NCBI GenBank assembly: GCA_021777555.1
Contig: JAJYDK010000006.1
Span: 1 to 64,000 of the forward strand
DNA: 64,000 nt
Direction of reading: 5' to 3'
Source: Pseudomonadota bacterium
GTDB taxonomy: Bacteria > Pseudomonadota > Gammaproteobacteria > Steroidobacterales > Steroidobacteraceae
Position numbers and translations under genes: made by a program. How positions within the stretch are numbered: the first letter of the stretch is position 1; each line of letters begins with the position of its first letter. Of the stretch, positions 1 through 64,000 are shown one piece after another. The notes under the pieces were generated by a model. The model searched no databases, was not told the origin of the DNA, and saw nothing but the letters and a program-made list of their open reading frames with translations.

Positions 1-5
1 TAGGC

Positions 6-1106
6 ATGGCGCGCTCGGATACCACTGGAGCCTCACCCGGTGCGGGACCGCGCTTTGCGGCCGCGCTCACCGAATGGCACGGCCGCGGGGGCCGGCATGA
101 TCTGCCGTGGCAGCGGCAGCGCAGCCCCTATCGGGTCTGGGTGTCCGAGATCATGCTGCAGCAGACCCAGGTTGGCACCGTCATCCCGTACTACGAGCGA
201 TTCCTGCAGCGCTTTCCGGACGTCGTGGCACTCGCGGATGCGCCGCTCGATGACGTGCTGCACCTGTGGTCGGGCCTGGGTTATTACGCGCGGGCACGCA
301 ACCTCCATCGCGCCGCGGTGCAGGTGCGCGACGTGCACGGCGGCCAGTTTCCGGAAAGCTTCGACGCGGTGGCCGGCCTGCCGGGGATCGGCCGCTCCAC
401 GGCGGGAGCGATTCTGGCGCTCGCCCTGGGCCAGCGCTTCCCGATTCTCGACGGCAATGTGCGGCGCGTTCTGTCACGTCACTTCGGCGTGGAGGGCAGC
501 GCTACGGATCGCGCCGTCGTGGAGCGCCTGTGGGCGCTCTCGGAAGAGTGCACTCCCGCCAGGGAAGTCGATGTGTACACGCAGGCCATCATGGATCTGG
601 GCGCCACGATGTGCACATCTCGCCAGCCGGCCTGCGGACAGTGCCCTGTGTCGGCGCACTGCGTCGCGCGCCTCACCGGCCGGCAGCACGAGCTGCCCAC
701 TGCGAAACGCCGGCCCGAGCGGCCGCTGCGACAGGTGGTCATGGTCGCGGTGATGCGACAGGACGGCAGCGTGTTGCTCGAGCGACGGCCCGAGAGCGGC
801 ATCTGGGGCGGCCTGTGGTGCCTGCCTCAGTTCGACACCTCGGACGAGGCCGAGTATTATTTGAAACATATCGTGAACTGCGCCGGGGCGCCCCGGCCCC
901 TGCAGGCCCTGCAGCACGCGTTCACCCATTTTGATCTCGTGATCACGCCGCTCCTGGCCCAGAGCTCGGGGACTCGGGCACCGGACCCGGCGCGGAACAC
1001 CTGGTACCGCGCCAGCGCGCCGGACCCGCTCGGACTCCCCGCTCCGATCTCGAAGTTCCTGCGGCGCCTGGCGAGCGAGCCGGTCCAGGCGCAGCTTTTG
1101 GCCTGA
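6..1106 (+). CDS. mutY: A/G-specific adenine glycosylase MutY
   Basis: Base-excision repair enzyme that removes adenine mispaired with 8-oxoguanine or guanine. The 366-residue product has the family layout. The glycosylase core carries the catalytic Glu48 in SEIMLQQTQV, a helix-hairpin-helix at about 124-137 (GLPGIGRSTAGAIL) and the catalytic Asp149 in ILDGNV. A [4Fe-4S] loop follows with Cys203, 210, 213 and 219 in the exact C-X6-C-X2-C-X5-C spacing. The C-terminal third is MutT-like and reads the 8-oxoG strand. Length is normal for proteobacterial MutY. The start lies six bases from the window edge, so upstream signals are not visible. yggX follows 30 bases downstream, the usual mutY-yggX pairing. 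Confidence 0.97.
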   Translation: MARSDTTGASPGAGPRFAAALTEWHGRGGRHDLPWQRQRSPYRVWVSEIMLQQTQVGTVIPYYERFLQRFPDVVALADAPLDDVLHLWSGLGYYARARNLHRAAVQVRDVHGGQFPESFDAVAGLPGIGRSTAGAILALALGQRFPILDGNVRRVLSRHFGVEGSATDRAVVERLWALSEECTPAREVDVYTQAIMDLGATMCTSRQPACGQCPVSAHCVARLTGRQHELPTAKRRPERPLRQVVMVAVMRQDGSVLLERRPESGIWGGLWCLPQFDTSDEAEYYLKHIVNCAGAPRPLQALQHAFTHFDLVITPLLAQSSGTRAPDPARNTWYRASAPDPLGLPAPISKFLRRLASEPVQAQLLA

Positions 1107-1123
1107 CATTGACCTGACATTGA
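1102..1123. repeat. 11-bp perfect tandem repeat at the mutY stop
   Basis: CCTGACATTGA occurs twice without a gap. The first copy contains the mutY TGA stop. The second runs up to the GGAG ribosome site of the next gene. Each copy carries a TGA. It looks like a local slip duplication and has no evident function. Confidence 0.8.
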
Positions 1124-1136
1124 CGTGGAGAACCCC

Positions 1137-1412
1137 GTGCCCCGAATGGTGCAGTGTGTGATGCTCAAGCGCGAGGCGCCGGGCCTCGATCGTCCGCCCT
1201 ATCCCGGAGCGCTCGGCCAGCGGATCTACGAGCAGGTCTCGAGGGAGGCCTGGGCCCGCTGGATCCAGCACCAGATCATGCTGATCAACGAATACCGCCT
1301 GAGCCCGATCGAGCCCAAGGCGCGCCAGTTCCTCGAGGCCGAGATGGAGAAGTTCTTCTTTGGGGGAGGCGCGACCCGGCCCGAGGGCTTCAAGCCACCC
1401 GAGGAGGGTTGA
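1137..1412 (+). CDS. yggX: Probable Fe(2+)-trafficking protein YggX
   Basis: Small cytosolic protein of the YggX family, which links iron supply to protection of Fe-S clusters from oxidative damage. The 91-residue product keeps the family hallmarks: Cys7 near the N terminus ([15 protein letters not shown]), the YPG-LG-RIYE motif, the W-x-W helix ([18 protein letters not shown]) and the acidic C-terminal helix ending in EGFKPPEE. I chose the GTG at 1137 because GGAG lies six bases before it and it gives the usual N-terminal length. GTG 1125 and ATG 1146 are in-frame alternatives. Placement just after mutY, itself an Fe-S enzyme, is the usual proteobacterial arrangement. Confidence 0.93.
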
Positions 1413-1417
1413 GGCCG

Positions 1418-3238
1418 ATGACCGAGACCCCGACGCCGCTGAATCCCCAGGTCCGCGAAGTCACCGAGCGCATCCGCGAGCGCAGCCGCACGCAGCGCTC
1501 CGCCTACCTCGAGCGCATGCGCGCGCAGGCCGGCGAGCCGGCCCGCAAGCAGCTCTCCTGCACCAACCTGGCCCACGGCTTCGCGGCATCGGGTCCCGAC
1601 AAGGAAGCGCTCAAGGGGCTGCGCTGGCCGAACCTCGCCATCGTCACCTCCTACAACGACATGCTCTCGGCCCACCAGCCGTTCGAGCGCTTCCCGGGCC
1701 TCATCCGCCAGGCCGCGCGCGATGCCTGCGCCACCGCCCAGGTCGCTGGCGGCGTACCCGCCATGTGCGACGGCGTGACGCAGGGCCAGCCGGGCATGGA
1801 GTTGTCCTTGTTCAGCCGCGACGTGATCGCGATGTCGACCGGCGTCGCGCTCTCGCACGGCATGTTCGATGCGGCGCTCTGCCTCGGGGTGTGCGACAAG
1901 ATCGTGCCGGGACTGCTGATCGGCGCGCTCGCCTTCGGGCAGCTCCCCACGGTGTTCGTGCCCGCGGGCCCCATGCCCTCGGGCCTGCCCAACAAGGAAA
2001 AGGCGCGCATCCGGCAGCTGTTCGCCGAGGGCAAGGCGGGGCGCGATGCGCTGCTGCAGTCCGAGGCCGACAGCTACCACTCCGCCGGCACCTGCACCTT
2101 CTACGGCACCGCCAACAGCAACCAGATGCTGATGGAGGTGATGGGGCTGCACCTGCCGGGCGCCGCCTTCGTGCCGCCCAACACCCAGTTGCGCGACTCG
2201 CTCACCGCCGCGGCCACCCGCCGCGCGGCGCAGATCACCGCCCTCGGCAAGAACCCCCTGCCGCTTGCGCAGGTGCTCGATGAGCGCAGCATCGTCAACG
2301 CCATCGTGGGGCTGCTCGCCACGGGTGGCTCGTCCAACCATACGCTGCACATCGTGGCGATCGCCCGTGCGGCCGGGATCGTCGTCGACTGGAACGACTT
2401 CAGCGATCTGTCCGAGGTGGTGCCGCTGCTGGCGCGCATCTATCCCAACGGCAGCGCCGATGTGAACCATTTCCACGCCGCGGGCGGCATGGGCTTCCTG
2501 ATCCGCGAGCTGCTGCTCGCCGGACTCATGCACGAGGACGTGTGGACCATCTCCGGCCAGGGACTCGACGCCTACACGCGCGAGCCGTGGCTCTCGCCCG
2601 CGGGGCTCGACTGGCGCGACTCACCCTCCAACAGTGGCGACCTCGAGGTGCTGCGGCGCGTGACCGATCCCTTCAGCGCCGACGGAGGCCTCAAGCTCCT
2701 GCGCGGCAACCTGGGCCGCTCGGTCATCAAGGTTTCCGCAGTCAAGCCCGAGCACCGTCGCATCGAGGCGCCGGCCCGGGTCTTCGACAGCCAGGAAGCC
2801 GTGCTGCAGGCCTTCAAGAAGGGCGAGCTGTCGCGCGATGTGGTCGTGGTGGTGCGCTTCCAGGGACCTCGCGCCAACGGCATGCCGGAACTGCACGGCC
2901 TGACGCCGGCGCTCGCGTCCCTGCAGAGCAAGGGGCATCACGTGGCGCTGGTGACCGACGGCCGCATGTCGGGCGCCTCGGGCGTGGTGCCGGCGGCGAT
3001 CCATCTCACGCCGGAATGCGTCTGCGGCGGCCCCATCGGCAAGGTACGCGACGGCGATGTCATCCGCCTCGACAGCCACAAGGGAATGCTCGAGGCGCTG
3101 GTGAGCGAGCCGGAGTGGCGCAAGCGCCATCAGGCGAGCGCGAGCCTCGAGGGGAACGACTACGGCATGGGCCGCGAGCTGTTCCGTCTCTTCCGCGCCA
3201 ACGCCGCACCGGCGGAAGAAGGCGGCGGGGTGTGCTGA
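1418..3238 (+). CDS. edd: 6-Phosphogluconate dehydratase Edd
   Basis: First committed enzyme of the Entner-Doudoroff pathway: 6-phosphogluconate to 2-keto-3-deoxy-6-phosphogluconate. The 606-residue product belongs to the IlvD/Edd dehydratase family, which holds an oxygen-sensitive Fe-S cluster. Signature stretches include [20 protein letters not shown] at about 107-126, [15 protein letters not shown] at about 225 and [11 protein letters not shown] near residue 510. These match Edd better than IlvD. The ATG at 1418 follows GAGG and gives the normal family length; the open frame extends further upstream, but that part overlaps yggX. The partner aldolase gene eda is not next to it, and the downstream gene is on the opposite strand, so edd ends this rightward run. 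Confidence 0.95.
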
Positions 3239-3352
3239 GCGCTCGCTGAGGGCTCGCCCTGCGGCGCTTGCCCCATCACCCGAAGTCCTGGACGAGCGGC
3301 TCGAGGTCCGGTTGGGCGCGCACCGGTCCGAGCGTGTCAGAGAGCCCGGCGC

Positions 3353-3856
3353 TCAACCCCCGGCGGGCCTTGGGCCCAGATACGCCTTCGCCGAGCCCGA
3401 CACGATGAGTCCGAAGAGGATCATGGCGAGCAGGTTCTCGAAAACCTTCATCGGAATGAAATGCGGATGGAATGGCGCGGCCGAGAGCGGCACGACCACG
3501 AGATTCATGACCAGATAGATCACCACGCCATAGGCCACGCCGGCCGCGATCCAGCGGCGCCCCAGCCACGCGAGGCGGATCGCCGCCGCCACGAAGAGGG
3601 CCGCGATCAACAGCGACATGAGCCATTGCAGAACGAGGCCGGCGAGCGCGGCGGACCATCCGTCCCGGAAGGCGGCGGCGCCGAGGAGGCCGCTGGCGAT
3701 CGCGTGCAGGATGACCATCGGGGACAGCCCGTTGATCACACAGGCCGAGCCGATGTCGATCGTCCCGGCGACGAGGCCCCCGAAGCCGATGGCCTTGAGC
3801 GCGGATGCGCTCCCCTGTCCCACCTGCACGGACTGTACGGCGTTCGTCTGGGCCAT
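3353..3856 (-). CDS. Uncharacterised small integral membrane protein
   Basis: A 167-residue protein with four or five hydrophobic helices: a GLVAGTIDIGSACVING helix, a second after PMVILHAIASG, a long one around LVLQWLMSLLIAALFVAAAI, one at YGVVIYLVMNLVVVPLSA, and a last at NLLAMILFGLIVSGSA. An Asp sits inside the first helix. Proteins of this pattern (a GxxAGxxD opening, a VPLSA-P-H loop near the end) are common unnamed membrane proteins in proteobacteria; no function is known to me. ATG 3856 was preferred over the longer frame because GGAG precedes it and the extra 21 residues look non-coding. It may sit in a leftward run upstream of minE (104-base gap). Confidence 0.7.
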   Translation of the reverse strand: MAQTNAVQSVQVGQGSASALKAIGFGGLVAGTIDIGSACVINGLSPMVILHAIASGLLGAAAFRDGWSAALAGLVLQWLMSLLIAALFVAAAIRLAWLGRRWIAAGVAYGVVIYLVMNLVVVPLSAAPFHPHFIPMKVFENLLAMILFGLIVSGSAKAYLGPRPAGG

Positions 3857-3960
3857 GTCCCGATCGCTCCGGATCCGCAGCCGATTCCACAGTATCCGAT
3901 CTCGGGGCGGATCAGGCAATCGACTCCGGCGCGCAGGCGCAACAGTCCGTCGCGGGAAAC

Positions 3961-4218
3961 TCAGGCGCCCTGCTTTTCCGGCAGCGCGACGCTGAGCTCG
4001 AGCACTTCGTGGCCTTCCTCGCGCTCGAGGTTGACCTGGACCGCCTCCGGGTCCACGTTGACGTACTTGTGGATCACCTGCAGGAGCTCGCGCCTGAGCA
4101 GCGGCAGGAAGTCCGGCGCATCGCGCGTGCTGCGTTCCTGCGCCACGATGATGCGCAGTCGCTCCTTGGCGATGCGGGCCGAGGAGGGTTTGCTTCGAAA
4201 CAGGGCCAACAGTCCCAT
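3961..4218 (-). CDS. minE: Cell division topological specificity factor MinE
   Basis: Partner of MinD that drives pole-to-pole oscillation and frees midcell from MinCD inhibition. The 85-residue product has the usual size. It carries an N-terminal amphipathic membrane-targeting stretch (MGLLALFRSK), the MinD-stimulating segment (AKERLRIIVAQERSTRDAPDFLP) and the C-terminal dimerisation domain with VIHKYVNVDPEAVQV and a LELSVALP strand. The start at 4218 lies one base after the minD stop codon, so the two are almost certainly translationally coupled. It is the last gene of minCDE. Confidence 0.97.
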   Translation of the reverse strand: MGLLALFRSKPSSARIAKERLRIIVAQERSTRDAPDFLPLLRRELLQVIHKYVNVDPEAVQVNLEREEGHEVLELSVALPEKQGA

Positions 4219-4219
4219 T

Positions 4220-5032
4220 TCAACCTCCGAACATGCGGGCGAAGAACCCGCGCCTGCGCTCTTCGAGGAACCGCAGCGGTAACTGCTCCCCGAGCAGGCG
4301 GGCGACCGCATCGTCATAGGCGCTGGCCGCATCGCTCTCGTCGTTGAGGATGACCGGCACGCCGGAGTTCGACGCCGCCAGGACGTCCGTGGACTCGGGC
4401 ACGACGCCGATGACATCCAGCCCGAGGATCTCCTTCACGTCATCGACGCTCATCATCTCGCCATTGGCCACGCGGCGCGGGTTGTAGCGGGTGAGCAGCA
4501 GGTGCTCCTTCACGCCCCCGTTGCCATTCGAGGCGCGCCGGGTCTTGCTCGAGAGCAGCCCCAGGATCCGGTCGGAGTCGCGGACGGATGAGACCTCGGG
4601 GTTCACGACCACCACGGCGCGGTCGGCGAAGTACATCGCCAGGTGCGCGCCCTTCTCGATGCCCGCGGGCGAATCGCAGATGATGTAGTCGAATCCGTCA
4701 CCGACGAGCTCATCGAGGACGCGCTGCACACCGCCCTCGGTCAGTGCGTCCTTGTCGCGCGTCTGCGAGGCTGCGAGCACATGCAGAGTCTCGAGCCGCT
4801 TGTCCCTGATGAGCGCCTGCCTCAGCGTGCAGTCGCCGTTGATCACGTTGACGAAGTCGTACACCACGCGCCGCTCACACCCCATGATCAGGTCGAGATT
4901 GCGCAGACCGATGTCGAAGTCGATCAGCGCCACGCGCTTGCCGCGGCGGGCCAGCCCGCACCCCAGGCTGGCCGAAGTGGTGGTCTTGCCGACCCCACCT
5001 TTGCCCGAGGTCACCACGATAATCTCAGTCAA
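4220..5032 (-). CDS. minD: Septum site-determining ATPase MinD
   Basis: Membrane-cycling ParA/MinD ATPase that recruits MinC to the membrane to block polar division. The 270-residue length equals that of E. coli MinD. It has the deviant Walker A GKGGVGKTT with Lys11 and Lys16, the switch region with DFDIGLRNLD, IICDSPAGIE (Walker B), and the C-terminal amphipathic membrane helix ERRRGFFARMFGG. The start is an unusual TTG at 5032, chosen because it gives the exact family N terminus (TEIIVVTSGKGG) and is preceded by GAGGAG. The open frame upstream runs into minC in another frame. The gap to minC is 37 bases. Confidence 0.97.
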   Translation of the reverse strand: MTEIIVVTSGKGGVGKTTTSASLGCGLARRGKRVALIDFDIGLRNLDLIMGCERRVVYDFVNVINGDCTLRQALIRDKRLETLHVLAASQTRDKDALTEGGVQRVLDELVGDGFDYIICDSPAGIEKGAHLAMYFADRAVVVVNPEVSSVRDSDRILGLLSSKTRRASNGNGGVKEHLLLTRYNPRRVANGEMMSVDDVKEILGLDVIGVVPESTDVLAASNSGVPVILNDESDAASAYDDAVARLLGEQLPLRFLEERRRGFFARMFGG

Positions 5033-5069
5033 TTTTCTCTCCTCGACGATTCTGTTGGGCCGGGCGCAC

Positions 5070-5831
5070 TCAACCGCCCAGCCGCTCGAAATGCAAGTCG
5101 TCGCCATCCAGCCACGCCTGCACGGGCTTGCCGGCAAGCTCCGGCGGCAACGTTTCAAACACACGGAACACGCCGGCGATCGACACCAGCTCCGCGCGAA
5201 ATTCCTGACAGAACACCCGTGCCGTGGCCTCGCCACGCGCACCCGCCACCGCACGCCCGCGCAGAGCGCCGTAGACGTGCACACACCCGTCGGCGATCAC
5301 CTCCGCGCCGGCACCGACCGTGGCGCTGATCACGAGGTCGCGGCCGCGCGCGTAGAGGCGCTGACCCGAGCGCACGGGCTGATGATGCAGCTGCGTGCCC
5401 GCGCCCTGCTCGGCCACCTCCGCCGGCTGTTGCGTCGGGCGCGGGACGGGCTGCGCCTCGGCCGGCGGCACCGCCTGCATGGGCGGGCGAAACTGCCGGA
5501 ACGGCGGCAGCACCGGCAGATCGAGCGGCCTCGAGAGCGCCTGCGCGGCATCCGGACCGCTCGCCAACCCCACCGGGCACATGCCGGCGCGGCGCACCGC
5601 CTCCAGCACGCCACGCATCTCCTCGACCGTGGGCTCCCGGCCGAGCGGCCCGAGGTCGAGCGACACGGCGGTGCGCTGAAAAAACTTCGGCGCGGTTGCA
5701 ACCCTTCCAGTCAGCTCATCGAGGATGGCCCCCGGGTCGGTGCTCCAGATGAGCACTTGGATCAGCCCCACTTGACCGAAACGGATGTCGATGGCCGGCG
5801 CCGGCGCGGCCTCGGCTCTCTCTGTTGTCAT
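5070..5831 (-). CDS. minC: Septum site-determining protein MinC
   Basis: FtsZ assembly inhibitor delivered by MinD. The 253-residue product has the two-domain layout. The N-terminal FtsZ-binding domain spans about 12-110, with GQVGLIQVLIW and FFQRTAVSLDLGPL. A long Pro/Gln/Ala-rich linker covers about 110-150. The C-terminal right-handed beta-helix has SGQRLYARGRDLVISATVGAGAEV, DGCVHVYGALRGRAVAGARG and ARVFCQEFRAELVSIAG, the surface that binds MinD. ATG 5831 is the first good start. It is the first gene of minCDE; the region upstream to hrpB is only 59 bases. Confidence 0.96.
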   Translation of the reverse strand: MTTERAEAAPAPAIDIRFGQVGLIQVLIWSTDPGAILDELTGRVATAPKFFQRTAVSLDLGPLGREPTVEEMRGVLEAVRRAGMCPVGLASGPDAAQALSRPLDLPVLPPFRQFRPPMQAVPPAEAQPVPRPTQQPAEVAEQGAGTQLHHQPVRSGQRLYARGRDLVISATVGAGAEVIADGCVHVYGALRGRAVAGARGEATARVFCQEFRAELVSIAGVFRVFETLPPELAGKPVQAWLDGDDLHFERLGG

Positions 5832-5890
5832 GGAGTCCCTGGCGCGGTGCGTGAGCGGAAGAGGTGGATCGCAGCGCGCAGTGTACCGGC

Positions 5891-8437
5891 TCAGGGCCGC
5901 CGCCGCACGCCCCGCACGGGCTCGGCCTCGAGCGGATTCTCGGGCCAGGCATGCTTGGGGTAGCGGCCGCGCAGGTCCTTGCGCACTTCGCTGTAGGAGC
6001 CCCGCCAGAACCCGGCGAGGTCGCGCGTCACCTGCACCGGGCGCTGCGCCGGCGAGAGCAGCTTGAAGGTCACCGGCACCCGCCCCCCACCGAGCCGCGG
6101 GCTCGCCTCCAGCCCGAACACTTCCTGCAGGCGGACCGAGACCGCCGGAGCGCTCTCATCGAGATAGTCGATACGGATGCGCGAGCCGCTCGGGACGGTG
6201 AGGTGCGTGGGCGCCAGCTCATCGAGCGCCCGCCGCTGCTCCCAACTCAAGCGCGCCCGCAGCGCTTCCTCGAGCGGCACCCGCGCCAGGTGCTCCCGGC
6301 GGGTCACGCCCTCGAGCCAGGGCGAGAGCCACTCCTCCATCGAGGCGGCGAGCGCCGCGTCGCAGAGCTCGGGCCAGTCCTGGTACGGATCGCCGAGGCG
6401 GCGCACGAAGTGGACGCGCGCCTGCAGATCACGGGCTTCCCGGGTCCAGGGGAGCGACTCGATCCCGAGCTCCCGCAGCCCCGCGAGCATGGCCTCGCGC
6501 GCCTGATCCGGCGGCACATCGGACAGCACGCGCTCTTCCAGCTCCAGTGCATCGAGCCGCAGCACACGCCGGGCCAGCACAGCCTGCTCCCTCCGGTTCC
6601 ACTCCACGGTCTCTCGCCACTCGAGGCGCTCCGGCAGCACGGCTTCGAGCTCTGCACGGCCGAGCGGCGCGGCCAGCAGGATGCGCGCATCGCGCTCCCG
6701 GTCATCCAGGCTCACCGCGACGATGAACTCCTGCCTGGAGAGGCTCTGCGGCTCGGGGAAATGCGCGCCCCGGCCGTTGGCGAGCGTGAAGCGGCCCTCC
6801 TGGCCGGCGCGCCGCCGGCCGACGCGGTCGGGGAAGGCGAGCGCGAGGAGCGCGCCCACGGGACCGCCCTCCGCTGCGGCCGGCAAGCGAGCCGAGCTCG
6901 CGGCACCGGGAGCGGGCGTGAGCTGGCGCACCAGATCGCGGGCCGCGCCGCGAACGCTCTGGAGGACGAAACGATCGGCGCCCGAGCCGCCCTCGCCCTG
7001 GAGGATCTCGAGACGGCTGCGGATGTCCGCATCGCGCCCGTCCGCGCCGCGCAGCAGGTCCCGCTCCGAGAGGAGCGCCGCCAGATCGGCGGCCAGGCCG
7101 AGGCACCCCAGCGATCGGCCGCGCAGCAGCATGTGCGCCAGGCGCGGATGCACAGCGAGGCGTGCCATCTCGCGGCCGTGGGCGGACAGGCGTCCGGTGC
7201 GATCGAGCGCGCCGAGCCGCGTGAGCAGATCGCGGGCGCTGGCGAGGGTCGCCGAGGGGGGTGGATCCAGCCATTTGAGGTCGCTCGCCTCGCGCGCGCC
7301 CCACTGCGCCAGCTCGAGCGCAAGGGGTGCAAGATCCGCCTCGAGGATCTCGGCCGGCGTGAACGGCGCGAGGGTCCGGTGCGCCCCCTCGCTCCAGGCG
7401 CGGTAGCAGACTCCCGGTCCGAGACGCCCCGCGCGGCCCTGCCGCTGGTCGGCGGAGGCGCGCGAGATGCGCTGCACCTCCAAGCGGCTCATGCCGGTGG
7501 CGGGATCGAACTTGAGGCGCCGCACCAGACCCGAATCGACCACCACGCGCACGCCTTCGATGGTGAGACTGGTCTCGGCGATGTTGGTCGCCAGCACGAC
7601 TCGCCGGGCGCCCGGCGTGGGGGTGAGCGCCGCGTCCTGCGCCTCGGCCGGGAGCTCGCCATAGAGCGGCAGGATCCGGACGCGGGCCTGTGCGCCGGCC
7701 GTCTCGAGCAATGCGCTCACCCGCCGGATCTCACGCGCGCCGGGTAGAAAGACGAGTACATCGCCCTCTTCCTCGCCGAGCGCCCTCAGGATCAGCCGCG
7801 TCACCCCCTGCTCCGGGCTCTCCGCCCCGCGAGCCTGGCCCTCCGGCGGCAGCGGCAGTCCCTTGCCCGCGTAGCGCATCTCCACCGGATAGGTCCGCCC
7901 CTCCGAGGTCACCGAGGCGCCGCCGAGCAGCCGGGAGATGCCCTGGGTCTCCAGCGTCGCGGACATGACGAGGACCCTCAAGTCGGGCCGCAAGGTCTCG
8001 CGCGCATCGAGCGTCAGGGCCAGGCCGAGATCGGCCTGCAGGCTGCGCTCGTGGTACTCGTCGAACAACACCGCCGCGACTCCCTCGAGTGCCGGGTCGG
8101 TCTGGAGCATCCGTGTGAGCACGCCCTCGGTGACGACCTCGATCCGCGTGTCACCTGACACGCGCGTATCACGGCGCATGCGATATCCAACGGTGCGTCC
8201 GACAGGCTCACCCAGCGTCCTCGCCATGCGCTGCGCAACCGCGCGGGTGGCCAGGCGCCGTGGCTCCAACATGAGCAGGCGTTTGCCGGCCGCCCAGGGC
8301 TCCTGCAGCAGCGCAAGCGGCACCACCGTGCTCTTTCCGGCGCCGGGCGGCGCGGTCAGCACGGCGGAGACGTGCTCGAGCAGGGCGCGGCGCAGCGCCG
8401 GCAGCGCCTCGTCGATAGGCAGTCCGGAGTTCGACAT
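5891..8437 (-). CDS. hrpB: ATP-dependent RNA helicase HrpB
   Basis: DEAH-box-type superfamily 2 helicase of the HrpB group, of unsettled physiological role. The 848-residue product has Walker A APPGAGKSTVVPLAL with GAGKST at 32-37, LEPRRLATRAVAQRMA, the Walker B/DEAD motif as DEYHERSLQAD, motif III SATL, and motif VI around QRQGRAGRLGPG. The HA2 region and the HrpB-specific C-terminal domain ending VRKDLRGRYPKHAWPENP follow. I chose ATG 8437, which gives MSNSGLPIDEALP, over a start 25 codons upstream, because the extra residues do not match the family. The next gene upstream on the same strand ends 16 bases away. Confidence 0.95.
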   Translation of the reverse strand: MSNSGLPIDEALPALRRALLEHVSAVLTAPPGAGKSTVVPLALLQEPWAAGKRLLMLEPRRLATRAVAQRMARTLGEPVGRTVGYRMRRDTRVSGDTRIEVVTEGVLTRMLQTDPALEGVAAVLFDEYHERSLQADLGLALTLDARETLRPDLRVLVMSATLETQGISRLLGGASVTSEGRTYPVEMRYAGKGLPLPPEGQARGAESPEQGVTRLILRALGEEEGDVLVFLPGAREIRRVSALLETAGAQARVRILPLYGELPAEAQDAALTPTPGARRVVLATNIAETSLTIEGVRVVVDSGLVRRLKFDPATGMSRLEVQRISRASADQRQGRAGRLGPGVCYRAWSEGAHRTLAPFTPAEILEADLAPLALELAQWGAREASDLKWLDPPPSATLASARDLLTRLGALDRTGRLSAHGREMARLAVHPRLAHMLLRGRSLGCLGLAADLAALLSERDLLRGADGRDADIRSRLEILQGEGGSGADRFVLQSVRGAARDLVRQLTPAPGAASSARLPAAAEGGPVGALLALAFPDRVGRRRAGQEGRFTLANGRGAHFPEPQSLSRQEFIVAVSLDDRERDARILLAAPLGRAELEAVLPERLEWRETVEWNRREQAVLARRVLRLDALELEERVLSDVPPDQAREAMLAGLRELGIESLPWTREARDLQARVHFVRRLGDPYQDWPELCDAALAASMEEWLSPWLEGVTRREHLARVPLEEALRARLSWEQRRALDELAPTHLTVPSGSRIRIDYLDESAPAVSVRLQEVFGLEASPRLGGGRVPVTFKLLSPAQRPVQVTRDLAGFWRGSYSEVRKDLRGRYPKHAWPENPLEAEPVRGVRRRP

Positions 8438-8453
8438 GAGTTTCGCGGGGCGC

Positions 8454-8885
8454 TCAGGCGCGGCAGATTCCGTACGCGAACAGGAGCCAGCCGCCGATGA
8501 GCGCCACGCCACCGACGGGCGTCAGGATCCCCATCCAGCGCGGCGCACCCAGCGTCAACGCGTAGAGGCTGCCGCTGAACAGTACGATACCGGCCAATAC
8601 CAGCCCTGCGGCCGCGCGCAGCACCCGCAAGTACCCCGGGTCGGGCCCCGCACGCCGAGGGTCCATTACCCGCAGTCCATCCCTGCTCAGCAGCAGTCCC
8701 ATCCCGAGCAGCCCGAGCGAATGATAGAACTGGTAGTGAACCGCGGTGTCGTACACCTGCAGACGCTCAGCCGACCAACGGGTCCGCAGCGCATGCGCGC
8801 CCACCGCGCCCGCAATCGTGGCGAGTGCCAGCAGCAGCGCCGAGGCCGCAAGTGGCAGTCTGCCGCAGGACCTGGTGCCTGACAT
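8454..8885 (-). CDS. DUF423 (YgdD-type) membrane protein
   Basis: Small inner-membrane protein of the DUF423 family, function unknown. The 143-residue product has four hydrophobic helices. It shows the family marks AGAVGAHALR in the first helix-loop, VYDTAVHYQFYHSLGLL at about 43-59, GIVLFSGSLYAL at about 97-108 and LTPVGGVALIGGWLLFA near the C terminus. Start ATG 8885 follows GGCAGG. It lies between hrpB and the slipin gene with gaps of 16 and 6 bases, so probably one leftward transcription unit. Confidence 0.9.
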   Translation of the reverse strand: MSGTRSCGRLPLAASALLLALATIAGAVGAHALRTRWSAERLQVYDTAVHYQFYHSLGLLGMGLLLSRDGLRVMDPRRAGPDPGYLRVLRAAAGLVLAGIVLFSGSLYALTLGAPRWMGILTPVGGVALIGGWLLFAYGICRA

Positions 8886-8891
8886 CCTGCC

Positions 8892-9653
8892 TCAGCCCTG
8901 CTGCGGCCCGCCGCCAGGGCCGCCGAGCAGCGGCCGGATCAGATCGAGCGGCAGCGGGAAGATGATGAGCTGCGACTTGTCGTGCGAGATATCGGCGAGC
9001 GTCTGCAGATAGCGCAGCTGCAAGGCGCTCGATTGCTGCGCCAGCAGTTTTGCCGCCTCGACCAAGCTCTGCGCGGCCTGCTTCTCGCCCTCCGCGTTGA
9101 TGACCTTCGCGCGCCGGTTGCGCTCGGCCTCGGCCTGGCGGGCCATGGCGCGCACCATGCTCTCATCGAGATCGACGTCCTTGAGCTCTACATTGGTGAC
9201 TTTGACGCCCCACGCTTCGGTGCTCTCGTCGAGGATCCTCTGGATGTCGGCGTTCATCTTGTCACGCTGCGAGAGCAACTCGTCCATCTCGTGCTGGCCG
9301 AGCACCGAGCGCAGCGTGGTCTGCGCCACCTGACTGGTGGCCTCCCAGACATTGGCCACCTGAATGATGGCACGTCCGGCATCGACGATGCGGAAGTAGA
9401 CCACCGCATTGACCTTGACGGACACGTTGTCGCGAGTGATGACATCCTGCTTGGGGACGTTGAGCACGATGACCCGCAGGTCGACCTTGTTCGCTCGCTG
9501 CAGGATCGGCCAGACGAAGATGATGCCCGGCCCGCGCAGGCCGGTGAACCGCCCCAGGGTGAACATCACCGCCCGCTCGTACTCGTTCAGGATCCGGATG
9601 GAGCTGAACACGAGCAGAGCGAGCAGCACGACGACGACGATCACGAATACCAT
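8892..9653 (-). CDS. Slipin (SPFH/stomatin-family) membrane protein
   Basis: Membrane-anchored SPFH-domain protein that forms oligomeric membrane scaffolds and commonly partners an NfeD protease. The 253-residue product begins with a single hydrophobic anchor (residues 1-18, VFVIVVVVLLALLVF). The SPFH domain follows (NEYERAVMFTLGRFTGLRGPGIIFVWPILQ). A helical region with LGQHEMDELLSQRDKMNADI and AEAERNRRAKVINAEGEKQA precedes a short Gly-rich tail, LLGGPGGGPQQG. ATG 9653 has GGAGGG upstream. The nfeD stop lies 26 bases upstream, so the pair is co-transcribed, which is the classical slipin/NfeD arrangement. Confidence 0.93.
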   Translation of the reverse strand: MVFVIVVVVLLALLVFSSIRILNEYERAVMFTLGRFTGLRGPGIIFVWPILQRANKVDLRVIVLNVPKQDVITRDNVSVKVNAVVYFRIVDAGRAIIQVANVWEATSQVAQTTLRSVLGQHEMDELLSQRDKMNADIQRILDESTEAWGVKVTNVELKDVDLDESMVRAMARQAEAERNRRAKVINAEGEKQAAQSLVEAAKLLAQQSSALQLRYLQTLADISHDKSQLIIFPLPLDLIRPLLGGPGGGPQQG

Positions 9654-9678
9654 GGGACCCTCCCGACTTCATGCGGTG

Positions 9679-11136
9679 TCACAGCGGCTCGACCCACAAC
9701 CCGAGACCTTCGATCTTCACGATGCGCGCTCGCTGGCCCGCTTGCAAGGGCGCGCTGGTCGTGGCATTCCACAATTCTCCGCGGTAGCGCACACGCCCCC
9801 GCGAGGCGAAATCCTCCACCGCCACCACCGTGGCGCCGAGCATGGCCTCAACGCCCACTGCCACCGGACTGCGGTGCGCGCGGCCGGCAAGATACACGAT
9901 CCCGAGGATGATAAGCCCCCCGACCGTGGCGATCCCGCCGATCAGCGAGCGGCTGATGCGCATGCCCGGCACGTCCGAGTCGAACAGGATGAGCGAGCCG
10001 ACGACGAAGGCGATGAGCCCGCCGATGCCGAGCGAGCCGTAGGTCGGAAAGAAGAACTCCGCGACCATCATGCCGGCCCCCACCAGCACCAGCGACAGTC
10101 CGGCGAAGTCGGTGGGCAGGAGCTGGAAGGCGAACAGGGCGACGAGGAGCGAGACCACGCCCACCACGCCCGGCAGCACGCCGCCCGGATGCAAGCCCTC
10201 GAAGATCAGCCCCCAGATGCCGATCAGCAGCAGGCCGTAGGCGATCATGGGATTGGTGATGACCGCGAGCACCCGGGTGCGCAGCGTGGGTTTGAGCCAC
10301 ACGACCCGCACGCCCGCGGTCTCGAGGCGCACCGTATGCCCGCGGACCTCCACCTGGCGGCCGTTCAACTGCGCGAGCAGGCTCGTCATGTCCGGGGCAA
10401 TGAAGTCGATCACGTGCATCGCCCGCGCATCCTGTGCCGGGAGACTCGCCGCGCCCCGCACGGCCTGCTCGGCCCATTCGGCATTGCGGCCCCGCAGCTC
10501 CGCAAGGGAGCGGATGTAGGCGATGGAGTCGTTGAGGACCTTGCGCTGCTCGGCGCTCATGCGCGGCGCCGGGGACGGCGGGGGCGGCAAGGGGGTCTGC
10601 TCGCCCGGCTTGCCCGGCTCACCCTTTTTCCCCTTCTTGCCCTTCTTGCCCGGCGCGGGCGCTTTCGGGGCCTGCGCCGGGGGCGCCGGCTCCGAGCCCC
10701 CGAGAGAGACCGGAGTGGCCGCGCCGAGGTTGGTGGCCGGCGCCATGACGGCGATGTGGCAGGCGTACAGAATATAGGTGCCGGCGCTCGCGGCGCGCGC
10801 GCCGGAGGGGGCGACATAACCGACCACGGGAATGGGCGAGGCCAGGATGGCCTTGATGATCTGCCTCATGGAGGACTCGAGACCGCCCGGAGTGTCCATG
10901 CGCAGAATCACGAACGGACTGTCCCGGCGCGCGGCGGTGCGCAACCCCTGCACGACGTATCGCGCCGTGGCCGGACCGATCGCACCGCGGATCTCGAGTC
11001 CGGTCGCCGCACGTGGCGTTCCCGCGGGCGCGGGTGCCTGCGCCGGCAAGGACGATGGCGGGGCTGCAAACGTGAAGGCCGGGGCGGCCGCGAGCCCGGC
11101 CACCGACAGCGCAAGCGCGCGAAGCGATGCCCTCAT
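9679..11136 (-). CDS. NfeD-family membrane serine protease (ClpP class)
   Basis: Long-form NfeD: a ClpP-like protease domain, four membrane helices and a C-terminal OB-like domain. It is proposed to process membrane proteins with its slipin partner. The 485-residue product has a signal peptide (about 1-25). Its protease core has RMDTPGGLESSMRQII and the nucleophile Ser117 in SGARAASAGTYIL; Lys199 in SAEQRKVLND fits the general base. Membrane segments follow from about 330, and the C-terminal NfeD domain ends GLGLWVEPL. Odd: a Pro/Lys/Gly-rich insert at about 147-191 (APGKKGKKGKKGEPGK) lies between the two catalytic residues. Start ATG 11136 gives a proper signal peptide; the frame continues upstream as a shadow of the next gene. 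Confidence 0.93.
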   Translation of the reverse strand: MRASLRALALSVAGLAAAPAFTFAAPPSSLPAQAPAPAGTPRAATGLEIRGAIGPATARYVVQGLRTAARRDSPFVILRMDTPGGLESSMRQIIKAILASPIPVVGYVAPSGARAASAGTYILYACHIAVMAPATNLGAATPVSLGGSEPAPPAQAPKAPAPGKKGKKGKKGEPGKPGEQTPLPPPPSPAPRMSAEQRKVLNDSIAYIRSLAELRGRNAEWAEQAVRGAASLPAQDARAMHVIDFIAPDMTSLLAQLNGRQVEVRGHTVRLETAGVRVVWLKPTLRTRVLAVITNPMIAYGLLLIGIWGLIFEGLHPGGVLPGVVGVVSLLVALFAFQLLPTDFAGLSLVLVGAGMMVAEFFFPTYGSLGIGGLIAFVVGSLILFDSDVPGMRISRSLIGGIATVGGLIILGIVYLAGRAHRSPVAVGVEAMLGATVVAVEDFASRGRVRYRGELWNATTSAPLQAGQRARIVKIEGLGLWVEPL

Positions 11137-11182
11137 GACTGTCAAGATACTCTTTCCGGGCGGAGCCGGATATGCCGGCGAA

Positions 11183-11671
11183 TCAACCCAGCCGCTTGAG
11201 GTAGACGCGCTGCGTCTTGGCGAGGGCGTAGCCGATCGCCGGATAGAACCGGTGAGACTCCTCGCGCGCCGCGTTCGAGCACACGACGATGCGCGCAAGA
11301 CCGAGCGCGACGCCCCACGCCTCGGCCGCCGCGACGAGCCGCCGGCCGGTCCCGCTCCGGCGGCCGCTCGGATCGACGACGAGACCCAGTATTTCCGCGC
11401 TCTCCCCGGACTCGAGCTGGATCCCGTACCCGACGTGGATCCAGCCGAGAATCCGCCCGTCCGGCCGGTCGCGCTCCGCCACGAACACCGCATGATCGGC
11501 GCGGGTTTCGATGAGGGCGAGCCGCCGCCGCATCTCGGCGGCCCCGGCCGGGTAGCCGAGCTCGCCCGAGAGCCGGGCCAGCTCCGGCGCGTCCGCATCG
11601 CGCGCGGGCCGCACGCCAATGCCCTGATGATCCTCACGTTCCCCGGTCAGGCCGGTCGTCTCTCGAGTCAT
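11183..11671 (-). CDS. GNAT-family N-acetyltransferase
   Basis: A 162-residue GCN5-related acetyltransferase of unknown substrate. Motif A is clear: AEILGLVVDPSGRRSGTGRR, where a V-V-P-x-x-R-x-x-G-x-G-R type acetyl-CoA loop is expected. Motif B follows with LARIVVCSNAAREESHRFYPAIGY and the terminal QRVYLKRL. The N-terminal part (IGVRPARDADAPELARLSGELGYP) is the usual beta1-alpha1 region of this subgroup. ATG 11671 was chosen because GGGTGG precedes it and the 93 codons upstream in frame are low-complexity non-coding. It is the first gene of a possible leftward run towards nfeD (46-base gap). Confidence 0.88.
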   Translation of the reverse strand: MTRETTGLTGEREDHQGIGVRPARDADAPELARLSGELGYPAGAAEMRRRLALIETRADHAVFVAERDRPDGRILGWIHVGYGIQLESGESAEILGLVVDPSGRRSGTGRRLVAAAEAWGVALGLARIVVCSNAAREESHRFYPAIGYALAKTQRVYLKRLG

Positions 11672-12030
11672 GCGCGTTCCACCCCCAGGTCCTCTCGCGC
11701 GGCAGATTCTCTTCGCCCGCGGCCGCGGGCGCAATCCGGCCGGGGCGCGGAGCATCGCCGCCAACCCGAGGGACCTGCGCGACCGGCGCGCAACCCGCCA
11801 CGCCGCATGCACGGCATGTTGTTTTATTCCGGCGCGGCCAGCTCGCGCGCCACGTTGGTCCATCGGCTCGTATGACCGTGCTGAACGCAGGCTGAATGGC
11901 GCGTCGTTTCCATTGACATGTCTCCTTCCGCAGACAGAATCAACACCCACTTCAAACTCTCATTGGAAGTTGGACAGTGTCGATGCTAGGCTCTGCGCGC
12001 ATTGTCACCAACATCCAAGAGGTTCGCAGA
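11672..12030. other. Gene-free divergent region between GNAT gene and outer-membrane gene
   Basis: A 359-base region whose first two thirds are GC-rich. The last ~130 bases are noticeably more AT-rich and hold promoter-like sequence for the rightward outer-membrane gene. No RNA gene or other coding frame is convincing. Confidence 0.5.
11913..11940 (+). promoter_or_regulatory. Candidate sigma70-type promoter for the barrel gene
   Basis: A perfect -35 hexamer TTGACA (11913-11918) is followed after 16 bases by CAGAAT (11935-11940; four of six matches to TATAAT). That would give a leader of about 80 bases before the ATG at 12031. A second possibility is TTGGAA (11963) with an extended TGCTAGGCT at 11984. 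Not decisive. Confidence 0.35.
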
Positions 12031-12585
12031 ATGAATGCACGTGGATTGACGGTCGCGATACTGGCCATGGGGGCGATGACGGGCCCGGCGTTTGGTCAAG
12101 TGCGTTGGAGCGGCGGCATTCCCGAAACGACCCCGTACGTGGGCGCGAACGCGGGCCTGCTCCGCTATGACGAGAGCGGTCTCAACACGATCAGCCCCAG
12201 TGTCATCTTCGCGCGGCTCGGCCTGCCGCTGTCCCCGTATTTCGCCCTCGAGGGGCGGCTCGGCACCGGGTTGACGAGCGATGAGTCCCGGGGCTTCTCG
12301 GTGAGCTCCGGGCTCTACGCCGCCGGATACCTCAAGGGCTCGGTCGCGATTGCGCCCACCGTGTCCGTGTATGCCGTCGCCGGCATCGCCTCCCTGTCGC
12401 TGCATCGCAATTTCGGGAACGGCGACACGACCGATACGGGATTCTCGGCCGGCCTCGGCGGCGATGTGCGCCTGGCGTCGAATCTGTGGCTCAACCTCGA
12501 ATGGACGCACCTGCCCGGCGGAACGGATGCCGGCTACTCGTACGGCTCGAATCTGTTCACCGCGGGCGTCACCATCCCGTTCTGA
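12031..12585 (+). CDS. Outer-membrane beta-barrel protein (OmpA/Opa-like fold)
   Basis: A 184-residue exported protein. Residues 1-22 form a signal peptide ending AFGQ. The rest alternates short amphipathic strands and loops typical of an eight-stranded barrel: PYVGANAGLLRYD, SVIFARLGLPLSPYFALEGRLG, VSSGLYAAGYLKG, VSVYAVAGIASLSLHR, GFSAGLGGDVRLASNLWLNLEW, and the terminal strand LFTAGVTIPF ending in Phe as BAM substrates do. ATG 12031 follows AGAGG; the frame upstream is not protein-like. Function unknown. Its last 52 bases overlap, antisense, the end of the MFS gene. Confidence 0.85.
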   Translation: MNARGLTVAILAMGAMTGPAFGQVRWSGGIPETTPYVGANAGLLRYDESGLNTISPSVIFARLGLPLSPYFALEGRLGTGLTSDESRGFSVSSGLYAAGYLKGSVAIAPTVSVYAVAGIASLSLHRNFGNGDTTDTGFSAGLGGDVRLASNLWLNLEWTHLPGGTDAGYSYGSNLFTAGVTIPF

Positions 12586-14057
12586 GCCTGCCTGCCTCCC
12601 TCATGCTCCGCGAGCGGCGGCGTCCGGTCCGTTTCAGGGCCGGCGCCGTCCGCCGCGACGCCCTCGACCGACACCCCGAGTGATCGCGGGCCGAATATCC
12701 CGATCACCCCGACCACCACGGCCATCGCCGCCGCGATCAGAACGAACACGCCACCGACGCCCGCCAGGCGCAGCACGCGGGCGATGATGAAGGCGCTGAA
12801 CATCGCGGAGATGCGGCTCCACGCATAGACGAAACTCACCGCCTTCGCGCGGATCGGTGTCGGGTAGATCTCCGCCTGGTAGGTGTGATAGCTGAAGGAG
12901 AGGATGTTCTCGCAGAGCGTGATGCCGACGCCGGTCACGATGACCAGCACCGCCGAACGGGCATCGCCGAACACCAGCCCCAGGGCCGCAACCAGGGCCG
13001 CGCTCAGCATGATCAGGTGTTTGCGCTCGAAGCGGTCGGCGAAGAGCAGCCCGAGGAGCGGCCCGACGGGGGCGGCGAGCGCGATCAGGCTCAGGTACTT
13101 CAGGCTGTGGACGATGGTCATGCCGCGAGCGATCAGCAGGGTGGGCGCCCAGTTGGCGAAGCCGAAGAAGCCCACCGTCTGGAAGATGTTGAACGTCACC
13201 AGCATGATCGTGCGGCTGCGGAACGGCCCGCGCCAGATATCGGCGAAGCGGCCCGTGGAGGTGTTGCGCGGGGGAGAATGCGCCGCATCCGCAACGCCCG
13301 GCAGCGGGCCGGTGATCCGCGCCACACGCCGCTCGAGGCGTTCCACCACCCGATCGGCCTCCGCCAGGCGCCCGCGTGCGGCGAGCCAGCGTGGACTCTC
13401 CGGCAGCGACAGCCCCACCCCGAAAGCCGCCAGTGCGCCGCTCGCCCCGAGCAGCACCACCCAGCGCCAGCCGGCGAGGCCGAACACGGTCTTCGGCACC
13501 AGGAACCATGCGAGAAAGGCCACTACCGGCACGGCGGCGAAGCCGATGGTCTGATTGAAGGCGTAGGCCCGACCTCGCACCTGCGCCGGCACGATCTCGG
13601 CGATATAGGTGTCGATCGTGACCATCTCCACGCCGAGCCCGATGCCGACGATGAAGTGCACCGCATTCAGGCCGAGCGCCGTGCGCTGCGCGGCCATCAC
13701 GGCCTCGAACAAGCCGAACCAGAGCACTGCCGCGAGAAACAGCCTGCGGCGCCCCAGCCGGTCGGCGAGATAGCCGCTCGAGAGCGTGCCGATCGACAGT
13801 CCGGCGAACAGAGCCGCGACGAACGAGGCGACTCCCGTGAGGCCGAAGAGTCCGCGGGTGGTGGCGGTGAGGATCCCCGAATGCACCACGCCGGGGGAGA
13901 TGTAGCCGATCATGAACAGATCGTACAGCTCGAGAAAGAACGCGAAGCTCAGCTGGCCGACGATCAGCCAGATCGGCCAGCACATCGGCAGCCGGTCGAG
14001 CCGCAGGTGAATGTCCGCGGAGCTCGGACCCGCGCGCTGCACGGCACTCTGATTCAA
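12534..14057 (-). CDS. MFS transporter (sugar/aromatic-acid porter type)
   Basis: A 507-residue major facilitator with twelve predicted helices. Loop 2-3 reads GYLADRLGRRRLFLAAV (the MFS signature G-x-x-x-D-R-x-G-R-R). The loop after helix 6 has LPESPRWLAARGRLAEADRV, as in the sugar-porter and AAHS groups, and a second-half signature is seen at LLFADRFERKH. Substrate unknown. The start is probably TTG 14057: it overlaps the stop of the upstream ABC permease as TTGA and gives the expected N terminus (helical HLRLDRLPMCWPIW). The frame is open much further upstream, but there it only shadows the ABC genes. The C-terminal ~17 codons run antisense into the barrel gene. Confidence 0.85.
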   Translation of the reverse strand: MNQSAVQRAGPSSADIHLRLDRLPMCWPIWLIVGQLSFAFFLELYDLFMIGYISPGVVHSGILTATTRGLFGLTGVASFVAALFAGLSIGTLSSGYLADRLGRRRLFLAAVLWFGLFEAVMAAQRTALGLNAVHFIVGIGLGVEMVTIDTYIAEIVPAQVRGRAYAFNQTIGFAAVPVVAFLAWFLVPKTVFGLAGWRWVVLLGASGALAAFGVGLSLPESPRWLAARGRLAEADRVVERLERRVARITGPLPGVADAAHSPPRNTSTGRFADIWRGPFRSRTIMLVTFNIFQTVGFFGFANWAPTLLIARGMTIVHSLKYLSLIALAAPVGPLLGLLFADRFERKHLIMLSAALVAALGLVFGDARSAVLVIVTGVGITLCENILSFSYHTYQAEIYPTPIRAKAVSFVYAWSRISAMFSAFIIARVLRLAGVGGVFVLIAAAMAVVVGVIGIFGPRSLGVSVEGVAADGAGPETDRTPPLAEHEGGRQAQNGMVTPAVNRFEPYE

Positions 14058-14857
14058 GACACGCTCTCGGCGCTGTATCGCGCCAGCAATCCGGTGCGCA
14101 CGGCGTATTGGAACACGCGCGTGAAGAAGTATCCCGCCAGCACGATGTCGAGCACCGCAAGCGCGGCGCCAATCGCGAGGTTGCCGGCCGCGAGGGCGTG
14201 CCCCGCGAGAATGGCGCGCATGCCTTCGAACACGTACGACGGGGGCAACAGGTGGCCGACGTCCTGCATCCAGTGCGGCAGGGTCGCGAGCGGATAGAAG
14301 ACCCCGACGAACGGCGAGAGCAGTGCCGGCATCGGCCACACCAGCCACTCGGAGGCCGGCCCCAGGCGCAGCACGAGGCCGCTCGCGAGGATGCCGAGGG
14401 CGATGCCGAAGGTGAACAGGACGAGCAGGAAGGGAATCAGCATGAGGCCCATCGAGAAGAACGGCAGGCCGAACACCGCCGTGGCCAATGCGAGCATCAC
14501 GGCGAGGCCCACGGCGCTCGTGCCGATGCTCGTCAGCACGAGCCCGGTGAGGTACTCGGGCGTGGTGAGGGGCGTGGCGAAGAGGTTGAGAAAGTTCCTC
14601 GACCAGACATCCTCCAGGAACGCGGTGCTCACGCCCTGCATGATCCGGGTGAAGAAATCCCACAGCAGCACCGCCCCGAGCAGGCTCGGCACGTAGTTGA
14701 AACGCCCGGCGCTCATCGAGTTGAGATACCGAGTGATGAATCCCCACATGACGATATCGATCGCCACCCAGGCGAACATCGGCAGCGCGCGCACCGGACT
14801 GCCGCGGATCAGGTAGAACTGGCGCAGGAGGATGCCGGCGACGGGTCGGGCTCTCAC
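14054..14857 (-). CDS. ABC-2 type transporter permease
   Basis: A 267-residue integral membrane subunit of a two-gene ABC exporter. It has an N-terminal cytoplasmic stretch, then about six helices, including IDIVMWGFITRYL, LLGAVLLWDFFTRI, the pair SAVGLAVMLALATAVFGLPF and MLIPFLLVLFTFGIALGILASGLVLRLG, and LVWPMPALLSPFVGVFYPL followed by LPPSYVFEGMRAILAG, the usual ABC-2 permease end. The start is GTG 14857, within a GTGA overlap with the ATPase gene; the stop overlaps the MFS start as TTGA. The three genes therefore form one translationally coupled unit. Confidence 0.9.
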   Translation of the reverse strand: MRARPVAGILLRQFYLIRGSPVRALPMFAWVAIDIVMWGFITRYLNSMSAGRFNYVPSLLGAVLLWDFFTRIMQGVSTAFLEDVWSRNFLNLFATPLTTPEYLTGLVLTSIGTSAVGLAVMLALATAVFGLPFFSMGLMLIPFLLVLFTFGIALGILASGLVLRLGPASEWLVWPMPALLSPFVGVFYPLATLPHWMQDVGHLLPPSYVFEGMRAILAGHALAAGNLAIGAALAVLDIVLAGYFFTRVFQYAVRTGLLARYSAESVS

Positions 14858-15696
14858 GGGGCGCGCTCCAGAGACTGGGCGAGCGGCTCGCGCGCCAGAC
14901 GGATGAACAGCTCCTCGAGCGTCGGCGCGCCGTGCTCCGAGGGCAGCCGCCGCGGGTCGCCCTCGAGCAGGATCCGCCCATGGGAGAGGAACAGCACGCG
15001 GTCGCAGACCTCCTCGACCTCGTACATGTTGTGGGAAGTCCAGAGGATGCCGCAGTCCCCCTCGGTCGCGAGGCGGCGGATGCGCGAGCGGAAGGTCTGC
15101 GCCGCGGAGGGATCGAGCGAGGCGGTCGGCTCATCGAGCAACAGCAGCCGCGGCCGATTGAGCACCGCCTTGGCGAGCGCGACCCGCGTCTGCTCCCCCG
15201 AGGAGAGCACACCGCACTTGGCATCCTTCAGACGCTCGAGATCGAACTCACCGAGAAGCTCCCTCACCCGCTCGGCGAGGCGCGGGATGCCGTACACGAG
15301 CCCGAAAAACATGAGGTTCTGCCGGACGCTGAGATTGCCCGGAAGAGAGGCATAGACGGCCGAGAAGTTCGCCTGGCCCAGGGCACGCGCCCGCTCGCGC
15401 GCGAGGTCTATTCCGGCGATGCGAATGCGCCCCGAGGTGGGACTGAGGAGCCCGAGGATCATGTTGATCGTGGTCGTCTTGCCGGCTCCGTTGGGCCCCA
15501 GAAGCCCGAGCACCTCGCGGCGGCGCACCTCGAAGGAAACCCGCTCGACCGCCACGACCTCCGGATAGCTCTTGCGCAGTTCCGTGACGCTGAGCACGAC
15601 GTCGGAGCCCGCTCCATCGGCCCCCTTTTCGGCGCGCGGCGTCTGCCGGGGCAGATTGTCGGAGGGAGCCTGCATCGGCGCGCACGATACCAGCAT
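14854..15696 (-). CDS. ABC transporter ATP-binding protein (ABC-2 exporter)
   Basis: A 280-residue nucleotide-binding subunit of the DrrA/CcmA-like type. It has Walker A GPNGAGKTTT, a degenerate Q-loop (ANFSAVYASLPGNLSV), signature LSSGEQTRVALAKAVLNRP (Ser replaces the usual second residue), Walker B LLLLDEPTASLDP and the switch His in ILWTSHNMYEVEE. The C-terminal tail TLEELFIRLARE is typical of this exporter group. ATG 15696 is the upstream choice; ATG 15675 would drop seven residues, and neither has a strong ribosome site. It is the first gene of the ATPase-permease-MFS unit. Confidence 0.92.
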   Translation of the reverse strand: MLVSCAPMQAPSDNLPRQTPRAEKGADGAGSDVVLSVTELRKSYPEVVAVERVSFEVRRREVLGLLGPNGAGKTTTINMILGLLSPTSGRIRIAGIDLARERARALGQANFSAVYASLPGNLSVRQNLMFFGLVYGIPRLAERVRELLGEFDLERLKDAKCGVLSSGEQTRVALAKAVLNRPRLLLLDEPTASLDPSAAQTFRSRIRRLATEGDCGILWTSHNMYEVEEVCDRVLFLSHGRILLEGDPRRLPSEHGAPTLEELFIRLAREPLAQSLERAP

Positions 15697-15770
15697 TGGG
15701 CGCCGTGCGGAGCGCCAAGCGCAGTGGCGGTATCCCGGGGATGATCCGGATGATGCGACCGCGCGTGCGC

Positions 15771-16523
15771 TCAGGGCCCGGGCTGCACGAACGCGCCGCT
15801 GACCTTGCCGTCCCCATCGAGGACGATGTGCCAGTGGGTCATGCCGTGCTCCTGTTCGACGTCGTAGACGTCGACGCCGGTGCGGGTGACGCCGAGGAAC
15901 CGGATGGATTCGATCGCGCCTGCACGCGAGAGGCCCGCGTGCAGCTGCGCGAGCTGCTCCCGGGTCGCTTTCGCCAGCTGCGGTGTCATCGCAGCGTAGT
16001 CCGGCTGCCCGGAGCGCAACCCCTCGATGAGGTGGCGCAGCGCCGCAGCGCTTCCGGGAGCCGGGGTCTGCGATTCGTACCGCGCCCTGAGGGTGTCGCG
16101 GATGTGCGCGGCCGTGGCCGGGTCGATGCGCGGCGCGGTGACCGCGTGTCCGTTCTGGCGCAGGACCAACGCCGTGGTCTCGCCGTCGGCGCTCTCGACG
16201 AAAGTGATCTGCGCCTTGAGGAGCTTCGCGAAGAAGGTGGTCGCCCTCTCAGGGTAGAACCCCACAGGTCCCTGCCCCGTCAGCCGTGTGACGAGGTGCG
16301 TCCCATCGACCTTGACCGTCATCACCGCCCGACCGTCGAGGAAGTCGTAGGAACCGGCATAACCCTCAAGGACGCCGGCCGGCACGTTGCCGACCTGCCG
16401 GGACGATGCGCTGAGCGGCCTGATCTGCGCCGCGAATGCGGTAAAGGTCATCGCCAAAGCCGCCATCGGGAGTGCCGTCAGCATGAGCCATCTTCCCGGG
16501 AAAGAGACCAGGATGCGTGTCAT
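15771..16523 (-). CDS. Secreted protein with DUF3471-like domain
   Basis: A 250-residue exported protein of unknown role. Residues 1-30 form a signal peptide (hydrophobic MLTALPMAALAMTFTAFAA). Residues ~42-140 match the DUF3471-type beta domain that often trails beta-lactamase-like hydrolases: LEGYAGSYDFLDGRAVMTVK, a LTGQGPVGFYPE turn, and FFAKLLKAQITFVESADG followed by VLRQNGH. Here it stands alone, followed by a helical region and a C-terminal beta segment (IRFLGVTRTGVDVYDVEQEH, THWHIVLDGDGKVSGAFV). ATG 16523 has GGAG seven bases upstream. No operon partner is obvious. Confidence 0.75.
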   Translation of the reverse strand: MTRILVSFPGRWLMLTALPMAALAMTFTAFAAQIRPLSASSRQVGNVPAGVLEGYAGSYDFLDGRAVMTVKVDGTHLVTRLTGQGPVGFYPERATTFFAKLLKAQITFVESADGETTALVLRQNGHAVTAPRIDPATAAHIRDTLRARYESQTPAPGSAAALRHLIEGLRSGQPDYAAMTPQLAKATREQLAQLHAGLSRAGAIESIRFLGVTRTGVDVYDVEQEHGMTHWHIVLDGDGKVSGAFVQPGP

Positions 16524-16614
16524 ACCAGACTCCTTCGCCTCGTCAGGATCCGTAGGTCCGGCGCGCAACACCCACGCCGCGCGAATGACTATAGTCGATG
16601 GAGCCGCTCCTGTG

Positions 16615-17001
16615 TCACCGGCACTGGGTCCGGGTCGGGTCGATCGGCTCCCAGGCAAGCCGATGATCGAGCCAGATCTCCCGGTCCGGCGGAAACGCCA
16701 TCGCGTCATCGAGCAGGGCCGTGGCGAGATCGATCGTATCGGGACTCTCGGCGGTTGCGTACGTGATCGGACTTCCGCAGGTCGGGCAGAACGTGCGCAC
16801 GATCCCGGGGGATGAGACGAAGCTGCGCGGCGCGCCGCGCAGGATCTCGAAGTTGCGCAGCGGGACAGTCAACCATGCCACGGAGGGCGCGCCGCTCGCC
16901 TTGCGACAGCTGCGGCAGTGACAGATCACCGAAAACGAGGGTGCGCCGGTGAGGCGAAAGCGCATGGTGCCCCAAAGACAACCGCCGTCCTGAGTGCCCA
17001 T
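16615..17001 (-). CDS. GFA-family (CENP-V/Gfa fold) zinc protein
   Basis: A 128-residue protein of the glutathione-dependent formaldehyde-activating enzyme (GFA) fold family; most members have no proven activity. Zinc ligands are visible: Cys8 in DGGCLWGTMRF, CHCRSCRKAS at about 28-37 (C-x-C-x2-C) and FCPTCGSPITY at about 70-80 (C-x2-C). The sequence ends with the usual W-x-D-x-x-x-x-W pattern (IWLDHRLAWEP). ATG 17001 is preceded by GGAGGAGG, a strong ribosome site. Confidence 0.9.
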   Translation of the reverse strand: MGTQDGGCLWGTMRFRLTGAPSFSVICHCRSCRKASGAPSVAWLTVPLRNFEILRGAPRSFVSSPGIVRTFCPTCGSPITYATAESPDTIDLATALLDDAMAFPPDREIWLDHRLAWEPIDPTRTQCR

Positions 17002-17047
17002 GCCCCACCTCCTCCGGTCGAGTACCGGTCAGCCGTTCGGACGTCGC

Positions 17048-18295
17048 TCAATGAGAACCGCGGATCAATGTCTGCCACGCCTGCTGCAGCTGCTGCCAGG
17101 CCGGCTGCGCGTTCTGCCGCAGCGTTTCCAGGGAATGCCGCAGGTCGTGGCCTTGATGGGTCAGGAACCAGACGATGAGCGCGAACAGGCACAGACCCAC
17201 CAGCGCGTCCCAGAAGGCGTGCCACGGTTGCGCGTAGCCGTAGAAGCGCGGCATGAGGGCAAAGCGTACGGCCCGCAGCGGCCAGATCACCGCCTGGTAG
17301 ACGAGGATGAGGAGGATCAGGGCGATCCACATCGGCAGGTGGAACGGAAACCAGCCGAATATCGCGCCCGTGGTGACCAGGGAGAACAGCGCCAGGAGCC
17401 ACCCCAGAGTCACCAGCGCGGCCACGAGGCCGAGCGCGGCCCAGATCAGGCCGGAGATGAAGTGGGCGAGCGGCGGCGCGGGCGGGATGGGAGCGGGTCG
17501 CAGACCCGTCCAGCGATGGGCGCGCCATTCGGCCTTCCATTGAGCTCGGCTCCTGCGCCACTCCTGCCGCCACTCGGCACGGCTCCTGCGCCATTCCGCC
17601 TTCCACTGCGCCCGTGCCTCGGGTGAGCCACCGTGCATCGCGGCGTGCGTGGCCGCATCCGCGAGTTGCGCCGCCTTGAGTTTGGCCTGCTCGACCAGCA
17701 CGCGCGCGTTGAACGGCAAACCCCTGGCCGCCGCGTGTTCCTCCGGCGTGTTGGCGTACGGCACGACGAACATCATGGCGACATACGCGAGGACCGCGAG
17801 GCCGCCGGTGAGAATTGCTGCGAGTACGAACAGGAGGCGCACCAGCGTCACATCGACATCCAGGTAAACCGCGATCCCTTTGCACACGCCGCTGATCAGT
17901 GCGCCGTCGCTGATCTGGTAGAGACGCTTGCGGGCCGCCGCGCCGCTCTGCCCGGCCACTCCGGCGCTGCCGCCGGCCGCGGCATCCGCCTTCGCTCCCT
18001 GACCCGGGGTGGAATCGTCATTCGGCGCACCGCTTCTGCCGCCCGAGTCCACCGGCCCCATCTCGCGGATCACCTGCTCGATCTCCCTGCGCACGATGAC
18101 GGTCTTGTGCGCAGTGAGGCAGCGCTCGCACTTGTCGGCGATCGCCTGCTCGAGATCGGCGAGGATCTCGGTCTGGTCCGGATTGCCCTCGAGGGCACGC
18201 GCGGCCGAGTCCAGATAATTCGCCAGCGCCGCGTGCGCGTCGTCCTCGAGCGGGTAGGCCCGGCCGTTGAGGCTCACGGATATGACCGTTCGCAT
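17048..18295 (-). CDS. PspC-domain membrane protein with Arg/Trp repeat segment
   Basis: A 415-residue protein. Residues 1-85 are a soluble helical region with two CxxC-like Cys (KCERCLTAHK). Residues ~119-185 are a PspC domain (KRLYQISDGALISGVCKGIA, then a hydrophobic helix ending MMFVVP), as in phage-shock and sigma-regulatory membrane proteins. At ~228-265 lies an Arg/Trp/Glu repeat (RRSRAEWRQEW, RRSRAQWKAEW). Three further hydrophobic helices and a Gln-rich amphipathic tail (WQQLQQAWQTL) follow. It sits three bases after the padR stop and has its own GGGGAG, so it is the likely target of that regulator. Possible role: envelope-stress sensing. Confidence 0.85.
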   Translation of the reverse strand: MRTVISVSLNGRAYPLEDDAHAALANYLDSAARALEGNPDQTEILADLEQAIADKCERCLTAHKTVIVRREIEQVIREMGPVDSGGRSGAPNDDSTPGQGAKADAAAGGSAGVAGQSGAAARKRLYQISDGALISGVCKGIAVYLDVDVTLVRLLFVLAAILTGGLAVLAYVAMMFVVPYANTPEEHAAARGLPFNARVLVEQAKLKAAQLADAATHAAMHGGSPEARAQWKAEWRRSRAEWRQEWRRSRAQWKAEWRAHRWTGLRPAPIPPAPPLAHFISGLIWAALGLVAALVTLGWLLALFSLVTTGAIFGWFPFHLPMWIALILLILVYQAVIWPLRAVRFALMPRFYGYAQPWHAFWDALVGLCLFALIVWFLTHQGHDLRHSLETLRQNAQPAWQQLQQAWQTLIRGSH

Positions 18296-18298
18296 GGA

Positions 18299-18622
18299 TC
18301 AACTCCCCAGTGCATCGATCGTCTGGTTGAGCCGCGCCCAGTAGGCGTCGAACTCGCCCAGCTGCCGCTGACCGGCAGCGGTGAGGCGGTAGTACTTGCG
18401 GGGCGGACCGGCCTCGGATTCCCGCCAGTCGTACTCGAGCAATCCTTCCCGCCGCAGGCGGCTCAGCAGCGGGTAGAGCGTCCCTTCCTGCGTCGCGAAG
18501 TCCGTCGCCGCCAGCTTCTTCAGGATGTCGGCGGCATAGGCGGTCGTGCCGCTGAGGATGCGCAGCACCAGGAATTCCAGGAATCCCTTGCGCAGGGCGC
18601 CGAGCTTCGGATCCTCGTTCAT
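18299..18622 (-). CDS. PadR-family transcriptional regulator
   Basis: A 107-residue winged-helix regulator. It has KGFLEFLVLRILSG at the start of the domain, recognition region QEGTLYPLLSRLRREGLL and wing YDWRESEAGPPRKYYRLTAAGQRQL, followed by a short C-terminal helix for dimerisation (PadR-s2 subgroup size). PadR proteins of this size commonly control an adjacent membrane-protein gene. Here the PspC gene follows after three bases. ATG 18622 is preceded by AAAGG, which is itself part of the 20-base dyad at 18630-18649, suggesting autoregulation. Confidence 0.93.
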   Translation of the reverse strand: MNEDPKLGALRKGFLEFLVLRILSGTTAYAADILKKLAATDFATQEGTLYPLLSRLRREGLLEYDWRESEAGPPRKYYRLTAAGQRQLGEFDAYWARLNQTIDALGS

Positions 18623-18629
18623 TTCAAGC

Positions 18630-18649
18630 TACCTTTATTAAAAAAGGTA
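18630..18649. promoter_or_regulatory. 20-bp dyad upstream of padR, likely PadR operator
   Basis: TACCTTT-ATTAAA-AAAGGTA is a perfect inverted repeat with 7-base arms and a 6-base AT centre, eight bases from the padR ATG. The padR-proximal arm supplies the ribosome-binding AAAGG on the padR strand. Dyads near the start are usual for self-regulated padR genes. The same region separates padR from the divergent methyltransferase gene at 18723. Confidence 0.6.
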
Positions 18650-18722
18650 CCAGATATCAGTATGCCCCGCAAGCTGCCGGTGTGGGATCCCGGATGCGCG
18701 GCATCGCTATGATAGGTGGGTC

Positions 18723-19328
18723 ATGCCCGATGCCAGACCGTACTCGGAAGCCTGCGAGCGCAACCGCGATCCGATCCGCGAAGTACTGCGAGAGCACTTC
18801 GCCGGCCGGCGTCACGCGCTCGAGATCGGCAGCGGCACCGGACAGCACGCCGTGCACTTCGCCACGGCTCTGCCCGGGCTCACCTGGCAGACCTCCGACC
18901 TCGAGGCGAACTTGCCGGGGATCCGACTGTGGCTCGAGGAGGCTGGACTCGCCAACCTGCCGCCCCCTCTTGCGCTGGATGTCTTCGGTCGCTGGCCCGA
19001 AGCGCGGTTCGACGCGGTGTTCACCGCCAACACCTTGCACATCATGAGCTGGGAGGGAGTGCGCGCCGTGTTCGCCGCGCTACCGGGTATCATGGCAGAC
19101 GATGGCGTGCTCGCCGTGTACGGACCATTCAATTACGGCGGCGCCTTCACCAGCCCGAGCAACGCCGCCTTCGATGCGTCGCTGAAACAGCGCTCACCGC
19201 AGAGCGGCATCCGTGACTTCGAGGCGGTCGAGGCGCTGGCGCAATCGATCGGGCTGCACCTGGTGGAGGATCGCCCCATGCCCGCACACAATCGCACTCT
19301 GGTGTGGCGACGGACGCTCGGGCGCTAG
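18723..19328 (+). CDS. DUF938 SAM-dependent methyltransferase-like protein
   Basis: A 201-residue class I methyltransferase fold protein of the DUF938 family, substrate unknown. It opens with the family signature RPYSEACERNRDPIREVL. SAM motif I is HALEIGSGTGQHAVHFA (about 32-48); QTSDLEANLPGIRLWL marks the acidic end of strand 2; FDAVFTANTLHIMSWEGV is the post-II region, and the family YGPFNYGGAFTSPSNAAFD segment follows at about 138-156. ATG 18723 follows GGTGGG. The gene stands alone, divergent from padR and convergent with the sulfotransferase-like gene. Confidence 0.9.
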   Translation: MPDARPYSEACERNRDPIREVLREHFAGRRHALEIGSGTGQHAVHFATALPGLTWQTSDLEANLPGIRLWLEEAGLANLPPPLALDVFGRWPEARFDAVFTANTLHIMSWEGVRAVFAALPGIMADDGVLAVYGPFNYGGAFTSPSNAAFDASLKQRSPQSGIRDFEAVEALAQSIGLHLVEDRPMPAHNRTLVWRRTLGR

Positions 19329-19362
19329 TCTGTCTCGATGCCGGTCCTGCCGAACGCGGACG

Positions 19363-20103
19363 TCAGCGCAGCGCCCACCACAGACCGCCCAACACCACCA
19401 TGCCGCCGGCAACGTAAGCGCCGAGCGTCACATAGCACCCTGTCACGAGGCCGCGGATCGCCTTCTTGATCTGGTCGCGATCATTGAGGCTTGGAAAGGG
19501 CTCCTGTGGCTCGGGCACTCCGAGAAACCGGCACAGCGGACCCCAGCCGTCGGTCACCTTGAACACCAGCAGCCGATCGGGCGGAACCGCCGCCGTCACC
19601 TCATCGACGTAGGCGTTGTAGCGCGCCACGGCCTTTGCCCTGTCGCCCATCACGCCCTCGAGCGCCCGGCCCCAGATGAGCTTGCGCGACAGGTCGCCGA
19701 ATTTCCGGCCGAACGGCGTGAGCCATTTCAGCACCTTGAACTGCCAGAGCGTCTCGGTGAAATAGATCGTGTCGATGGTGCTCTCGTACCAGGCTTGCGG
19801 GCCACGCGGATGCAGCGTCAGGAGCACTTTCGCTTGCGGGTACTCGGCGAGCAGCTCGCGCCAGACGCAGCAGCCCGGATTGTCCACCGTGGCCGCGTAA
19901 CGGGCGAACACCCGGCTCCAGTCGTGGCGCGTTCCAGGCGGGGAATTCGCCACCGCGCGCCAGAACTCCAAATGCCCCTTGTTGGATTTATTGAGGATGA
20001 CTTCCTCCATGTGGTAGCAGGGGAAGCCGAGCCGGTTGAGCGCCGCGAACGTCGACATTGTGCCGGTCCGGCCGAATCCGGCCCCGATGACTTTCAGTCC
20101 CAT
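19363..20103 (-). CDS. Sulfotransferase-like protein (Sulfotransfer_4 type)
   Basis: A 246-residue P-loop protein resembling the widespread Sulfotransfer_4 group, enzymatic activity unproven. The N terminus has a PAPS/P-loop-like GAGFGRTGTMSTFAALNRLG (about 7-26), then FPCYHMEEV, the DWSRVFARYAATVDNPGCCVW substrate region and VLLTLHPRGPQAWYEST, where a conserved Arg/Ser pair binds the 3'-phosphate in the family. A C-terminal hydrophobic helix (YVAGGMVVLGGLWWAL) likely anchors it. ATG 20103 follows GGGGGA. It overlaps nothing; the gap to the pirin gene upstream is 48 bases. Confidence 0.82.
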   Translation of the reverse strand: MGLKVIGAGFGRTGTMSTFAALNRLGFPCYHMEEVILNKSNKGHLEFWRAVANSPPGTRHDWSRVFARYAATVDNPGCCVWRELLAEYPQAKVLLTLHPRGPQAWYESTIDTIYFTETLWQFKVLKWLTPFGRKFGDLSRKLIWGRALEGVMGDRAKAVARYNAYVDEVTAAVPPDRLLVFKVTDGWGPLCRFLGVPEPQEPFPSLNDRDQIKKAIRGLVTGCYVTLGAYVAGGMVVLGGLWWALR

Positions 20104-20151
20104 CGTCCCCCCTTTCATTGAATCGGCGTCGTTGGATTTCGCGCCTCGGTC

Positions 20152-20850
20152 TCAACCAAGATCGAACAACAGCACCTCGGTATCCGTGTCGGCCTCGAGC
20201 GCGAGCGCGGTTTCGTGTTCCGCGGCCGCCCCATCGCCCTCGCGCATCTCCGTGCCGTTGAGCGCAACGATACCGCGTGCGACCTGCAGCCAGACTCCCC
20301 GATCCGGCGCGACCGCGTACGTGACCTTCTCGCCGGCGCCGAGGCTGCCGATGAACACGCGCGCATCCTGGTGCACGGTGAGCGAGCCTTGCGCGCCATC
20401 GGGTGAGGCCACGAGCCGCAGCGACCCCCGCCGCTCATCGAGAGGAAACTCCCGCTGCTCGTAGCTCGGCGGCAATCCGCTCCGCTCGGGGATGATCCAG
20501 ATCTGCAGGAAGTGCACCGGCTCGGCCGTCGACGGATTGAACTCGCTGTGTCGTATGCCGGTACCGGCACTCATGCGCTGCACTTCGCCCGGCCTGATCC
20601 GCGTGCCGTTGCCGAGGCTGTCCTTGTGCTCGAGCGTCCCCTCGAGAACGATCGAGAGGATGTCCATGTCCCTGTGGCCATGCGTCGGGAAGCCGGCGCC
20701 CGGCACGACGCGGTCCTCGTTGATGACGCGCAGGCTCCGGAACCCCATGTGCTGCGGGTCGCGGTACTCGCCGAAGGAGAAGCTGTGACGGCTCTCGAGC
20801 CAACCCGTGCGGCTCGTGCCGCGCGCCATCCGGTCGCGAAAGGTGATCAT
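20152..20850 (-). CDS. Pirin-family bicupin (YhhW-like)
   Basis: A 232-residue pirin of the YhhW/quercetin-2,3-dioxygenase-like group, one metal-binding cupin plus a second degenerate cupin. The metal site is intact: [20 protein letters not shown] gives two His in H-x-H, and [14 protein letters not shown] gives the third His and the Glu. N-terminal [21 protein letters not shown] and [14 protein letters not shown] are hallmark pirin stretches. The start ATG 20850 forms a 4-base ATGA overlap with the stop of the YgiQ gene, so translation is coupled. The long frame upstream of the ATG is only a shadow of YgiQ. Confidence 0.92.
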
Positions 20851-22991
20851 GGGGCGCCTCGTCGCCCCCGCGGCACGCGCGGCAGGCCGGTGTGTTGGGT
20901 GCGAAAGGGCCGCTGGGGGACGCCGCGCTGGCGCCCCTGCCCCGCCCCGCCCGTGCCGGCGGGCTGGTAGGCCGGCACCAGGTGCTCGCGGCCGCTGCCG
21001 ATCAGGTCGGCGCGGCCCATGCGGCGCAGCGCCTCCCGCAGCACCGGCCAGTTGTCGGGATCGTGGTAGCGCAGGAACGCCTTGTGGAGCCGCCGCACCT
21101 TCAGGCCCTTGGGCACGCGCACATCGCCCCCCGAGCGGCTGACGCGCTTCAGGGGATTCTTGCCCGAGTGGTACATGGCCGTGGCGCTCGCCATGGGCGA
21201 GGGCAGGAAGGCCTGCACCTGATCGGCGCGGAAGCCATTGCGCTTCAGCCACAGGGCGAGCTCGAGCATGTCCTCCTCGCTCGTCCCGGGGTGCGCGGCG
21301 ATGAAGTACGGGATGAGGTACTGCTCCTTGCCGGCCTCGCGCGAGTAGCGCTCGAAGAGCTCCTTGAAGCGGTAGTAGGCCCCGATCCCCGGCTTCATCA
21401 TCATCGAGAGCGGTCCGTCCGAGATCGCCTCGGGAGCGATCTTGAGGTAGCCGCCGACGTGGTGCTGCGTCAGCTCCTTCACGTACTCCGGCGATTCGAC
21501 CGCGAGGTCGTAGCGCACGCCCGAGGCGATGAGCACCTTGCGGATCCCGGGCAGCTCGCGCACCTTGCGATACAGGCGCACGAGCGGCGCGTGGTCGGTG
21601 TCGAGGTTGGGGCAGATGGCCGGATACACGCAGGAGGGCCTGCGGCAGGCGCTCTCGATCTCACGGCTGCGGCAGGCGAGCCGATACATGTTGGCCGTGG
21701 GACCGCCGAGATCGGAGATCACCCCGGTGAAGCCCGGCACCTGGTCGCGGATGGCCTCCACCTCGCGCAGCACCGACTGCTCCGAGCGGTTCTGGATGAC
21801 GCGCCCCTCGTGCTCGGTGATCGAGCAGAACGAGCAGCCGCCGAAGCAGCCGCGCTGGATGGCCACCGAGAAGCGGATCATCTTGTAGGCCGGGATGTTG
21901 GCCTCGCCGTAGCTCGGGTGCGGACGGCGGCTGTAGGGGCGCTCGTACACCCAGTCCATTTCCGAAGTGGTGAGCGGGATGGGGGGCGGATTGAGCCACA
22001 CGTCGGTGTCGCCGTGCCTCTGCACGAGCGCGCGCGCGTTGCCCGGGTTGGCCTCGAGGTGCAGGATACGGGACGCGTGCGCATACAACACCGGGTCTGC
22101 GGCCACCTGCTCGCAGGACGGCAGGCGAATGACGCTGCGGGAGCGATCCGCGTTCTTCACGCGCCGCGTGAACCGGACCACCTGCTCCGTGCCCGACGCG
22201 GGGACCGCGGCTTGCGGCGCCGCCTGAGGCGGAGCCTCCATGGAGTAGGGATCGGGCCGAGGCGCGAGCGGTCCCGGCTCATCGACGGAGGTGGAGTCGA
22301 TCTCGATCCAGTCGGCCGGCAGCCCCTTGCGCGCGAAGGCGGTGCCGCGCACGTCGGTGATCTCCCGGATGGGCTCACCCGCGGCGAGCCGATGTGCGAT
22401 CTCGCAGACCTGACGCTCACCGCTGCCGTACACCAGCAGATCGGCCTTGGAATCGAGAAGGACGGAGCGGCGCACCTTCTCCGACCAGTAATCGAAGTGT
22501 GCGATGCGGCGCAGTGAAGCCTCGATGCCGCCCACGATGATGGGAACGTCCTTGAAGGCCTCCCGCACGCGTTGCGCGTACACGATCACCGAGCGATCCG
22601 GCCGCCTGCCACCGGCGCCATCCGGCGTATACGCGTCATCGCTGCGCAGCCGGCGGTCGGCCGTGTAGCGATTGACCATGGAGTCCATGTTGCCGGCGGT
22701 GATGCCGAAGAAGAGGTTCGGTCGTCCCAGGGCCGCGAAGGCATCCGCGCTGTGCCAGTCGGGCTGCGCGATGATGCCCACCCGGAACCCCTGCCCCTCG
22801 AGCACGCGCCCGATGATGGCCATGCCGAAACTGGGCAAATCGACGTAGGCATCGCCGCTGACCAGGATGATGTCGCAGCTGTCCCAGCCGAGATCGAGCA
22901 TCTCGGCCCGGGACATGGGCAGGAACGGGGCGGCGCCGAAGCGCTCCGCCCAGTGTTTGCGGTAGCGGGTGATGTCGCGGGCGGGTTGCAC
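20847..22991 (-). CDS. YgiQ-family radical SAM protein
   Basis: A 714-residue member of the YgiQ/UPF0313 group, function unknown. The N-terminal B12-binding-like half has [33 protein letters not shown] and [32 protein letters not shown]. The radical SAM cluster motif is Cys382-x3-Cys386-x2-Cys389 in [10 protein letters not shown], followed by [15 protein letters not shown]. The C-terminal part contains [19 protein letters not shown] and [23 protein letters not shown], then an Arg/Gly-rich tail. It is longer at its C terminus than its conserved core, with low-complexity [12 protein letters not shown]. The stop overlaps the pirin start by four bases. Confidence 0.93.
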
Positions 22992-23055
22992 GAAGCGAGG
23001 ACTCTGCGGTGGCCCGGCGCGGACCGAGACCCGGCCGCCGGCCGAACGGGGTGGA

Positions 23056-24261
23056 TCAGTATATCAGAAAGGGCTGCCGCTCGGCCTGCCAGGACGCCTC
23101 GTCGGCGCCGGCGAGCTTATCGAGATCACCGCTCGTGGCCGCAGGGTCATCCACCCAGCGCCGCAGCAGCTCCCCGCCGTTGATGAGGTCGATCGCCAGC
23201 CGGTCGCGCTCGTACTCGTACGGGAAATCCCGCCAGAGCGGATAGTCCGGCCGCAACCGCCTGAGCGCCTTGAACGCGAGCGCCAGCAGGCGCCAGGGGC
23301 GGAAGGCCTCGTGCTGATAGTAGAGCGGGTCCTCCACATGCACCTGGACACCGGCGCAGAGCAGGCCCGCGTGCTTGTGGAAAGTCGGCTCGAACCAGCA
23401 CGTCCGCGGGCGGCAGCCGCGCAGCCACTGCGCCGAGAGCAACTGCATGGCGGCGAGCCACTCCTGCGCATCGAGATCCGGCGCGCCGAACAACTCGAGC
23501 GGCCGGGTCGTGCCGCGGCCCTCCGAGAGGGTCGTGCCCTCGAGCATCACGGTGCCCGGATAGCAGCGCGTCATCCAGAGGTTGGGCGCGTTGGGGCTGG
23601 GGTTCACCCAGGTGCGCGAGCCGAGCGGCCAGCCGTGTCCCGGCGGGGCGTAGGGGTTCCAGCCCTCCATGGAGATGACCTGACAGTCGACATCCAGGTT
23701 GAGCGTCGTCACGAACCAGCGCGCGAGCTCCCCGAGCGTCAGCCCGTGACGCATCGGCATCGGACCGGCACCGACGAAGCTCTCCCAACCGGGGAGGAGC
23801 CTCAAGCCCTCGACGGGCCGGCCGATGGGATTGGGCCGATCGAGCACCCACACACTCTTGCGATGCCGGGCCGCTTCCTCGAGGACATAGCGCAGGGTCG
23901 TCACGAATGTGTAGACCCGGCAGCCCACGTCCTGAAGGTCGACGAGCAGCACATCGAAGCCATCCATCATCGCCGCGGTCGGACGCCGCACCTCGCCATA
24001 CAGGCTGAACACCGGGATGCCGTGCACCGGATCGGTGAAGTCGGCCGACTCGACCATGTTGTCCTGCTTGTCGCCGCGCAGCCCGTGCTGCGGCCCGAAG
24101 GCGCAGGTCAGCTCCAGCGTGCCGAGCGCCGCCAGGGCATCGAGGCTGTGCGTGAGATCGCGGGTGAGGGAGGCCGGGTGGGCGAGCAACCCCACGCGTC
24201 GTCCCGCGAGCGGCTTGCGCAGCGACGGTTGGGTGAGGAGGCGATCGATACCGAACTTCAT
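23056..24261 (-). CDS. DUF1343 / NamZ-like exo-beta-N-acetylmuramidase
   Basis: A 401-residue member of the DUF1343 family, to which the exo-acting N-acetylmuramidase NamZ belongs; that activity is only inferred here. Family stretches: [31 protein letters not shown] (about 63-80), [27 protein letters not shown] (about 112-129), [22 protein letters not shown], and [23 protein letters not shown] (about 233-255). I see no signal peptide, so peptidoglycan-fragment recycling in the cytosol is more likely than secretion. ATG 24261 gives the normal N terminus MKFGIDRL. The DOMON-like gene upstream ends four bases before, so they form an operon. Confidence 0.9.
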
Positions 24262-24265
24262 GACA

Positions 24266-24865
24266 CTATGGGCGGTGCGCGGCGGGATTCGAGGAGGTTT
24301 CGGGGACGGGCAGCTCGAGCGCAAAGGCCTGCGGATGATGGAAGTCCGGCCGGCCCGGCGCGTGCCGCAGCGCCCAGTATGACAGTCCGCCGGCATCATC
24401 CTCCACCACCGCGCACAGGCCCAGATGCAGCCTTCGCCCCGCTGTCCCGGCGAACTGGGGCAGGCGCACCCGCGCTTCGAGCTCGAGCGGGCCGGAGCGA
24501 GTCCCCTCGGGCGCAGGCGCTCCCTCACCGTGCACGCGGATCCGGGGCGGCTCGAGCTCGAGCGGCCGCATGCCGTCGCGATACCCCTCGAAACGGTACG
24601 CGGCCCATTGCCCGGACGGGGCGAAATTCAGCTCGAGGTACTGCGGTGCATCCTCGATGCGCACGAAGGCCTCGAAGCAGGTGTGCCGCCACAGACCGTC
24701 GGTCCGCCCAGCGGCGCTCGCGGTCGGCAGACGGATCCGTCGCGGATCGCAGTCCAGGCGATAGCGAAAATGCAGCGCACCGGGCTCGAGGGCCACCCCG
24801 GCCTCGATCCCGTGCACGAACTCACCCGGGGTCCGGGGATGCGGCTGCAGGCGATGACTGTCCAC
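24266..24865 (-). CDS. DOMON-like domain protein
   Basis: A 199-residue beta-rich protein. It resembles the bacterial single-domain DOMON-like group: LHFRYRLDCDPRRIRLP, RTDGLWRHTCFEAFVRIEDAPQYLELNFAPSGQWAAYRFEGYRDGM (about 55-100), and YWALRHAPGRPDFHHPQAFAL near the end. That pattern is a W-x-T-CFE-F core with an N-x-x-P-S-G-x-W-x-A-Y strand. DOMON domains bind haem or sugars; the ligand here is unknown. The start is a GTG at 24865. Its stop lies four bases from the NamZ-like gene, suggesting a role in the same cell-wall sugar process. Confidence 0.8.
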   Translation of the reverse strand: MDSHRLQPHPRTPGEFVHGIEAGVALEPGALHFRYRLDCDPRRIRLPTASAAGRTDGLWRHTCFEAFVRIEDAPQYLELNFAPSGQWAAYRFEGYRDGMRPLELEPPRIRVHGEGAPAPEGTRSGPLELEARVRLPQFAGTAGRRLHLGLCAVVEDDAGGLSYWALRHAPGRPDFHHPQAFALELPVPETSSNPAAHRP

Positions 24866-24914
24866 GGGAGGCTATCGTACCGAAGAGACGACACGGCCAT
24901 ACAGTATTTCGCCG

Positions 24915-24937
24915 CCGCCCTTGCTGGACGAGGGCGG
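24915..24937. repeat. GC-rich inverted repeat upstream of uvrA
   Basis: CCGCCCT and AGGGCGG form 7-base arms around a 9-base loop, between the divergent DOMON and uvrA genes. It could be a regulatory dyad; no U-tract follows, so it is unlikely to terminate. Confidence 0.35.
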
Positions 24938-24968
24938 TTGGCCCCTCACGGGCGCGTTCCGGTAAAAT
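24938..24968 (+). promoter_or_regulatory. Weak candidate promoter for uvrA
   Basis: TAAAAT at 24963-24968 is a good -10 match. The best -35 is TTGGCC at 24938, with a long 19-base spacer. No LexA-type CTGT-N8-ACAG box was found in the 164-base divergent region. Confidence 0.3.
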
Positions 24969-25029
24969 CGCAGGCGTTGCGCACGCTGCGCTCCCAACCC
25001 TCCCCTTCGAGACTGCCCTTGGTGTAGGA

Positions 25030-30843
<5,814 letters not shown>

Positions 30844-30888
30844 AGTACCGGCCCATCGGCCACGACGGCCGCGCGGAGGCCCCCTGGC

Positions 30889-31188
30889 ATGTCACACGAG
30901 CTGGTCTGTTGGAAGTGCGGCGCCTCCCTCGCGGCGCTGACGCTGCCGCTGCGGCGCCTGGAGGAATGCCAGAAATGCCGGGCGGAGCTGCACGTCTGCC
31001 GGATGTGTGTCGACTACGACACCCAGGTGGCCAAGCACTGCCGCGAGCCGACGGCCGAGGAGGTGCGCGATAAGGAGCACGCCAACTTCTGCGATTTCTT
31101 CAAGCCCCGGCCGGCCGCCTACATCGCCCCCAACACCGCGGAGGTCGCCCGGGCCCGCGCGGAGCTCGAGAAGCTGTTCGGGCGCTGA
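30889..31188 (+). CDS. Small Cys-rich putative zinc protein
   Basis: A 99-residue protein I do not recognise by name. It has seven Cys: C-x2-C at 7/10 (VCWKCGAS), C-x2-C at 28/31 (ECQKCRAE), C-x2-C at 37/40 (HVCRMCVDYD), a single at 51 (AKHCREPTAEEV) and one at ~69 in NFCDFFKP, so at least one and probably two zinc sites of the ribbon/knuckle kind. The D-Y-D then H-C-x-E-P segment and the NFCDFF motif look conserved. ATG 30889 has GGAGG 11 bases upstream. It lies 45 bases after uvrA on the same strand, so it is probably co-transcribed with it. Confidence 0.8.
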   Translation: MSHELVCWKCGASLAALTLPLRRLEECQKCRAELHVCRMCVDYDTQVAKHCREPTAEEVRDKEHANFCDFFKPRPAAYIAPNTAEVARARAELEKLFGR

Positions 31189-31215
31189 CTCGCCGGCAGC
31201 GGCCCAGGAGGGCCG

Positions 31216-32718
31216 CTAAGACTTGCGCACCCGCTCGCCCAACCGCTCGAGCAGCCGCGTGAAGGGCGCGCTCTTCTCGGCCTTGCGTGCGGGGCCGGTG
31301 CCCGTGCCGCCCTGCTTGCTCTCATCGATGGTGAGCTGGTGCGCGCCCAGGATCTCCAGAGTCTCCTCCAGAGTCTGCGGCGCGCGGCGCTCGCGCGCGT
31401 TGATCTTGCCACCGGCGCGTGAGGCGGCAACCGGGCGCAGCTGTCGCACCGCGGCGCTCGGCGGCTTTGCGGCGGCCGGCGTCGCTGCCGTCGCGCTCGT
31501 GCCGCTCGCGACGGGGTGATCCGGATCGAAGAGCTTGAATTCTCCCGAATCGAGCGCGCTGCGTCTCTCGGGCGCCTTCGGCGCGGAGCGCACCGGGACG
31601 CTGGCGTTCTCGCCGCTCACCCGCTTGCGCTCCTCGGCGCTCACCGGGACCACCGCCACGGAGGCGAACTCCGATCGCACGTAGCCGGCGACCTGCTTGG
31701 CCGAGATGGGGTCATTGAAGAACCCGAGACGCAGCCCATACCACTTGCGCCCTTGGCGGCTGCCCTCGATGCAATAGAGCGAATAGGCGCTGAAGATCGC
31801 GAGCGGCGGCACTTTGTCGAGCAGGATGGGCTGCACCGACCAGTGCAGCTGCACGGCGAAGGCCGCCGGCTTGGCGCCCTCCTGCGTCCGGCCCTCGAGC
31901 ACCTGCAGCGCCTGCGGGTCGCTCAGCGTCGCGGTGCCGGGCTTGAGCACCGGGGCAGGCATCGCGCGGGTAATCCCGGCCGGCGCCTGTCCCCGGGCGG
32001 GCTCATCGAGTGCCGCCAGCACCTCCTTGATGTTGGAATCCGTCAGCGGTGCCCCGGAGGGCGCCGGCGCGGTGGCGTGCGATGCGCGCCGGGCGGCGGC
32101 CGAACCGCTTCGCGGCTTGGCTGGCGGCGTCAGTTTCACCACTTCGGCGAGCTGCGGCTGCGAGACTTCGAGCTCGAGCTCCTGGGTCACGGGCGCCTGT
32201 GCGGCGGAGACGGCATCTTTGCGGTCCACCCCCTCGGGAAGGCTCGCGTGCGTTTCCTCGGGCGGATGCAGGGTGGGTACTCGAGCCGCCACGTCGGCGG
32301 GAATGCCCGCCGACGGCTCCTCCGGCTGCTGCGCAGGCGCGCTCAGCGCGTGGGGTCCGGTGGCGTGCGCGGCCTGAGCCGCGGCGGCAGCGGCCGCGCG
32401 AGCCCGCAGCTTCTTGCCGGGCGCCTCACCGGCCCAGGCCCCCGGATAGATCTCACGCACCAGGCCGAGCCAGCCCTCCGCCTCGGTGAGCGTATCGAAG
32501 TAACCCATGTGCAGCCGGAAGCGCTCGCGTCCCTCCTCGAAGCGGCGGCTGACGAAGAAGTTGAAGCGCTGCAATTCCGGCAAATCCGCCTTCGGCAAGG
32601 CCATCGGCGTGCTGGAAGAGCACAGATTGATGACGAAGGGGCCCGCCTGGGGGGCGGCTGCCTCCCGGGACTCGGCGTCGGTCTCGGAGACTGACGCCAG
32701 ATTTTCCGCTGGGGTCAT
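31216..32718 (-). CDS. SPOR-like repeat protein under c-di-GMP riboswitch
   Basis: A 500-residue protein of unknown function with two segments resembling SPOR (peptidoglycan-binding) folds. The first is at ~27-95 (FVINLCSSSTP, then VSRRFEEGRERFRLHMGYFDTLTEAEGWLGLVREIYPGAW). The second is in the second half (FAVQLHWS, then YCIEGSRQGRKWYGLRLGFFNDPISAKQVAGYVRSEF). The rest is Ala/Pro-rich linker, with a C-terminal motif RRAPQTLEETLEILGAHQLTIDES. I see no signal peptide or membrane helix, so the location is uncertain. ATG 32718 is the first ATG after the leader hairpin; the ribosome site is weak. The leader carries a GEMM-I riboswitch, tying expression to cyclic di-GMP. It ends convergent with the Cys-rich gene. 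Confidence 0.75.
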   Translation of the reverse strand: MTPAENLASVSETDAESREAAAPQAGPFVINLCSSSTPMALPKADLPELQRFNFFVSRRFEEGRERFRLHMGYFDTLTEAEGWLGLVREIYPGAWAGEAPGKKLRARAAAAAAAQAAHATGPHALSAPAQQPEEPSAGIPADVAARVPTLHPPEETHASLPEGVDRKDAVSAAQAPVTQELELEVSQPQLAEVVKLTPPAKPRSGSAAARRASHATAPAPSGAPLTDSNIKEVLAALDEPARGQAPAGITRAMPAPVLKPGTATLSDPQALQVLEGRTQEGAKPAAFAVQLHWSVQPILLDKVPPLAIFSAYSLYCIEGSRQGRKWYGLRLGFFNDPISAKQVAGYVRSEFASVAVVPVSAEERKRVSGENASVPVRSAPKAPERRSALDSGEFKLFDPDHPVASGTSATAATPAAAKPPSAAVRQLRPVAASRAGGKINARERRAPQTLEETLEILGAHQLTIDESKQGGTGTGPARKAEKSAPFTRLLERLGERVRKS

Positions 32719-32784
32719 GTGGGTACGGACTCTCGCTCGTTGGACCCCGGCCTGCGGCGACTCACGGACGGGAGGGGGAGCGAG

Positions 32785-32806
32785 CGATCGCACCGGCGTG
32801 CGATCG
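32785..32806 (-). promoter_or_regulatory. Expression-platform hairpin after the riboswitch
   Basis: A perfect hairpin on the minus strand, CGATCGCAC-GCCG-GTGCGATCG, with 9-base arms. It directly follows the aptamer and lies 66 bases before the start codon. It lacks a U-tract, so it may act by pausing, Rho access or alternative pairing rather than as a classical intrinsic terminator. Confidence 0.65.
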
Positions 32807-32885
32807 TGGCGGCCCCGCCGTCATGGGAATCGTCCCGAAGACCGGTGGCTTTGCGTCCCCGCCTTTCGACGGGTTTGCCTTTGTC
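32807..32885 (-). ncRNA. Class I cyclic-di-GMP riboswitch (GEMM-I)
   Basis: On the minus strand the conserved GEMM-I core is present in order. GCAAACC (32872-32878) is followed by a short stem capped by a GAAA-type loop, CGAAAG (32863-32868). Next come the invariant GGACGCAAAGCC (32847-32858), then ACCGG-TCTTCGG, and the second helix ending CATGACGGCGGGGCCGCC, which carries the tetraloop-receptor and GCGGGGnnGCC elements of the family. Class I GEMM aptamers bind cyclic di-GMP and control genes for surface, motility and envelope traits. The only gene downstream is the SPOR-like gene at 32718. Confidence 0.9.
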
Positions 32886-32981
32886 ACTGACGCAAAGTGT
32901 CAGCGTAGTGCCCAAGAGAGTCAAGGCCTGAAATGCGGCGCAACTCTCAGCTGCGCGGACTACGTACGTGCGCGGAGCCTG

Positions 32982-33042
32982 CGCGCCGCCCTTATGTTTC
33001 AAGGGCGGCGCGATATGTCATGCGCCGCGGCGCAGCCGCCGC
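32982..33042 (-). repeat. Two tandem GC-rich hairpins after hutU
   Basis: Directly abutting the hutU stop codon is GCGGCG-GCTG-CGCCGC (33027-33042). After 14 bases comes a larger hairpin with perfect 12-base arms, CGCGCCGCCCTT and AAGGGCGGCGCG, around a 7-base loop (32982-33012). GACATAAG and AACATAAG precede the GGCGG-type stems in both. There is no U-tract. They may protect the hut mRNA 3' end or act as a Rho-assisted terminator, or be a REP-like repeat. Confidence 0.6.
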
Positions 33043-34740
33043 TTATGTCAACTCACCGAGGATGCCGGGCAGATCGAGGCCGTGCTGGCGCGCGCATTCG
33101 ATCGCTTCCGGATAGCCCGCATCGGCGTGACGCATGACCCCGCTCGCCGGGTCGTTCCACAGCACGCGCGCAATCCGCTTCGCCGCCTCCGGCGTGCCAT
33201 CGCACACGATGACCAGGCCCGCGTGTTGGGAAAAGCCCATGCCGACACCGCCGCCATGGTGCAGCGACACCCAGGTCGCGCCCGATGCGGTGTTGAGCAG
33301 CGCGTTGAGCAGCGGCCAGTCGGACACGGCATCCGAGCCGTCGCGCATCGCTTCGGTTTCGCGATTGGGCGAGGCCACGGAGCCCGAGTCGAGGTGATCG
33401 CGCCCGATCACCACCGGCGCCTTGAGCTCCCCGCGCGCCACCATCTCGTTGAAAGCGAGTCCGAGGCGGTGCCGCTCGCCGAGACCTACCCAGCAGATGC
33501 GCGCCGGCAGTCCCTGGAAGTGGATCTTCTCGCGCGCCATGTCGAGCCAATGATGCAGCTGCCGGTCGTGGGGCAGCAGCTCCTTCACCTTGGCGTCGGT
33601 CTTGTAGATGTCCTCGGGGTCCCCCGAGAGCGCCGCCCAGCGGAACGGCCCCACACCGCGGCAGAAGAGCGGCCGGATGTAGGCGGGCACGAAGCCGGGG
33701 AAGTCGAAGGCGTTCTTCACGCCCTCCTCGAGGGCCATCTGCCGGATGTTGTTGCCGTAGTCCACGGTGGGCACCCCGGCCTCGTGGAAATCCAACATGG
33801 TGCGCACGTGCGCGGCCATCGAGGCGCGCGCCGCCTGCGCCACGGCCTTCGGATCGCGCTCGCGCATCTGCACCCAGCGCTCGACGCTCCAGCCGATCGG
33901 CAGGTAGCCATTCACCGGGTCGTGGGCCGAGGTCTGATCGGTGAGCAGACTCGGGCGCACGCCACGCTCGAAGATCCGCGGCAGGACTTCCGCGGCGTTG
34001 CCGAGCAGTCCCACCGACACGGGTCTGCCGCCCTCGCAGGCGCGCTGCACGATCGCCAGCGCCTCATCCAGGCTCTCGGTGGCGTGATCGAGGTAGCCCG
34101 AGCGCAGCCGCATGTCGATGCGCGAGCGCTGGCACTCGATGGCGAGGCAGGAGGCGCCCGCCATCACCGCCGCGAGCGGCTGCGCGCCGCCCATGCCGCC
34201 GAGGCCCGCCGTGAGCAGCCAGCGCCCGGTGAGCGAGCCGCCGTAGTGGCGCCGGCCCATCTCGGCGAAGGTCTCGTAGGTGCCCTGCACGATGCCCTGG
34301 CTGCCGATGTAGATCCACGAGCCCGCGGTCATCTGGCCGAACATCATGAGCCCCTTGCGGTCGAGCTCGTTGAAGTGCTCCCAGGTGGCCCAGCGCGGCA
34401 CCAGGTTGGAGTTGGCGATGAGCACGCGCGGCGCATCCGCGTGGGTGGTGAAGACCCCGACCGGCTTGCCCGACTGGATGAGCAGTGTCTGATCCGCTTC
34501 GAGCCGCCGGAGGGTGGATACGATGATGTCGTAGCTCTCCCAGTCGCGCGCGGCGCGCCCGATGCCGCCGTACACCACGAGCTCCGAGGGCCGCTCGCCG
34601 ACGTCCGGATCCAGATTGTTCATCAGCATGCGCAGCGGCGCCTCCGTCAGCCAGCTCTTGGCGGTGCGCTGCGTCCCGGTGGGCGCTCGGATGACCCGCG
34701 TCGTGTCGACTCGGGTCCGGGTGGCGTGAGACGAGGTCAT
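33043..34740 (-). CDS. hutU: Urocanate hydratase HutU
   Basis: Second step of histidine degradation: urocanate to imidazolonepropionate, using tightly bound NAD+ as electrophile. The 565-residue product has family-standard length. It has [15 protein letters not shown] near the start, [15 protein letters not shown], the NAD-binding Gly-rich loop [12 protein letters not shown], the conserved Cys region [24 protein letters not shown], and [22 protein letters not shown] near the C terminus. ATG 34740 overlaps the hutG stop by ATGA. It is the last gene of hutIHGU; paired hairpins follow its TAA. Confidence 0.97.
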
Positions 34741-35564
34741 GGGTGCGCTCCTTGAGAATTCGCGAAATCGATGCAGTGCCGCAGCGCCCGCTCGAGCAGC
34801 GCGCGCAGGGGGGCGGCGCGGCCTGGGTCGTAGGGCGCAGGCCAATTGCCGCCGTCGGGCAGGGCCGGCTCGTCGAGATATCCGCGGCAGGCGAGCTCCA
34901 TCTGCACGGTGTGTACGCCGTGCTCCGGATCCGCGTAGTGCCGCGTCGTCCAGCCGCCGACGAACCGGCCGTCGGTGACGCTGCTGAAGCGCGGATCCGC
35001 GCACGCGGCCTCGATACCCCGCCTGAGGGCGGGGTCACAGCTCGCGCCGTGGTAGGTGCCGATGTTGAAATGGGGCAGCTCGCCTTCGAACAGCCGCGGC
35101 ACGCGCGACCGGATCGAGTGCGCGTCGTACAGCACCACGCACCGATGCCTCGCCTTGAGGCGCCGCAGCTCCTCGCCGAGCGCCGCGTGATACGGGCCGA
35201 ACCAGCGCTCACGCCGGACGGCGATGGCGGCGGCATCCGGCTCCAGCCCGGCGCGATAGAGCGGCTCGCCATCGAATGTGGTGAGCGGGCACAGGCCGGT
35301 CGTCGCCTGCCCCGGGTAGAGCGAGGCGCCCGAGGGGTCGCGATTGACGTCGATCACGGTGCGCGAGATGCCCGTGCGCACCGTCGTCGCGCCGAGCTCG
35401 CGGGCCATGTCATACAGCCGGTGCACCCACCAATCCGCATCCTTCCGGGCCAGCCACGGCGACACGAGACGCGGCTCGATGTCCGCCGGCAGCTCGGTGC
35501 CCGTGTGCGGGAAGCTGACGATCAGCGGGGCCTCACCCCGATGGATCTCGAGCCAGCCGGTCAT
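34737..35564 (-). CDS. hutG: N-formylglutamate deformylase HutG
   Basis: Final step of the five-enzyme route: N-formylglutamate to glutamate plus formate. The 275-residue product has the FGase signature. It shows [13 protein letters not shown] near the start, [67 protein letters not shown], and the [13 protein letters not shown] region, supplying the zinc ligands and substrate Arg residues. It belongs to the deformylase family, not the arginase-like formimidoylglutamase also called HutG, which fits the presence of hutF. It overlaps both neighbours by four bases (ATGA at each junction). Confidence 0.96.
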
Positions 35565-37102
35565 GCGGTCTCCAGCGCCGGCAGCGGCACTGCGCGCACC
35601 GCCTCGATCAGCGCCCGGCTGCGCACGAGATCACTCGCCGCCTGGAGATCGCTGTGCAGGTAGCGGTCATCGGCGAGCGGTGCGATGCGCGCGCGCACCA
35701 CTTTGCGCGCCGCCTCGAGCGGTGCGCTCGAGCGCAGGCCGCCGTAGAAGTCGCAGCCCTGGGCGGCGGTAATGAGCTCGATACCGACGACAGCCGCGGC
35801 GTTGGCCGCCATGCGGTGCAGCCGACGCGCGCCATGCGCCGCCATCGACACATGATCCTCCTGGTTCGCGGAAGTCGGGATGGAGTCGACGCTCGCCGGA
35901 TGGGCGCACTGCTTGTTCTCGGAGACGAGCGCGGCGGCGGTGACCTGCGGCATCATCAGTCCGGAGTTGAGCCCGGGATGGGGCGTGAGGAAGGCCGGCA
36001 GGCCCGACAGCGCCGGATCGACCAGCATGGCGATGCGCCGCTCCGAGAGCGAGCCCACCTCGCACAACGCGATCGCCATGGCATCGGCGGCGAAGGCGAC
36101 GGGCTCGGCATGGAAGTTGCCCCCGGAGAGCGCCTCGTCGGTATCCGCGAAGATCAGCGGGTTGTCGGACACCCCATTGGCCTCGCAGTCGAGCGTGCGC
36201 GCCGCGTAGCGCAACAGGTCGAGCGCCGCCCCCATGACCTGCGGCTGGCAGCGCAGGCAGTACGGATCCTGCACGCGTGGATCCCCGACCCGGTGGGAGG
36301 CCCGGATCGCCGAGCCGGCCATCAGCGCGCGCAGGGCCTGCGCGGTCTCGATCTGTCCGCGGTGTCCACGCAGGACGTGGATGCGCGGATCGAACGGCGT
36401 GTCCGAGCCCTTGGCCGCCTCCGTCGACAGCGCGCCGGTCACCAGCGCCGACTGGAACACCGTATCGATCTCGAACAGTGCGGCCAGCGCGTTCGCGGTG
36501 GAGAACTGCGTGCCGTTCAGCAACGCCAGGCCCTCTTTGGGCGCGAGCGTGAGGGGCGCAAGTCCCGCCGCCCCGAGCGCCTCGAGCGCCGGGCGGCGCT
36601 CCCCCGTGGGGAGTGCGATCTCACCGACGCCGATCAGCGCTCCCGCGAGGTGCGCGAGCGGCGCCAGATCGCCGGAGGCGCCCACCGAGCCCTGCGAGGG
36701 CACGACGGGTGTCAGGTTGCGATCGAGCAAAGCGCACATCAGCCTCACCGTCCCGGGCCTGACCCCCGAGGCGCCCTGCGCCACGTTGGCGATCTTGAGC
36801 GCGAGCATCAGGCGGGTCACCGCGGCGGGCATGGGCTCGCCCACGCCCACGCAGTGCGACAGCACGATGTTGCTCTGCAGCTTCGCGAGATCCGCCGTGT
36901 CTATGCGCACGCTCGCGAGTTTCCCGAAACCGGTGTTGATGCCGTATACCGGCTCGCCGTGCGCCAGAATGCGCGCGACCGCCTCGGCGCCACGCGCGAT
37001 GGGCGCGAAGCACGACTCATCCAGGGAAACGCCGGCGCCACGGTAGACGGCCGCCCACTCGCCCAATGTCACTTTTCCAGGTCGCAGAACGACGGTGCTC
37101 AA
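35561..37102 (-). CDS. hutH: Histidine ammonia-lyase HutH
   Basis: First step: histidine to urocanate plus ammonia, using the autocatalytic MIO cofactor. The MIO tripeptide is Ala142-Ser143-Gly144 in [15 protein letters not shown]. Other active-site marks: [11 protein letters not shown] (Tyr53 region), RMLM-type [56 protein letters not shown] and the C-terminal [15 protein letters not shown]. Length 513 is normal. The start is TTG at 37102, inside a TTGA overlap with the hutI stop and preceded by GGAGGGG, so expression probably depends on coupling to hutI. Confidence 0.97.
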
Positions 37103-38301
37103 TCACCCCTCCAGACACGGTTGTACAAGGGATTGCGGCCGATCCAGTAGACGAGCTCCGCCGGCCGCTCCACATTCCAGATGGCGAAGTCCGCACGCTT
37201 GCCCGGCTCGAGGGTGCCGATGTCGCGCTGACGGCCGAGCGCGTGTGCCGCCTCGCGGGTGACGCCCGCGAGGCACTCCTCGATGGTGAGTCCGAACTGT
37301 ACCGCCGCCAGATTCAGGGCCATGAGCACGGACAACAGCGGGGAAGTGCCCGGATTGCAGTCGGTGGCCACCGCCATACGCACACCCGCATGGCGCAGGG
37401 CCTCGACGGGCGGCAAGCGGCGCTCCCTCAGGCTGTAGAACGCCCCGGGGAGCAGCACCGCGACGGTGCCCGCGCGCGCCAGCGCCGCCACCCCTTGCGC
37501 GTCCGTCCACTCGAGGTGATCGGCGGAGAGCGCCCGGAACTCGGCCGCCAGAGCCGCGCCACCCGAGTCGGAGAGCTGATCGGCATGGAGCTTCACCGGC
37601 AGTCCCGCCGCGCGGGCCGCCTCGAACACGCGACGGATCTCCGCGGGAGTGAACGCGATGCCTTCGCAGAACCCGTCGACCGCCTCGGCCAGTCCCTCAC
37701 GCGCGGCCTGCGGAATCAGCTCGCGCACGATCAGGTCGAGATACTCCGCCCGATCGCGATCCGGCGGAACGGTGTGGGCCGCGAGCAGCGTCGTCGCCAC
37801 ATCGACGGGGTGACGACGGCTCAGCATGCGGGCGACCCGCAACATGCGCAGCTCCGTGTCGAGGTCGAGGCCATAACCCGACTTGATCTCGACGGTGGTC
37901 ACTCCTTCGGCGAGCAGACAGCGCAGCCGCCCGAGCGCCGAGGCCGCGAGCTCCTCGTCGTTTGCCGCTCGCGTGGCGCGCACGGTAGAGAGGATGCCTC
38001 CACCGGCCTTGGCGATGCTCTGGTAGTCCGCGCCGGCGAGGCGCATCTCGAACTCTCCGCTGCGATCGCCCCCGAACACGAGATGGGTGTGACAGTCGAT
38101 CAGGCCCGGGGTGAGCAGTCGTCCCTCGAGGTCGAGGACTTCTCTCGCGCCGGCTCCCGAAGGCAGATCCGTTTCGGCGCCGACGAAGACGATACGGCCT
38201 TGCGCGACGCCGATGGCGCCGCGCTCGATCAGGCCGACACCTGGATGTTGCGGCGCCAGGGTCGCCAACCTCGCGTTGCGCCAGAGACGATCGAATTGCA
38301 C
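37099..38301 (-). CDS. hutI: Imidazolonepropionase HutI
   Basis: Third step: imidazolonepropionate to N-formimidoylglutamate; amidohydrolase superfamily. With a GTG start at 38301 the product is 400 residues, close to the usual ~405, and begins [14 protein letters not shown] as expected. Metal ligands: His71 and His73 in [10 protein letters not shown], later [20 protein letters not shown] and the Asp in [19 protein letters not shown] is also conserved. I preferred GTG 38301 (AGAAGG ~10 bases before) because the ATGs at 38337 and 38352 lie inside the operator/-10 region. It is the first gene of hutIHGU. Confidence 0.94.
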
Positions 38302-38321
38302 GGAGTCCGGGCCTTCTATTT

Positions 38322-38351
38322 TGTCTAGGCAAATCATAATATGCCTAGACA
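38322..38351. promoter_or_regulatory. Paired HutC-type operators with overlapping divergent -10 elements
   Basis: TGTCTAGGCA (38322-38331) and TGCCTAGACA (38342-38351) form a perfect inverted repeat with a 10-base spacer. Each 10-mer is itself a near-palindrome of TGTCTAGACA, the kind of site bound by GntR/HutC regulators. The spacer holds CATAAT (38335-38340) for hutF and TATTAT (38341-38336 on the minus strand) for hutI, both 5/6 matches to a -10. A bound HutC would therefore block both promoters. -35 matches are poor. Confidence 0.75.
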
Positions 38352-38392
38352 TATCAGGGAACCCCTCCCGGAGAATCCCGAAGGCGCGCGCC

Positions 38393-39760
38393 ATGAACCG
38401 GACATTCTTCTTCGATTCCGCCTGGCTCCCGGGCGGCTGGCGGCGCAACGTGCGCATCGAGGTGCGCTCCGGGGTCATTCTGGGGGTGAGCGCCGAGGCC
38501 GCACCGGCACCCGCGGACGAGCGCTTCGCCCTGGCCATCCCGGGCCTGCCCAATGTCCACAGCCACGCCTTCCAGCGCGCCATGGCCGGTCTCGCCGAGC
38601 GGCTCGGCCCCGGGAACGATGATTTCTGGTCCTGGCGCGAGGTGATGTATCGCTTCCTCGCGGGGATGGAGCCGGATGATGTGGAAGCCATCGCCGCGTA
38701 CGCCTACGCCGACATGCTCGAGGCAGGGTTCACCAGCGTCGGGGAATTCCACTACCTGCACCGCAGCCCCGGGGGGACACCGTACGAGAACCCGGCGGAG
38801 CTGGCCTTGCGCCATGCCGAGGCGGCCGACCTGACCGGCATCGGCCTCACCCTGCTGCCGGTGTTCTACGAGTCCAGCCGGTTCGGCGGCGCCCCGCCCA
38901 CGCCGGGCCAGCGCCGCTTCATCACCGATCTCGACACGTTTGCGGCGATCGTCGAGCGCGTGCGCACCCGGCTGGGACGGACCGCGCACCGCGCCGTCGG
39001 CATCGCCCCCCACTCGCTGCGGGCCGTGACGGGCGATCGGTTGCAGGCCCTGCTTCGCCAGTACCCCGAGGGCCCCTTGCACATCCATGCGGCGGAACAG
39101 GTGAAGGAGGTCGAGGAGTGCCTTGCCTTCTGCGGCCAGCGACCGGTCGAGTGGCTGCTGCGCCAGGCCGGGGTCACGGCGCGCTGGTGCCTGGTGCATG
39201 CCACCCACCTCACGCCCGAGGAAACGACGCAGCTGGCCGCGAGCGGCGCGGTCGCCGGACTCTGCCCGGTGACGGAGGCGAATCTCGGCGATGGGATTTT
39301 CCCGGCCGCAGCCTACCGGGACGCCCGGGGACATTGGGCGGTCGGCACGGATTCGCACATCCTGCTCGATGCCGCCGGCGAGTTGCGCCAGTTGGAATAC
39401 AGCCAGCGGCTGCTGCACCGCTCGCGCAATGTCCTGGCGGATCTGGCACGGCCCTCCACCGGCGAGAGCCTGTACCAGAGCGCCCTCTCGGGCGGCGCGC
39501 AGGCGCTCGCACTGCCGGTGGGCGCCCTTGCGGCGGGACATCGGGCCGACTTTCTGATCCTGGACGCCGACCACCCGGACCTCGCCGGACGCGGCGAGGA
39601 CGCTGTCATCGACACGTGGGTGTTCACCGCGGGCCGCTCTCTGATCCGCGATGTCATCGCGGCTGGACGAACCGTCGTTGAAAACCGGCGCCACATCGAC
39701 CGCGACCGCATCGACAAGGCCTACCGCCGCACCCTGACCCGGCTGTTGCAGAGCATCTGA
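38393..39760 (+). CDS. hutF: Formimidoylglutamate deiminase HutF
   Basis: Fourth step: N-formimidoyl-L-glutamate to N-formylglutamate plus ammonia. The 455-residue product is an amidohydrolase-superfamily deaminase. Metal ligands: His56 and His58 in [15 protein letters not shown], His in [18 protein letters not shown], His in [12 protein letters not shown] and Asp in [20 protein letters not shown]. The substrate loop [17 protein letters not shown] is typical of HutF rather than of other deaminases. ATG 38393 follows GAAGG and gives the family N terminus ([12 protein letters not shown]). The hutC start lies one base after its stop, so they form a two-gene unit facing hutIHGU. Confidence 0.96.
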
Positions 39761-39761
39761 C

Positions 39762-40508
39762 ATGACTGCGCTCGAGCCGCTCAAACCCTCCGACGCCGGC
39801 GCGCTGCCGCGATATCGCGAAATCTACGACGCCCTGCGGCAGAAGATCGTGTCCGGCGTCTGGCCGGCGGGGCACAAGCTCCCGTCCGAGCACGAGCTGG
39901 CGAGAACCTTTGGCTGCGCCCGGATGACCATCAGCAAAGCCCTCGGCGCGCTCGCCGAGCAGCGGCTGATCACCCGTCGCCGGCGCGCCGGCACGACGGT
40001 GAGCGCACCGCGGCCCCAGGAATCGGTGCTGGAGATTCACGACATCGAGGCGGAGCTCGTGGCCGCCGGCTCGACCTACGACTACGAATGTCTCGACCGG
40101 CGGGTCAGGCCCGCGACCGCCGACGATGCGGGCGCACTCGGCGTCACGGCGGGCACACCCGTGCTCTCGCTCATCGGCCTCCACCGGGCCGACGGCCGGC
40201 CGCATGCGCTGGAGGAGCGACTCATCAACCTGCGGGCCGTGCCCGAGGCGAGACGCGAACGATTTTCCCGGACCTCACCGGGCCGGTGGCTGCTGCAGCG
40301 CATCCCGTGGACGGACGCCGAGCATCAGATCTGCGCGCTCAACGCCGACGCGAGCATTGCCCGCCGGCTCGAGATCCCGCGGCACAGGGCCTGCCTGTGC
40401 ATCGAGCGCAACACCTGGCTCGATGAGCAGCGCATCACGCACGTGCGCCTGATCTACCCCTGCGACCAGCATCGCCTCGTCGCCCGGTTCCGGCGCCAGC
40501 GGGCGTAG
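39762..40508 (+). CDS. hutC: Histidine utilisation repressor HutC (GntR/HutC family)
   Basis: A 248-residue repressor that in known systems releases DNA on binding urocanate. The winged-helix domain at about 14-80 has PRYREIYDALRQKIVSGVWP, LPSEHELARTFGCARMTISKAL and ALAEQRLITRRRRAGTTV. The UTRA effector domain is at about 95-240, with HALEERLINLRAVPE, ARRLEIPRHRACLCIERNTW and THVRLIYPCDQHRLVARF, the last being the HutC-type ending. The start ATG follows the hutF stop by one base. Its operators are probably the two sites at 38322-38351, which would make it autoregulated. Confidence 0.95.
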   Translation: MTALEPLKPSDAGALPRYREIYDALRQKIVSGVWPAGHKLPSEHELARTFGCARMTISKALGALAEQRLITRRRRAGTTVSAPRPQESVLEIHDIEAELVAAGSTYDYECLDRRVRPATADDAGALGVTAGTPVLSLIGLHRADGRPHALEERLINLRAVPEARRERFSRTSPGRWLLQRIPWTDAEHQICALNADASIARRLEIPRHRACLCIERNTWLDEQRITHVRLIYPCDQHRLVARFRRQRA

Positions 40509-40525
40509 GATCCGCTCCGAGTCCG

Positions 40526-40792
40526 CTATTTCAGGTGCCACGGGATGCCTGAGATGTCCTGATACAGGCGAGGCCAACCGGTGGCCAGCACCTCGACGGC
40601 GACCAGGATGATCATGATCTTCAAGGTGGATATCTCGGACCGGACGGACTCGCGAAGGTCGCGCAGATGGACCTCGACTGTGCTGATGCGCTCGCGGACG
40701 TTCGCAACATCCGATTCTATCCGAGCGACTCTCGACTCGAGCCGGCTGTCGCTGTGGTCGACCACGAACCTCTCCTGGAGTTGTGCTGCCAT
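40526..40792 (-). CDS. Small coiled-coil membrane-anchored protein
   Basis: An 88-residue protein I cannot name. Residues ~12-58 are heptad-like (DSRLESRVARIESDVANVRERIS, then VEVHLRDLRESVRSEISTLK) and predict a coiled coil. Residues ~59-72 (IMIILVAVEVLATGW) make one membrane helix. A short WPRLYQDISGIPWHLK tail follows. The layout is like XhlA/holin-associated or bacterial CCDC90-like small proteins; nothing else phage-like is present. The surrounding DNA is less GC-rich than its neighbours. It converges on hutC with 17 bases between stops. Confidence 0.6.
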   Translation of the reverse strand: MAAQLQERFVVDHSDSRLESRVARIESDVANVRERISTVEVHLRDLRESVRSEISTLKIMIILVAVEVLATGWPRLYQDISGIPWHLK

Positions 40793-40969
40793 ATTCCCGA
40801 TATCCCATCCAAGCCCCCGTTGTGTAGAACGGCGTCACTGGGATTGCAGGCATCTCGATCCCGCACATCAGTCTATGCAACTCGGGCGGATTGCCCAGGA
40901 TGCGTGGAAAATTGCCGCTGGCACAAAGGCGCATCACGACGCATATCTGGCGCCGTGCATGTTTAGACG

Positions 40970-41719
40970 TCAGATTCGACCGTCTGCCTCAGCGAGCAAA
41001 GAGACGTGCGTCTTTTCGACGACGTCGTATCCGAACGGCTGCGCGGCGTCCGTCAGCCATTCCCAGATCCAGCCCGCGTACGTCCTGAGCACATACAGCT
41101 CGTATCTTTGGGACCCGGTCCGGTGGAGCAGAACCGGGGTGTCCTCCAGGCCGGTGAGCGCGTACCCATCGCACCGAAACACCTCGGGGTGCAGATCCAT
41201 CGCGATGCCCGTGGACAAGACCTCTCGCGCGGGCGTTCCTTCGAGGAACAGCCGTGTCCGGCCATGAGACAGTGGGGTGAGGGATCCCATCGCGGACGGT
41301 ACGGCCTCCCGCAGGGCGTCCATCCACGAGCCCTGCGCGCCTGCAGGCCGGACCTGCTCCGGTCCGACCTTGCACAGTCGAGTGTCTTCGGCGAAGAGCG
41401 GCACGGGGCTCGAGCTCGACTCCAGGCCGGCGTGCTCCGTCGATGCAGACCGCGCATCCTCCGGGCCGACGAGTAAGAATTGCTCGGGACCTGTCTTGAA
41501 CGCACACACGCCATTGGCCCGGCGGGGCGCGTCCATGCGCTTCGGCAAGTCGACTCCCAACGCGGACCGCACGGCGCGCTCGAGCGCCGCGACGGTACCC
41601 ACGAAGGCCCCCGCCTGCAGCAGCGCGAAGCCGCGCACTTCGCCGATGACCAGCGGTCGCGCCTCGCGCCTGCCGGTCGGCGGGCCCGAGGACTCCAAGG
41701 CGGAGCGGCGCTCAAGCAT
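40970..41719 (-). CDS. soxG: Sarcosine oxidase gamma subunit SoxG
   Basis: Smallest-conserved subunit of the heterotetrameric sarcosine oxidase; it helps hold the complex and resembles a GcvT-like half. The 249-residue product has the family pattern: LLQAGAFVGTVAALERAV, ALGVDLPKRM, FKTGPEQFLLVGPED, SLTPLSHGRTRLFLEGTPAREVLSTGIAMDLHPEVF (about 141-180), and DTPVLLHRTGSQRYELYVLRTYAGWIWEWL. It is longer than common SoxG (~200) because of a Ser/Pro-rich insert at ~94-110. The start overlaps the soxA end by eight bases. It is the last gene of the unit. Confidence 0.93.
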   Translation of the reverse strand: MLERRSALESSGPPTGRREARPLVIGEVRGFALLQAGAFVGTVAALERAVRSALGVDLPKRMDAPRRANGVCAFKTGPEQFLLVGPEDARSASTEHAGLESSSSPVPLFAEDTRLCKVGPEQVRPAGAQGSWMDALREAVPSAMGSLTPLSHGRTRLFLEGTPAREVLSTGIAMDLHPEVFRCDGYALTGLEDTPVLLHRTGSQRYELYVLRTYAGWIWEWLTDAAQPFGYDVVEKTHVSLLAEADGRI

Positions 41720-44696
41720 GCAGACGCTCCCCTTTCGGGTCCAGGAAGACCGGCGAGGTGATCCGCGCCCTCACCCGCTCGCCGTAGAGCGGAAAGGCGC
41801 AGACGATCTCCTCGCCGACGTGGCGCAGGCCCCCGGCGTAGAAACCGAGGGCGATGAATTTTCCGAGCGTCGGCGACCAGGTGACGGAGGTGACATACCC
41901 CCTGCCATGACCTTTCAGCTCATCCGAGGCGGCGAAGAGAATCGCGCCCCCGCGCAGCCGCTGTCCGGGCTCCAGGCACTCCAGCCCGACCAGCGACGGG
42001 CGCTCGGGCGAATCCAACAGCGGCCGCGCCGCGAGCTCACGGCCGATGAAGGGCTTCTCGGGACGCGCCATGCGCCCGAGACCGAGGTCATTCAAAGTCA
42101 GGCGCGGATCGACCTCCGCTCCGGCAACATGCCCCTTCTCGATGCGCAGTGACGCCAGCGCTTCGAGTCCGTACGGCCGGATGCCGAAGGGCTCGCCGCT
42201 CGAGAGCAGATGCTCCCAGAACGCCGTACCGTAGTCGGCGGGAACGTACAGCTCGTACGCCAGCTCGCCGGAGAAGCTCAGGCGGATGAGCCGCACGGGC
42301 ATGCGATCCCACTCGATCTCGAGGCACCCCATGTGCGGCAGGGCCTCATTCGACACATCCCATCCGGGCAGAGCCCGCTCCAGGACCGCCCGCGCCTTCG
42401 GTCCGGCCACGGCGATCCCCGCCCACTCATCCGTCACGGACGACACGTGCACCCGCAGCTCGGGCCACGCGGTCTGCACGAGGAACTCGAGCCAGGACAT
42501 GACCTCCGCGGCACCAGCGGTGGTGGTCGTCATGAAATAGCGCGTCTCGGCCAGGCGCGTCGTGGTGCCGTCATCGAGAATGGTGCCGGCATCGTTCAAC
42601 ATGACGCCATAGCGCGCCTTGCCCACGGGCAGCCGTGCAAAGCCGTTCACGTAGAGGCGGTCGAGAAACTCTGCCGCATCGGGACCCTGGACATCGATCT
42701 TGCCCAGCGTCGAGACATCCGAAAGGCCGACCGCCTCGCGAACCCGCCGCATCTCCTCCAGGTAGGCACGCTCCACCGTCTCGCCCGCCCAGCGGTAATA
42801 CCACGGCCGCAGCCAGGGCCCCGCCTCGATCATCTGCGCCCCATGCCCGAGGTGCCATGCATGCAACGGCGAGCGCCTGACGGGACGGAAATGCTGCCCG
42901 ACGTGTCTGCCGGCCAACGCGCCCAGCCGCGCAGGCACGAAGGGCGGTCGAAACGTCGTGGTGCCGGCCTCGGGCAGCTCGATGCCCCGCAGGCCCGCCA
43001 TGATCGCGAGCGCGTTGATGTTGCTCGTCTTGCCCTGATCGGTGCCCATGCCGAGCGTCGTGAAGCGCTTCAAGTGCTCCACCGACTCATAACCTTCCTG
43101 GTGCGCGATTGCGAGGTCCCGGACCGTCACGTCGTTCTGAAAGTCGACGAAGGCCTTGCCGGCTCGCGCGCCGCCCAGTGCCCAGACGGGCTCGATACGG
43201 TGATTCGCCGTGTCCCACGGCGCCACGCCCTCCGGCTCCGCCGGCGGGTCCGCCGATACGCGCTCGAAGCCACATTCCGCCGCCGCCCGCAGTCCCGCCC
43301 GCCACCCGGTCTGCACCGCTTCGCCGAGAGAGAACCGCCCGGTGAGCGCGCCGGCGCCAAAGTGCCCCGGCGCGTAGCCCCCCGGAACGAAGGCGGCGCT
43401 GTCTGCCTGGTAGCGGGGCCTGATGCCGCCATGGGAACTCAAGTGAACCATGGGCGACCAGCCCCCCGACACGCACAACAGGTCGCATGGCGCCGAGCGG
43501 CTGCGTGCGCCGTCAATGGGCGTCAGCGTCACGCCTCGCACCCGTGTGCGACCGAGCACACCGGTCACCGCCGTTGCCGCATGCACCTCGACCCCCAGTG
43601 ACGCTGCCTTCGCGGTGAGTGCCGGATGGAGGGCACGGCGCACATCGACCACCGTCACCCGATCGATCTGCGGCGCCAGGTCGAAGGCCGCCGCATAAGC
43701 GCTGTCGTTGTTGGTGAGGACGACGGCGTGCCGACCGCAGGCCACCGCGTAGCGGTTGAGATAGGTCCGTACGGCGGAAGCCATCATGACCCCGGGGCGG
43801 TCATTGTCCGGGAAGACCAGCGGCCGCTCGGTGGCGCCCGTACTGTGAATCACCGCCTTCGCCCGCACGCTGGTGAGGATCTGCAGCGCCTCGCCGTTCC
43901 CGGGGTCCGGCGCGCAATGATCGCGCCGCGTGAGGAGGATGGCGGTGTTGCCGTCGTAGACGCCCAGGGCCGTGGTATGCCTCAGGATCCGCACTTCGGG
44001 GAGCGACTGCAGCTCGGCCTCCAGCCGTGCGCGCCATGGCTCGGTCTGCCCGGTCACCGGGTCGCTGAGCAGGGTGCCGCCGAGCAGACCATCCTGCTCG
44101 ATGAGCAGCACACGCGCTCCCGATCTGCCGGCGGCCAGCGCGGCGCTGAGCCCGGCCGGACCGGCGCCAATGACGAGCACATCGGTAAAGAGGTAGTGCG
44201 TGTCGTAGCGATCCGGGTCCGGGTCATGACGCGCCGCGCCAAGGCCGGCGGCCCGGCGGATGAAGCGCTCGTAGAACATCCAGGCCCGCCGAGTCGGCCC
44301 CATGAACGTCTTGTAGTAAAAGCCCGCCTGCAGCACGGGGGCGATCCAGGAGTTGACCGCGCCCCAGTCGAAGCGCACCGACGGCCACGCATTCTGGGAT
44401 GCGGCCCTCAGACCGTCCGTCAGCTGCACCACGGTGCCCTGGGCGTTAGGCTCGGCGCGACCGCCCTCGCCCAGGGTGAACAGCCCATTCGGCTCGTCCA
44501 CGCCCGCCGTGACGAAACCGCGCGGCCGGTGGTATTTGAAGCTCCGGCCCACCACCGACACGCCCGCCGCGAGCAGCGCCGAGGCCAGCGTGTCACCCCG
44601 GTAGCCGGTCAACCGGCGACCATCCAGGGAAAACACCCGGGGCTCGTTCCGATCGATGCGCCCGCCAGCGCGCACCCTGTGCGATCCGGCGCTCAT
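41712..44696 (-). CDS. soxA: Sarcosine oxidase alpha subunit SoxA
   Basis: Large subunit that binds NAD+ and tetrahydrofolate; the complex oxidises sarcosine to glycine, passing the methyl group to folate as 5,10-methylene-THF. The 994-residue product has, in order: the 2Fe-2S-ferredoxin-like N-terminal domain (about 16-105, LDGRRLTGYRGDTLASALLA, FKYHRPRGFVTAG), a nucleotide-binding domain with VLVIGAGPAGLSAALAAGRSG (about 173-193), the second Rossmann part, and a C-terminal GcvT/aminomethyltransferase domain from ~600 (DVSTLGKIDVQGPDAAEFLDRLY, GELAYELYVPADYGTAFWE, LRIEKGHVAGAEVDPRLTL). ATG 44696 overlaps the soxD stop by four bases. Confidence 0.96.
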   Translation of the reverse strand: MSAGSHRVRAGGRIDRNEPRVFSLDGRRLTGYRGDTLASALLAAGVSVVGRSFKYHRPRGFVTAGVDEPNGLFTLGEGGRAEPNAQGTVVQLTDGLRAASQNAWPSVRFDWGAVNSWIAPVLQAGFYYKTFMGPTRRAWMFYERFIRRAAGLGAARHDPDPDRYDTHYLFTDVLVIGAGPAGLSAALAAGRSGARVLLIEQDGLLGGTLLSDPVTGQTEPWRARLEAELQSLPEVRILRHTTALGVYDGNTAILLTRRDHCAPDPGNGEALQILTSVRAKAVIHSTGATERPLVFPDNDRPGVMMASAVRTYLNRYAVACGRHAVVLTNNDSAYAAAFDLAPQIDRVTVVDVRRALHPALTAKAASLGVEVHAATAVTGVLGRTRVRGVTLTPIDGARSRSAPCDLLCVSGGWSPMVHLSSHGGIRPRYQADSAAFVPGGYAPGHFGAGALTGRFSLGEAVQTGWRAGLRAAAECGFERVSADPPAEPEGVAPWDTANHRIEPVWALGGARAGKAFVDFQNDVTVRDLAIAHQEGYESVEHLKRFTTLGMGTDQGKTSNINALAIMAGLRGIELPEAGTTTFRPPFVPARLGALAGRHVGQHFRPVRRSPLHAWHLGHGAQMIEAGPWLRPWYYRWAGETVERAYLEEMRRVREAVGLSDVSTLGKIDVQGPDAAEFLDRLYVNGFARLPVGKARYGVMLNDAGTILDDGTTTRLAETRYFMTTTTAGAAEVMSWLEFLVQTAWPELRVHVSSVTDEWAGIAVAGPKARAVLERALPGWDVSNEALPHMGCLEIEWDRMPVRLIRLSFSGELAYELYVPADYGTAFWEHLLSSGEPFGIRPYGLEALASLRIEKGHVAGAEVDPRLTLNDLGLGRMARPEKPFIGRELAARPLLDSPERPSLVGLECLEPGQRLRGGAILFAASDELKGHGRGYVTSVTWSPTLGKFIALGFYAGGLRHVGEEIVCAFPLYGERVRARITSPVFLDPKGERLHA

Positions 44697-44986
44697 CGCT
44701 CGCCCGGGCCTTGGGGCTCCAGCCCGCGCGCATCCCTCGCCAATGCCACATCGGCCACGATGTTGGTCGCCGTGTCACGCACGGCGATGAGCCACTGCCG
44801 GCACCCCTGGACATGCTGCCAGAATTCCCGGTGCGGACCCTTGGCGTTCTCGAAGAGAAACAGATGGTCGTGCCAGGCCTCGATGCCGCCTGCGCCGTGC
44901 ACCGGGCGGTGCTTGCCCGCATCGCCGCCATAGCGAAACTCGGTGTAGGGACGCTCGCCGCACAGAGGGCAGTGAATGCGCAGCAT
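44693..44986 (-). CDS. soxD: Sarcosine oxidase delta subunit SoxD
   Basis: A 97-residue zinc-binding subunit of the heterotetramer. It begins MLRIHCPLCGERPYTEFRYGGDA: Cys6 and Cys9 fit the zinc pair, and the other ligands come from EFWQHVQGCRQWL (His58, Cys62 region). Length is typical (85-110). The start lies three bases after the soxB stop, and its stop overlaps soxA, so translation of B, D and A is tightly linked. Confidence 0.95.
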   Translation of the reverse strand: MLRIHCPLCGERPYTEFRYGGDAGKHRPVHGAGGIEAWHDHLFLFENAKGPHREFWQHVQGCRQWLIAVRDTATNIVADVALARDARGLEPQGPGER

Positions 44987-44989
44987 GCT

Positions 44990-46246
44990 TCAGTGCCTGT
45001 AGGTCCAGTGGCCGTGCCCATATTCATCGAGGCTCGCGCCCCCCTGCGCGAAGCGCTCGAGCCCGTAGCAGCGCACGAGTGGATGCTCCTCATCGCGCGC
45101 GATCGTATCGGCGAGGCACCAGCCGACCGCGGGCGTCGCCTTGAATCCCTGGTAGCACCAGCCACCGTTGAAATACAGGTTCCGCACCGGCGTGCGGCAG
45201 ATGAACGGTCCGCCGTCGGGCGTCATGTCCTGGATGCCCGCCCAATGCCGCAGGAGTTTCAGCCGCGACATGCCGGGGATCAGGGCGAGGGCGCACTGGG
45301 CCACGCCCTGTGCCTTCGGGAACTGGCCGCGCTGGGTGAAGCTGTTGAAGCCGTCGATATGGCCGCCAAACACGAGGCCGCCCTTGTCCGACTGCGAGAG
45401 ATAGAACAACTCCGCGCCGAAGGAGATCACATGGTCGACGAAGGGCTTGATCGGCTCGGTCACGAAGGCCTGCAGCAGGTGACTTTCGATCGGGAGCCGC
45501 AGTCCCGCGAGCGCCGCGAGCTGGGAGGAGTGCCCGGCGACCGCGAGGGCCACCCGGTCCGCGAGGATCCTGCCGCGGCTCGTCTGCACCCCGTGCACGC
45601 CGCCCGCATCGAGCAGGAAGCCGCTGACCTCACACCCCTCGAGGATGTCGACCCCCAGGGAATCGGCGGCGCGCGCATACCCCCATGCCACGGCATCGTG
45701 GCGGACGGTCCCGGCACGCCGCTGCAAGAGGCCGCCCGCGATGGGAAAACGCGCCGCCGGCGAGTAATCCAGATAGGGCAGCAGGCGCTGCACCTGCCCC
45801 CGATCGAGGAGTTCCGCCTCGATCCCGTTGAGCAGCATGGTATTGCCCCGGCGGGCGAGCCCATCCATCTGCGCGGGCGAATGCCCGAGCACGATCTGCC
45901 CGCGCTGCGAGAGCATGACGTTGAAGTTGAGCGCCTGCGACAATCCTTCCCAGAGCTTCAGCGAGAACTCGAAGAACTGCGTGCTGCCGTTCATCATGTA
46001 GTTCGAGCGCACCAACGTCGTGTTGCGCCCGACGTTGCCCGATCCGATGTAGGACCGCTCGAGCACCGCGACGCGCCGGACGCCGTGGTTGGCGGCCAGA
46101 TAATAGGCGGTCGCGAGGCCGTGCCCGCCGCCGCCGACGATCACCACATCGTAATGGCTACGCGGCGTCGCCTTCCGCCAGGCACGCGGCCAGGGGCGGT
46201 CGCGCAACGCATGGCCAACGAGCCGAGGGAGCGAATATCGCATCAT
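44990..46246 (-). CDS. soxB: Sarcosine oxidase beta subunit SoxB
   Basis: Catalytic flavin subunit with non-covalent FAD and covalent FMN in the family. The 418-residue product has the FAD Rossmann fold at DVVIVGGGGHGLATAYYLA (about 33-51) and LERSYIGSGNVGRNTTLVRSNY (about 63-83). His183 in GTVRHDAVAWGY lies where the FMN is attached in characterised enzymes. The sequence VRNLYFNGGWCYQGFKATPAVGW near the C terminus is diagnostic of SoxB. An alternative Met2 start is possible. It is separated by 27 bases from the upstream permease gene, so it is likely in one transcript with it. Confidence 0.95.
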   Translation of the reverse strand: MMRYSLPRLVGHALRDRPWPRAWRKATPRSHYDVVIVGGGGHGLATAYYLAANHGVRRVAVLERSYIGSGNVGRNTTLVRSNYMMNGSTQFFEFSLKLWEGLSQALNFNVMLSQRGQIVLGHSPAQMDGLARRGNTMLLNGIEAELLDRGQVQRLLPYLDYSPAARFPIAGGLLQRRAGTVRHDAVAWGYARAADSLGVDILEGCEVSGFLLDAGGVHGVQTSRGRILADRVALAVAGHSSQLAALAGLRLPIESHLLQAFVTEPIKPFVDHVISFGAELFYLSQSDKGGLVFGGHIDGFNSFTQRGQFPKAQGVAQCALALIPGMSRLKLLRHWAGIQDMTPDGGPFICRTPVRNLYFNGGWCYQGFKATPAVGWCLADTIARDEEHPLVRCYGLERFAQGGASLDEYGHGHWTYRH

Positions 46247-46273
46247 GGGCGGGGCCGGCGCAGCCTCAGGCGC

Positions 46274-47650
46274 TCATTCGGTCTGCGCGAGAGTCGGCTC
46301 GAGCGCCCGTCCACGCTCGATCAGGACATACATCGCGCCCGGGATCAAAAAGCCCGGCACCCAGGCGATGTCGGCGCCCAGGCGCGAGGCGATCCAGCCG
46401 TGATAGAACGTGAAGCTCATGAACGGCTCCTGCGCTACGATGCCGATCAGAAACACTGCGATCGTACGCCAGCGGTACGCACCGTAGCACCCGTCGACAT
46501 CGAACATCGCGCCGATGTCATAGCGGCCCTTGCGCACCAGGTAGAAGTCGGCAAGATTGATCGCGCTCCAGGGCACGAGCATGTAGATGAGCGCGCTCAG
46601 CACGTTGGCGAAGTAGCCCTGGAAATTGCCTTGCGAGAGGATCGACACCATGATCGCCGCCGCCATGGTCGCAGACATCACGAGCAGCTTCCCCCCGCCG
46701 CCCATGCTGCGCATGCGGTGAAATCCCGAGAAGATCGTCGCGCTCGACATGTAGGCGCTGTACAGGTTCATGACATTGCCATACACGATCGCCACGATCA
46801 GCAGCAGCTGCGCGACGGGCCGCAGCGGCCCGAACAGCCCGGTGACGGCCGCGGCGGGGTTGGCGCCGAGATCCGGGGTGATCGAGGCGAGATACGCGCC
46901 GAAGGCCATGATCAGCGTCGAGCCGAGAAAGCACCCGAGCGCCGTGCTCCAGAAGGTCTTCGCGGGCGAGATGTCCGGCGGCAGATAGCGCGAGTAATCG
47001 GCGACGTACGGCCCATAGCTGAATGACCAGGACGCCGCCTGCGCAAGCGCGAGTGAGAATGCCGCGCCGACATGCGCGGGCGGCGCCGCCGCCGCGACCG
47101 CACCCGGATGGCGCACCACGAGCAGCACCGTGGCTGCCGCAAACAGCGCGCTCATCAGGTAAGTCATCACCTTGCCGATGCGATGAATCAGCTCATAGCC
47201 GATGTAGGCGATGACCAGCGTCGCGAGCGCAACCGCCACGAGCGACCCGTTGCGCCCGAGTGAGAACAGCGAGTGCATCGTGCCCTGCATGATCAACAGG
47301 TCCGCGGCCGTGTACAGCACGTACATTACGACCACCGCCGCCAGGGGCAGCGCGGCGCCGAGCACTCCGAATTGCGCCCGGCTCTGGATCATCTGCGGAA
47401 TCCCGAGCTGGGGGCCCTGCGCCGCGTGCGCGGCCATGATGAACGTGCCGATCGCGTTGCCAAGCGCATAGGCGATGATCGCCTGTCCGAGCGACAGGCC
47501 CGCCGCGATGCCGAGCGCGCCGAGCGCGACGCCGAGAATGTGCAGATTGACGCTGAACCAGAGCGTGAACAGCCTCGAGGGCGTGCCATAGCGCTCGGTG
47601 AGCGGAATGAAATCGATGCTGTGATGTTCTGCCTGGATTGCGCTTGCCAT
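46274..47650 (-). CDS. NCS1-family (cytosine/hydantoin-type) permease
   Basis: A 458-residue transporter with about twelve hydrophobic helices, of the nucleobase:cation symporter-1 family. It shows the N-terminal SIDFIPLTERYGTPSRLFTLWFSVNLH (NCS1 amphipathic entry region), GLSLGQAIIAYALGNAIGT, the conserved QGPQLGIPQMIQSRAQFGVLGAALPL (about 78-103), the ASWSFSYGPYVADYSRYLP segment, and PWSAINLADFYLVRKGRYDIGAMF near helices 10-11. Known NCS1 substrates are cytosine, purines, allantoin and hydantoins. Placement between mttB and soxB suggests here an N-methylated or ring compound feeding the amine pathway. ATG 47650 gives the usual N terminus. Confidence 0.88.
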   Translation of the reverse strand: MASAIQAEHHSIDFIPLTERYGTPSRLFTLWFSVNLHILGVALGALGIAAGLSLGQAIIAYALGNAIGTFIMAAHAAQGPQLGIPQMIQSRAQFGVLGAALPLAAVVVMYVLYTAADLLIMQGTMHSLFSLGRNGSLVAVALATLVIAYIGYELIHRIGKVMTYLMSALFAAATVLLVVRHPGAVAAAAPPAHVGAAFSLALAQAASWSFSYGPYVADYSRYLPPDISPAKTFWSTALGCFLGSTLIMAFGAYLASITPDLGANPAAAVTGLFGPLRPVAQLLLIVAIVYGNVMNLYSAYMSSATIFSGFHRMRSMGGGGKLLVMSATMAAAIMVSILSQGNFQGYFANVLSALIYMLVPWSAINLADFYLVRKGRYDIGAMFDVDGCYGAYRWRTIAVFLIGIVAQEPFMSFTFYHGWIASRLGADIAWVPGFLIPGAMYVLIERGRALEPTLAQTE

Positions 47651-47663
47651 CGCGGACCTGGCC

Positions 47664-49193
47664 TCAGGACAGGGGCGGCGCGCCGCCCTCTTTCGTGCGG
47701 CGCTCGATGAACGCATCGAGCGCCGCGGCGCAGGCTTCGGCGGCCGGCGGTGGCGTGTATTCCGACAGCACCTGCTTCCACTTCTCGTGGGCGCGGACCG
47801 TCGCGGTGCGCTCGCCCTGCTCCGTCCAGGTGCCGAAATTGGCCGTATCCGCCACCAGCGGCTCGTAGAACGCCGTGCGATAGCGCGCCATGGTGTGCGC
47901 CGCGGCGAAGAAATGTCCTCCGGGCTGCACCTCGGCGATCGCCTCGAATCCGAGCGCATCCTCATCGGCCGGCGGCGCCACGCACAGTTCCGCGAGCATC
48001 TGCAGCACCTCGATGTCCACGATCAGCTTTTCGTAGGAATGCGTCAGTCCGCCTTCCATCCAGCCCGCCGCGTGGATGCACAGGGTCGCGCCGGCGAGCA
48101 CGCTCGCCCACAGCGAGAACTGGGTCTCCCAGGCCGCCTGGGCATCGACCCCGTTGGCCGCGGTGCCGGCGCCGGCGCGCCACGGCAGGCCCACCAGGCG
48201 GGCGAGCTGCCCGGCCCCGAGGGTCGCCTGCAGGTGGGTGGGCGTGCCGAAGGCGGGCGAGCCGGACTTCATGTCCACGTTGGACAGGAAGCTGCCGTAG
48301 AGCACGGGCGCGCCCGGATGGGCCAGCTGAGCGAGCGTGATGCCCGCGAGCGCCTCGGCATGCTGCAGCGTCAGGGCCCCGGCGATGGTGATCGGCGCCA
48401 TGGCGCCGGCGAGGCAGAACGGGGTCACGATCGTCACCTGCCCGTGGCGGGCGAAATCGATCAGCCCCTGGGCCATGGAGTTGTCGAGCACGCGCGGAGA
48501 ATTGCTGTTGATCACGGTGTGAGCGTACACCCCCTGGCGGAACTCGCGCTCATCGAGCCCGCGCGCCAGGCGGATCATGGCGAAGGCGTCTTCCACCTGC
48601 TCCCGGCCGCGCGAGTGCACGAACGGCATTTTGTCGGACAGCGTCAGCTGCGCGCGCATCGCCGCGTAGTGACGCAGGTGCACCGGCACATCCTGCGCCT
48701 CGGTGTAATTGCCGGAGAGATGCAGCACATCGAAGCGCTGGCAGATCTTGATGAGCTCGATATAGTCCCCGAGCGTGCCGGGTCGGCGGCCGCGCTCGAG
48801 GTCGCTGACGTTCGGGCAGCTCGAGCCCGCGAGGAAGATGAGCGACCCCGGCGTGAAGTCGACGGCGCGCCGCGGGTCGCCCCCGAAGCCATTGAAGGAG
48901 CGGGGGCAGCTCTTCAGGGCCTCGGCGATGATCTCGCGCCCGAGGCGCACCATCTGCGTCTCTTCGTCCACCAGCGCGCCGGCCTGCCGGTAGAGCGCGC
49001 GCGCCTCAGGCAGCAGCACCTTGATGCCGAGCGTCTCGTTGACCCGCAGAGCCCTCTCGTGCATGGCCGCGACCGCGTCCTCGGAAAACACGCTCTGCGG
49101 CGTGAATGGATTGCGCAGCTGCCGATAGGCGGTCGGGCGAGCCTGCGCGCTCTGCCGATTGCCCTGCCCCGGGTGGCGACGACTGGGTTTCAT
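47664..49193 (-). CDS. MttB-family (non-pyrrolysine) quaternary-amine methyltransferase
   Basis: A 509-residue member of the trimethylamine methyltransferase family (COG5598). The frame has no in-frame TAG, so it lacks the pyrrolysine of archaeal MttB and belongs to the non-Pyl branch, where glycine-betaine and related betaine demethylases are known. Family stretches: MHERALRVNETLGIKV, GSSCPNVSDLERGRRPGTLGDYIELIKICQRFDVLHLSG (about 122-160), VINSNSPRVLDNSM, VTIVTPFCLAGAMAPITIAGALTLQHAEALAGI (about 252-285), FGTPTHLQATLGAGQLARL, and GWMEGGLTHSYEKLIVDIEVLQ. A corrinoid protein partner is not encoded nearby. ATG 49193 is the first gene of mttB-NCS1-soxBDAG. Confidence 0.9.
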   Translation of the reverse strand: MKPSRRHPGQGNRQSAQARPTAYRQLRNPFTPQSVFSEDAVAAMHERALRVNETLGIKVLLPEARALYRQAGALVDEETQMVRLGREIIAEALKSCPRSFNGFGGDPRRAVDFTPGSLIFLAGSSCPNVSDLERGRRPGTLGDYIELIKICQRFDVLHLSGNYTEAQDVPVHLRHYAAMRAQLTLSDKMPFVHSRGREQVEDAFAMIRLARGLDEREFRQGVYAHTVINSNSPRVLDNSMAQGLIDFARHGQVTIVTPFCLAGAMAPITIAGALTLQHAEALAGITLAQLAHPGAPVLYGSFLSNVDMKSGSPAFGTPTHLQATLGAGQLARLVGLPWRAGAGTAANGVDAQAAWETQFSLWASVLAGATLCIHAAGWMEGGLTHSYEKLIVDIEVLQMLAELCVAPPADEDALGFEAIAEVQPGGHFFAAAHTMARYRTAFYEPLVADTANFGTWTEQGERTATVRAHEKWKQVLSEYTPPPAAEACAAALDAFIERRTKEGGAPPLS

Positions 49194-49343
49194 GATCCGC
49201 CTCGAGAAGTGCCGCCGACCATACCGCAGTTGCCCATTCGCGATGCTTGGCGCTCAGGCGCGCTTGCTAGGAACTTGGGTTTCGGCCGCCCCGCCCGAGG
49301 CCCGCGCCCACGCAGGGGCGGCGAAGGCGGGCGGCGCGCGGCC

Positions 49344-50456
49344 TCAACGCGTCCGGTGGCCGCGCGCATCCTTGGGACGCAGACCGAAGTGCCGGTGAAA
49401 AGCCGTTGCAAACGAGGTCTGGTGACTGTACCCGACCGCCTCCGCGACCCGCGCAACCGGCATGTGCCGCTCGCGCAACAGAGTGAGCGCGTGCTGCATG
49501 CGGCAGCGCACGGAGAAATCGAAAATGGTCTCACCGAAGAGGCTCTTGAAGCCGCGCTTGAGCGTGGTTTCGCTCATGCCCGCCGCCCTGGCCACCTGTC
49601 GTATGGTCGGCGCCGGGGCAAACTGCTTGAGCAGCAGCCCGCGCGCGGCATGCAGGCAGCGCAGGTCGTGCTCGCTGAATTGCTCGATGGGCGCGGCGGC
49701 CACGGCGCCGAATTCCGCGACGGCGGCGCACAGCAGCTCGAGAATGAGCGCCTCGGTATGCACGAGCGCGAGCACTCCCGTATACACGCTGTCGACCAGC
49801 TTCGCCGCGAGCTCGAACATGCGCGAGTTGAGCGGCAGCTGACAGTAGTTGAACTCGCGCGGCGAGTCCCTCAGGAGCGCGCTCAGCTGCGGGGGCAGCT
49901 CCGCCACGGAGGACATGAAGTTCTCGATCAGGTAATCGGTGCGCACGTTGACGGTGACGCTGCGCTCGCGCACACGCGGCGCGGACCACTCGTGCATGTC
50001 GAATCCGACAGGTTGGAAGTACACGAGCAGACTCGGCCGGTTGAGCCGCAACGGCTCGGTCTGGCTCACCCCCAGGGTGAGATCGCCGGAGAGCTTGAAA
50101 TAGAACTGGATCATCCCGTCGCCGGGCACGAGCTCGCGACGCGAGCTCTTGTAGGACACGTTCGCGACCACCACGTAGACGTCCTCACCGATCCGCGTGA
50201 GCTCCCAGTACCCATCGCCCTCGCACGGCGGAAAGTCGATGCGGGCGCCGAGGAGGCTGCGTCGCGGGTGGCGGGCGATCACCCGGACTCCGGGCGAGAA
50301 TTCGAGATTGGCGAACGCATCCCCCAGAGTGCCGCTCGGGCCGGCCAGAAAGGCGCGGAAGAGGCCGCCCTGCTCGGGCGCCACGGGCGTCTCCGGTCGG
50401 TCGTCGGTGAAGTCCCGCCCGATGGGCCCGGGGGTCGCGGTGTGTGGCGATGGCAT
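49344..50456 (-). CDS. AraC-family transcriptional regulator
   Basis: A 370-residue regulator. The C-terminal ~100 residues form the double helix-turn-helix: PAPTIRQVARAAGMSETTLKRGFKSLFGETIFDF, then HALTLLRERHMPVARVAEAVGYSHQTSFATAFHRHFGLRPKD. The N-terminal part has a YWELTRIGEDVYVVVANVSYK cupin-like segment, as in PchR/YqhC-type AraC proteins that bind small effectors; it is not the amidotransferase-like domain of GbdR. It is 150 bases upstream of, and on the same strand as, mttB, and divergent from the flavoprotein at 50701, so it is the likely local activator of the amine genes. Confidence 0.92.
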   Translation of the reverse strand: MPSPHTATPGPIGRDFTDDRPETPVAPEQGGLFRAFLAGPSGTLGDAFANLEFSPGVRVIARHPRRSLLGARIDFPPCEGDGYWELTRIGEDVYVVVANVSYKSSRRELVPGDGMIQFYFKLSGDLTLGVSQTEPLRLNRPSLLVYFQPVGFDMHEWSAPRVRERSVTVNVRTDYLIENFMSSVAELPPQLSALLRDSPREFNYCQLPLNSRMFELAAKLVDSVYTGVLALVHTEALILELLCAAVAEFGAVAAAPIEQFSEHDLRCLHAARGLLLKQFAPAPTIRQVARAAGMSETTLKRGFKSLFGETIFDFSVRCRMQHALTLLRERHMPVARVAEAVGYSHQTSFATAFHRHFGLRPKDARGHRTR

Positions 50457-50466
50457 GCACTTGGAA

Positions 50467-50485
50467 TTTAGGATTTCGGGCGGCC
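50467..50485 (+). promoter_or_regulatory. Copy D of a repeated intergenic motif
   Basis: TTTAGGATTTCGGGCGGCC matches the consensus TAGGRATTCSGRCG seen in three other places (12 of 15 against copy C). It lies 11 bases upstream of the araC start and points towards the flavoprotein gene. It is the weakest of the four copies. Confidence 0.45.
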
Positions 50486-50600
50486 ACTTGCAATGGCTTC
50501 CGCGCCCTCCCCGGCGGTCGGGGCGGGCCTGGAGTCCACGCCACGCCCACCGCGCGAACCGCCGGACGCCTCCCGCCGGGCTCCGGGCCGGTGCACGAAA

Positions 50601-50617
50601 TCGCCGGAATTCCTAAC
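50601..50617 (-). promoter_or_regulatory. Copy C of a repeated intergenic motif
   Basis: On the minus strand GTTAGGAATTCCGGCGA, preceded after eight bases by CCGAC, the same arrangement as copies A (58111) and B (62542). It lies between the divergent araC and flavoprotein genes and points towards araC. Confidence 0.6.
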
Positions 50618-50700
50618 AAATGGGTCGGCACACTCCCGTCCGGTCCGCCCGATCCGGGCCCGCACGCTTATGATCCGCCTGCACATTGGCAGGAGTCGGC

Positions 50701-53136
50701 ATGAGATCTCACGCACAAGCGGTGGTGGTGGGCGGCGGAGTGGTTGGCTGCAGCGTTCTCTATCACCTGACGAAGGCGGGATGGAAGGATGTCGTGCTGG
50801 TCGAGCGTGATCAACTGACATCGGGATCGACGTGGCACGCGGCGGGCGGCTTTCACACGCTGAATGGCGACCCCAATGTCGCCAAGCTCCAGGGCTACAC
50901 CATCGGCCTGTACGATGAGCTCGAGAGGATCTCCGGCCAGGCCTGCGGGCTGCATCGCTCCGGGGGCCTGTTGCTCGCCGATACGCCCGAGCGCATGGAG
51001 TGGCTCAAGATGGCGCACGGCCGCGCGCGCTATCTCGGCCTCGAGACCGCGCTCCTCGGCCCCCGCGAGGCCCGCGACCTCCTGCCGCTGATCGAGGACA
51101 AGTACTTCGTCGGCGCCATGCTCGATGCCGCCGACGGCAATCTGGACCCCTACGGCACCACGCATGCCTATGCGAAATCGGCCCGGATCGGTGGCGCCGA
51201 GATCTACGAGCACACGCGAGTCACCGCCCTCACGCCGCGATCGAATGGCACATGGGACGTCGTGACGACCGCCGGCACGATCAACACCGAGCACGTGGTC
51301 AACGCCGGCGGACTCTGGGCGCGCGAGGTGGGCCGCATGGTCGGCCTCGAGCTGCCCGTACTCGCCATGGAGCACATGTACCTCGTGACCGACGACATGC
51401 CCGAGGTCATCGAATACAACCGCGCGCGCGGCCGCGAGATGCCGCACGCGATCGACTTCAAGGCCGAGATCTACATGCGCCAGGAGCGCAACGGCATCGT
51501 CCTCGGCACCTACGAGAAGGCCTGCGTGCCGTGGCAGCCCCGCGCGACGCCGTGGGATTTCGGCGCCGAGCTGCTGCCGCCGGATCTCGAGCGCATCATG
51601 CCCTCCCTCGAGCTCGGCTTCGAGCATTTCCCGGCGATGCGCCAGGCCGGCATCAAGCGCATCATCAACGGCCCGTTCACCTTTTCGCCCGACGGTAACC
51701 CGCTCGTGGGCCCGGTTCAGGGCAAACCCGGGTTCTGGTGCGCGTGCGCCGTCATGGCCGGGTTCAGCCAGGGCGGCGGAGTCGGTCTCGCGCTCTCGCA
51801 GTGGATGGTCAACGGCGACCCGGGCTTCGATGTCTGGGCAATGGACGTCGCCCGCTACGGCGAGTGGGCGACGCGCCGCTACACCAACGAGAAGGTCCGC
51901 GAAAACTACTCGCGGCGCTTCTCGATCCGGTTCCCGAACGAGGAGCTTCCCGCGGCCCGGCCCCAACAGACCACTCCGCTCTATGACGCGATGCTGGCGG
52001 AGGGGGCGGTGATGGGGGACAGCTGGGGCCTGGAGACGCCGCTTTGGTTCGCCCCGAAGGGCGTGCAGGCCCGCGACATCATCTCCTTCCACCGCTCGAA
52101 CGACTTCCCGCACGTCAAGGCCGAATGTCTCTGCGTGCACGCGGCGGTCGGCGTGACCGAGATCGCGAATTTCGCCAAGTACGAGTTCACCGGCGCGGGC
52201 GCGGAGCGCTTCCTCACCCTCCTCATGACGAACAAGCTCCCGCGCGAGGGCCGCATGATCCTCACGCCGATGCTAAACGAGGCGGGCAGGCTCATCGGCG
52301 ACTTCACGATCGCGCGCGCCGCAGCCGAGCGCTTTCTGATGTGGGGCTCCTCCCAGGCGCAGATCCATCACATGCGCTGGTTCGAGCGCCACCTGCCCGC
52401 CGATGGCTCGGTGCGCATCCGCCGCTTCGACCAGGGGTTGATCGGGCTTGCGATCGCCGGTCCGCGCTCGCGCGAGCTGCTCGCCCGGCTGACCGATGAG
52501 GACGTCTCGAACGAGGCGTTCAGGTTCATGGATCACCGCGCCTTCGATGTGGCCAATGTGCCGGCGATGATCAACCGAGTCAGCTACACCGGCGAGCTCG
52601 GATACGAGATCTGGGTGACACCCGAGCACCAGCGGCGGCTGTACCAGGAAATCCGCTCCGCGGGCCGGGATCTCGGGCTCGTGCTCTTTGGCATGCGGGC
52701 GCTGCTGTGCATGCGGCTCGAGAAGAACTATCCGACCTGGTACCGGGAGCTGCGGCCGATCTATGGACCCTTCGAGGCCGGGCTCGAGCGTTTCGTCGAT
52801 CTCGGCAAGCCCGAGTTCATCGGCCGCCCGGCCGCCGTGCAGGAACGCGAGGCGGGCGGCAGGCTGCGGCGTCTGAGCTTTGCGGTCGAGGCCACCGATG
52901 CCGACGTGCTCGGCGATGAGCCCATCTGGCACGAGGGCAAGGTCATCGGATGGGTCACCTCCGGTGGTTACGGGCATCGCATCGATCGCTCCCTGGCACA
53001 GGGGTATGTCCCCGCCGAGCTCGCGGGCGTGCTCCACGAGCGCGCGTTCGAGATCGAGATCCTGGGCGAGCGCCGCGCGGCGACGGTGCTGAGTGAGCCA
53101 CCGTTCGATCCCGAGGGCTCGCGCATGCGCGCGTAG
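50701..53136 (+). CDS. Dimethylglycine/sarcosine dehydrogenase-like flavoprotein (DAO + GcvT)
   Basis: An 811-residue FAD oxidoreductase fused to a folate-binding GcvT domain, as in dimethylglycine and sarcosine dehydrogenases. FAD fold: AVVVGGGVVGCSVLYHLTKAG (about 7-27), then LTSGSTWHAAGG with His46, the position where FAD is covalently bound in the family. The oxidoreductase half ends ~400 with FTFSPDGNPLVGPV and GFSQGGGVGLALSQWMV. A FAO_M-type linker precedes the GcvT part (about 430-800: SYTGELGYEIWVTPEHQRRLY, MRLEKNYPTWYRELRPIYGPFEAGLERFVDLGKPEFIGR). ATG 50701 has AGGAG six bases before. It could demethylate dimethylglycine to sarcosine, feeding soxBDAG. Confidence 0.9.
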   Translation: MRSHAQAVVVGGGVVGCSVLYHLTKAGWKDVVLVERDQLTSGSTWHAAGGFHTLNGDPNVAKLQGYTIGLYDELERISGQACGLHRSGGLLLADTPERMEWLKMAHGRARYLGLETALLGPREARDLLPLIEDKYFVGAMLDAADGNLDPYGTTHAYAKSARIGGAEIYEHTRVTALTPRSNGTWDVVTTAGTINTEHVVNAGGLWAREVGRMVGLELPVLAMEHMYLVTDDMPEVIEYNRARGREMPHAIDFKAEIYMRQERNGIVLGTYEKACVPWQPRATPWDFGAELLPPDLERIMPSLELGFEHFPAMRQAGIKRIINGPFTFSPDGNPLVGPVQGKPGFWCACAVMAGFSQGGGVGLALSQWMVNGDPGFDVWAMDVARYGEWATRRYTNEKVRENYSRRFSIRFPNEELPAARPQQTTPLYDAMLAEGAVMGDSWGLETPLWFAPKGVQARDIISFHRSNDFPHVKAECLCVHAAVGVTEIANFAKYEFTGAGAERFLTLLMTNKLPREGRMILTPMLNEAGRLIGDFTIARAAAERFLMWGSSQAQIHHMRWFERHLPADGSVRIRRFDQGLIGLAIAGPRSRELLARLTDEDVSNEAFRFMDHRAFDVANVPAMINRVSYTGELGYEIWVTPEHQRRLYQEIRSAGRDLGLVLFGMRALLCMRLEKNYPTWYRELRPIYGPFEAGLERFVDLGKPEFIGRPAAVQEREAGGRLRRLSFAVEATDADVLGDEPIWHEGKVIGWVTSGGYGHRIDRSLAQGYVPAELAGVLHERAFEIEILGERRAATVLSEPPFDPEGSRMRA

Positions 53137-53250
53137 GGGCCGGGGCAATCGCGGTCCTCGAGGGGCGCATCACCCGCGCAGCCAGCGTAAGATGGTCTCG
53201 ATGAGCACGAACTCGACGCGCTGCGGCGCGCCCGCCTGAGGGGCGAGACG

Positions 53251-55347
53251 ATGGATGCACCAGCCCCGGCGCCCGCCGGGTCCGCGGCCGAGACCGAGCT
53301 GCGGCGCATCCGCCAGCTCATCGAGGCGCGCCGTTTCGATGCGGCGCTCGATGCGACGCAGGCCCTGACACTGCAGCTCCCCGAGAATCGCGACGCGCTC
53401 TATCTCAACGCAGTGTCCCTGCGTTATCTCGGCCGTGCACGCCAGGCCCTCGAGGTGCTGACACGGCTCGAGACCCTCCACCCGCAGTTCGGCCGGGGAC
53501 ATCAGGAGCGGGGTCACTGCCACCTGGCTCTCGGCGAGCCGCATGACGCCCTGCGCGCCTACCAGCGCGCCGTTACGCACAATGTGGCGCTGGTGGCGAG
53601 TTGGAAAGCGCTGAGCGTGCTGCATCGTTCGGCCCGACAGCCGCAGGAGGCGGCGGCAGCCGCCGCGCAGCTCGCCGAGCTCGAGCGCCTGCCGCCCGCG
53701 GTGCGCACCGCTTCGGGCATGCTGGCCGAGGGTGAGTTGCCGGGCGCGGAGCGGCTGCTGCGCGAGTTCCTGCTGCGCGAAGGCGACCATCCCGAGGCGA
53801 TGCGGCTGTTGGCGCAGATCGGCATACAACTCGGGGTGCTCGATGACGCCGAGACGCTGCTCGAGCACGTTTTGGCGGCGAGACCCGGGCATCGGCTGGC
53901 GCACTACGACCATGCCGTGGTCCTGAGCCGCCGTCAGCGGCATGCGCAGGCGCTCGAAGAGGCGCGCGAGCTGCTCGAGGCCGAACCGGGGCATGCGGCA
54001 TACCGCACACTCTATGCGACCTGCTGCGTCGGTCTCGGCCGGCACGAGGAGGCGCTGCGCATCTACCGCGAACTGCTCGCCGCGAATCCGGACAATGCCG
54101 AGCTGCACCTCTCGGTGGGTCACGCGCTGAAGACGCTCGGTGAGCAGAAGCAGGCCATCGAGGCGTACCGACGCGCCGCGCAGGCCCGACCGAGCTTCGG
54201 CGATGCGTACTGGAGTCTCGCCAATCTCAAGACCTATCGCTTCCCGGACGCCGAAATCGCCCGCATGCGCGCCGAGGAGTCCTCCCCGAGGCTCGCGCCG
54301 GCGGACCGCTACCATTTGTGCTTCGCGCTCGGCAAGGCGCTCGAGGAGAACGCCGAGTACCGCGAGTCGTTCCACTACTATGCCGCGGGCAATGCCCTCA
54401 AACGCAGCGAGCTTCGCTACGACATCGAGCCGCTCGAGCTCGGGGTGGAAAGGCAGATCGAGCTCACGGGCGGCGGGTTCTTCCCCGCCCGGGAAGGCGG
54501 GGGTTGCCCGCGGCCGGACCCGATCTTCATCGTGGGGCTGCCGCGGGCCGGCTCGACGCTGATCGAGCAGATCCTCGCCTCGCACTCGTGCGTGGAAGGC
54601 ACCATGGAGCTGGCGGAGATTCCGCGCCTCGTGCACCGGCTGAACGGGCGCGAGCTGCGCGGCGCCCCGGGCCGCTACCCGCACGCGCTCGTGGATCTGA
54701 CGCCCGAAGAGTGCCGCGACCTCGGTGAGCAGTACCTGCGCGACACGCGGGTGTACCGCGGCGAGCGGCCATTCTTCATCGACAAGATGCCGAACAACTG
54801 GCGCCACATCGGACTGCTGCAGCTCATCCTGCCGAACGCGAAGATCATCGATGCGCGGCGCCACCCGATGGCCTGCTGCTTCAGCAACTTCAAGCAGCTG
54901 TTCGCCTCGGGGCAGGAGTTCACCTACAGCCTCGAGGACCTCGCCCGCTATTACCGCACGTACGAGCGGCTGATGCGCCACTGGGACCTCGTGCTGCCCG
55001 GGAAGGTGCTGCGCGTGCAGTACGAGCAGCTGGTCGATGACTTGGACGGTCAGGTGCGCCGGATCCTCGCCCACCTCGGGCTGGCCTTCGAGCCGGCCTG
55101 TCTCGAGTTCCATACGACGGCCCGCAGCGTGCGCACCGCGAGCTCCGAGCAGGTGCGCCGACCCCTCTATCGCGAGGGCCTCGATCAATGGCGGCATTAC
55201 GAGCCGTGGCTCGCTGCGCTGCGCGAGGCGCTCGGGCCGCTCGCCGAGCCGCAGTCCGCCCCTGCGAGGGACCAGGCCCTCCCCGGAGGGGATCCCGAGC
55301 GGGCTATCGCCGGCTGCGATGCTCAGTCGGCGTTGCGGAAGCTGTAG
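53251..55347 (+). CDS. TPR-repeat sulfotransferase
   Basis: A 698-residue protein. Residues ~15-350 are about eight tetratricopeptide-like repeats (for example ALYLNAVSLRYLGRARQALEVL; LYATCCVGLGRHEEALRIYRELL; LHLSVGHALKTLGEQKQAIEAYRRA). The rest is a tyrosyl-protein-sulfotransferase-like domain, with 5'-phosphosulfate loop DPIFIVGLPRAGSTLIEQILASH at about 424-446, KMPNNWRHIGLLQLILPNAKIID, and the 3'-phosphate region DARRHPMACCFSNFKQLF. Proteins of this kind often sit beside TonB receptors, as here. No signal peptide is visible. Its last 25 bases overlap, antisense, the end of the TonB receptor gene. Confidence 0.88.
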   Translation: MDAPAPAPAGSAAETELRRIRQLIEARRFDAALDATQALTLQLPENRDALYLNAVSLRYLGRARQALEVLTRLETLHPQFGRGHQERGHCHLALGEPHDALRAYQRAVTHNVALVASWKALSVLHRSARQPQEAAAAAAQLAELERLPPAVRTASGMLAEGELPGAERLLREFLLREGDHPEAMRLLAQIGIQLGVLDDAETLLEHVLAARPGHRLAHYDHAVVLSRRQRHAQALEEARELLEAEPGHAAYRTLYATCCVGLGRHEEALRIYRELLAANPDNAELHLSVGHALKTLGEQKQAIEAYRRAAQARPSFGDAYWSLANLKTYRFPDAEIARMRAEESSPRLAPADRYHLCFALGKALEENAEYRESFHYYAAGNALKRSELRYDIEPLELGVERQIELTGGGFFPAREGGGCPRPDPIFIVGLPRAGSTLIEQILASHSCVEGTMELAEIPRLVHRLNGRELRGAPGRYPHALVDLTPEECRDLGEQYLRDTRVYRGERPFFIDKMPNNWRHIGLLQLILPNAKIIDARRHPMACCFSNFKQLFASGQEFTYSLEDLARYYRTYERLMRHWDLVLPGKVLRVQYEQLVDDLDGQVRRILAHLGLAFEPACLEFHTTARSVRTASSEQVRRPLYREGLDQWRHYEPWLAALREALGPLAEPQSAPARDQALPGGDPERAIAGCDAQSALRKL

Positions 55348-57947
55348 CCGATCTTCAGGCCGATGGTACGCGGCCGGATGACGTCCTCCTCCTTGACCCA
55401 CTGGGAGTAGCTCGAGAACTGGATGCCCAGCCTGTTGGTGAGATTGACCCCGTAGAGGGTCACCGTCCAGCGGTCGCGGGAGACCCCCACCGACGCGTCG
55501 AGGGTCGTGTAACCGGGGTCGTTGAACGCCTCGCTCTGGCCCTGCAGTGTCTTCTTGATCAGATCGGTCGAGGCGAGCGAGTGCGCGATGTGCGTCACCG
55601 CCGCCTGCACGAAGCCCTGATAGTGCACGGCGACCGGGAATGCATAGCGCGCCACGGCGCTGAACTTGAACGGCGGGGAGTTCGCGAGGGGCGTGCCGAG
55701 CGTACCGAATGGATTGACGATGGAGATCGGCTGGCCGGTGGCCGGATCGATCAGGCTCTGCGTCTTGATGAGGGTGCTGCTGTTCCACGCGCCCGCCACG
55801 CGCAGCGTCAGGCCCCGGACCGGTATGGCATCGACCTGCAGCTCCACGCCCCGGATCCGGTAGTTCGGCCCGTTGGCGACGAAGTCCTGGCTGCCCGTCA
55901 CCCCCGGATCGAAGATCGACAGCTGCACGTTGTCCCAATAGTCCTGGTAGAACGCGCCGTTCACGCGCAGCCGATGATGCAGCCAGTCGGTCTTCCAGCC
56001 GATCTCGCTGTTGGTGAGCGAATCCGGCGAGTACGAGAGCGGCACGGTATAGATGCCGTAGAGCGGTGAGTTGGGAGTGATCACCCCCTGGCCGCGATTG
56101 AAGCCGCCCGGCCGATAGCCCTGCGACCAGGTGGCGTAGAGCATCTTGTCCGGCGTGACATGCCAGGTCAGCGTCGCGCTCGAGCGCCAGCCCTGATAGA
56201 TCGCACGCAGATTCCGGGCCGTGAGATTGGCGAGATTGCTCAGCACGCCGGTCTGCGGCGTGCTCACGCAGGGGTTGGGCGGGGAGCCACCGTCGTACGG
56301 CCCTCCCACCTCGCATCCGAAGCTGCCCACGCTCGAGCCCGTCTCGTAGGTGTCTAGATAGTAATAGCGCGTTCCCGCGGTAATGGTGAGCGCGTGAGGG
56401 ATCAGGTCGAAATCCCAGGACGTGTACACCGCCTTCTGGCTGTAGCCGCGCTGGGCGTCCACGAAGAACGCATCACCCGCCGGCCGCACCCCCGGAATGG
56501 TCGAGGTGGCCGGCAGGTATCCCCCGGTCTGCGGATCGATGGTCGGCGGACCGATGGGATTGAAGTTCGGGCTGGTGCCGTAGAACCAGTCGGTGTTCTC
56601 CTTCAGGTGATACTTCTCGTAGAACAGACCGAGCACCCCGCGCAGCCGCCAGGTGCTCGGGGTGCTGAAGCGCAGCTCCTGCTGCTCATGCGTCATGTTC
56701 TCGATGTCGCTCCAGAAGGTGCGCGGCGAGTAGCAGTACCCCGATGAGCCCGCGGTCGGCTGGCCGCTCGAATTGAACGGGTAGCCGGGGTAGTTGCACT
56801 GATAGTACCCGGCGTATTCGCCGCGCGAGTAGTTCGTGTAGTCCTGCTCCTGGTGAACGTTGCGGTCGAGATACGAGCCCGTGTAGAGGAGCCGGACGGG
56901 CCCGACCGCCCCGTGGACCGTCCAGGCGGTGTTCTCGAACCGGTCCTTGTTGTAGGCGGGATTGAACAGCTCCACCGAGAGCGGCGGCAGGGGCTTGCCG
57001 AGGCCGTCGTACGCCTCCTGCCAGAACACCCCCTCGGCGTCCATGTTCTGATACATCTGGGTGAGCAGTACCCGCCAGTCGTCGTTGATCTTGTAGAGCA
57101 CCTCGAGGCGCGCGCCCTGGTAGCTCAGGGGATTGATCGCCCGGCCCGCGAACGCGTAGTTGTTGATCGGTCCGGAGTTCGGCGGCGTCGTGCCGCCGAA
57201 ATAGTTGACCGACACCAGATCGGTTGGCGAGCGCGTGAAGGTCGCCGGTATGTTGTTGATGTAGCCGCCCTGGTGGTTGTCGTAGATCACCAGGCGGGCC
57301 GCGAGCCGGTCGCGCACCAGGGGCAGGTTGATGACCCCGGTGGCGCCGGTGCTGGGATCGCCGTGCGCGGTCACCTCGTAGTCGGCGGTGACGCCGCCTT
57401 CGGTGACGTTGAGCTTCGGCTTGTTGGTGATGTAGCGCACCACGCCGGCCTCGGCGCCGGCGCCGAACAGCGTGCCCTGCGGTCCTTCCAGCACTTCGAT
57501 GCGGTTCAGGTCGGCCGCGTAGACATCGAGGTTGCGACCCGGAGCCTGCCCGGATTCGTCGTCGATGTAGGTCGCCACCGTCGGCAGCGAGCCGATGATG
57601 CCGGTCCCCTGGATATCATCGGACCCGACCGAGACACCGCGGATGATGACGTTCGTCTGCCCCGGTCCGTCGTTGGCGGCGGTGACATTGGGCAGGTACT
57701 CGACGAACTGATTCAGGGTCGGCGAATTGAGCGCGCTCAATTGCGCGGCGGAGAGCGCGCGCATCGTGATCGGCACGTTCTGGATGGTCTGGCGCGTGCG
57801 GGTCGCGGTCACCACGATCTGCTGCAGCTGCAGCGCCTGCTGCGCCTTGTGACCGACATCGGCCTTGGCCGCGTGAGCGATGCCACACAGTGCGGAACCG
57901 TTCAGAACAGCCGCGACCGCGGCCGCCACTCTCGTGCGCGAATGCAT
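55323..57947 (-). CDS. TonB-dependent outer-membrane receptor
   Basis: An 874-residue receptor for active uptake across the outer membrane. Signal peptide ~1-26 (ending GIAHAAKA). A TonB-box-like segment LQLQQIVVTATR is at ~40. The plug domain (about 48-170) has VPITMRALSAAQL, NVIIRGVSVGSDD, TVATYIDDE and DLNRIEVLEGPQGTLFGAGAEAGVVRYITNKP. The 22-strand barrel follows, ending ENV-type with IGLKIGYSFRNAD. The GTLFGAGAEAGVVRYITNKP pattern is that of the large unassigned receptor group in proteobacteria that take up plant- or steroid-like organics; the ligand is unknown. ATG 57947 is preceded by 366 gene-free bases holding motif copy A. Confidence 0.95.
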   Translation of the reverse strand: MHSRTRVAAAVAAVLNGSALCGIAHAAKADVGHKAQQALQLQQIVVTATRTRQTIQNVPITMRALSAAQLSALNSPTLNQFVEYLPNVTAANDGPGQTNVIIRGVSVGSDDIQGTGIIGSLPTVATYIDDESGQAPGRNLDVYAADLNRIEVLEGPQGTLFGAGAEAGVVRYITNKPKLNVTEGGVTADYEVTAHGDPSTGATGVINLPLVRDRLAARLVIYDNHQGGYINNIPATFTRSPTDLVSVNYFGGTTPPNSGPINNYAFAGRAINPLSYQGARLEVLYKINDDWRVLLTQMYQNMDAEGVFWQEAYDGLGKPLPPLSVELFNPAYNKDRFENTAWTVHGAVGPVRLLYTGSYLDRNVHQEQDYTNYSRGEYAGYYQCNYPGYPFNSSGQPTAGSSGYCYSPRTFWSDIENMTHEQQELRFSTPSTWRLRGVLGLFYEKYHLKENTDWFYGTSPNFNPIGPPTIDPQTGGYLPATSTIPGVRPAGDAFFVDAQRGYSQKAVYTSWDFDLIPHALTITAGTRYYYLDTYETGSSVGSFGCEVGGPYDGGSPPNPCVSTPQTGVLSNLANLTARNLRAIYQGWRSSATLTWHVTPDKMLYATWSQGYRPGGFNRGQGVITPNSPLYGIYTVPLSYSPDSLTNSEIGWKTDWLHHRLRVNGAFYQDYWDNVQLSIFDPGVTGSQDFVANGPNYRIRGVELQVDAIPVRGLTLRVAGAWNSSTLIKTQSLIDPATGQPISIVNPFGTLGTPLANSPPFKFSAVARYAFPVAVHYQGFVQAAVTHIAHSLASTDLIKKTLQGQSEAFNDPGYTTLDASVGVSRDRWTVTLYGVNLTNRLGIQFSSYSQWVKEEDVIRPRTIGLKIGYSFRNAD

Positions 57948-58313
57948 GATTCTTACCCCGCCTGATGTACCTGTCGTGCCCGAGGTAATGGTCGTTGTTC
58001 GCCGGGCCCTTCATCCGGTGCCCGAGCAACGGCTCGCTCCCCAGGAGATCGGTGATCGCGCGGGCCATCCTACCCTCGCCGCCGGGCTTCTCGCGCCCGC
58101 GCGCCGCAAGGCGCCGGAATCCCTAGGGCTGATGTCGGTTTGCAAAGATTCGGCGGCGGCAGGGGTCGCTCATGCCGCGCGCTGCCAACCTGGCTGGCCG
58201 CACCTGCACACTTTGAGTGCAGGCGGGATCCTCGTTGCACCACAGCTGCGCGCGAGCCTCCCGCACCGCCGCAGATCCGGCCGGCGAAGACGCCGCCGGG
58301 CGGATGGAGGGAA
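57948..58313. other. Gene-free region upstream of the TonB receptor
   Basis: A 366-base gap. It holds motif copy A (58111-58127) and presumably the receptor promoter. A stretch with TTTGCAAAGATTCGGC at ~58137 is more AT-rich than its surroundings. Several in-frame stops exclude a credible coding frame; no RNA structure is recognised. Confidence 0.5.
58111..58127 (-). promoter_or_regulatory. Copy A of a repeated intergenic motif
   Basis: On the minus strand CCTAGGGATTCCGGCGC, preceded eight bases before TAGG by CCGAC. Over 31 aligned bases it shares 23 with copy B without gaps. It lies about 165 bases upstream of the TonB receptor start and reads towards it. Confidence 0.65.
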
Positions 58314-59105
58314 TCAGTCGAGCGGCCGGGTGCGGCCGTAGAATCCCAGACGCTCCGCGTCGCTGAAGTGCACGCCCGGCCGGTCATAGTAGGAGAAGAC
58401 CGCGACCAGGCGGGAGCGGTCCCCTTGAACGGTCGAGACGCGATGCAGCGTGTTGCGGCCGGCAAAGACGTTCAATGTCCCCGAGGTCAGCGGGTTGATG
58501 CGCGGCGCGCCGCTCTCGCCGCCGAGGAATTGGCCCACCCCGTCGTAGTTCTCATCGTCGTCGGTGCGCAGGCCGGTCGCGTATTCGAATTCGCCCCCGG
58601 CCTGCGCCGACTGGATCAGAAGCGTGGTCGTGTAGCGCGCCCGATCGAAATGCCAGTTGAGCGCCTCGCCGGGCCGGTACTCCATCACATTGGCGCGGGC
58701 GAGCGGATCGTCCATGAGGTACAGCCGCGACACCCCGATGGTGCGGGCGATGAAGTCCACCAGCGGGAGATATTCATAGATGCGTCCGACGATCGTATCG
58801 GCGAGCTGATCCGCGCACAGCGTGTGATTGATCGTCTGGAACCGGGTCAGGGCCGGATGGTCTTCCTCCAGACCTTCGAGGCGCTCGCGAAAGTAGACAT
58901 TGTGCCGGCGTGCGTGCGTGTACGAAGTCTCGGCGGCCCTTGGCCCGAGCTCCGCCGCCGCGCGCGCGATCGCCTCGGGGCGCACCAGACCCTCAAGATT
59001 GTACATGCCCTCGCGGGCGAGCTCCGCCCGGCACCACCGCACGAGCGGCTCGAGGCGCTGCGGCTGGTCGATCGGATAGCGCTCGAGATCGAGAATGTCG
59101 CGCAT
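58314..59105 (-). CDS. 2-Oxoglutarate/Fe(II)-dependent oxygenase
   Basis: A 263-residue cupin oxygenase. The iron triad is visible as His152 and Asp154 in LNWHFDRARYTTTLLIQSA and His221 in NVFAGRNTLHRVS, with Arg230/232 in GDRSRLVAVFSY to bind 2-oxoglutarate. The spacing (H-x-D, ~67 residues, H, ~10 residues, R) is right. This fold with the GGEFEYATGLR strand resembles the HalD/ArpA-like group that acts on small organic or amino-acid substrates; the substrate here is unknown. Start ATG 59105. It is the first gene leftward from the LysR gene (87-base gap, same strand). Confidence 0.88.
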   Translation of the reverse strand: MRDILDLERYPIDQPQRLEPLVRWCRAELAREGMYNLEGLVRPEAIARAAAELGPRAAETSYTHARRHNVYFRERLEGLEEDHPALTRFQTINHTLCADQLADTIVGRIYEYLPLVDFIARTIGVSRLYLMDDPLARANVMEYRPGEALNWHFDRARYTTTLLIQSAQAGGEFEYATGLRTDDDENYDGVGQFLGGESGAPRINPLTSGTLNVFAGRNTLHRVSTVQGDRSRLVAVFSYYDRPGVHFSDAERLGFYGRTRPLD

Positions 59106-59192
59106 CGCCTGGGCCTCCGGTTCGTCGCGCCGACACTACCATCGCACGCGGGAATTGAAACGTGAGAAAAACGGGGCGCCGCCGCAGAAGAA

Positions 59193-60101
59193 CTAAAGTC
59201 CGCCGCTCGCCACGAGCCAGTCGATGAAGGCGCGGACCGTCGGGTTCTGGGCGCCACCGGGGGTGTGCACGGCATAGTACTGATACGGCAGCGCCAGCAC
59301 CGTCTCGAATGGCGCAACCAGAGTCCCGCCTGCCAGGGCATCTGCCGCCAGCAGCCGCTGGCCGAGCGCGACACCGGCGCCGGAGTGTGCCAGATCGATC
59401 GCCGCGCTCGACATGTCCGTCTGGTGGCCCAGCTCGGCGCGCACGCGCCGGGGGACTCCCGCCGCGGTAAACCAGGCATCCCAGGTCGGATACGCCGAGA
59501 ACCCCGTGTGCCACAGGACGTGCACCAGATCCCCGTCGGCGAGCGCGGCGGGATTTCCCGGTTGGATTCGTCCCGCCTCGATCCATGCCGGCGCGCACAT
59601 CGGCGTCACGTGATCGCGTGCGAACGGCACGCCAACGAACTCGGGATAGAAGTGCGCTCCGTAGGCAAGGCGCACGTCGATTCTGGCTCGGAAGAAATCG
59701 ACGGGATCATCCTCGATCCGCAGATCCACTCGCAGCCCCGGGTACGCATTCAGGAAATCGGGCAACCGCCGATTGAGCCAGCGAACCGCGACCGACGGCA
59801 GCACGCTCACGACCAGGCGCGTTCGCGCCGGCCCGCCGACGATGTGCCGGGTCATCGACGCCAGCTCGCCGATGAACTCGGCGCAGGTCTCGTAGACGGA
59901 TTGGCCGATTTCCGTCGCGATCAGCTGATTGCCCTTGCGCATGAGCAGCTGCCGGCCGTAGAAGTCCTCGAGCTTGCGAATCTGCTGCGACACGGCGCCC
60001 GGGGTCACGCAGAGCTCGGCAGCGGCGAGCGCGAGGCTGCCGAGCCGGGCGCAAGCCTCGAAAGCGCGAATGGCATTGAGCGGTGGCAGGCGCCGGCTCA
60101 C
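59193..60101 (-). CDS. LysR-family transcriptional regulator (GcvA-like)
   Basis: A 302-residue regulator. The N-terminal winged helix-turn-helix is RLPPLNAIRAFEACARLGSLALAAAELCVTPGAVSQQIRKLEDFYGRQL (about 4-52). The first residues, PPLNAIRAFEA, are the GcvA-subgroup opening. The C-terminal substrate-binding domain (about 90-300) has RTRLVVSVLPSVAVRWLNRRLPDFLNAYPGL and IDLAHSGAGVALGQRLL. The start is a GTG at 60101. It is upstream of the 2OG oxygenase on the same strand, so it may regulate that gene. Confidence 0.92.
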   Translation of the reverse strand: MSRRLPPLNAIRAFEACARLGSLALAAAELCVTPGAVSQQIRKLEDFYGRQLLMRKGNQLIATEIGQSVYETCAEFIGELASMTRHIVGGPARTRLVVSVLPSVAVRWLNRRLPDFLNAYPGLRVDLRIEDDPVDFFRARIDVRLAYGAHFYPEFVGVPFARDHVTPMCAPAWIEAGRIQPGNPAALADGDLVHVLWHTGFSAYPTWDAWFTAAGVPRRVRAELGHQTDMSSAAIDLAHSGAGVALGQRLLAADALAGGTLVAPFETVLALPYQYYAVHTPGGAQNPTVRAFIDWLVASGGL

Positions 60102-60195
60102 CTCTCAGCCCCGGGAGCGGGATGCACACTCGCCGTGCGCACCGGAGGCGGTCCGGCGTCCGGCGCAGGCGCGCCGGGCCTCTCGCCGCACCGCC

Positions 60196-60717
60196 TCATG
60201 CGCGAGCCCACCTCAGGCGGCTGTGCCGCCACTGCCCGCCCACCCGCCAGGGCTGTGTCGTCAGCGTCAATCGTCCGCGCTCCAGCGCGAGCTTCTGGAC
60301 GTAGGTGACGCCCGTCTCGGTCGGATCGAGCGACGTGTCGACGAAGTGACGGACCTCGGAGCTCGCCGCATCCACTTCGAATCGGCCGAAGTAGGCGTAA
60401 TAGGAGTGCAGATAGCCCAATTGCCCGGCCACTGGCATGTCGGCGAACGCCGGCGGACTCCGGGCGGCAGACCGCGCGCTCGCGATCTGGACGGACATCG
60501 CACCCGAGGCGCAGTAGGTCAGCACGCCGCGGTAGGGACCGGGACGGTCGTACCATGGGCCGGTGGCGCCCGAGGCGTATACCGTCACCGCGTCCAGCAG
60601 TCGCCAGGCCCCGAGCAATCGGCCCCCCAGGCCTGAGGGCTCGGCCGTCCAGCCCACTCCCGACCCCGACAGGGCAGCGGTTGCCGCGATGAGCGTGCGC
60701 CGAGTCATCTTCTTCAT
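60196..60717 (-). CDS. Exported lipocalin-like domain protein
   Basis: A 173-residue protein. Residues 1-25 (MKKMTRRTLIAATAALSGSG) resemble a signal peptide with an R-R pair, possibly Tat. The remainder matches the small lipocalin-like family: LLGAWRLLDAVTVYASGATGPWY, YRGVLTYCASGAMSVQIAS, and YAYFGRFEVDAASSEVRHFVDTSLDP, followed by the terminal strand LTLTTQPWR. Ligand and role are unknown. It lies between the secreted TPR protein and the LysR gene on the same strand with gaps of 37 and 94 bases. Confidence 0.78.
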   Translation of the reverse strand: MKKMTRRTLIAATAALSGSGVGWTAEPSGLGGRLLGAWRLLDAVTVYASGATGPWYDRPGPYRGVLTYCASGAMSVQIASARSAARSPPAFADMPVAGQLGYLHSYYAYFGRFEVDAASSEVRHFVDTSLDPTETGVTYVQKLALERGRLTLTTQPWRVGGQWRHSRLRWARA

Positions 60718-60754
60718 GCATGTACCTGCCGATGCCTGTCTTCGCGTGAGGGTC

Positions 60755-62440
60755 TCAATGCGCCCCCTGCGAAGCCGCGAGATCCTTCAGGGCGAGACGT
60801 CGCCCCGGATATTGCGCCAGGGTCTTTTCAAACGCTGCGCGCGCCGCGGCGCGTCGCCCGTCGGCAAGCAACAGCTCCCCGAGCAGCTCATCGAGCGGCT
60901 TGGCGGACCAGGGTGGCCCGTACTGGTAGGGCAAGCGGTCCGCAGTCGCGGCGGCCCGGGCGAGCTTCGCGATACCCGCGCGCCGATGGCCCTCCCGGTA
61001 TCGGATGACACCCGCGAGCGCCTCGGCCATCAGCGTCGCGTCCTTCAGCTGCAGAGGCGTCACCGTGTCGAGCCAGCCTGTCGCCACCCCATGAGGCGCC
61101 CTGCGCCCGGCGACCACGCGGGCTTTGAGCTGCCTCAGCGCTGCGCGCGCCGCGGCGATGTCCTCACCCGCCATAATCCCGCGGGCAAAGTCCTGCGCAG
61201 CGAAGTACAGCATCGACCGCAGGCCGTGACTGTCAACGGGTGTTCGAGCCTCGACGCCGGGCGCGCCACGCGTCTCGATGAGCCACATGGCGCGCAGGTA
61301 CGCGAGCCTCATGCGGGCGTCCTCGGCCGCGCCCGAGGCGAGATTCGAGAGCGTGACCGGCACGTTGCCTCCGGTGGCCCTCGCTCCCCGACCGGGGACG
61401 GCGGCGGCATCCCGGGCGATCCGCCGTATCCACTTCTCGGCCTGCCCGCGCTCATTCTCCTGCAGGTAGGCGTAGATCAGGAACATCATCTGGTGATAGC
61501 CGGTCATGTGGTTGGCGCGCGCAACCCTGATCGACGCGAGGTTCGCGCGGATGACGTCGTTCCACATGCCGAGTGCCATGTAAATGTGCGACGGCATGTG
61601 CACCGCATGCTCCGCTTCGGGCGCCACTTCGCCGAGCCGGCGGGCCGCCTGCAGGCCGAGGACCGCGTGCACCGGATCATCGGTGGCGTGGATGAGGTAG
61701 TGCAATGCGCCCGGATGGCACGGGTCGACCTGCAGCACCTCTTCGGCTTGCGCAGCGGCGCGCATGTAATCGGGGATGTTGCGCACGCCGTTGCTCAATC
61801 CAAGCAGGGACAGGGCATAGAACGTGCGGGCATTGAGATCGTGCGGATATCTTCGCACCAGCGCTTGCAGCGCGGCGCTGTAGCGGGCGTCGCGTTGTGC
61901 CTTGTCCCCCGCGCCATACAACTCCTCGACGGATGCCAGGTACATCCGCTCCCGGTTCGTCCCGGCCTTCGCCGCGCGCCGTGCGGGAGTGGGCGCCAAC
62001 CTGTCGAGCGCCTTGCGCGCACCCGCCACGTCCTCCTCCTGCCAGAGCGTCTCGTCGTAAGTCAACGCGTCGCCCCAATAGGCCAGGGCGAAGCTCGGAT
62101 CGGTGTGCTCGGCGGCCCTGAAGGCATCGCGCGCCGCGCCATACTCGAAGCTGTATAGGAGCAGTACGCCGCGCAGGAACTCCTGCTGCGCCGCAGGCGC
62201 TCCCGAGTTGGGAAACTGAATCTCGCCGAGGCCCAAGGGACCGCTCGCCCCCCGGCAGGTGGGCCAGAGGGGCCCGTTCAGGGCGTGGGCGGCCGGACCG
62301 AGCGCGAGCGCCAGAAGGATGCACGCCCCGCGCACGAACGGGCCCGCCCGGGGCGCCCCGCCGAAACGTGCGCGCACCCCGGCCGCAGGCGCCCGGCCCT
62401 GCCGGCGCCCCGCGCACGGATCATTCGGTTCCCGCGACAT
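60755..62440 (-). CDS. Secreted TPR-repeat protein
   Basis: A 561-residue protein with a signal peptide (hydrophobic FVRGACILLALALGPAAHA at ~35-53 behind a basic N terminus). TPR-like repeats follow: EFLRGVLLLYSFEYGAARDAFRAAEHTDPSFALAYWGDAL (about 87-126), ALQALVRRYPHDLNARTFYALSLLGLS, and HYLIHATDDPVHAVLGLQAARRLGEVAPEAEHAVHMPSHIYMALGMW. The H-M-P-S-H-I-Y-x-x-x-G-x-W motif is typical of a widespread secreted TPR group of unknown function that occurs beside TonB and lipocalin genes. ATG 62440 has GGGGGT at the right distance. Motif copy B is upstream. Confidence 0.8.
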   Translation of the reverse strand: MSREPNDPCAGRRQGRAPAAGVRARFGGAPRAGPFVRGACILLALALGPAAHALNGPLWPTCRGASGPLGLGEIQFPNSGAPAAQQEFLRGVLLLYSFEYGAARDAFRAAEHTDPSFALAYWGDALTYDETLWQEEDVAGARKALDRLAPTPARRAAKAGTNRERMYLASVEELYGAGDKAQRDARYSAALQALVRRYPHDLNARTFYALSLLGLSNGVRNIPDYMRAAAQAEEVLQVDPCHPGALHYLIHATDDPVHAVLGLQAARRLGEVAPEAEHAVHMPSHIYMALGMWNDVIRANLASIRVARANHMTGYHQMMFLIYAYLQENERGQAEKWIRRIARDAAAVPGRGARATGGNVPVTLSNLASGAAEDARMRLAYLRAMWLIETRGAPGVEARTPVDSHGLRSMLYFAAQDFARGIMAGEDIAAARAALRQLKARVVAGRRAPHGVATGWLDTVTPLQLKDATLMAEALAGVIRYREGHRRAGIAKLARAAATADRLPYQYGPPWSAKPLDELLGELLLADGRRAAARAAFEKTLAQYPGRRLALKDLAASQGAH

Positions 62441-62541
62441 GGATCGACCCCCGGAATTGCACGCCGACCCCGGGTCTGAGCCCGGTCATGGGGTGGCATC
62501 GTACCGCGGGATGGGGGCCTCGCGCGTCGCAGCGGCCCGGG

Positions 62542-62558
62542 GCGTCCGAATCCCTAGA
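62542..62558 (-). promoter_or_regulatory. Copy B of a repeated intergenic motif
   Basis: On the minus strand TCTAGGGATTCGGACGC, with CGGGC eight bases before TAGG. It lies about 100 bases upstream of the secreted TPR gene and reads towards it. Its plus strand resembles copy A at 23 of 31 positions. Confidence 0.62.
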
Positions 62559-62609
62559 GGGAATGCCCGTTTTATCAAGTTCTGCGCTTGCCTGCCCGAG
62601 GCAGCCGCA

Positions 62610-63716
62610 TCACAGGTCGAGCGACAGCTGCGGCACCGGCGCGCGCGGCGGCCTGAACAGACCGAGCTCGAGCCCCGCCGCGCGCTGGGTGTTCAGGCCG
62701 AGGCGCCGGGCGGCGATGTGGAAGCGGCTGCGCAGGAGCTCTGCGAACAGCCCGGCCCCGCGCATGCGCGAGCCGAAGCGCGGATCGTTGTCCCGGCCCC
62801 CGCGCATCTGCCGCACGAGCGACATCACATGCTCCGCCCGATCGGGATAGTGGGCGGCCAGCCACTCCTTGAACAGATCCTTCACCTCATGAGGCAGGCG
62901 CAGCAGGATGTAGGTGGCCCATCGCGCCCCCGCGCCGGCGGCGGCCTCGAGAATGCTTTCCATCTCGTGGTCGGTGAGCGCGGGGATCACCGGCGCCACC
63001 AACACTCCGGTGGGCACGCCGGCCTGGCTCAGGGTGCGCACGATCTCCAGCCGTGCCTGGGGCGAGGCCGCCTGCGGCTCCATCGCGCGCTTGAGGCCGG
63101 CATCGAGCGTGGTGATGCTGATGCCGACGCCGACCAGGTTGTCGCGGGCGAGCTGCCCGAGCAGGTCGAGATCCCGCAGCACCAGCGCGCCCTTGGTGAT
63201 GAGGGTGACGGGGTGGCGGCAGCGAACGAGCACCTCGAGGAGCTCGCGCGTGACGCGCATGCGCCGCTCGATCGGCTGATAGGGATCGGTGTTGGAGCCC
63301 ATGTTGATCGGCTTGCAGACATAGCCGGGACGCGACAGCTCACGCTCGAGAAGCCGGGCCGCGTCCCGCTTGTAGAACAACTTCGTCTCGAAATCCAACC
63401 CGGGAGACAGGCCGACATGACTGTGACTCGGACGGGCGTAGCAGTAACTGCAGGCATGGGAGCAGCCGCGGTAGGGATTGATCGACTGCTCGAACGGGAT
63501 GTCCGGCGAGTCGTTGGTGCTGATGAGGCTGCGGGCATGGTCGGGCTCGATGGAAAGCGGCACGGTCTCGGGCACCTCCTCCCGGTACCAGCCATCGTCC
63601 ACGGCTTCGAGCCGGCGCCGCTCGAAGCGACCCGCGGGGTTCGAGAGCGCCCCGTGCCCCTTCAGGGGTTTCTGATCCGCCTTGCCGCCGGGTGCCGCCA
63701 TGCCGTGACTGTACAT
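62610..63716 (-). CDS. PA0069-family radical SAM protein
   Basis: A 368-residue radical SAM protein of the PA0069/Rv2578c group, related to spore photoproduct lyase-like (SplB) proteins; activity unknown. The cluster motif is Cys85-x3-Cys89-x2-Cys92 in YRGCSHACSYCYARPSH. Family stretches: ALSNPAGRFERR, CKPINMGSNTDPYQPIERRMRVTRELLEVL (about 132-161), TLITKGALVLRDLDLL and VLVAPVIPALTDHEMESILEAAAGAGARWATY. The C terminus ends QLSLDL. ATG 63716 has GGAT just upstream; ATG 63701 is an alternative that drops five residues. It is divergent from cobT. Confidence 0.93.
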   Translation of the reverse strand: MYSHGMAAPGGKADQKPLKGHGALSNPAGRFERRRLEAVDDGWYREEVPETVPLSIEPDHARSLISTNDSPDIPFEQSINPYRGCSHACSYCYARPSHSHVGLSPGLDFETKLFYKRDAARLLERELSRPGYVCKPINMGSNTDPYQPIERRMRVTRELLEVLVRCRHPVTLITKGALVLRDLDLLGQLARDNLVGVGISITTLDAGLKRAMEPQAASPQARLEIVRTLSQAGVPTGVLVAPVIPALTDHEMESILEAAAGAGARWATYILLRLPHEVKDLFKEWLAAHYPDRAEHVMSLVRQMRGGRDNDPRFGSRMRGAGLFAELLRSRFHIAARRLGLNTQRAAGLELGLFRPPRAPVPQLSLDL

Positions 63717-63898
63717 TCATCCAGCCATGCCGTAAAGCGGCCCGATCCTGACCATCGGCGGCGGCGGCGCCTGCGGCGACTGGACGGAACAGGCCGGCGC
63801 TGCCACTCTTACGCCCCCACAAGAACCGACCGCGTCGGTGCGCGCTTCGAGCCCGGGCGCGCTCCGTCTCGAGTCCCGAACCGCGAAAACAGGCAGCG

Positions 63899-64000
63899 AT
63901 GAACAGCGATCTCCCTTCCCGGCCCGTTCCGGCACCGGACGCAGCGGCCGAAAGCGCCGCCCGCGCACGCCAATCCCAACTCACCAAGCCTCCGGGCTCG
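63899..64000 (+). CDS. cobT: Nicotinate-nucleotide-dimethylbenzimidazole phosphoribosyltransferase CobT (partial)
   Basis: The frame opens at ATG 63899 and runs off the right edge after 34 codons. It reads MNSDLPSRPVPAPDAAAESA and then ARARQSQLTKPPGS. The A-x-x-R-Q-x-Q-L-T-K-P-P-G-S segment is the conserved N-terminal motif of CobT, which makes alpha-ribazole phosphate for the lower ligand of cobalamin. Only this motif is available, so the call rests on it. I could not find a B12 riboswitch in the 182 bases upstream. Confidence 0.75.
   Translation, partial: MNSDLPSRPVPAPDAAAESAARARQSQLTKPPGS

Follow-up and report, generated by a model that had tools for sequence, protein, structure and literature searches.

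A conserved c-di-GMP-I riboswitch in the leader of a predicted twin-SPOR protein gene of the Steroidobacteraceae

Analysis of the 64,000-nucleotide stretch of DNA presented above (hereafter the window) revealed an aptamer that, by its sequence, is a genuine c-di-GMP-I (GEMM-I) riboswitch, placed in the leader of a gene whose modelled product carries two SPOR folds. Comparison with related genomes indicated that the pairing of the aptamer with the twin-SPOR gene is conserved across the family. The riboswitch class itself is known and ordinary; what is new is a well-conserved instance with an unstudied target. Taken jointly, the data are best explained by a c-di-GMP-I riboswitch on a probable single-gene transcript, exerting translational control over a soluble twin-SPOR protein, an account that we consider fairly probable as a whole. 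In this mechanism c-di-GMP would bind the aptamer in the 5' leader of the twin-SPOR gene, the ligand-bound aptamer would act via the hairpin next to it and an expression platform of 85 nt, ribosome access to the start site would change, and the level of the twin-SPOR protein would follow the c-di-GMP of the cell. The features discussed are collected in Table 1.

Table 1. Positions of the riboswitch, its expression platform and the associated coding regions, in window coordinates.
Feature	Coordinates	Strand	Basis
c-di-GMP-I (GEMM-I) riboswitch aptamer	32804..32888	-	RF03167 and RF01051 over gathering; G20/A47/C92 equivalents canonical
9-bp hairpin with 4-nt loop, directly 3' of aptamer	32785..32806	-	Sequence; pairing in genus-level leaders
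CTCGCTC, possible anti-Shine-Dalgarno	32778..32784	-	Complementary to 32732-32738; MFE fold
GAGCGAGAG, weak Shine-Dalgarno-like segment	32730..32738	-	Sequence; inference
Gene of 500-aa twin-SPOR protein	31216..32718 (stop codon included)	-	ORF, homologues, SPOR folds
N-terminal SPOR-like domain, residues 25-124	32347..32646	-	AF2 mean pLDDT 78.9; RlpA SPOR Z 8.4
C-terminal SPOR domain region, residues 279-370 (fold 286-360)	31609..31884	-	AF2 block pLDDT 79-94; RlpA SPOR Z 7.7
Conserved ~100-aa cysteine-containing protein	30889-31188	+	Convergent to twin-SPOR gene

The cmscan search of the 64-kb window listed RF03167 (c-di-GMP-I-GGC) as the sole Rfam match over gathering (71.2 bits against 59, E 7.3e-15), one overlapping match of lower score from the same clan being left out of the list. 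The match ran over the full length of the c-di-GMP-I model on the minus strand (32888-32804), and the RF01051 covariance model gave the same aptamer 74.2 bits (gathering 35). No further RF01051 match was found in the 4,018,486-base genome at E<=10, and RF03167 elsewhere in this genome reached 13.6-14.6 bits in three places, far under 59. The sequence-only reading had proposed a GEMM-I element on the minus strand at 32785-32885, in the leader of a SPOR-like gene. All four sequence blocks that it named were present inside the full-length match, its coordinates proved correct within 3 nt at the 5' end of the aptamer, and the covariance-model search that it had suggested gave scores over gathering in both RF03167 and RF01051, hence no refutation. 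The aptamer does lie in the leader of this gene, on the sense strand, with 85 nt between its end and the ATG, and the perfect 9-bp hairpin noted after it exists as well (32806-32785), its sequence overlapping the 3' end of the aptamer match by 3 nt.

Of 120 Steroidobacteraceae genomes, 68 contained a homologue of the twin-SPOR gene, and 18 of 25 genera were represented. Among the 30 loci returned for Rfam comparison, the window's own being one of them, 28 had an upstream aptamer of the c-di-GMP-I or GGC family in the same orientation as the gene; the misses were L044 and L065, the latter of which starts inside the gene. A custom covariance model, built from 27 aligned aptamers, was run on 40 loci that were either larger or additional. 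It found an aptamer in 36, and in all 36 the gene followed on the same strand; some of the four loci missed (L088, L092, L100, L104) may be paralogues. The match in L071, from the same genome as L044, scored 46 bits and overlapped the matched coding region. The same model found the aptamer in 68 of 77 public-assembly loci, a set that overlaps with the 40 loci, several assemblies being present in both collections. Judging from the match positions, eight of the nine public-assembly misses begin inside the gene (L118, L125, L129, L139, L145, L148, L165, L170), and L169 was a true miss. Weak matches among the 68 were those in L141 (29.6 bits) and L121 (46.1 bits, a score as in L071, again with overlap of the coding region that had been matched).

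The ligand pocket was compared with the aid of Vc2 numbering, mapped onto the window by us. The window aptamer has G, A and C at the equivalents of G20, A47 and C92, and these columns were invariant in the 27 aligned aptamers, the window's included (27 of the 34 aptamers found upstream of homologues). A was also present at the A47 position in 33/33 pattern matches, which came from 29 of the 30 order-wide loci L006-L035 (L034 gave none). Sensors of c-AMP-GMP (GEMM-Ib) carry A at position 20; unlike them, the window aptamer and all 27 aligned aptamers have G. The consensus of RF03167, GACGCGAAG, differs from the window segment, GACGCAAAG, in having G where the window has A at the base matching A47. 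According to PMC4744006, G20, A47 and C92 are ligand-contacting bases, and PMC9049102 also describes the roles of pocket bases. The base A47 (Vc2 numbering) is stacked in between the ligand's two guanines. The name c-di-GMP-I-GGC appears in a list of family names in PMC12452182, and from the model consensus together with the family name we read "GGC" as standing for the three pocket bases. The GGC-variant reading of the aptamer was rejected because of the canonical A at A47, and since all three contacting bases are canonical, the Rfam label should not be taken as altered specificity. As judged from its bases, the pocket is a canonical c-di-GMP pocket, which is the ordinary reading, and we infer c-di-GMP as the ligand. 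A warning follows for annotation: the Rfam GGC label can fall on RNAs with an ordinary c-di-GMP pocket. Vc1 and Vc2 of Vibrio cholerae (RF01051) share with the window RNA the full-length aptamer, the canonical G20/A47/C92 and the leader position; the window RNA differs from them in its target, which encodes a twin-SPOR protein without a visible export signal, and in its platform, in which no intrinsic terminator was seen.

The distance from the aptamer end to the ATG varied from 68 to 109 nt in 34 loci. The 3' hairpin was retained in the genus: 22 leaders from genus level had 93.9% of their cells paired, as against at most 43.8% for slid versions of the hairpin; covariation beyond shuffles was not detected for it in these leaders. 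No terminator-like site was found in 32600-33200, and control by an intrinsic terminator was set aside for that region; TTTT occurred in just 5/64 leaders. Complementarity of the start region (-20..+3) to the upstream leader exceeded that of dinucleotide shuffles in 41 dereplicated leaders (Fisher p 7.8e-5), with 13 of the 41 at p<0.1 and the window leader at p 0.033. Two control regions gave no excess in the same test (Fisher 0.81, n 41; 0.96, n 34). The result varied with the region tested, the -32..+6 region giving Fisher p 0.47 (window leader 0.066) and the run-length test of -18..-2 giving Fisher p 0.003 (window leader 0.27), and the leaders share ancestry, so that these p values are not clean probabilities. 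By partition function, the accessibility of the Shine-Dalgarno segment in 65 leaders (0.28, mean rank 0.36) was only slightly below that in shuffles (0.37). The 7-bp pairing of CTCGCTC with GAGCGAG showed no covariation in the genus and was dropped as a covarying stem, GAGCG being kept while its partner drifts. The pairing of the aptamer G-run with the downstream pyrimidine tract, suggested by RNAalifold, was discarded too (Fisher 0.92; overlap in 26/41 leaders vs 25.3 expected).

Other accounts of the RNA were weighed with these data. It is extremely improbable that the match is a chance resemblance or a decayed, functionless copy, given its E value for RF03167 and the retention of the aptamer with the gene in 68 of the 77 loci. 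A variant of the c-di-GMP-I-GGC or c-AMP-GMP type, sensing another ligand, also seems most improbable. Although cmscan retained RF03167 (71.2 bits over 59) in preference to RF01051 as the best model of the clan, which is the likeness to the GGC family, RF01051 gave the higher bits (74.2), A47 of this RNA corresponds to a G in the RF03167 consensus, all 27 aligned aptamers and 33/33 pattern matches have A there, and G20 is G, not the A that is the signature of c-AMP-GMP sensors. An aptamer that is real and binds c-di-GMP could, on the other hand, control transcription in a Rho-dependent manner or by attenuation. The 3' hairpin abutting the aptamer and kept in the genus would suit such control, a Rho-type mode leaves little sequence trace, and the translational signal was gone for the widest region tested; we nevertheless regard transcriptional control as rather unlikely. 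The absence of a visible intrinsic terminator, the rarity of T-runs in 64 leaders and the modest complementarity at the start site argue against it, and because of the same three observations control at translation initiation is favoured, with moderate confidence.

The coding start of the target gene is ATG 32718 and not the upstream GTG, since this start lines up in relatives. The window protein had no Pfam match at E<=1, SPOR (PF05036) included, and no NCBIfam match at E<=10; an alignment of 22 members, the window protein counted as one, nevertheless contained 19 with a Pfam SPOR match at E<=0.5 (best 4.2e-6). An AlphaFold2 model built from 40 aligned sequences contained two confident domains in an otherwise largely disordered chain (mean pLDDT 59.1, pTM 0.30, domain blocks 72-94). 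In a structural search, the modelled C-terminal domain matched the SPOR domain of RlpA best (Z 7.7, rmsd 2.4, 72 aligned), followed by an exported protein of Burkholderia (Z 7.5) and CwlC (Z 7.0), with DamX (Z 5.5) and DedD (Z 5.3) amid unrelated chains of similar Z. The N-terminal domain, modelled alone with a mean pLDDT of 78.9, also gave RlpA SPOR as its best match (Z 8.4, rmsd 2.3, 72 aligned), and then the same Burkholderia protein (Z 7.0, rmsd 7.5), CwlC (6.3) and DamX (5.1). A structural Z under 8 can by itself reflect common arrangements; SPOR domains were at the top for both segments. Foldseek E values for the best SPOR chains were weak (0.02 to 0.07). A relationship between the two domains was shown by hhalign (probability 85, E 5.8e-6), and both models follow the strand-helix-strand-strand-helix-strand order. 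Searched against solved structures, the profile of the whole protein gave weak matches only, none of them SPOR, that of the C-terminal domain gave DamX at E 0.7, and that of the N-terminal domain gave nothing credible. The models thus bear out the earlier description of a protein with two SPOR segments, both of them matching solved SPOR domains best, and as modelled the window gene product carries two SPOR folds.

The window protein resembles the known SPOR domains (PF05036: RlpA, CwlC, DamX, DedD) in strand and helix order, in its best structural matches and in Q290. The glutamine of beta-1 contacts the glycan in RlpA (Q270), DamX (Q351) and FtsN (Q251), as stated in PMC6895207. Q290 of the C-terminal domain occupies this conserved position, as seen in an alignment to DamX, and was invariant in 41 rows; the N-terminal domain has Asn (N31) there, invariant in 43 rows. 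Unlike RlpA, CwlC, DamX and DedD, the window protein combines two divergent copies of the domain with a long Ala/Pro linker, shows no membrane anchor or signal, and has Asn for Gln in its N-terminal copy. Outside the order, weak relatives were found in 12 of 369 genomes searched, nine matching the N-terminal and three the C-terminal part. Seven long ORF stretches of 662-824 aa were read among them (L185, L187, L188, L189, L191, L192, L195). These ~800-aa SPOR-TPR proteins of other Gammaproteobacteria have in common with the window protein a weak match to its SPOR segments and differ, by eye, in a hydrophobic N-terminus and in TPR-like and barrel-like parts; L187, the only one tested, matched Pfam SPOR, YfiO and TPR_9.

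In FtsN, DamX, DedD and RlpA, a membrane anchor or signal peptide places the SPOR domain outside the cytoplasm. Hydropathy was scanned over 19-residue segments in 29 homologues, and neither a signal peptide nor a membrane segment was visible in any of them by this measure. The maximum anywhere in the window protein was 1.18 and the highest N-terminal value among the homologues 1.33; the highest value overall, 1.86, was located in the Ala/Pro linker. By sequence, the window protein hence looks like a soluble, cytoplasmic one. An export signal or anchor is not a defining feature of the SPOR fold.

The neighbourhood of the gene was compared in 41 loci, i.e., 40 of the 68 aptamer-bearing public loci and the window, with ORFs clustered by BLAST. 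In 36/41 loci the twin-SPOR gene is followed by a convergent gene for a ~100-aa protein on the opposite strand; the one in the window (30889-31188) gave no Pfam or NCBIfam match over cut-off. The uvrA cluster, also on the opposite strand, was present in 30/41 loci, which is an undercount, the window's own uvrA (Pfam UvrA_inter and UvrA_DNA-bind) lying outside the cluster. A DNA-repair gene had been named as the neighbour, and this gene is uvrA; it is convergent, though, and being on the opposite strand it cannot share a transcript with the twin-SPOR gene, so that a DNA-repair link via this neighbour was abandoned. As the ~100-aa and uvrA genes both converge from the opposite strand, the twin-SPOR gene is probably transcribed alone, as a single-gene unit.

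Upstream, a co-directional cluster whose Pfam-tested representative is GAF-GGDEF-EAL was present in 20/41 loci, and an ORF with both GGDEF/GGEEF and LDDFG strings in 15/41. Such an ORF with both strings was the nearest kept ORF in 10/41 loci, ending 103-256 nt before the aptamer; in the remaining GGDEF-EAL loci other genes lie between it and the aptamer. A GGDEF-EAL gene was not found upstream in the window, nor in the loci of its genus mates. A cluster with an NlpC/P60 representative was upstream in 10/41 loci. The upstream region of the window is a histidine-utilisation operon (Pfam urocanase, N-formylglutamate amidohydrolase, aromatic amino acid lyase and amidohydrolase). Between the urocanase gene and the aptamer there is a 10-bp perfect inverted repeat with a 7-nt loop (33010-32984, minus strand) and no T-run, which is possibly the transcription end of the hut operon. 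A separate observation concerns L149, in which an ORF located ~6.5 to 4.0 kb upstream of the aptamer is radical-SAM-like and, by eye, seemingly interrupted by an intein-like stretch at the cysteine cluster.

Across the order, RF03167 was matched at E<=0.01 in 236 of 296 genomes. All 22 searched genomes of the window's genus had at least one match and 12 exactly one; in these single-aptamer genomes (G277 among them) the aptamer precedes the twin-SPOR gene in 12/12. The 30 best-scoring order-wide loci (L006-L035) were not randomly sampled; in 10 of them the motif identified the twin-SPOR gene behind the aptamer, and L028 has a divergent relative there. Five other proteins behind aptamers were chosen by eye for Pfam: those of L006 and L035 are M23 peptidases, that of L014 has Ig and fn3 domains, that of L027 has PD40 repeats, and that of L011 had no Pfam match. 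Aptamers directly before M23 peptidase genes (L006 and L035 by Pfam; L008, L009 and L012 by resemblance) suggest c-di-GMP control of cell-wall hydrolases in the order. In other families of the order two c-di-GMP-I aptamer cores occur on one strand within ~300 nt (L007, L011, L013, L017, L023), mostly preceding lipoprotein-like genes; two pattern matches were obtained in L007, L013 and L023, and second-core positions for L007, L011, L013 and L017. The window's own genome contains 23 GGDEF matches, one a short fragment, and c-di-GMP is therefore very likely made in this organism. No c-di-GMP-II riboswitch (RF01786) was found in it, a result of little weight as the control genomes also gave none.

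The sequence-only reading had inclined to a cell-wall or division function. This role stays hypothetical for a protein with Asn for Gln in one SPOR domain and without a signal peptide or membrane segment visible by hydropathy, a lack that leaves contact with peptidoglycan unexplained. The missing export signal is a real obstacle, which weakens the idea without refuting it; the idea is helped somewhat by the cell-wall peptidases among the targets of the order and by the c-di-GMP enzyme encoded close by in some members of the family. A genuine SPOR function in the cell wall or in division, outside the cytoplasm and after export by a route unseen in the sequence, would agree with the best matches of both domains to SPOR folds, with the invariant C-terminal equivalent of RlpA Q270 and DamX Q351 and with the upstream NlpC/P60 cluster in 10/41 loci; faced with 29 homologues devoid of a signal peptide or membrane segment by hydropathy, and with the Asn of the N-terminal domain, we find it doubtful. 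A soluble protein serving an envelope- or surface-related c-di-GMP output would be the most likely role, because SPOR is of the peptidoglycan-glycan binder type and other aptamers of the order precede M23 peptidase and lipoprotein-like genes.

In the accessible literature on SPOR domains and riboswitches, on SPOR domains and c-di-GMP/GGDEF, and on riboswitches of Steroidobacter, no mention of this pairing was found. The riboswitch would connect c-di-GMP directly, and in a conserved manner, with a protein family that is as yet uncharacterised. As a tentative proposal, it may set the level of a cytoplasmic twin-SPOR protein as a family-wide c-di-GMP output, possibly within a dedicated module in which SPOR has moved from peptidoglycan to a cytoplasmic partner; this partner could be a nucleic acid, a different glycan, or a protein that acts in division or surface assembly. 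A dedicated module comes to mind because, in 12 of the 22 genomes of the genus, no c-di-GMP-I switch other than this one was found, and because GGDEF-EAL genes adjoin in other genera. For the same reason of a sole switch in those 12 genomes, the twin-SPOR gene is a natural place to test the role of c-di-GMP in the little-studied Steroidobacteraceae.
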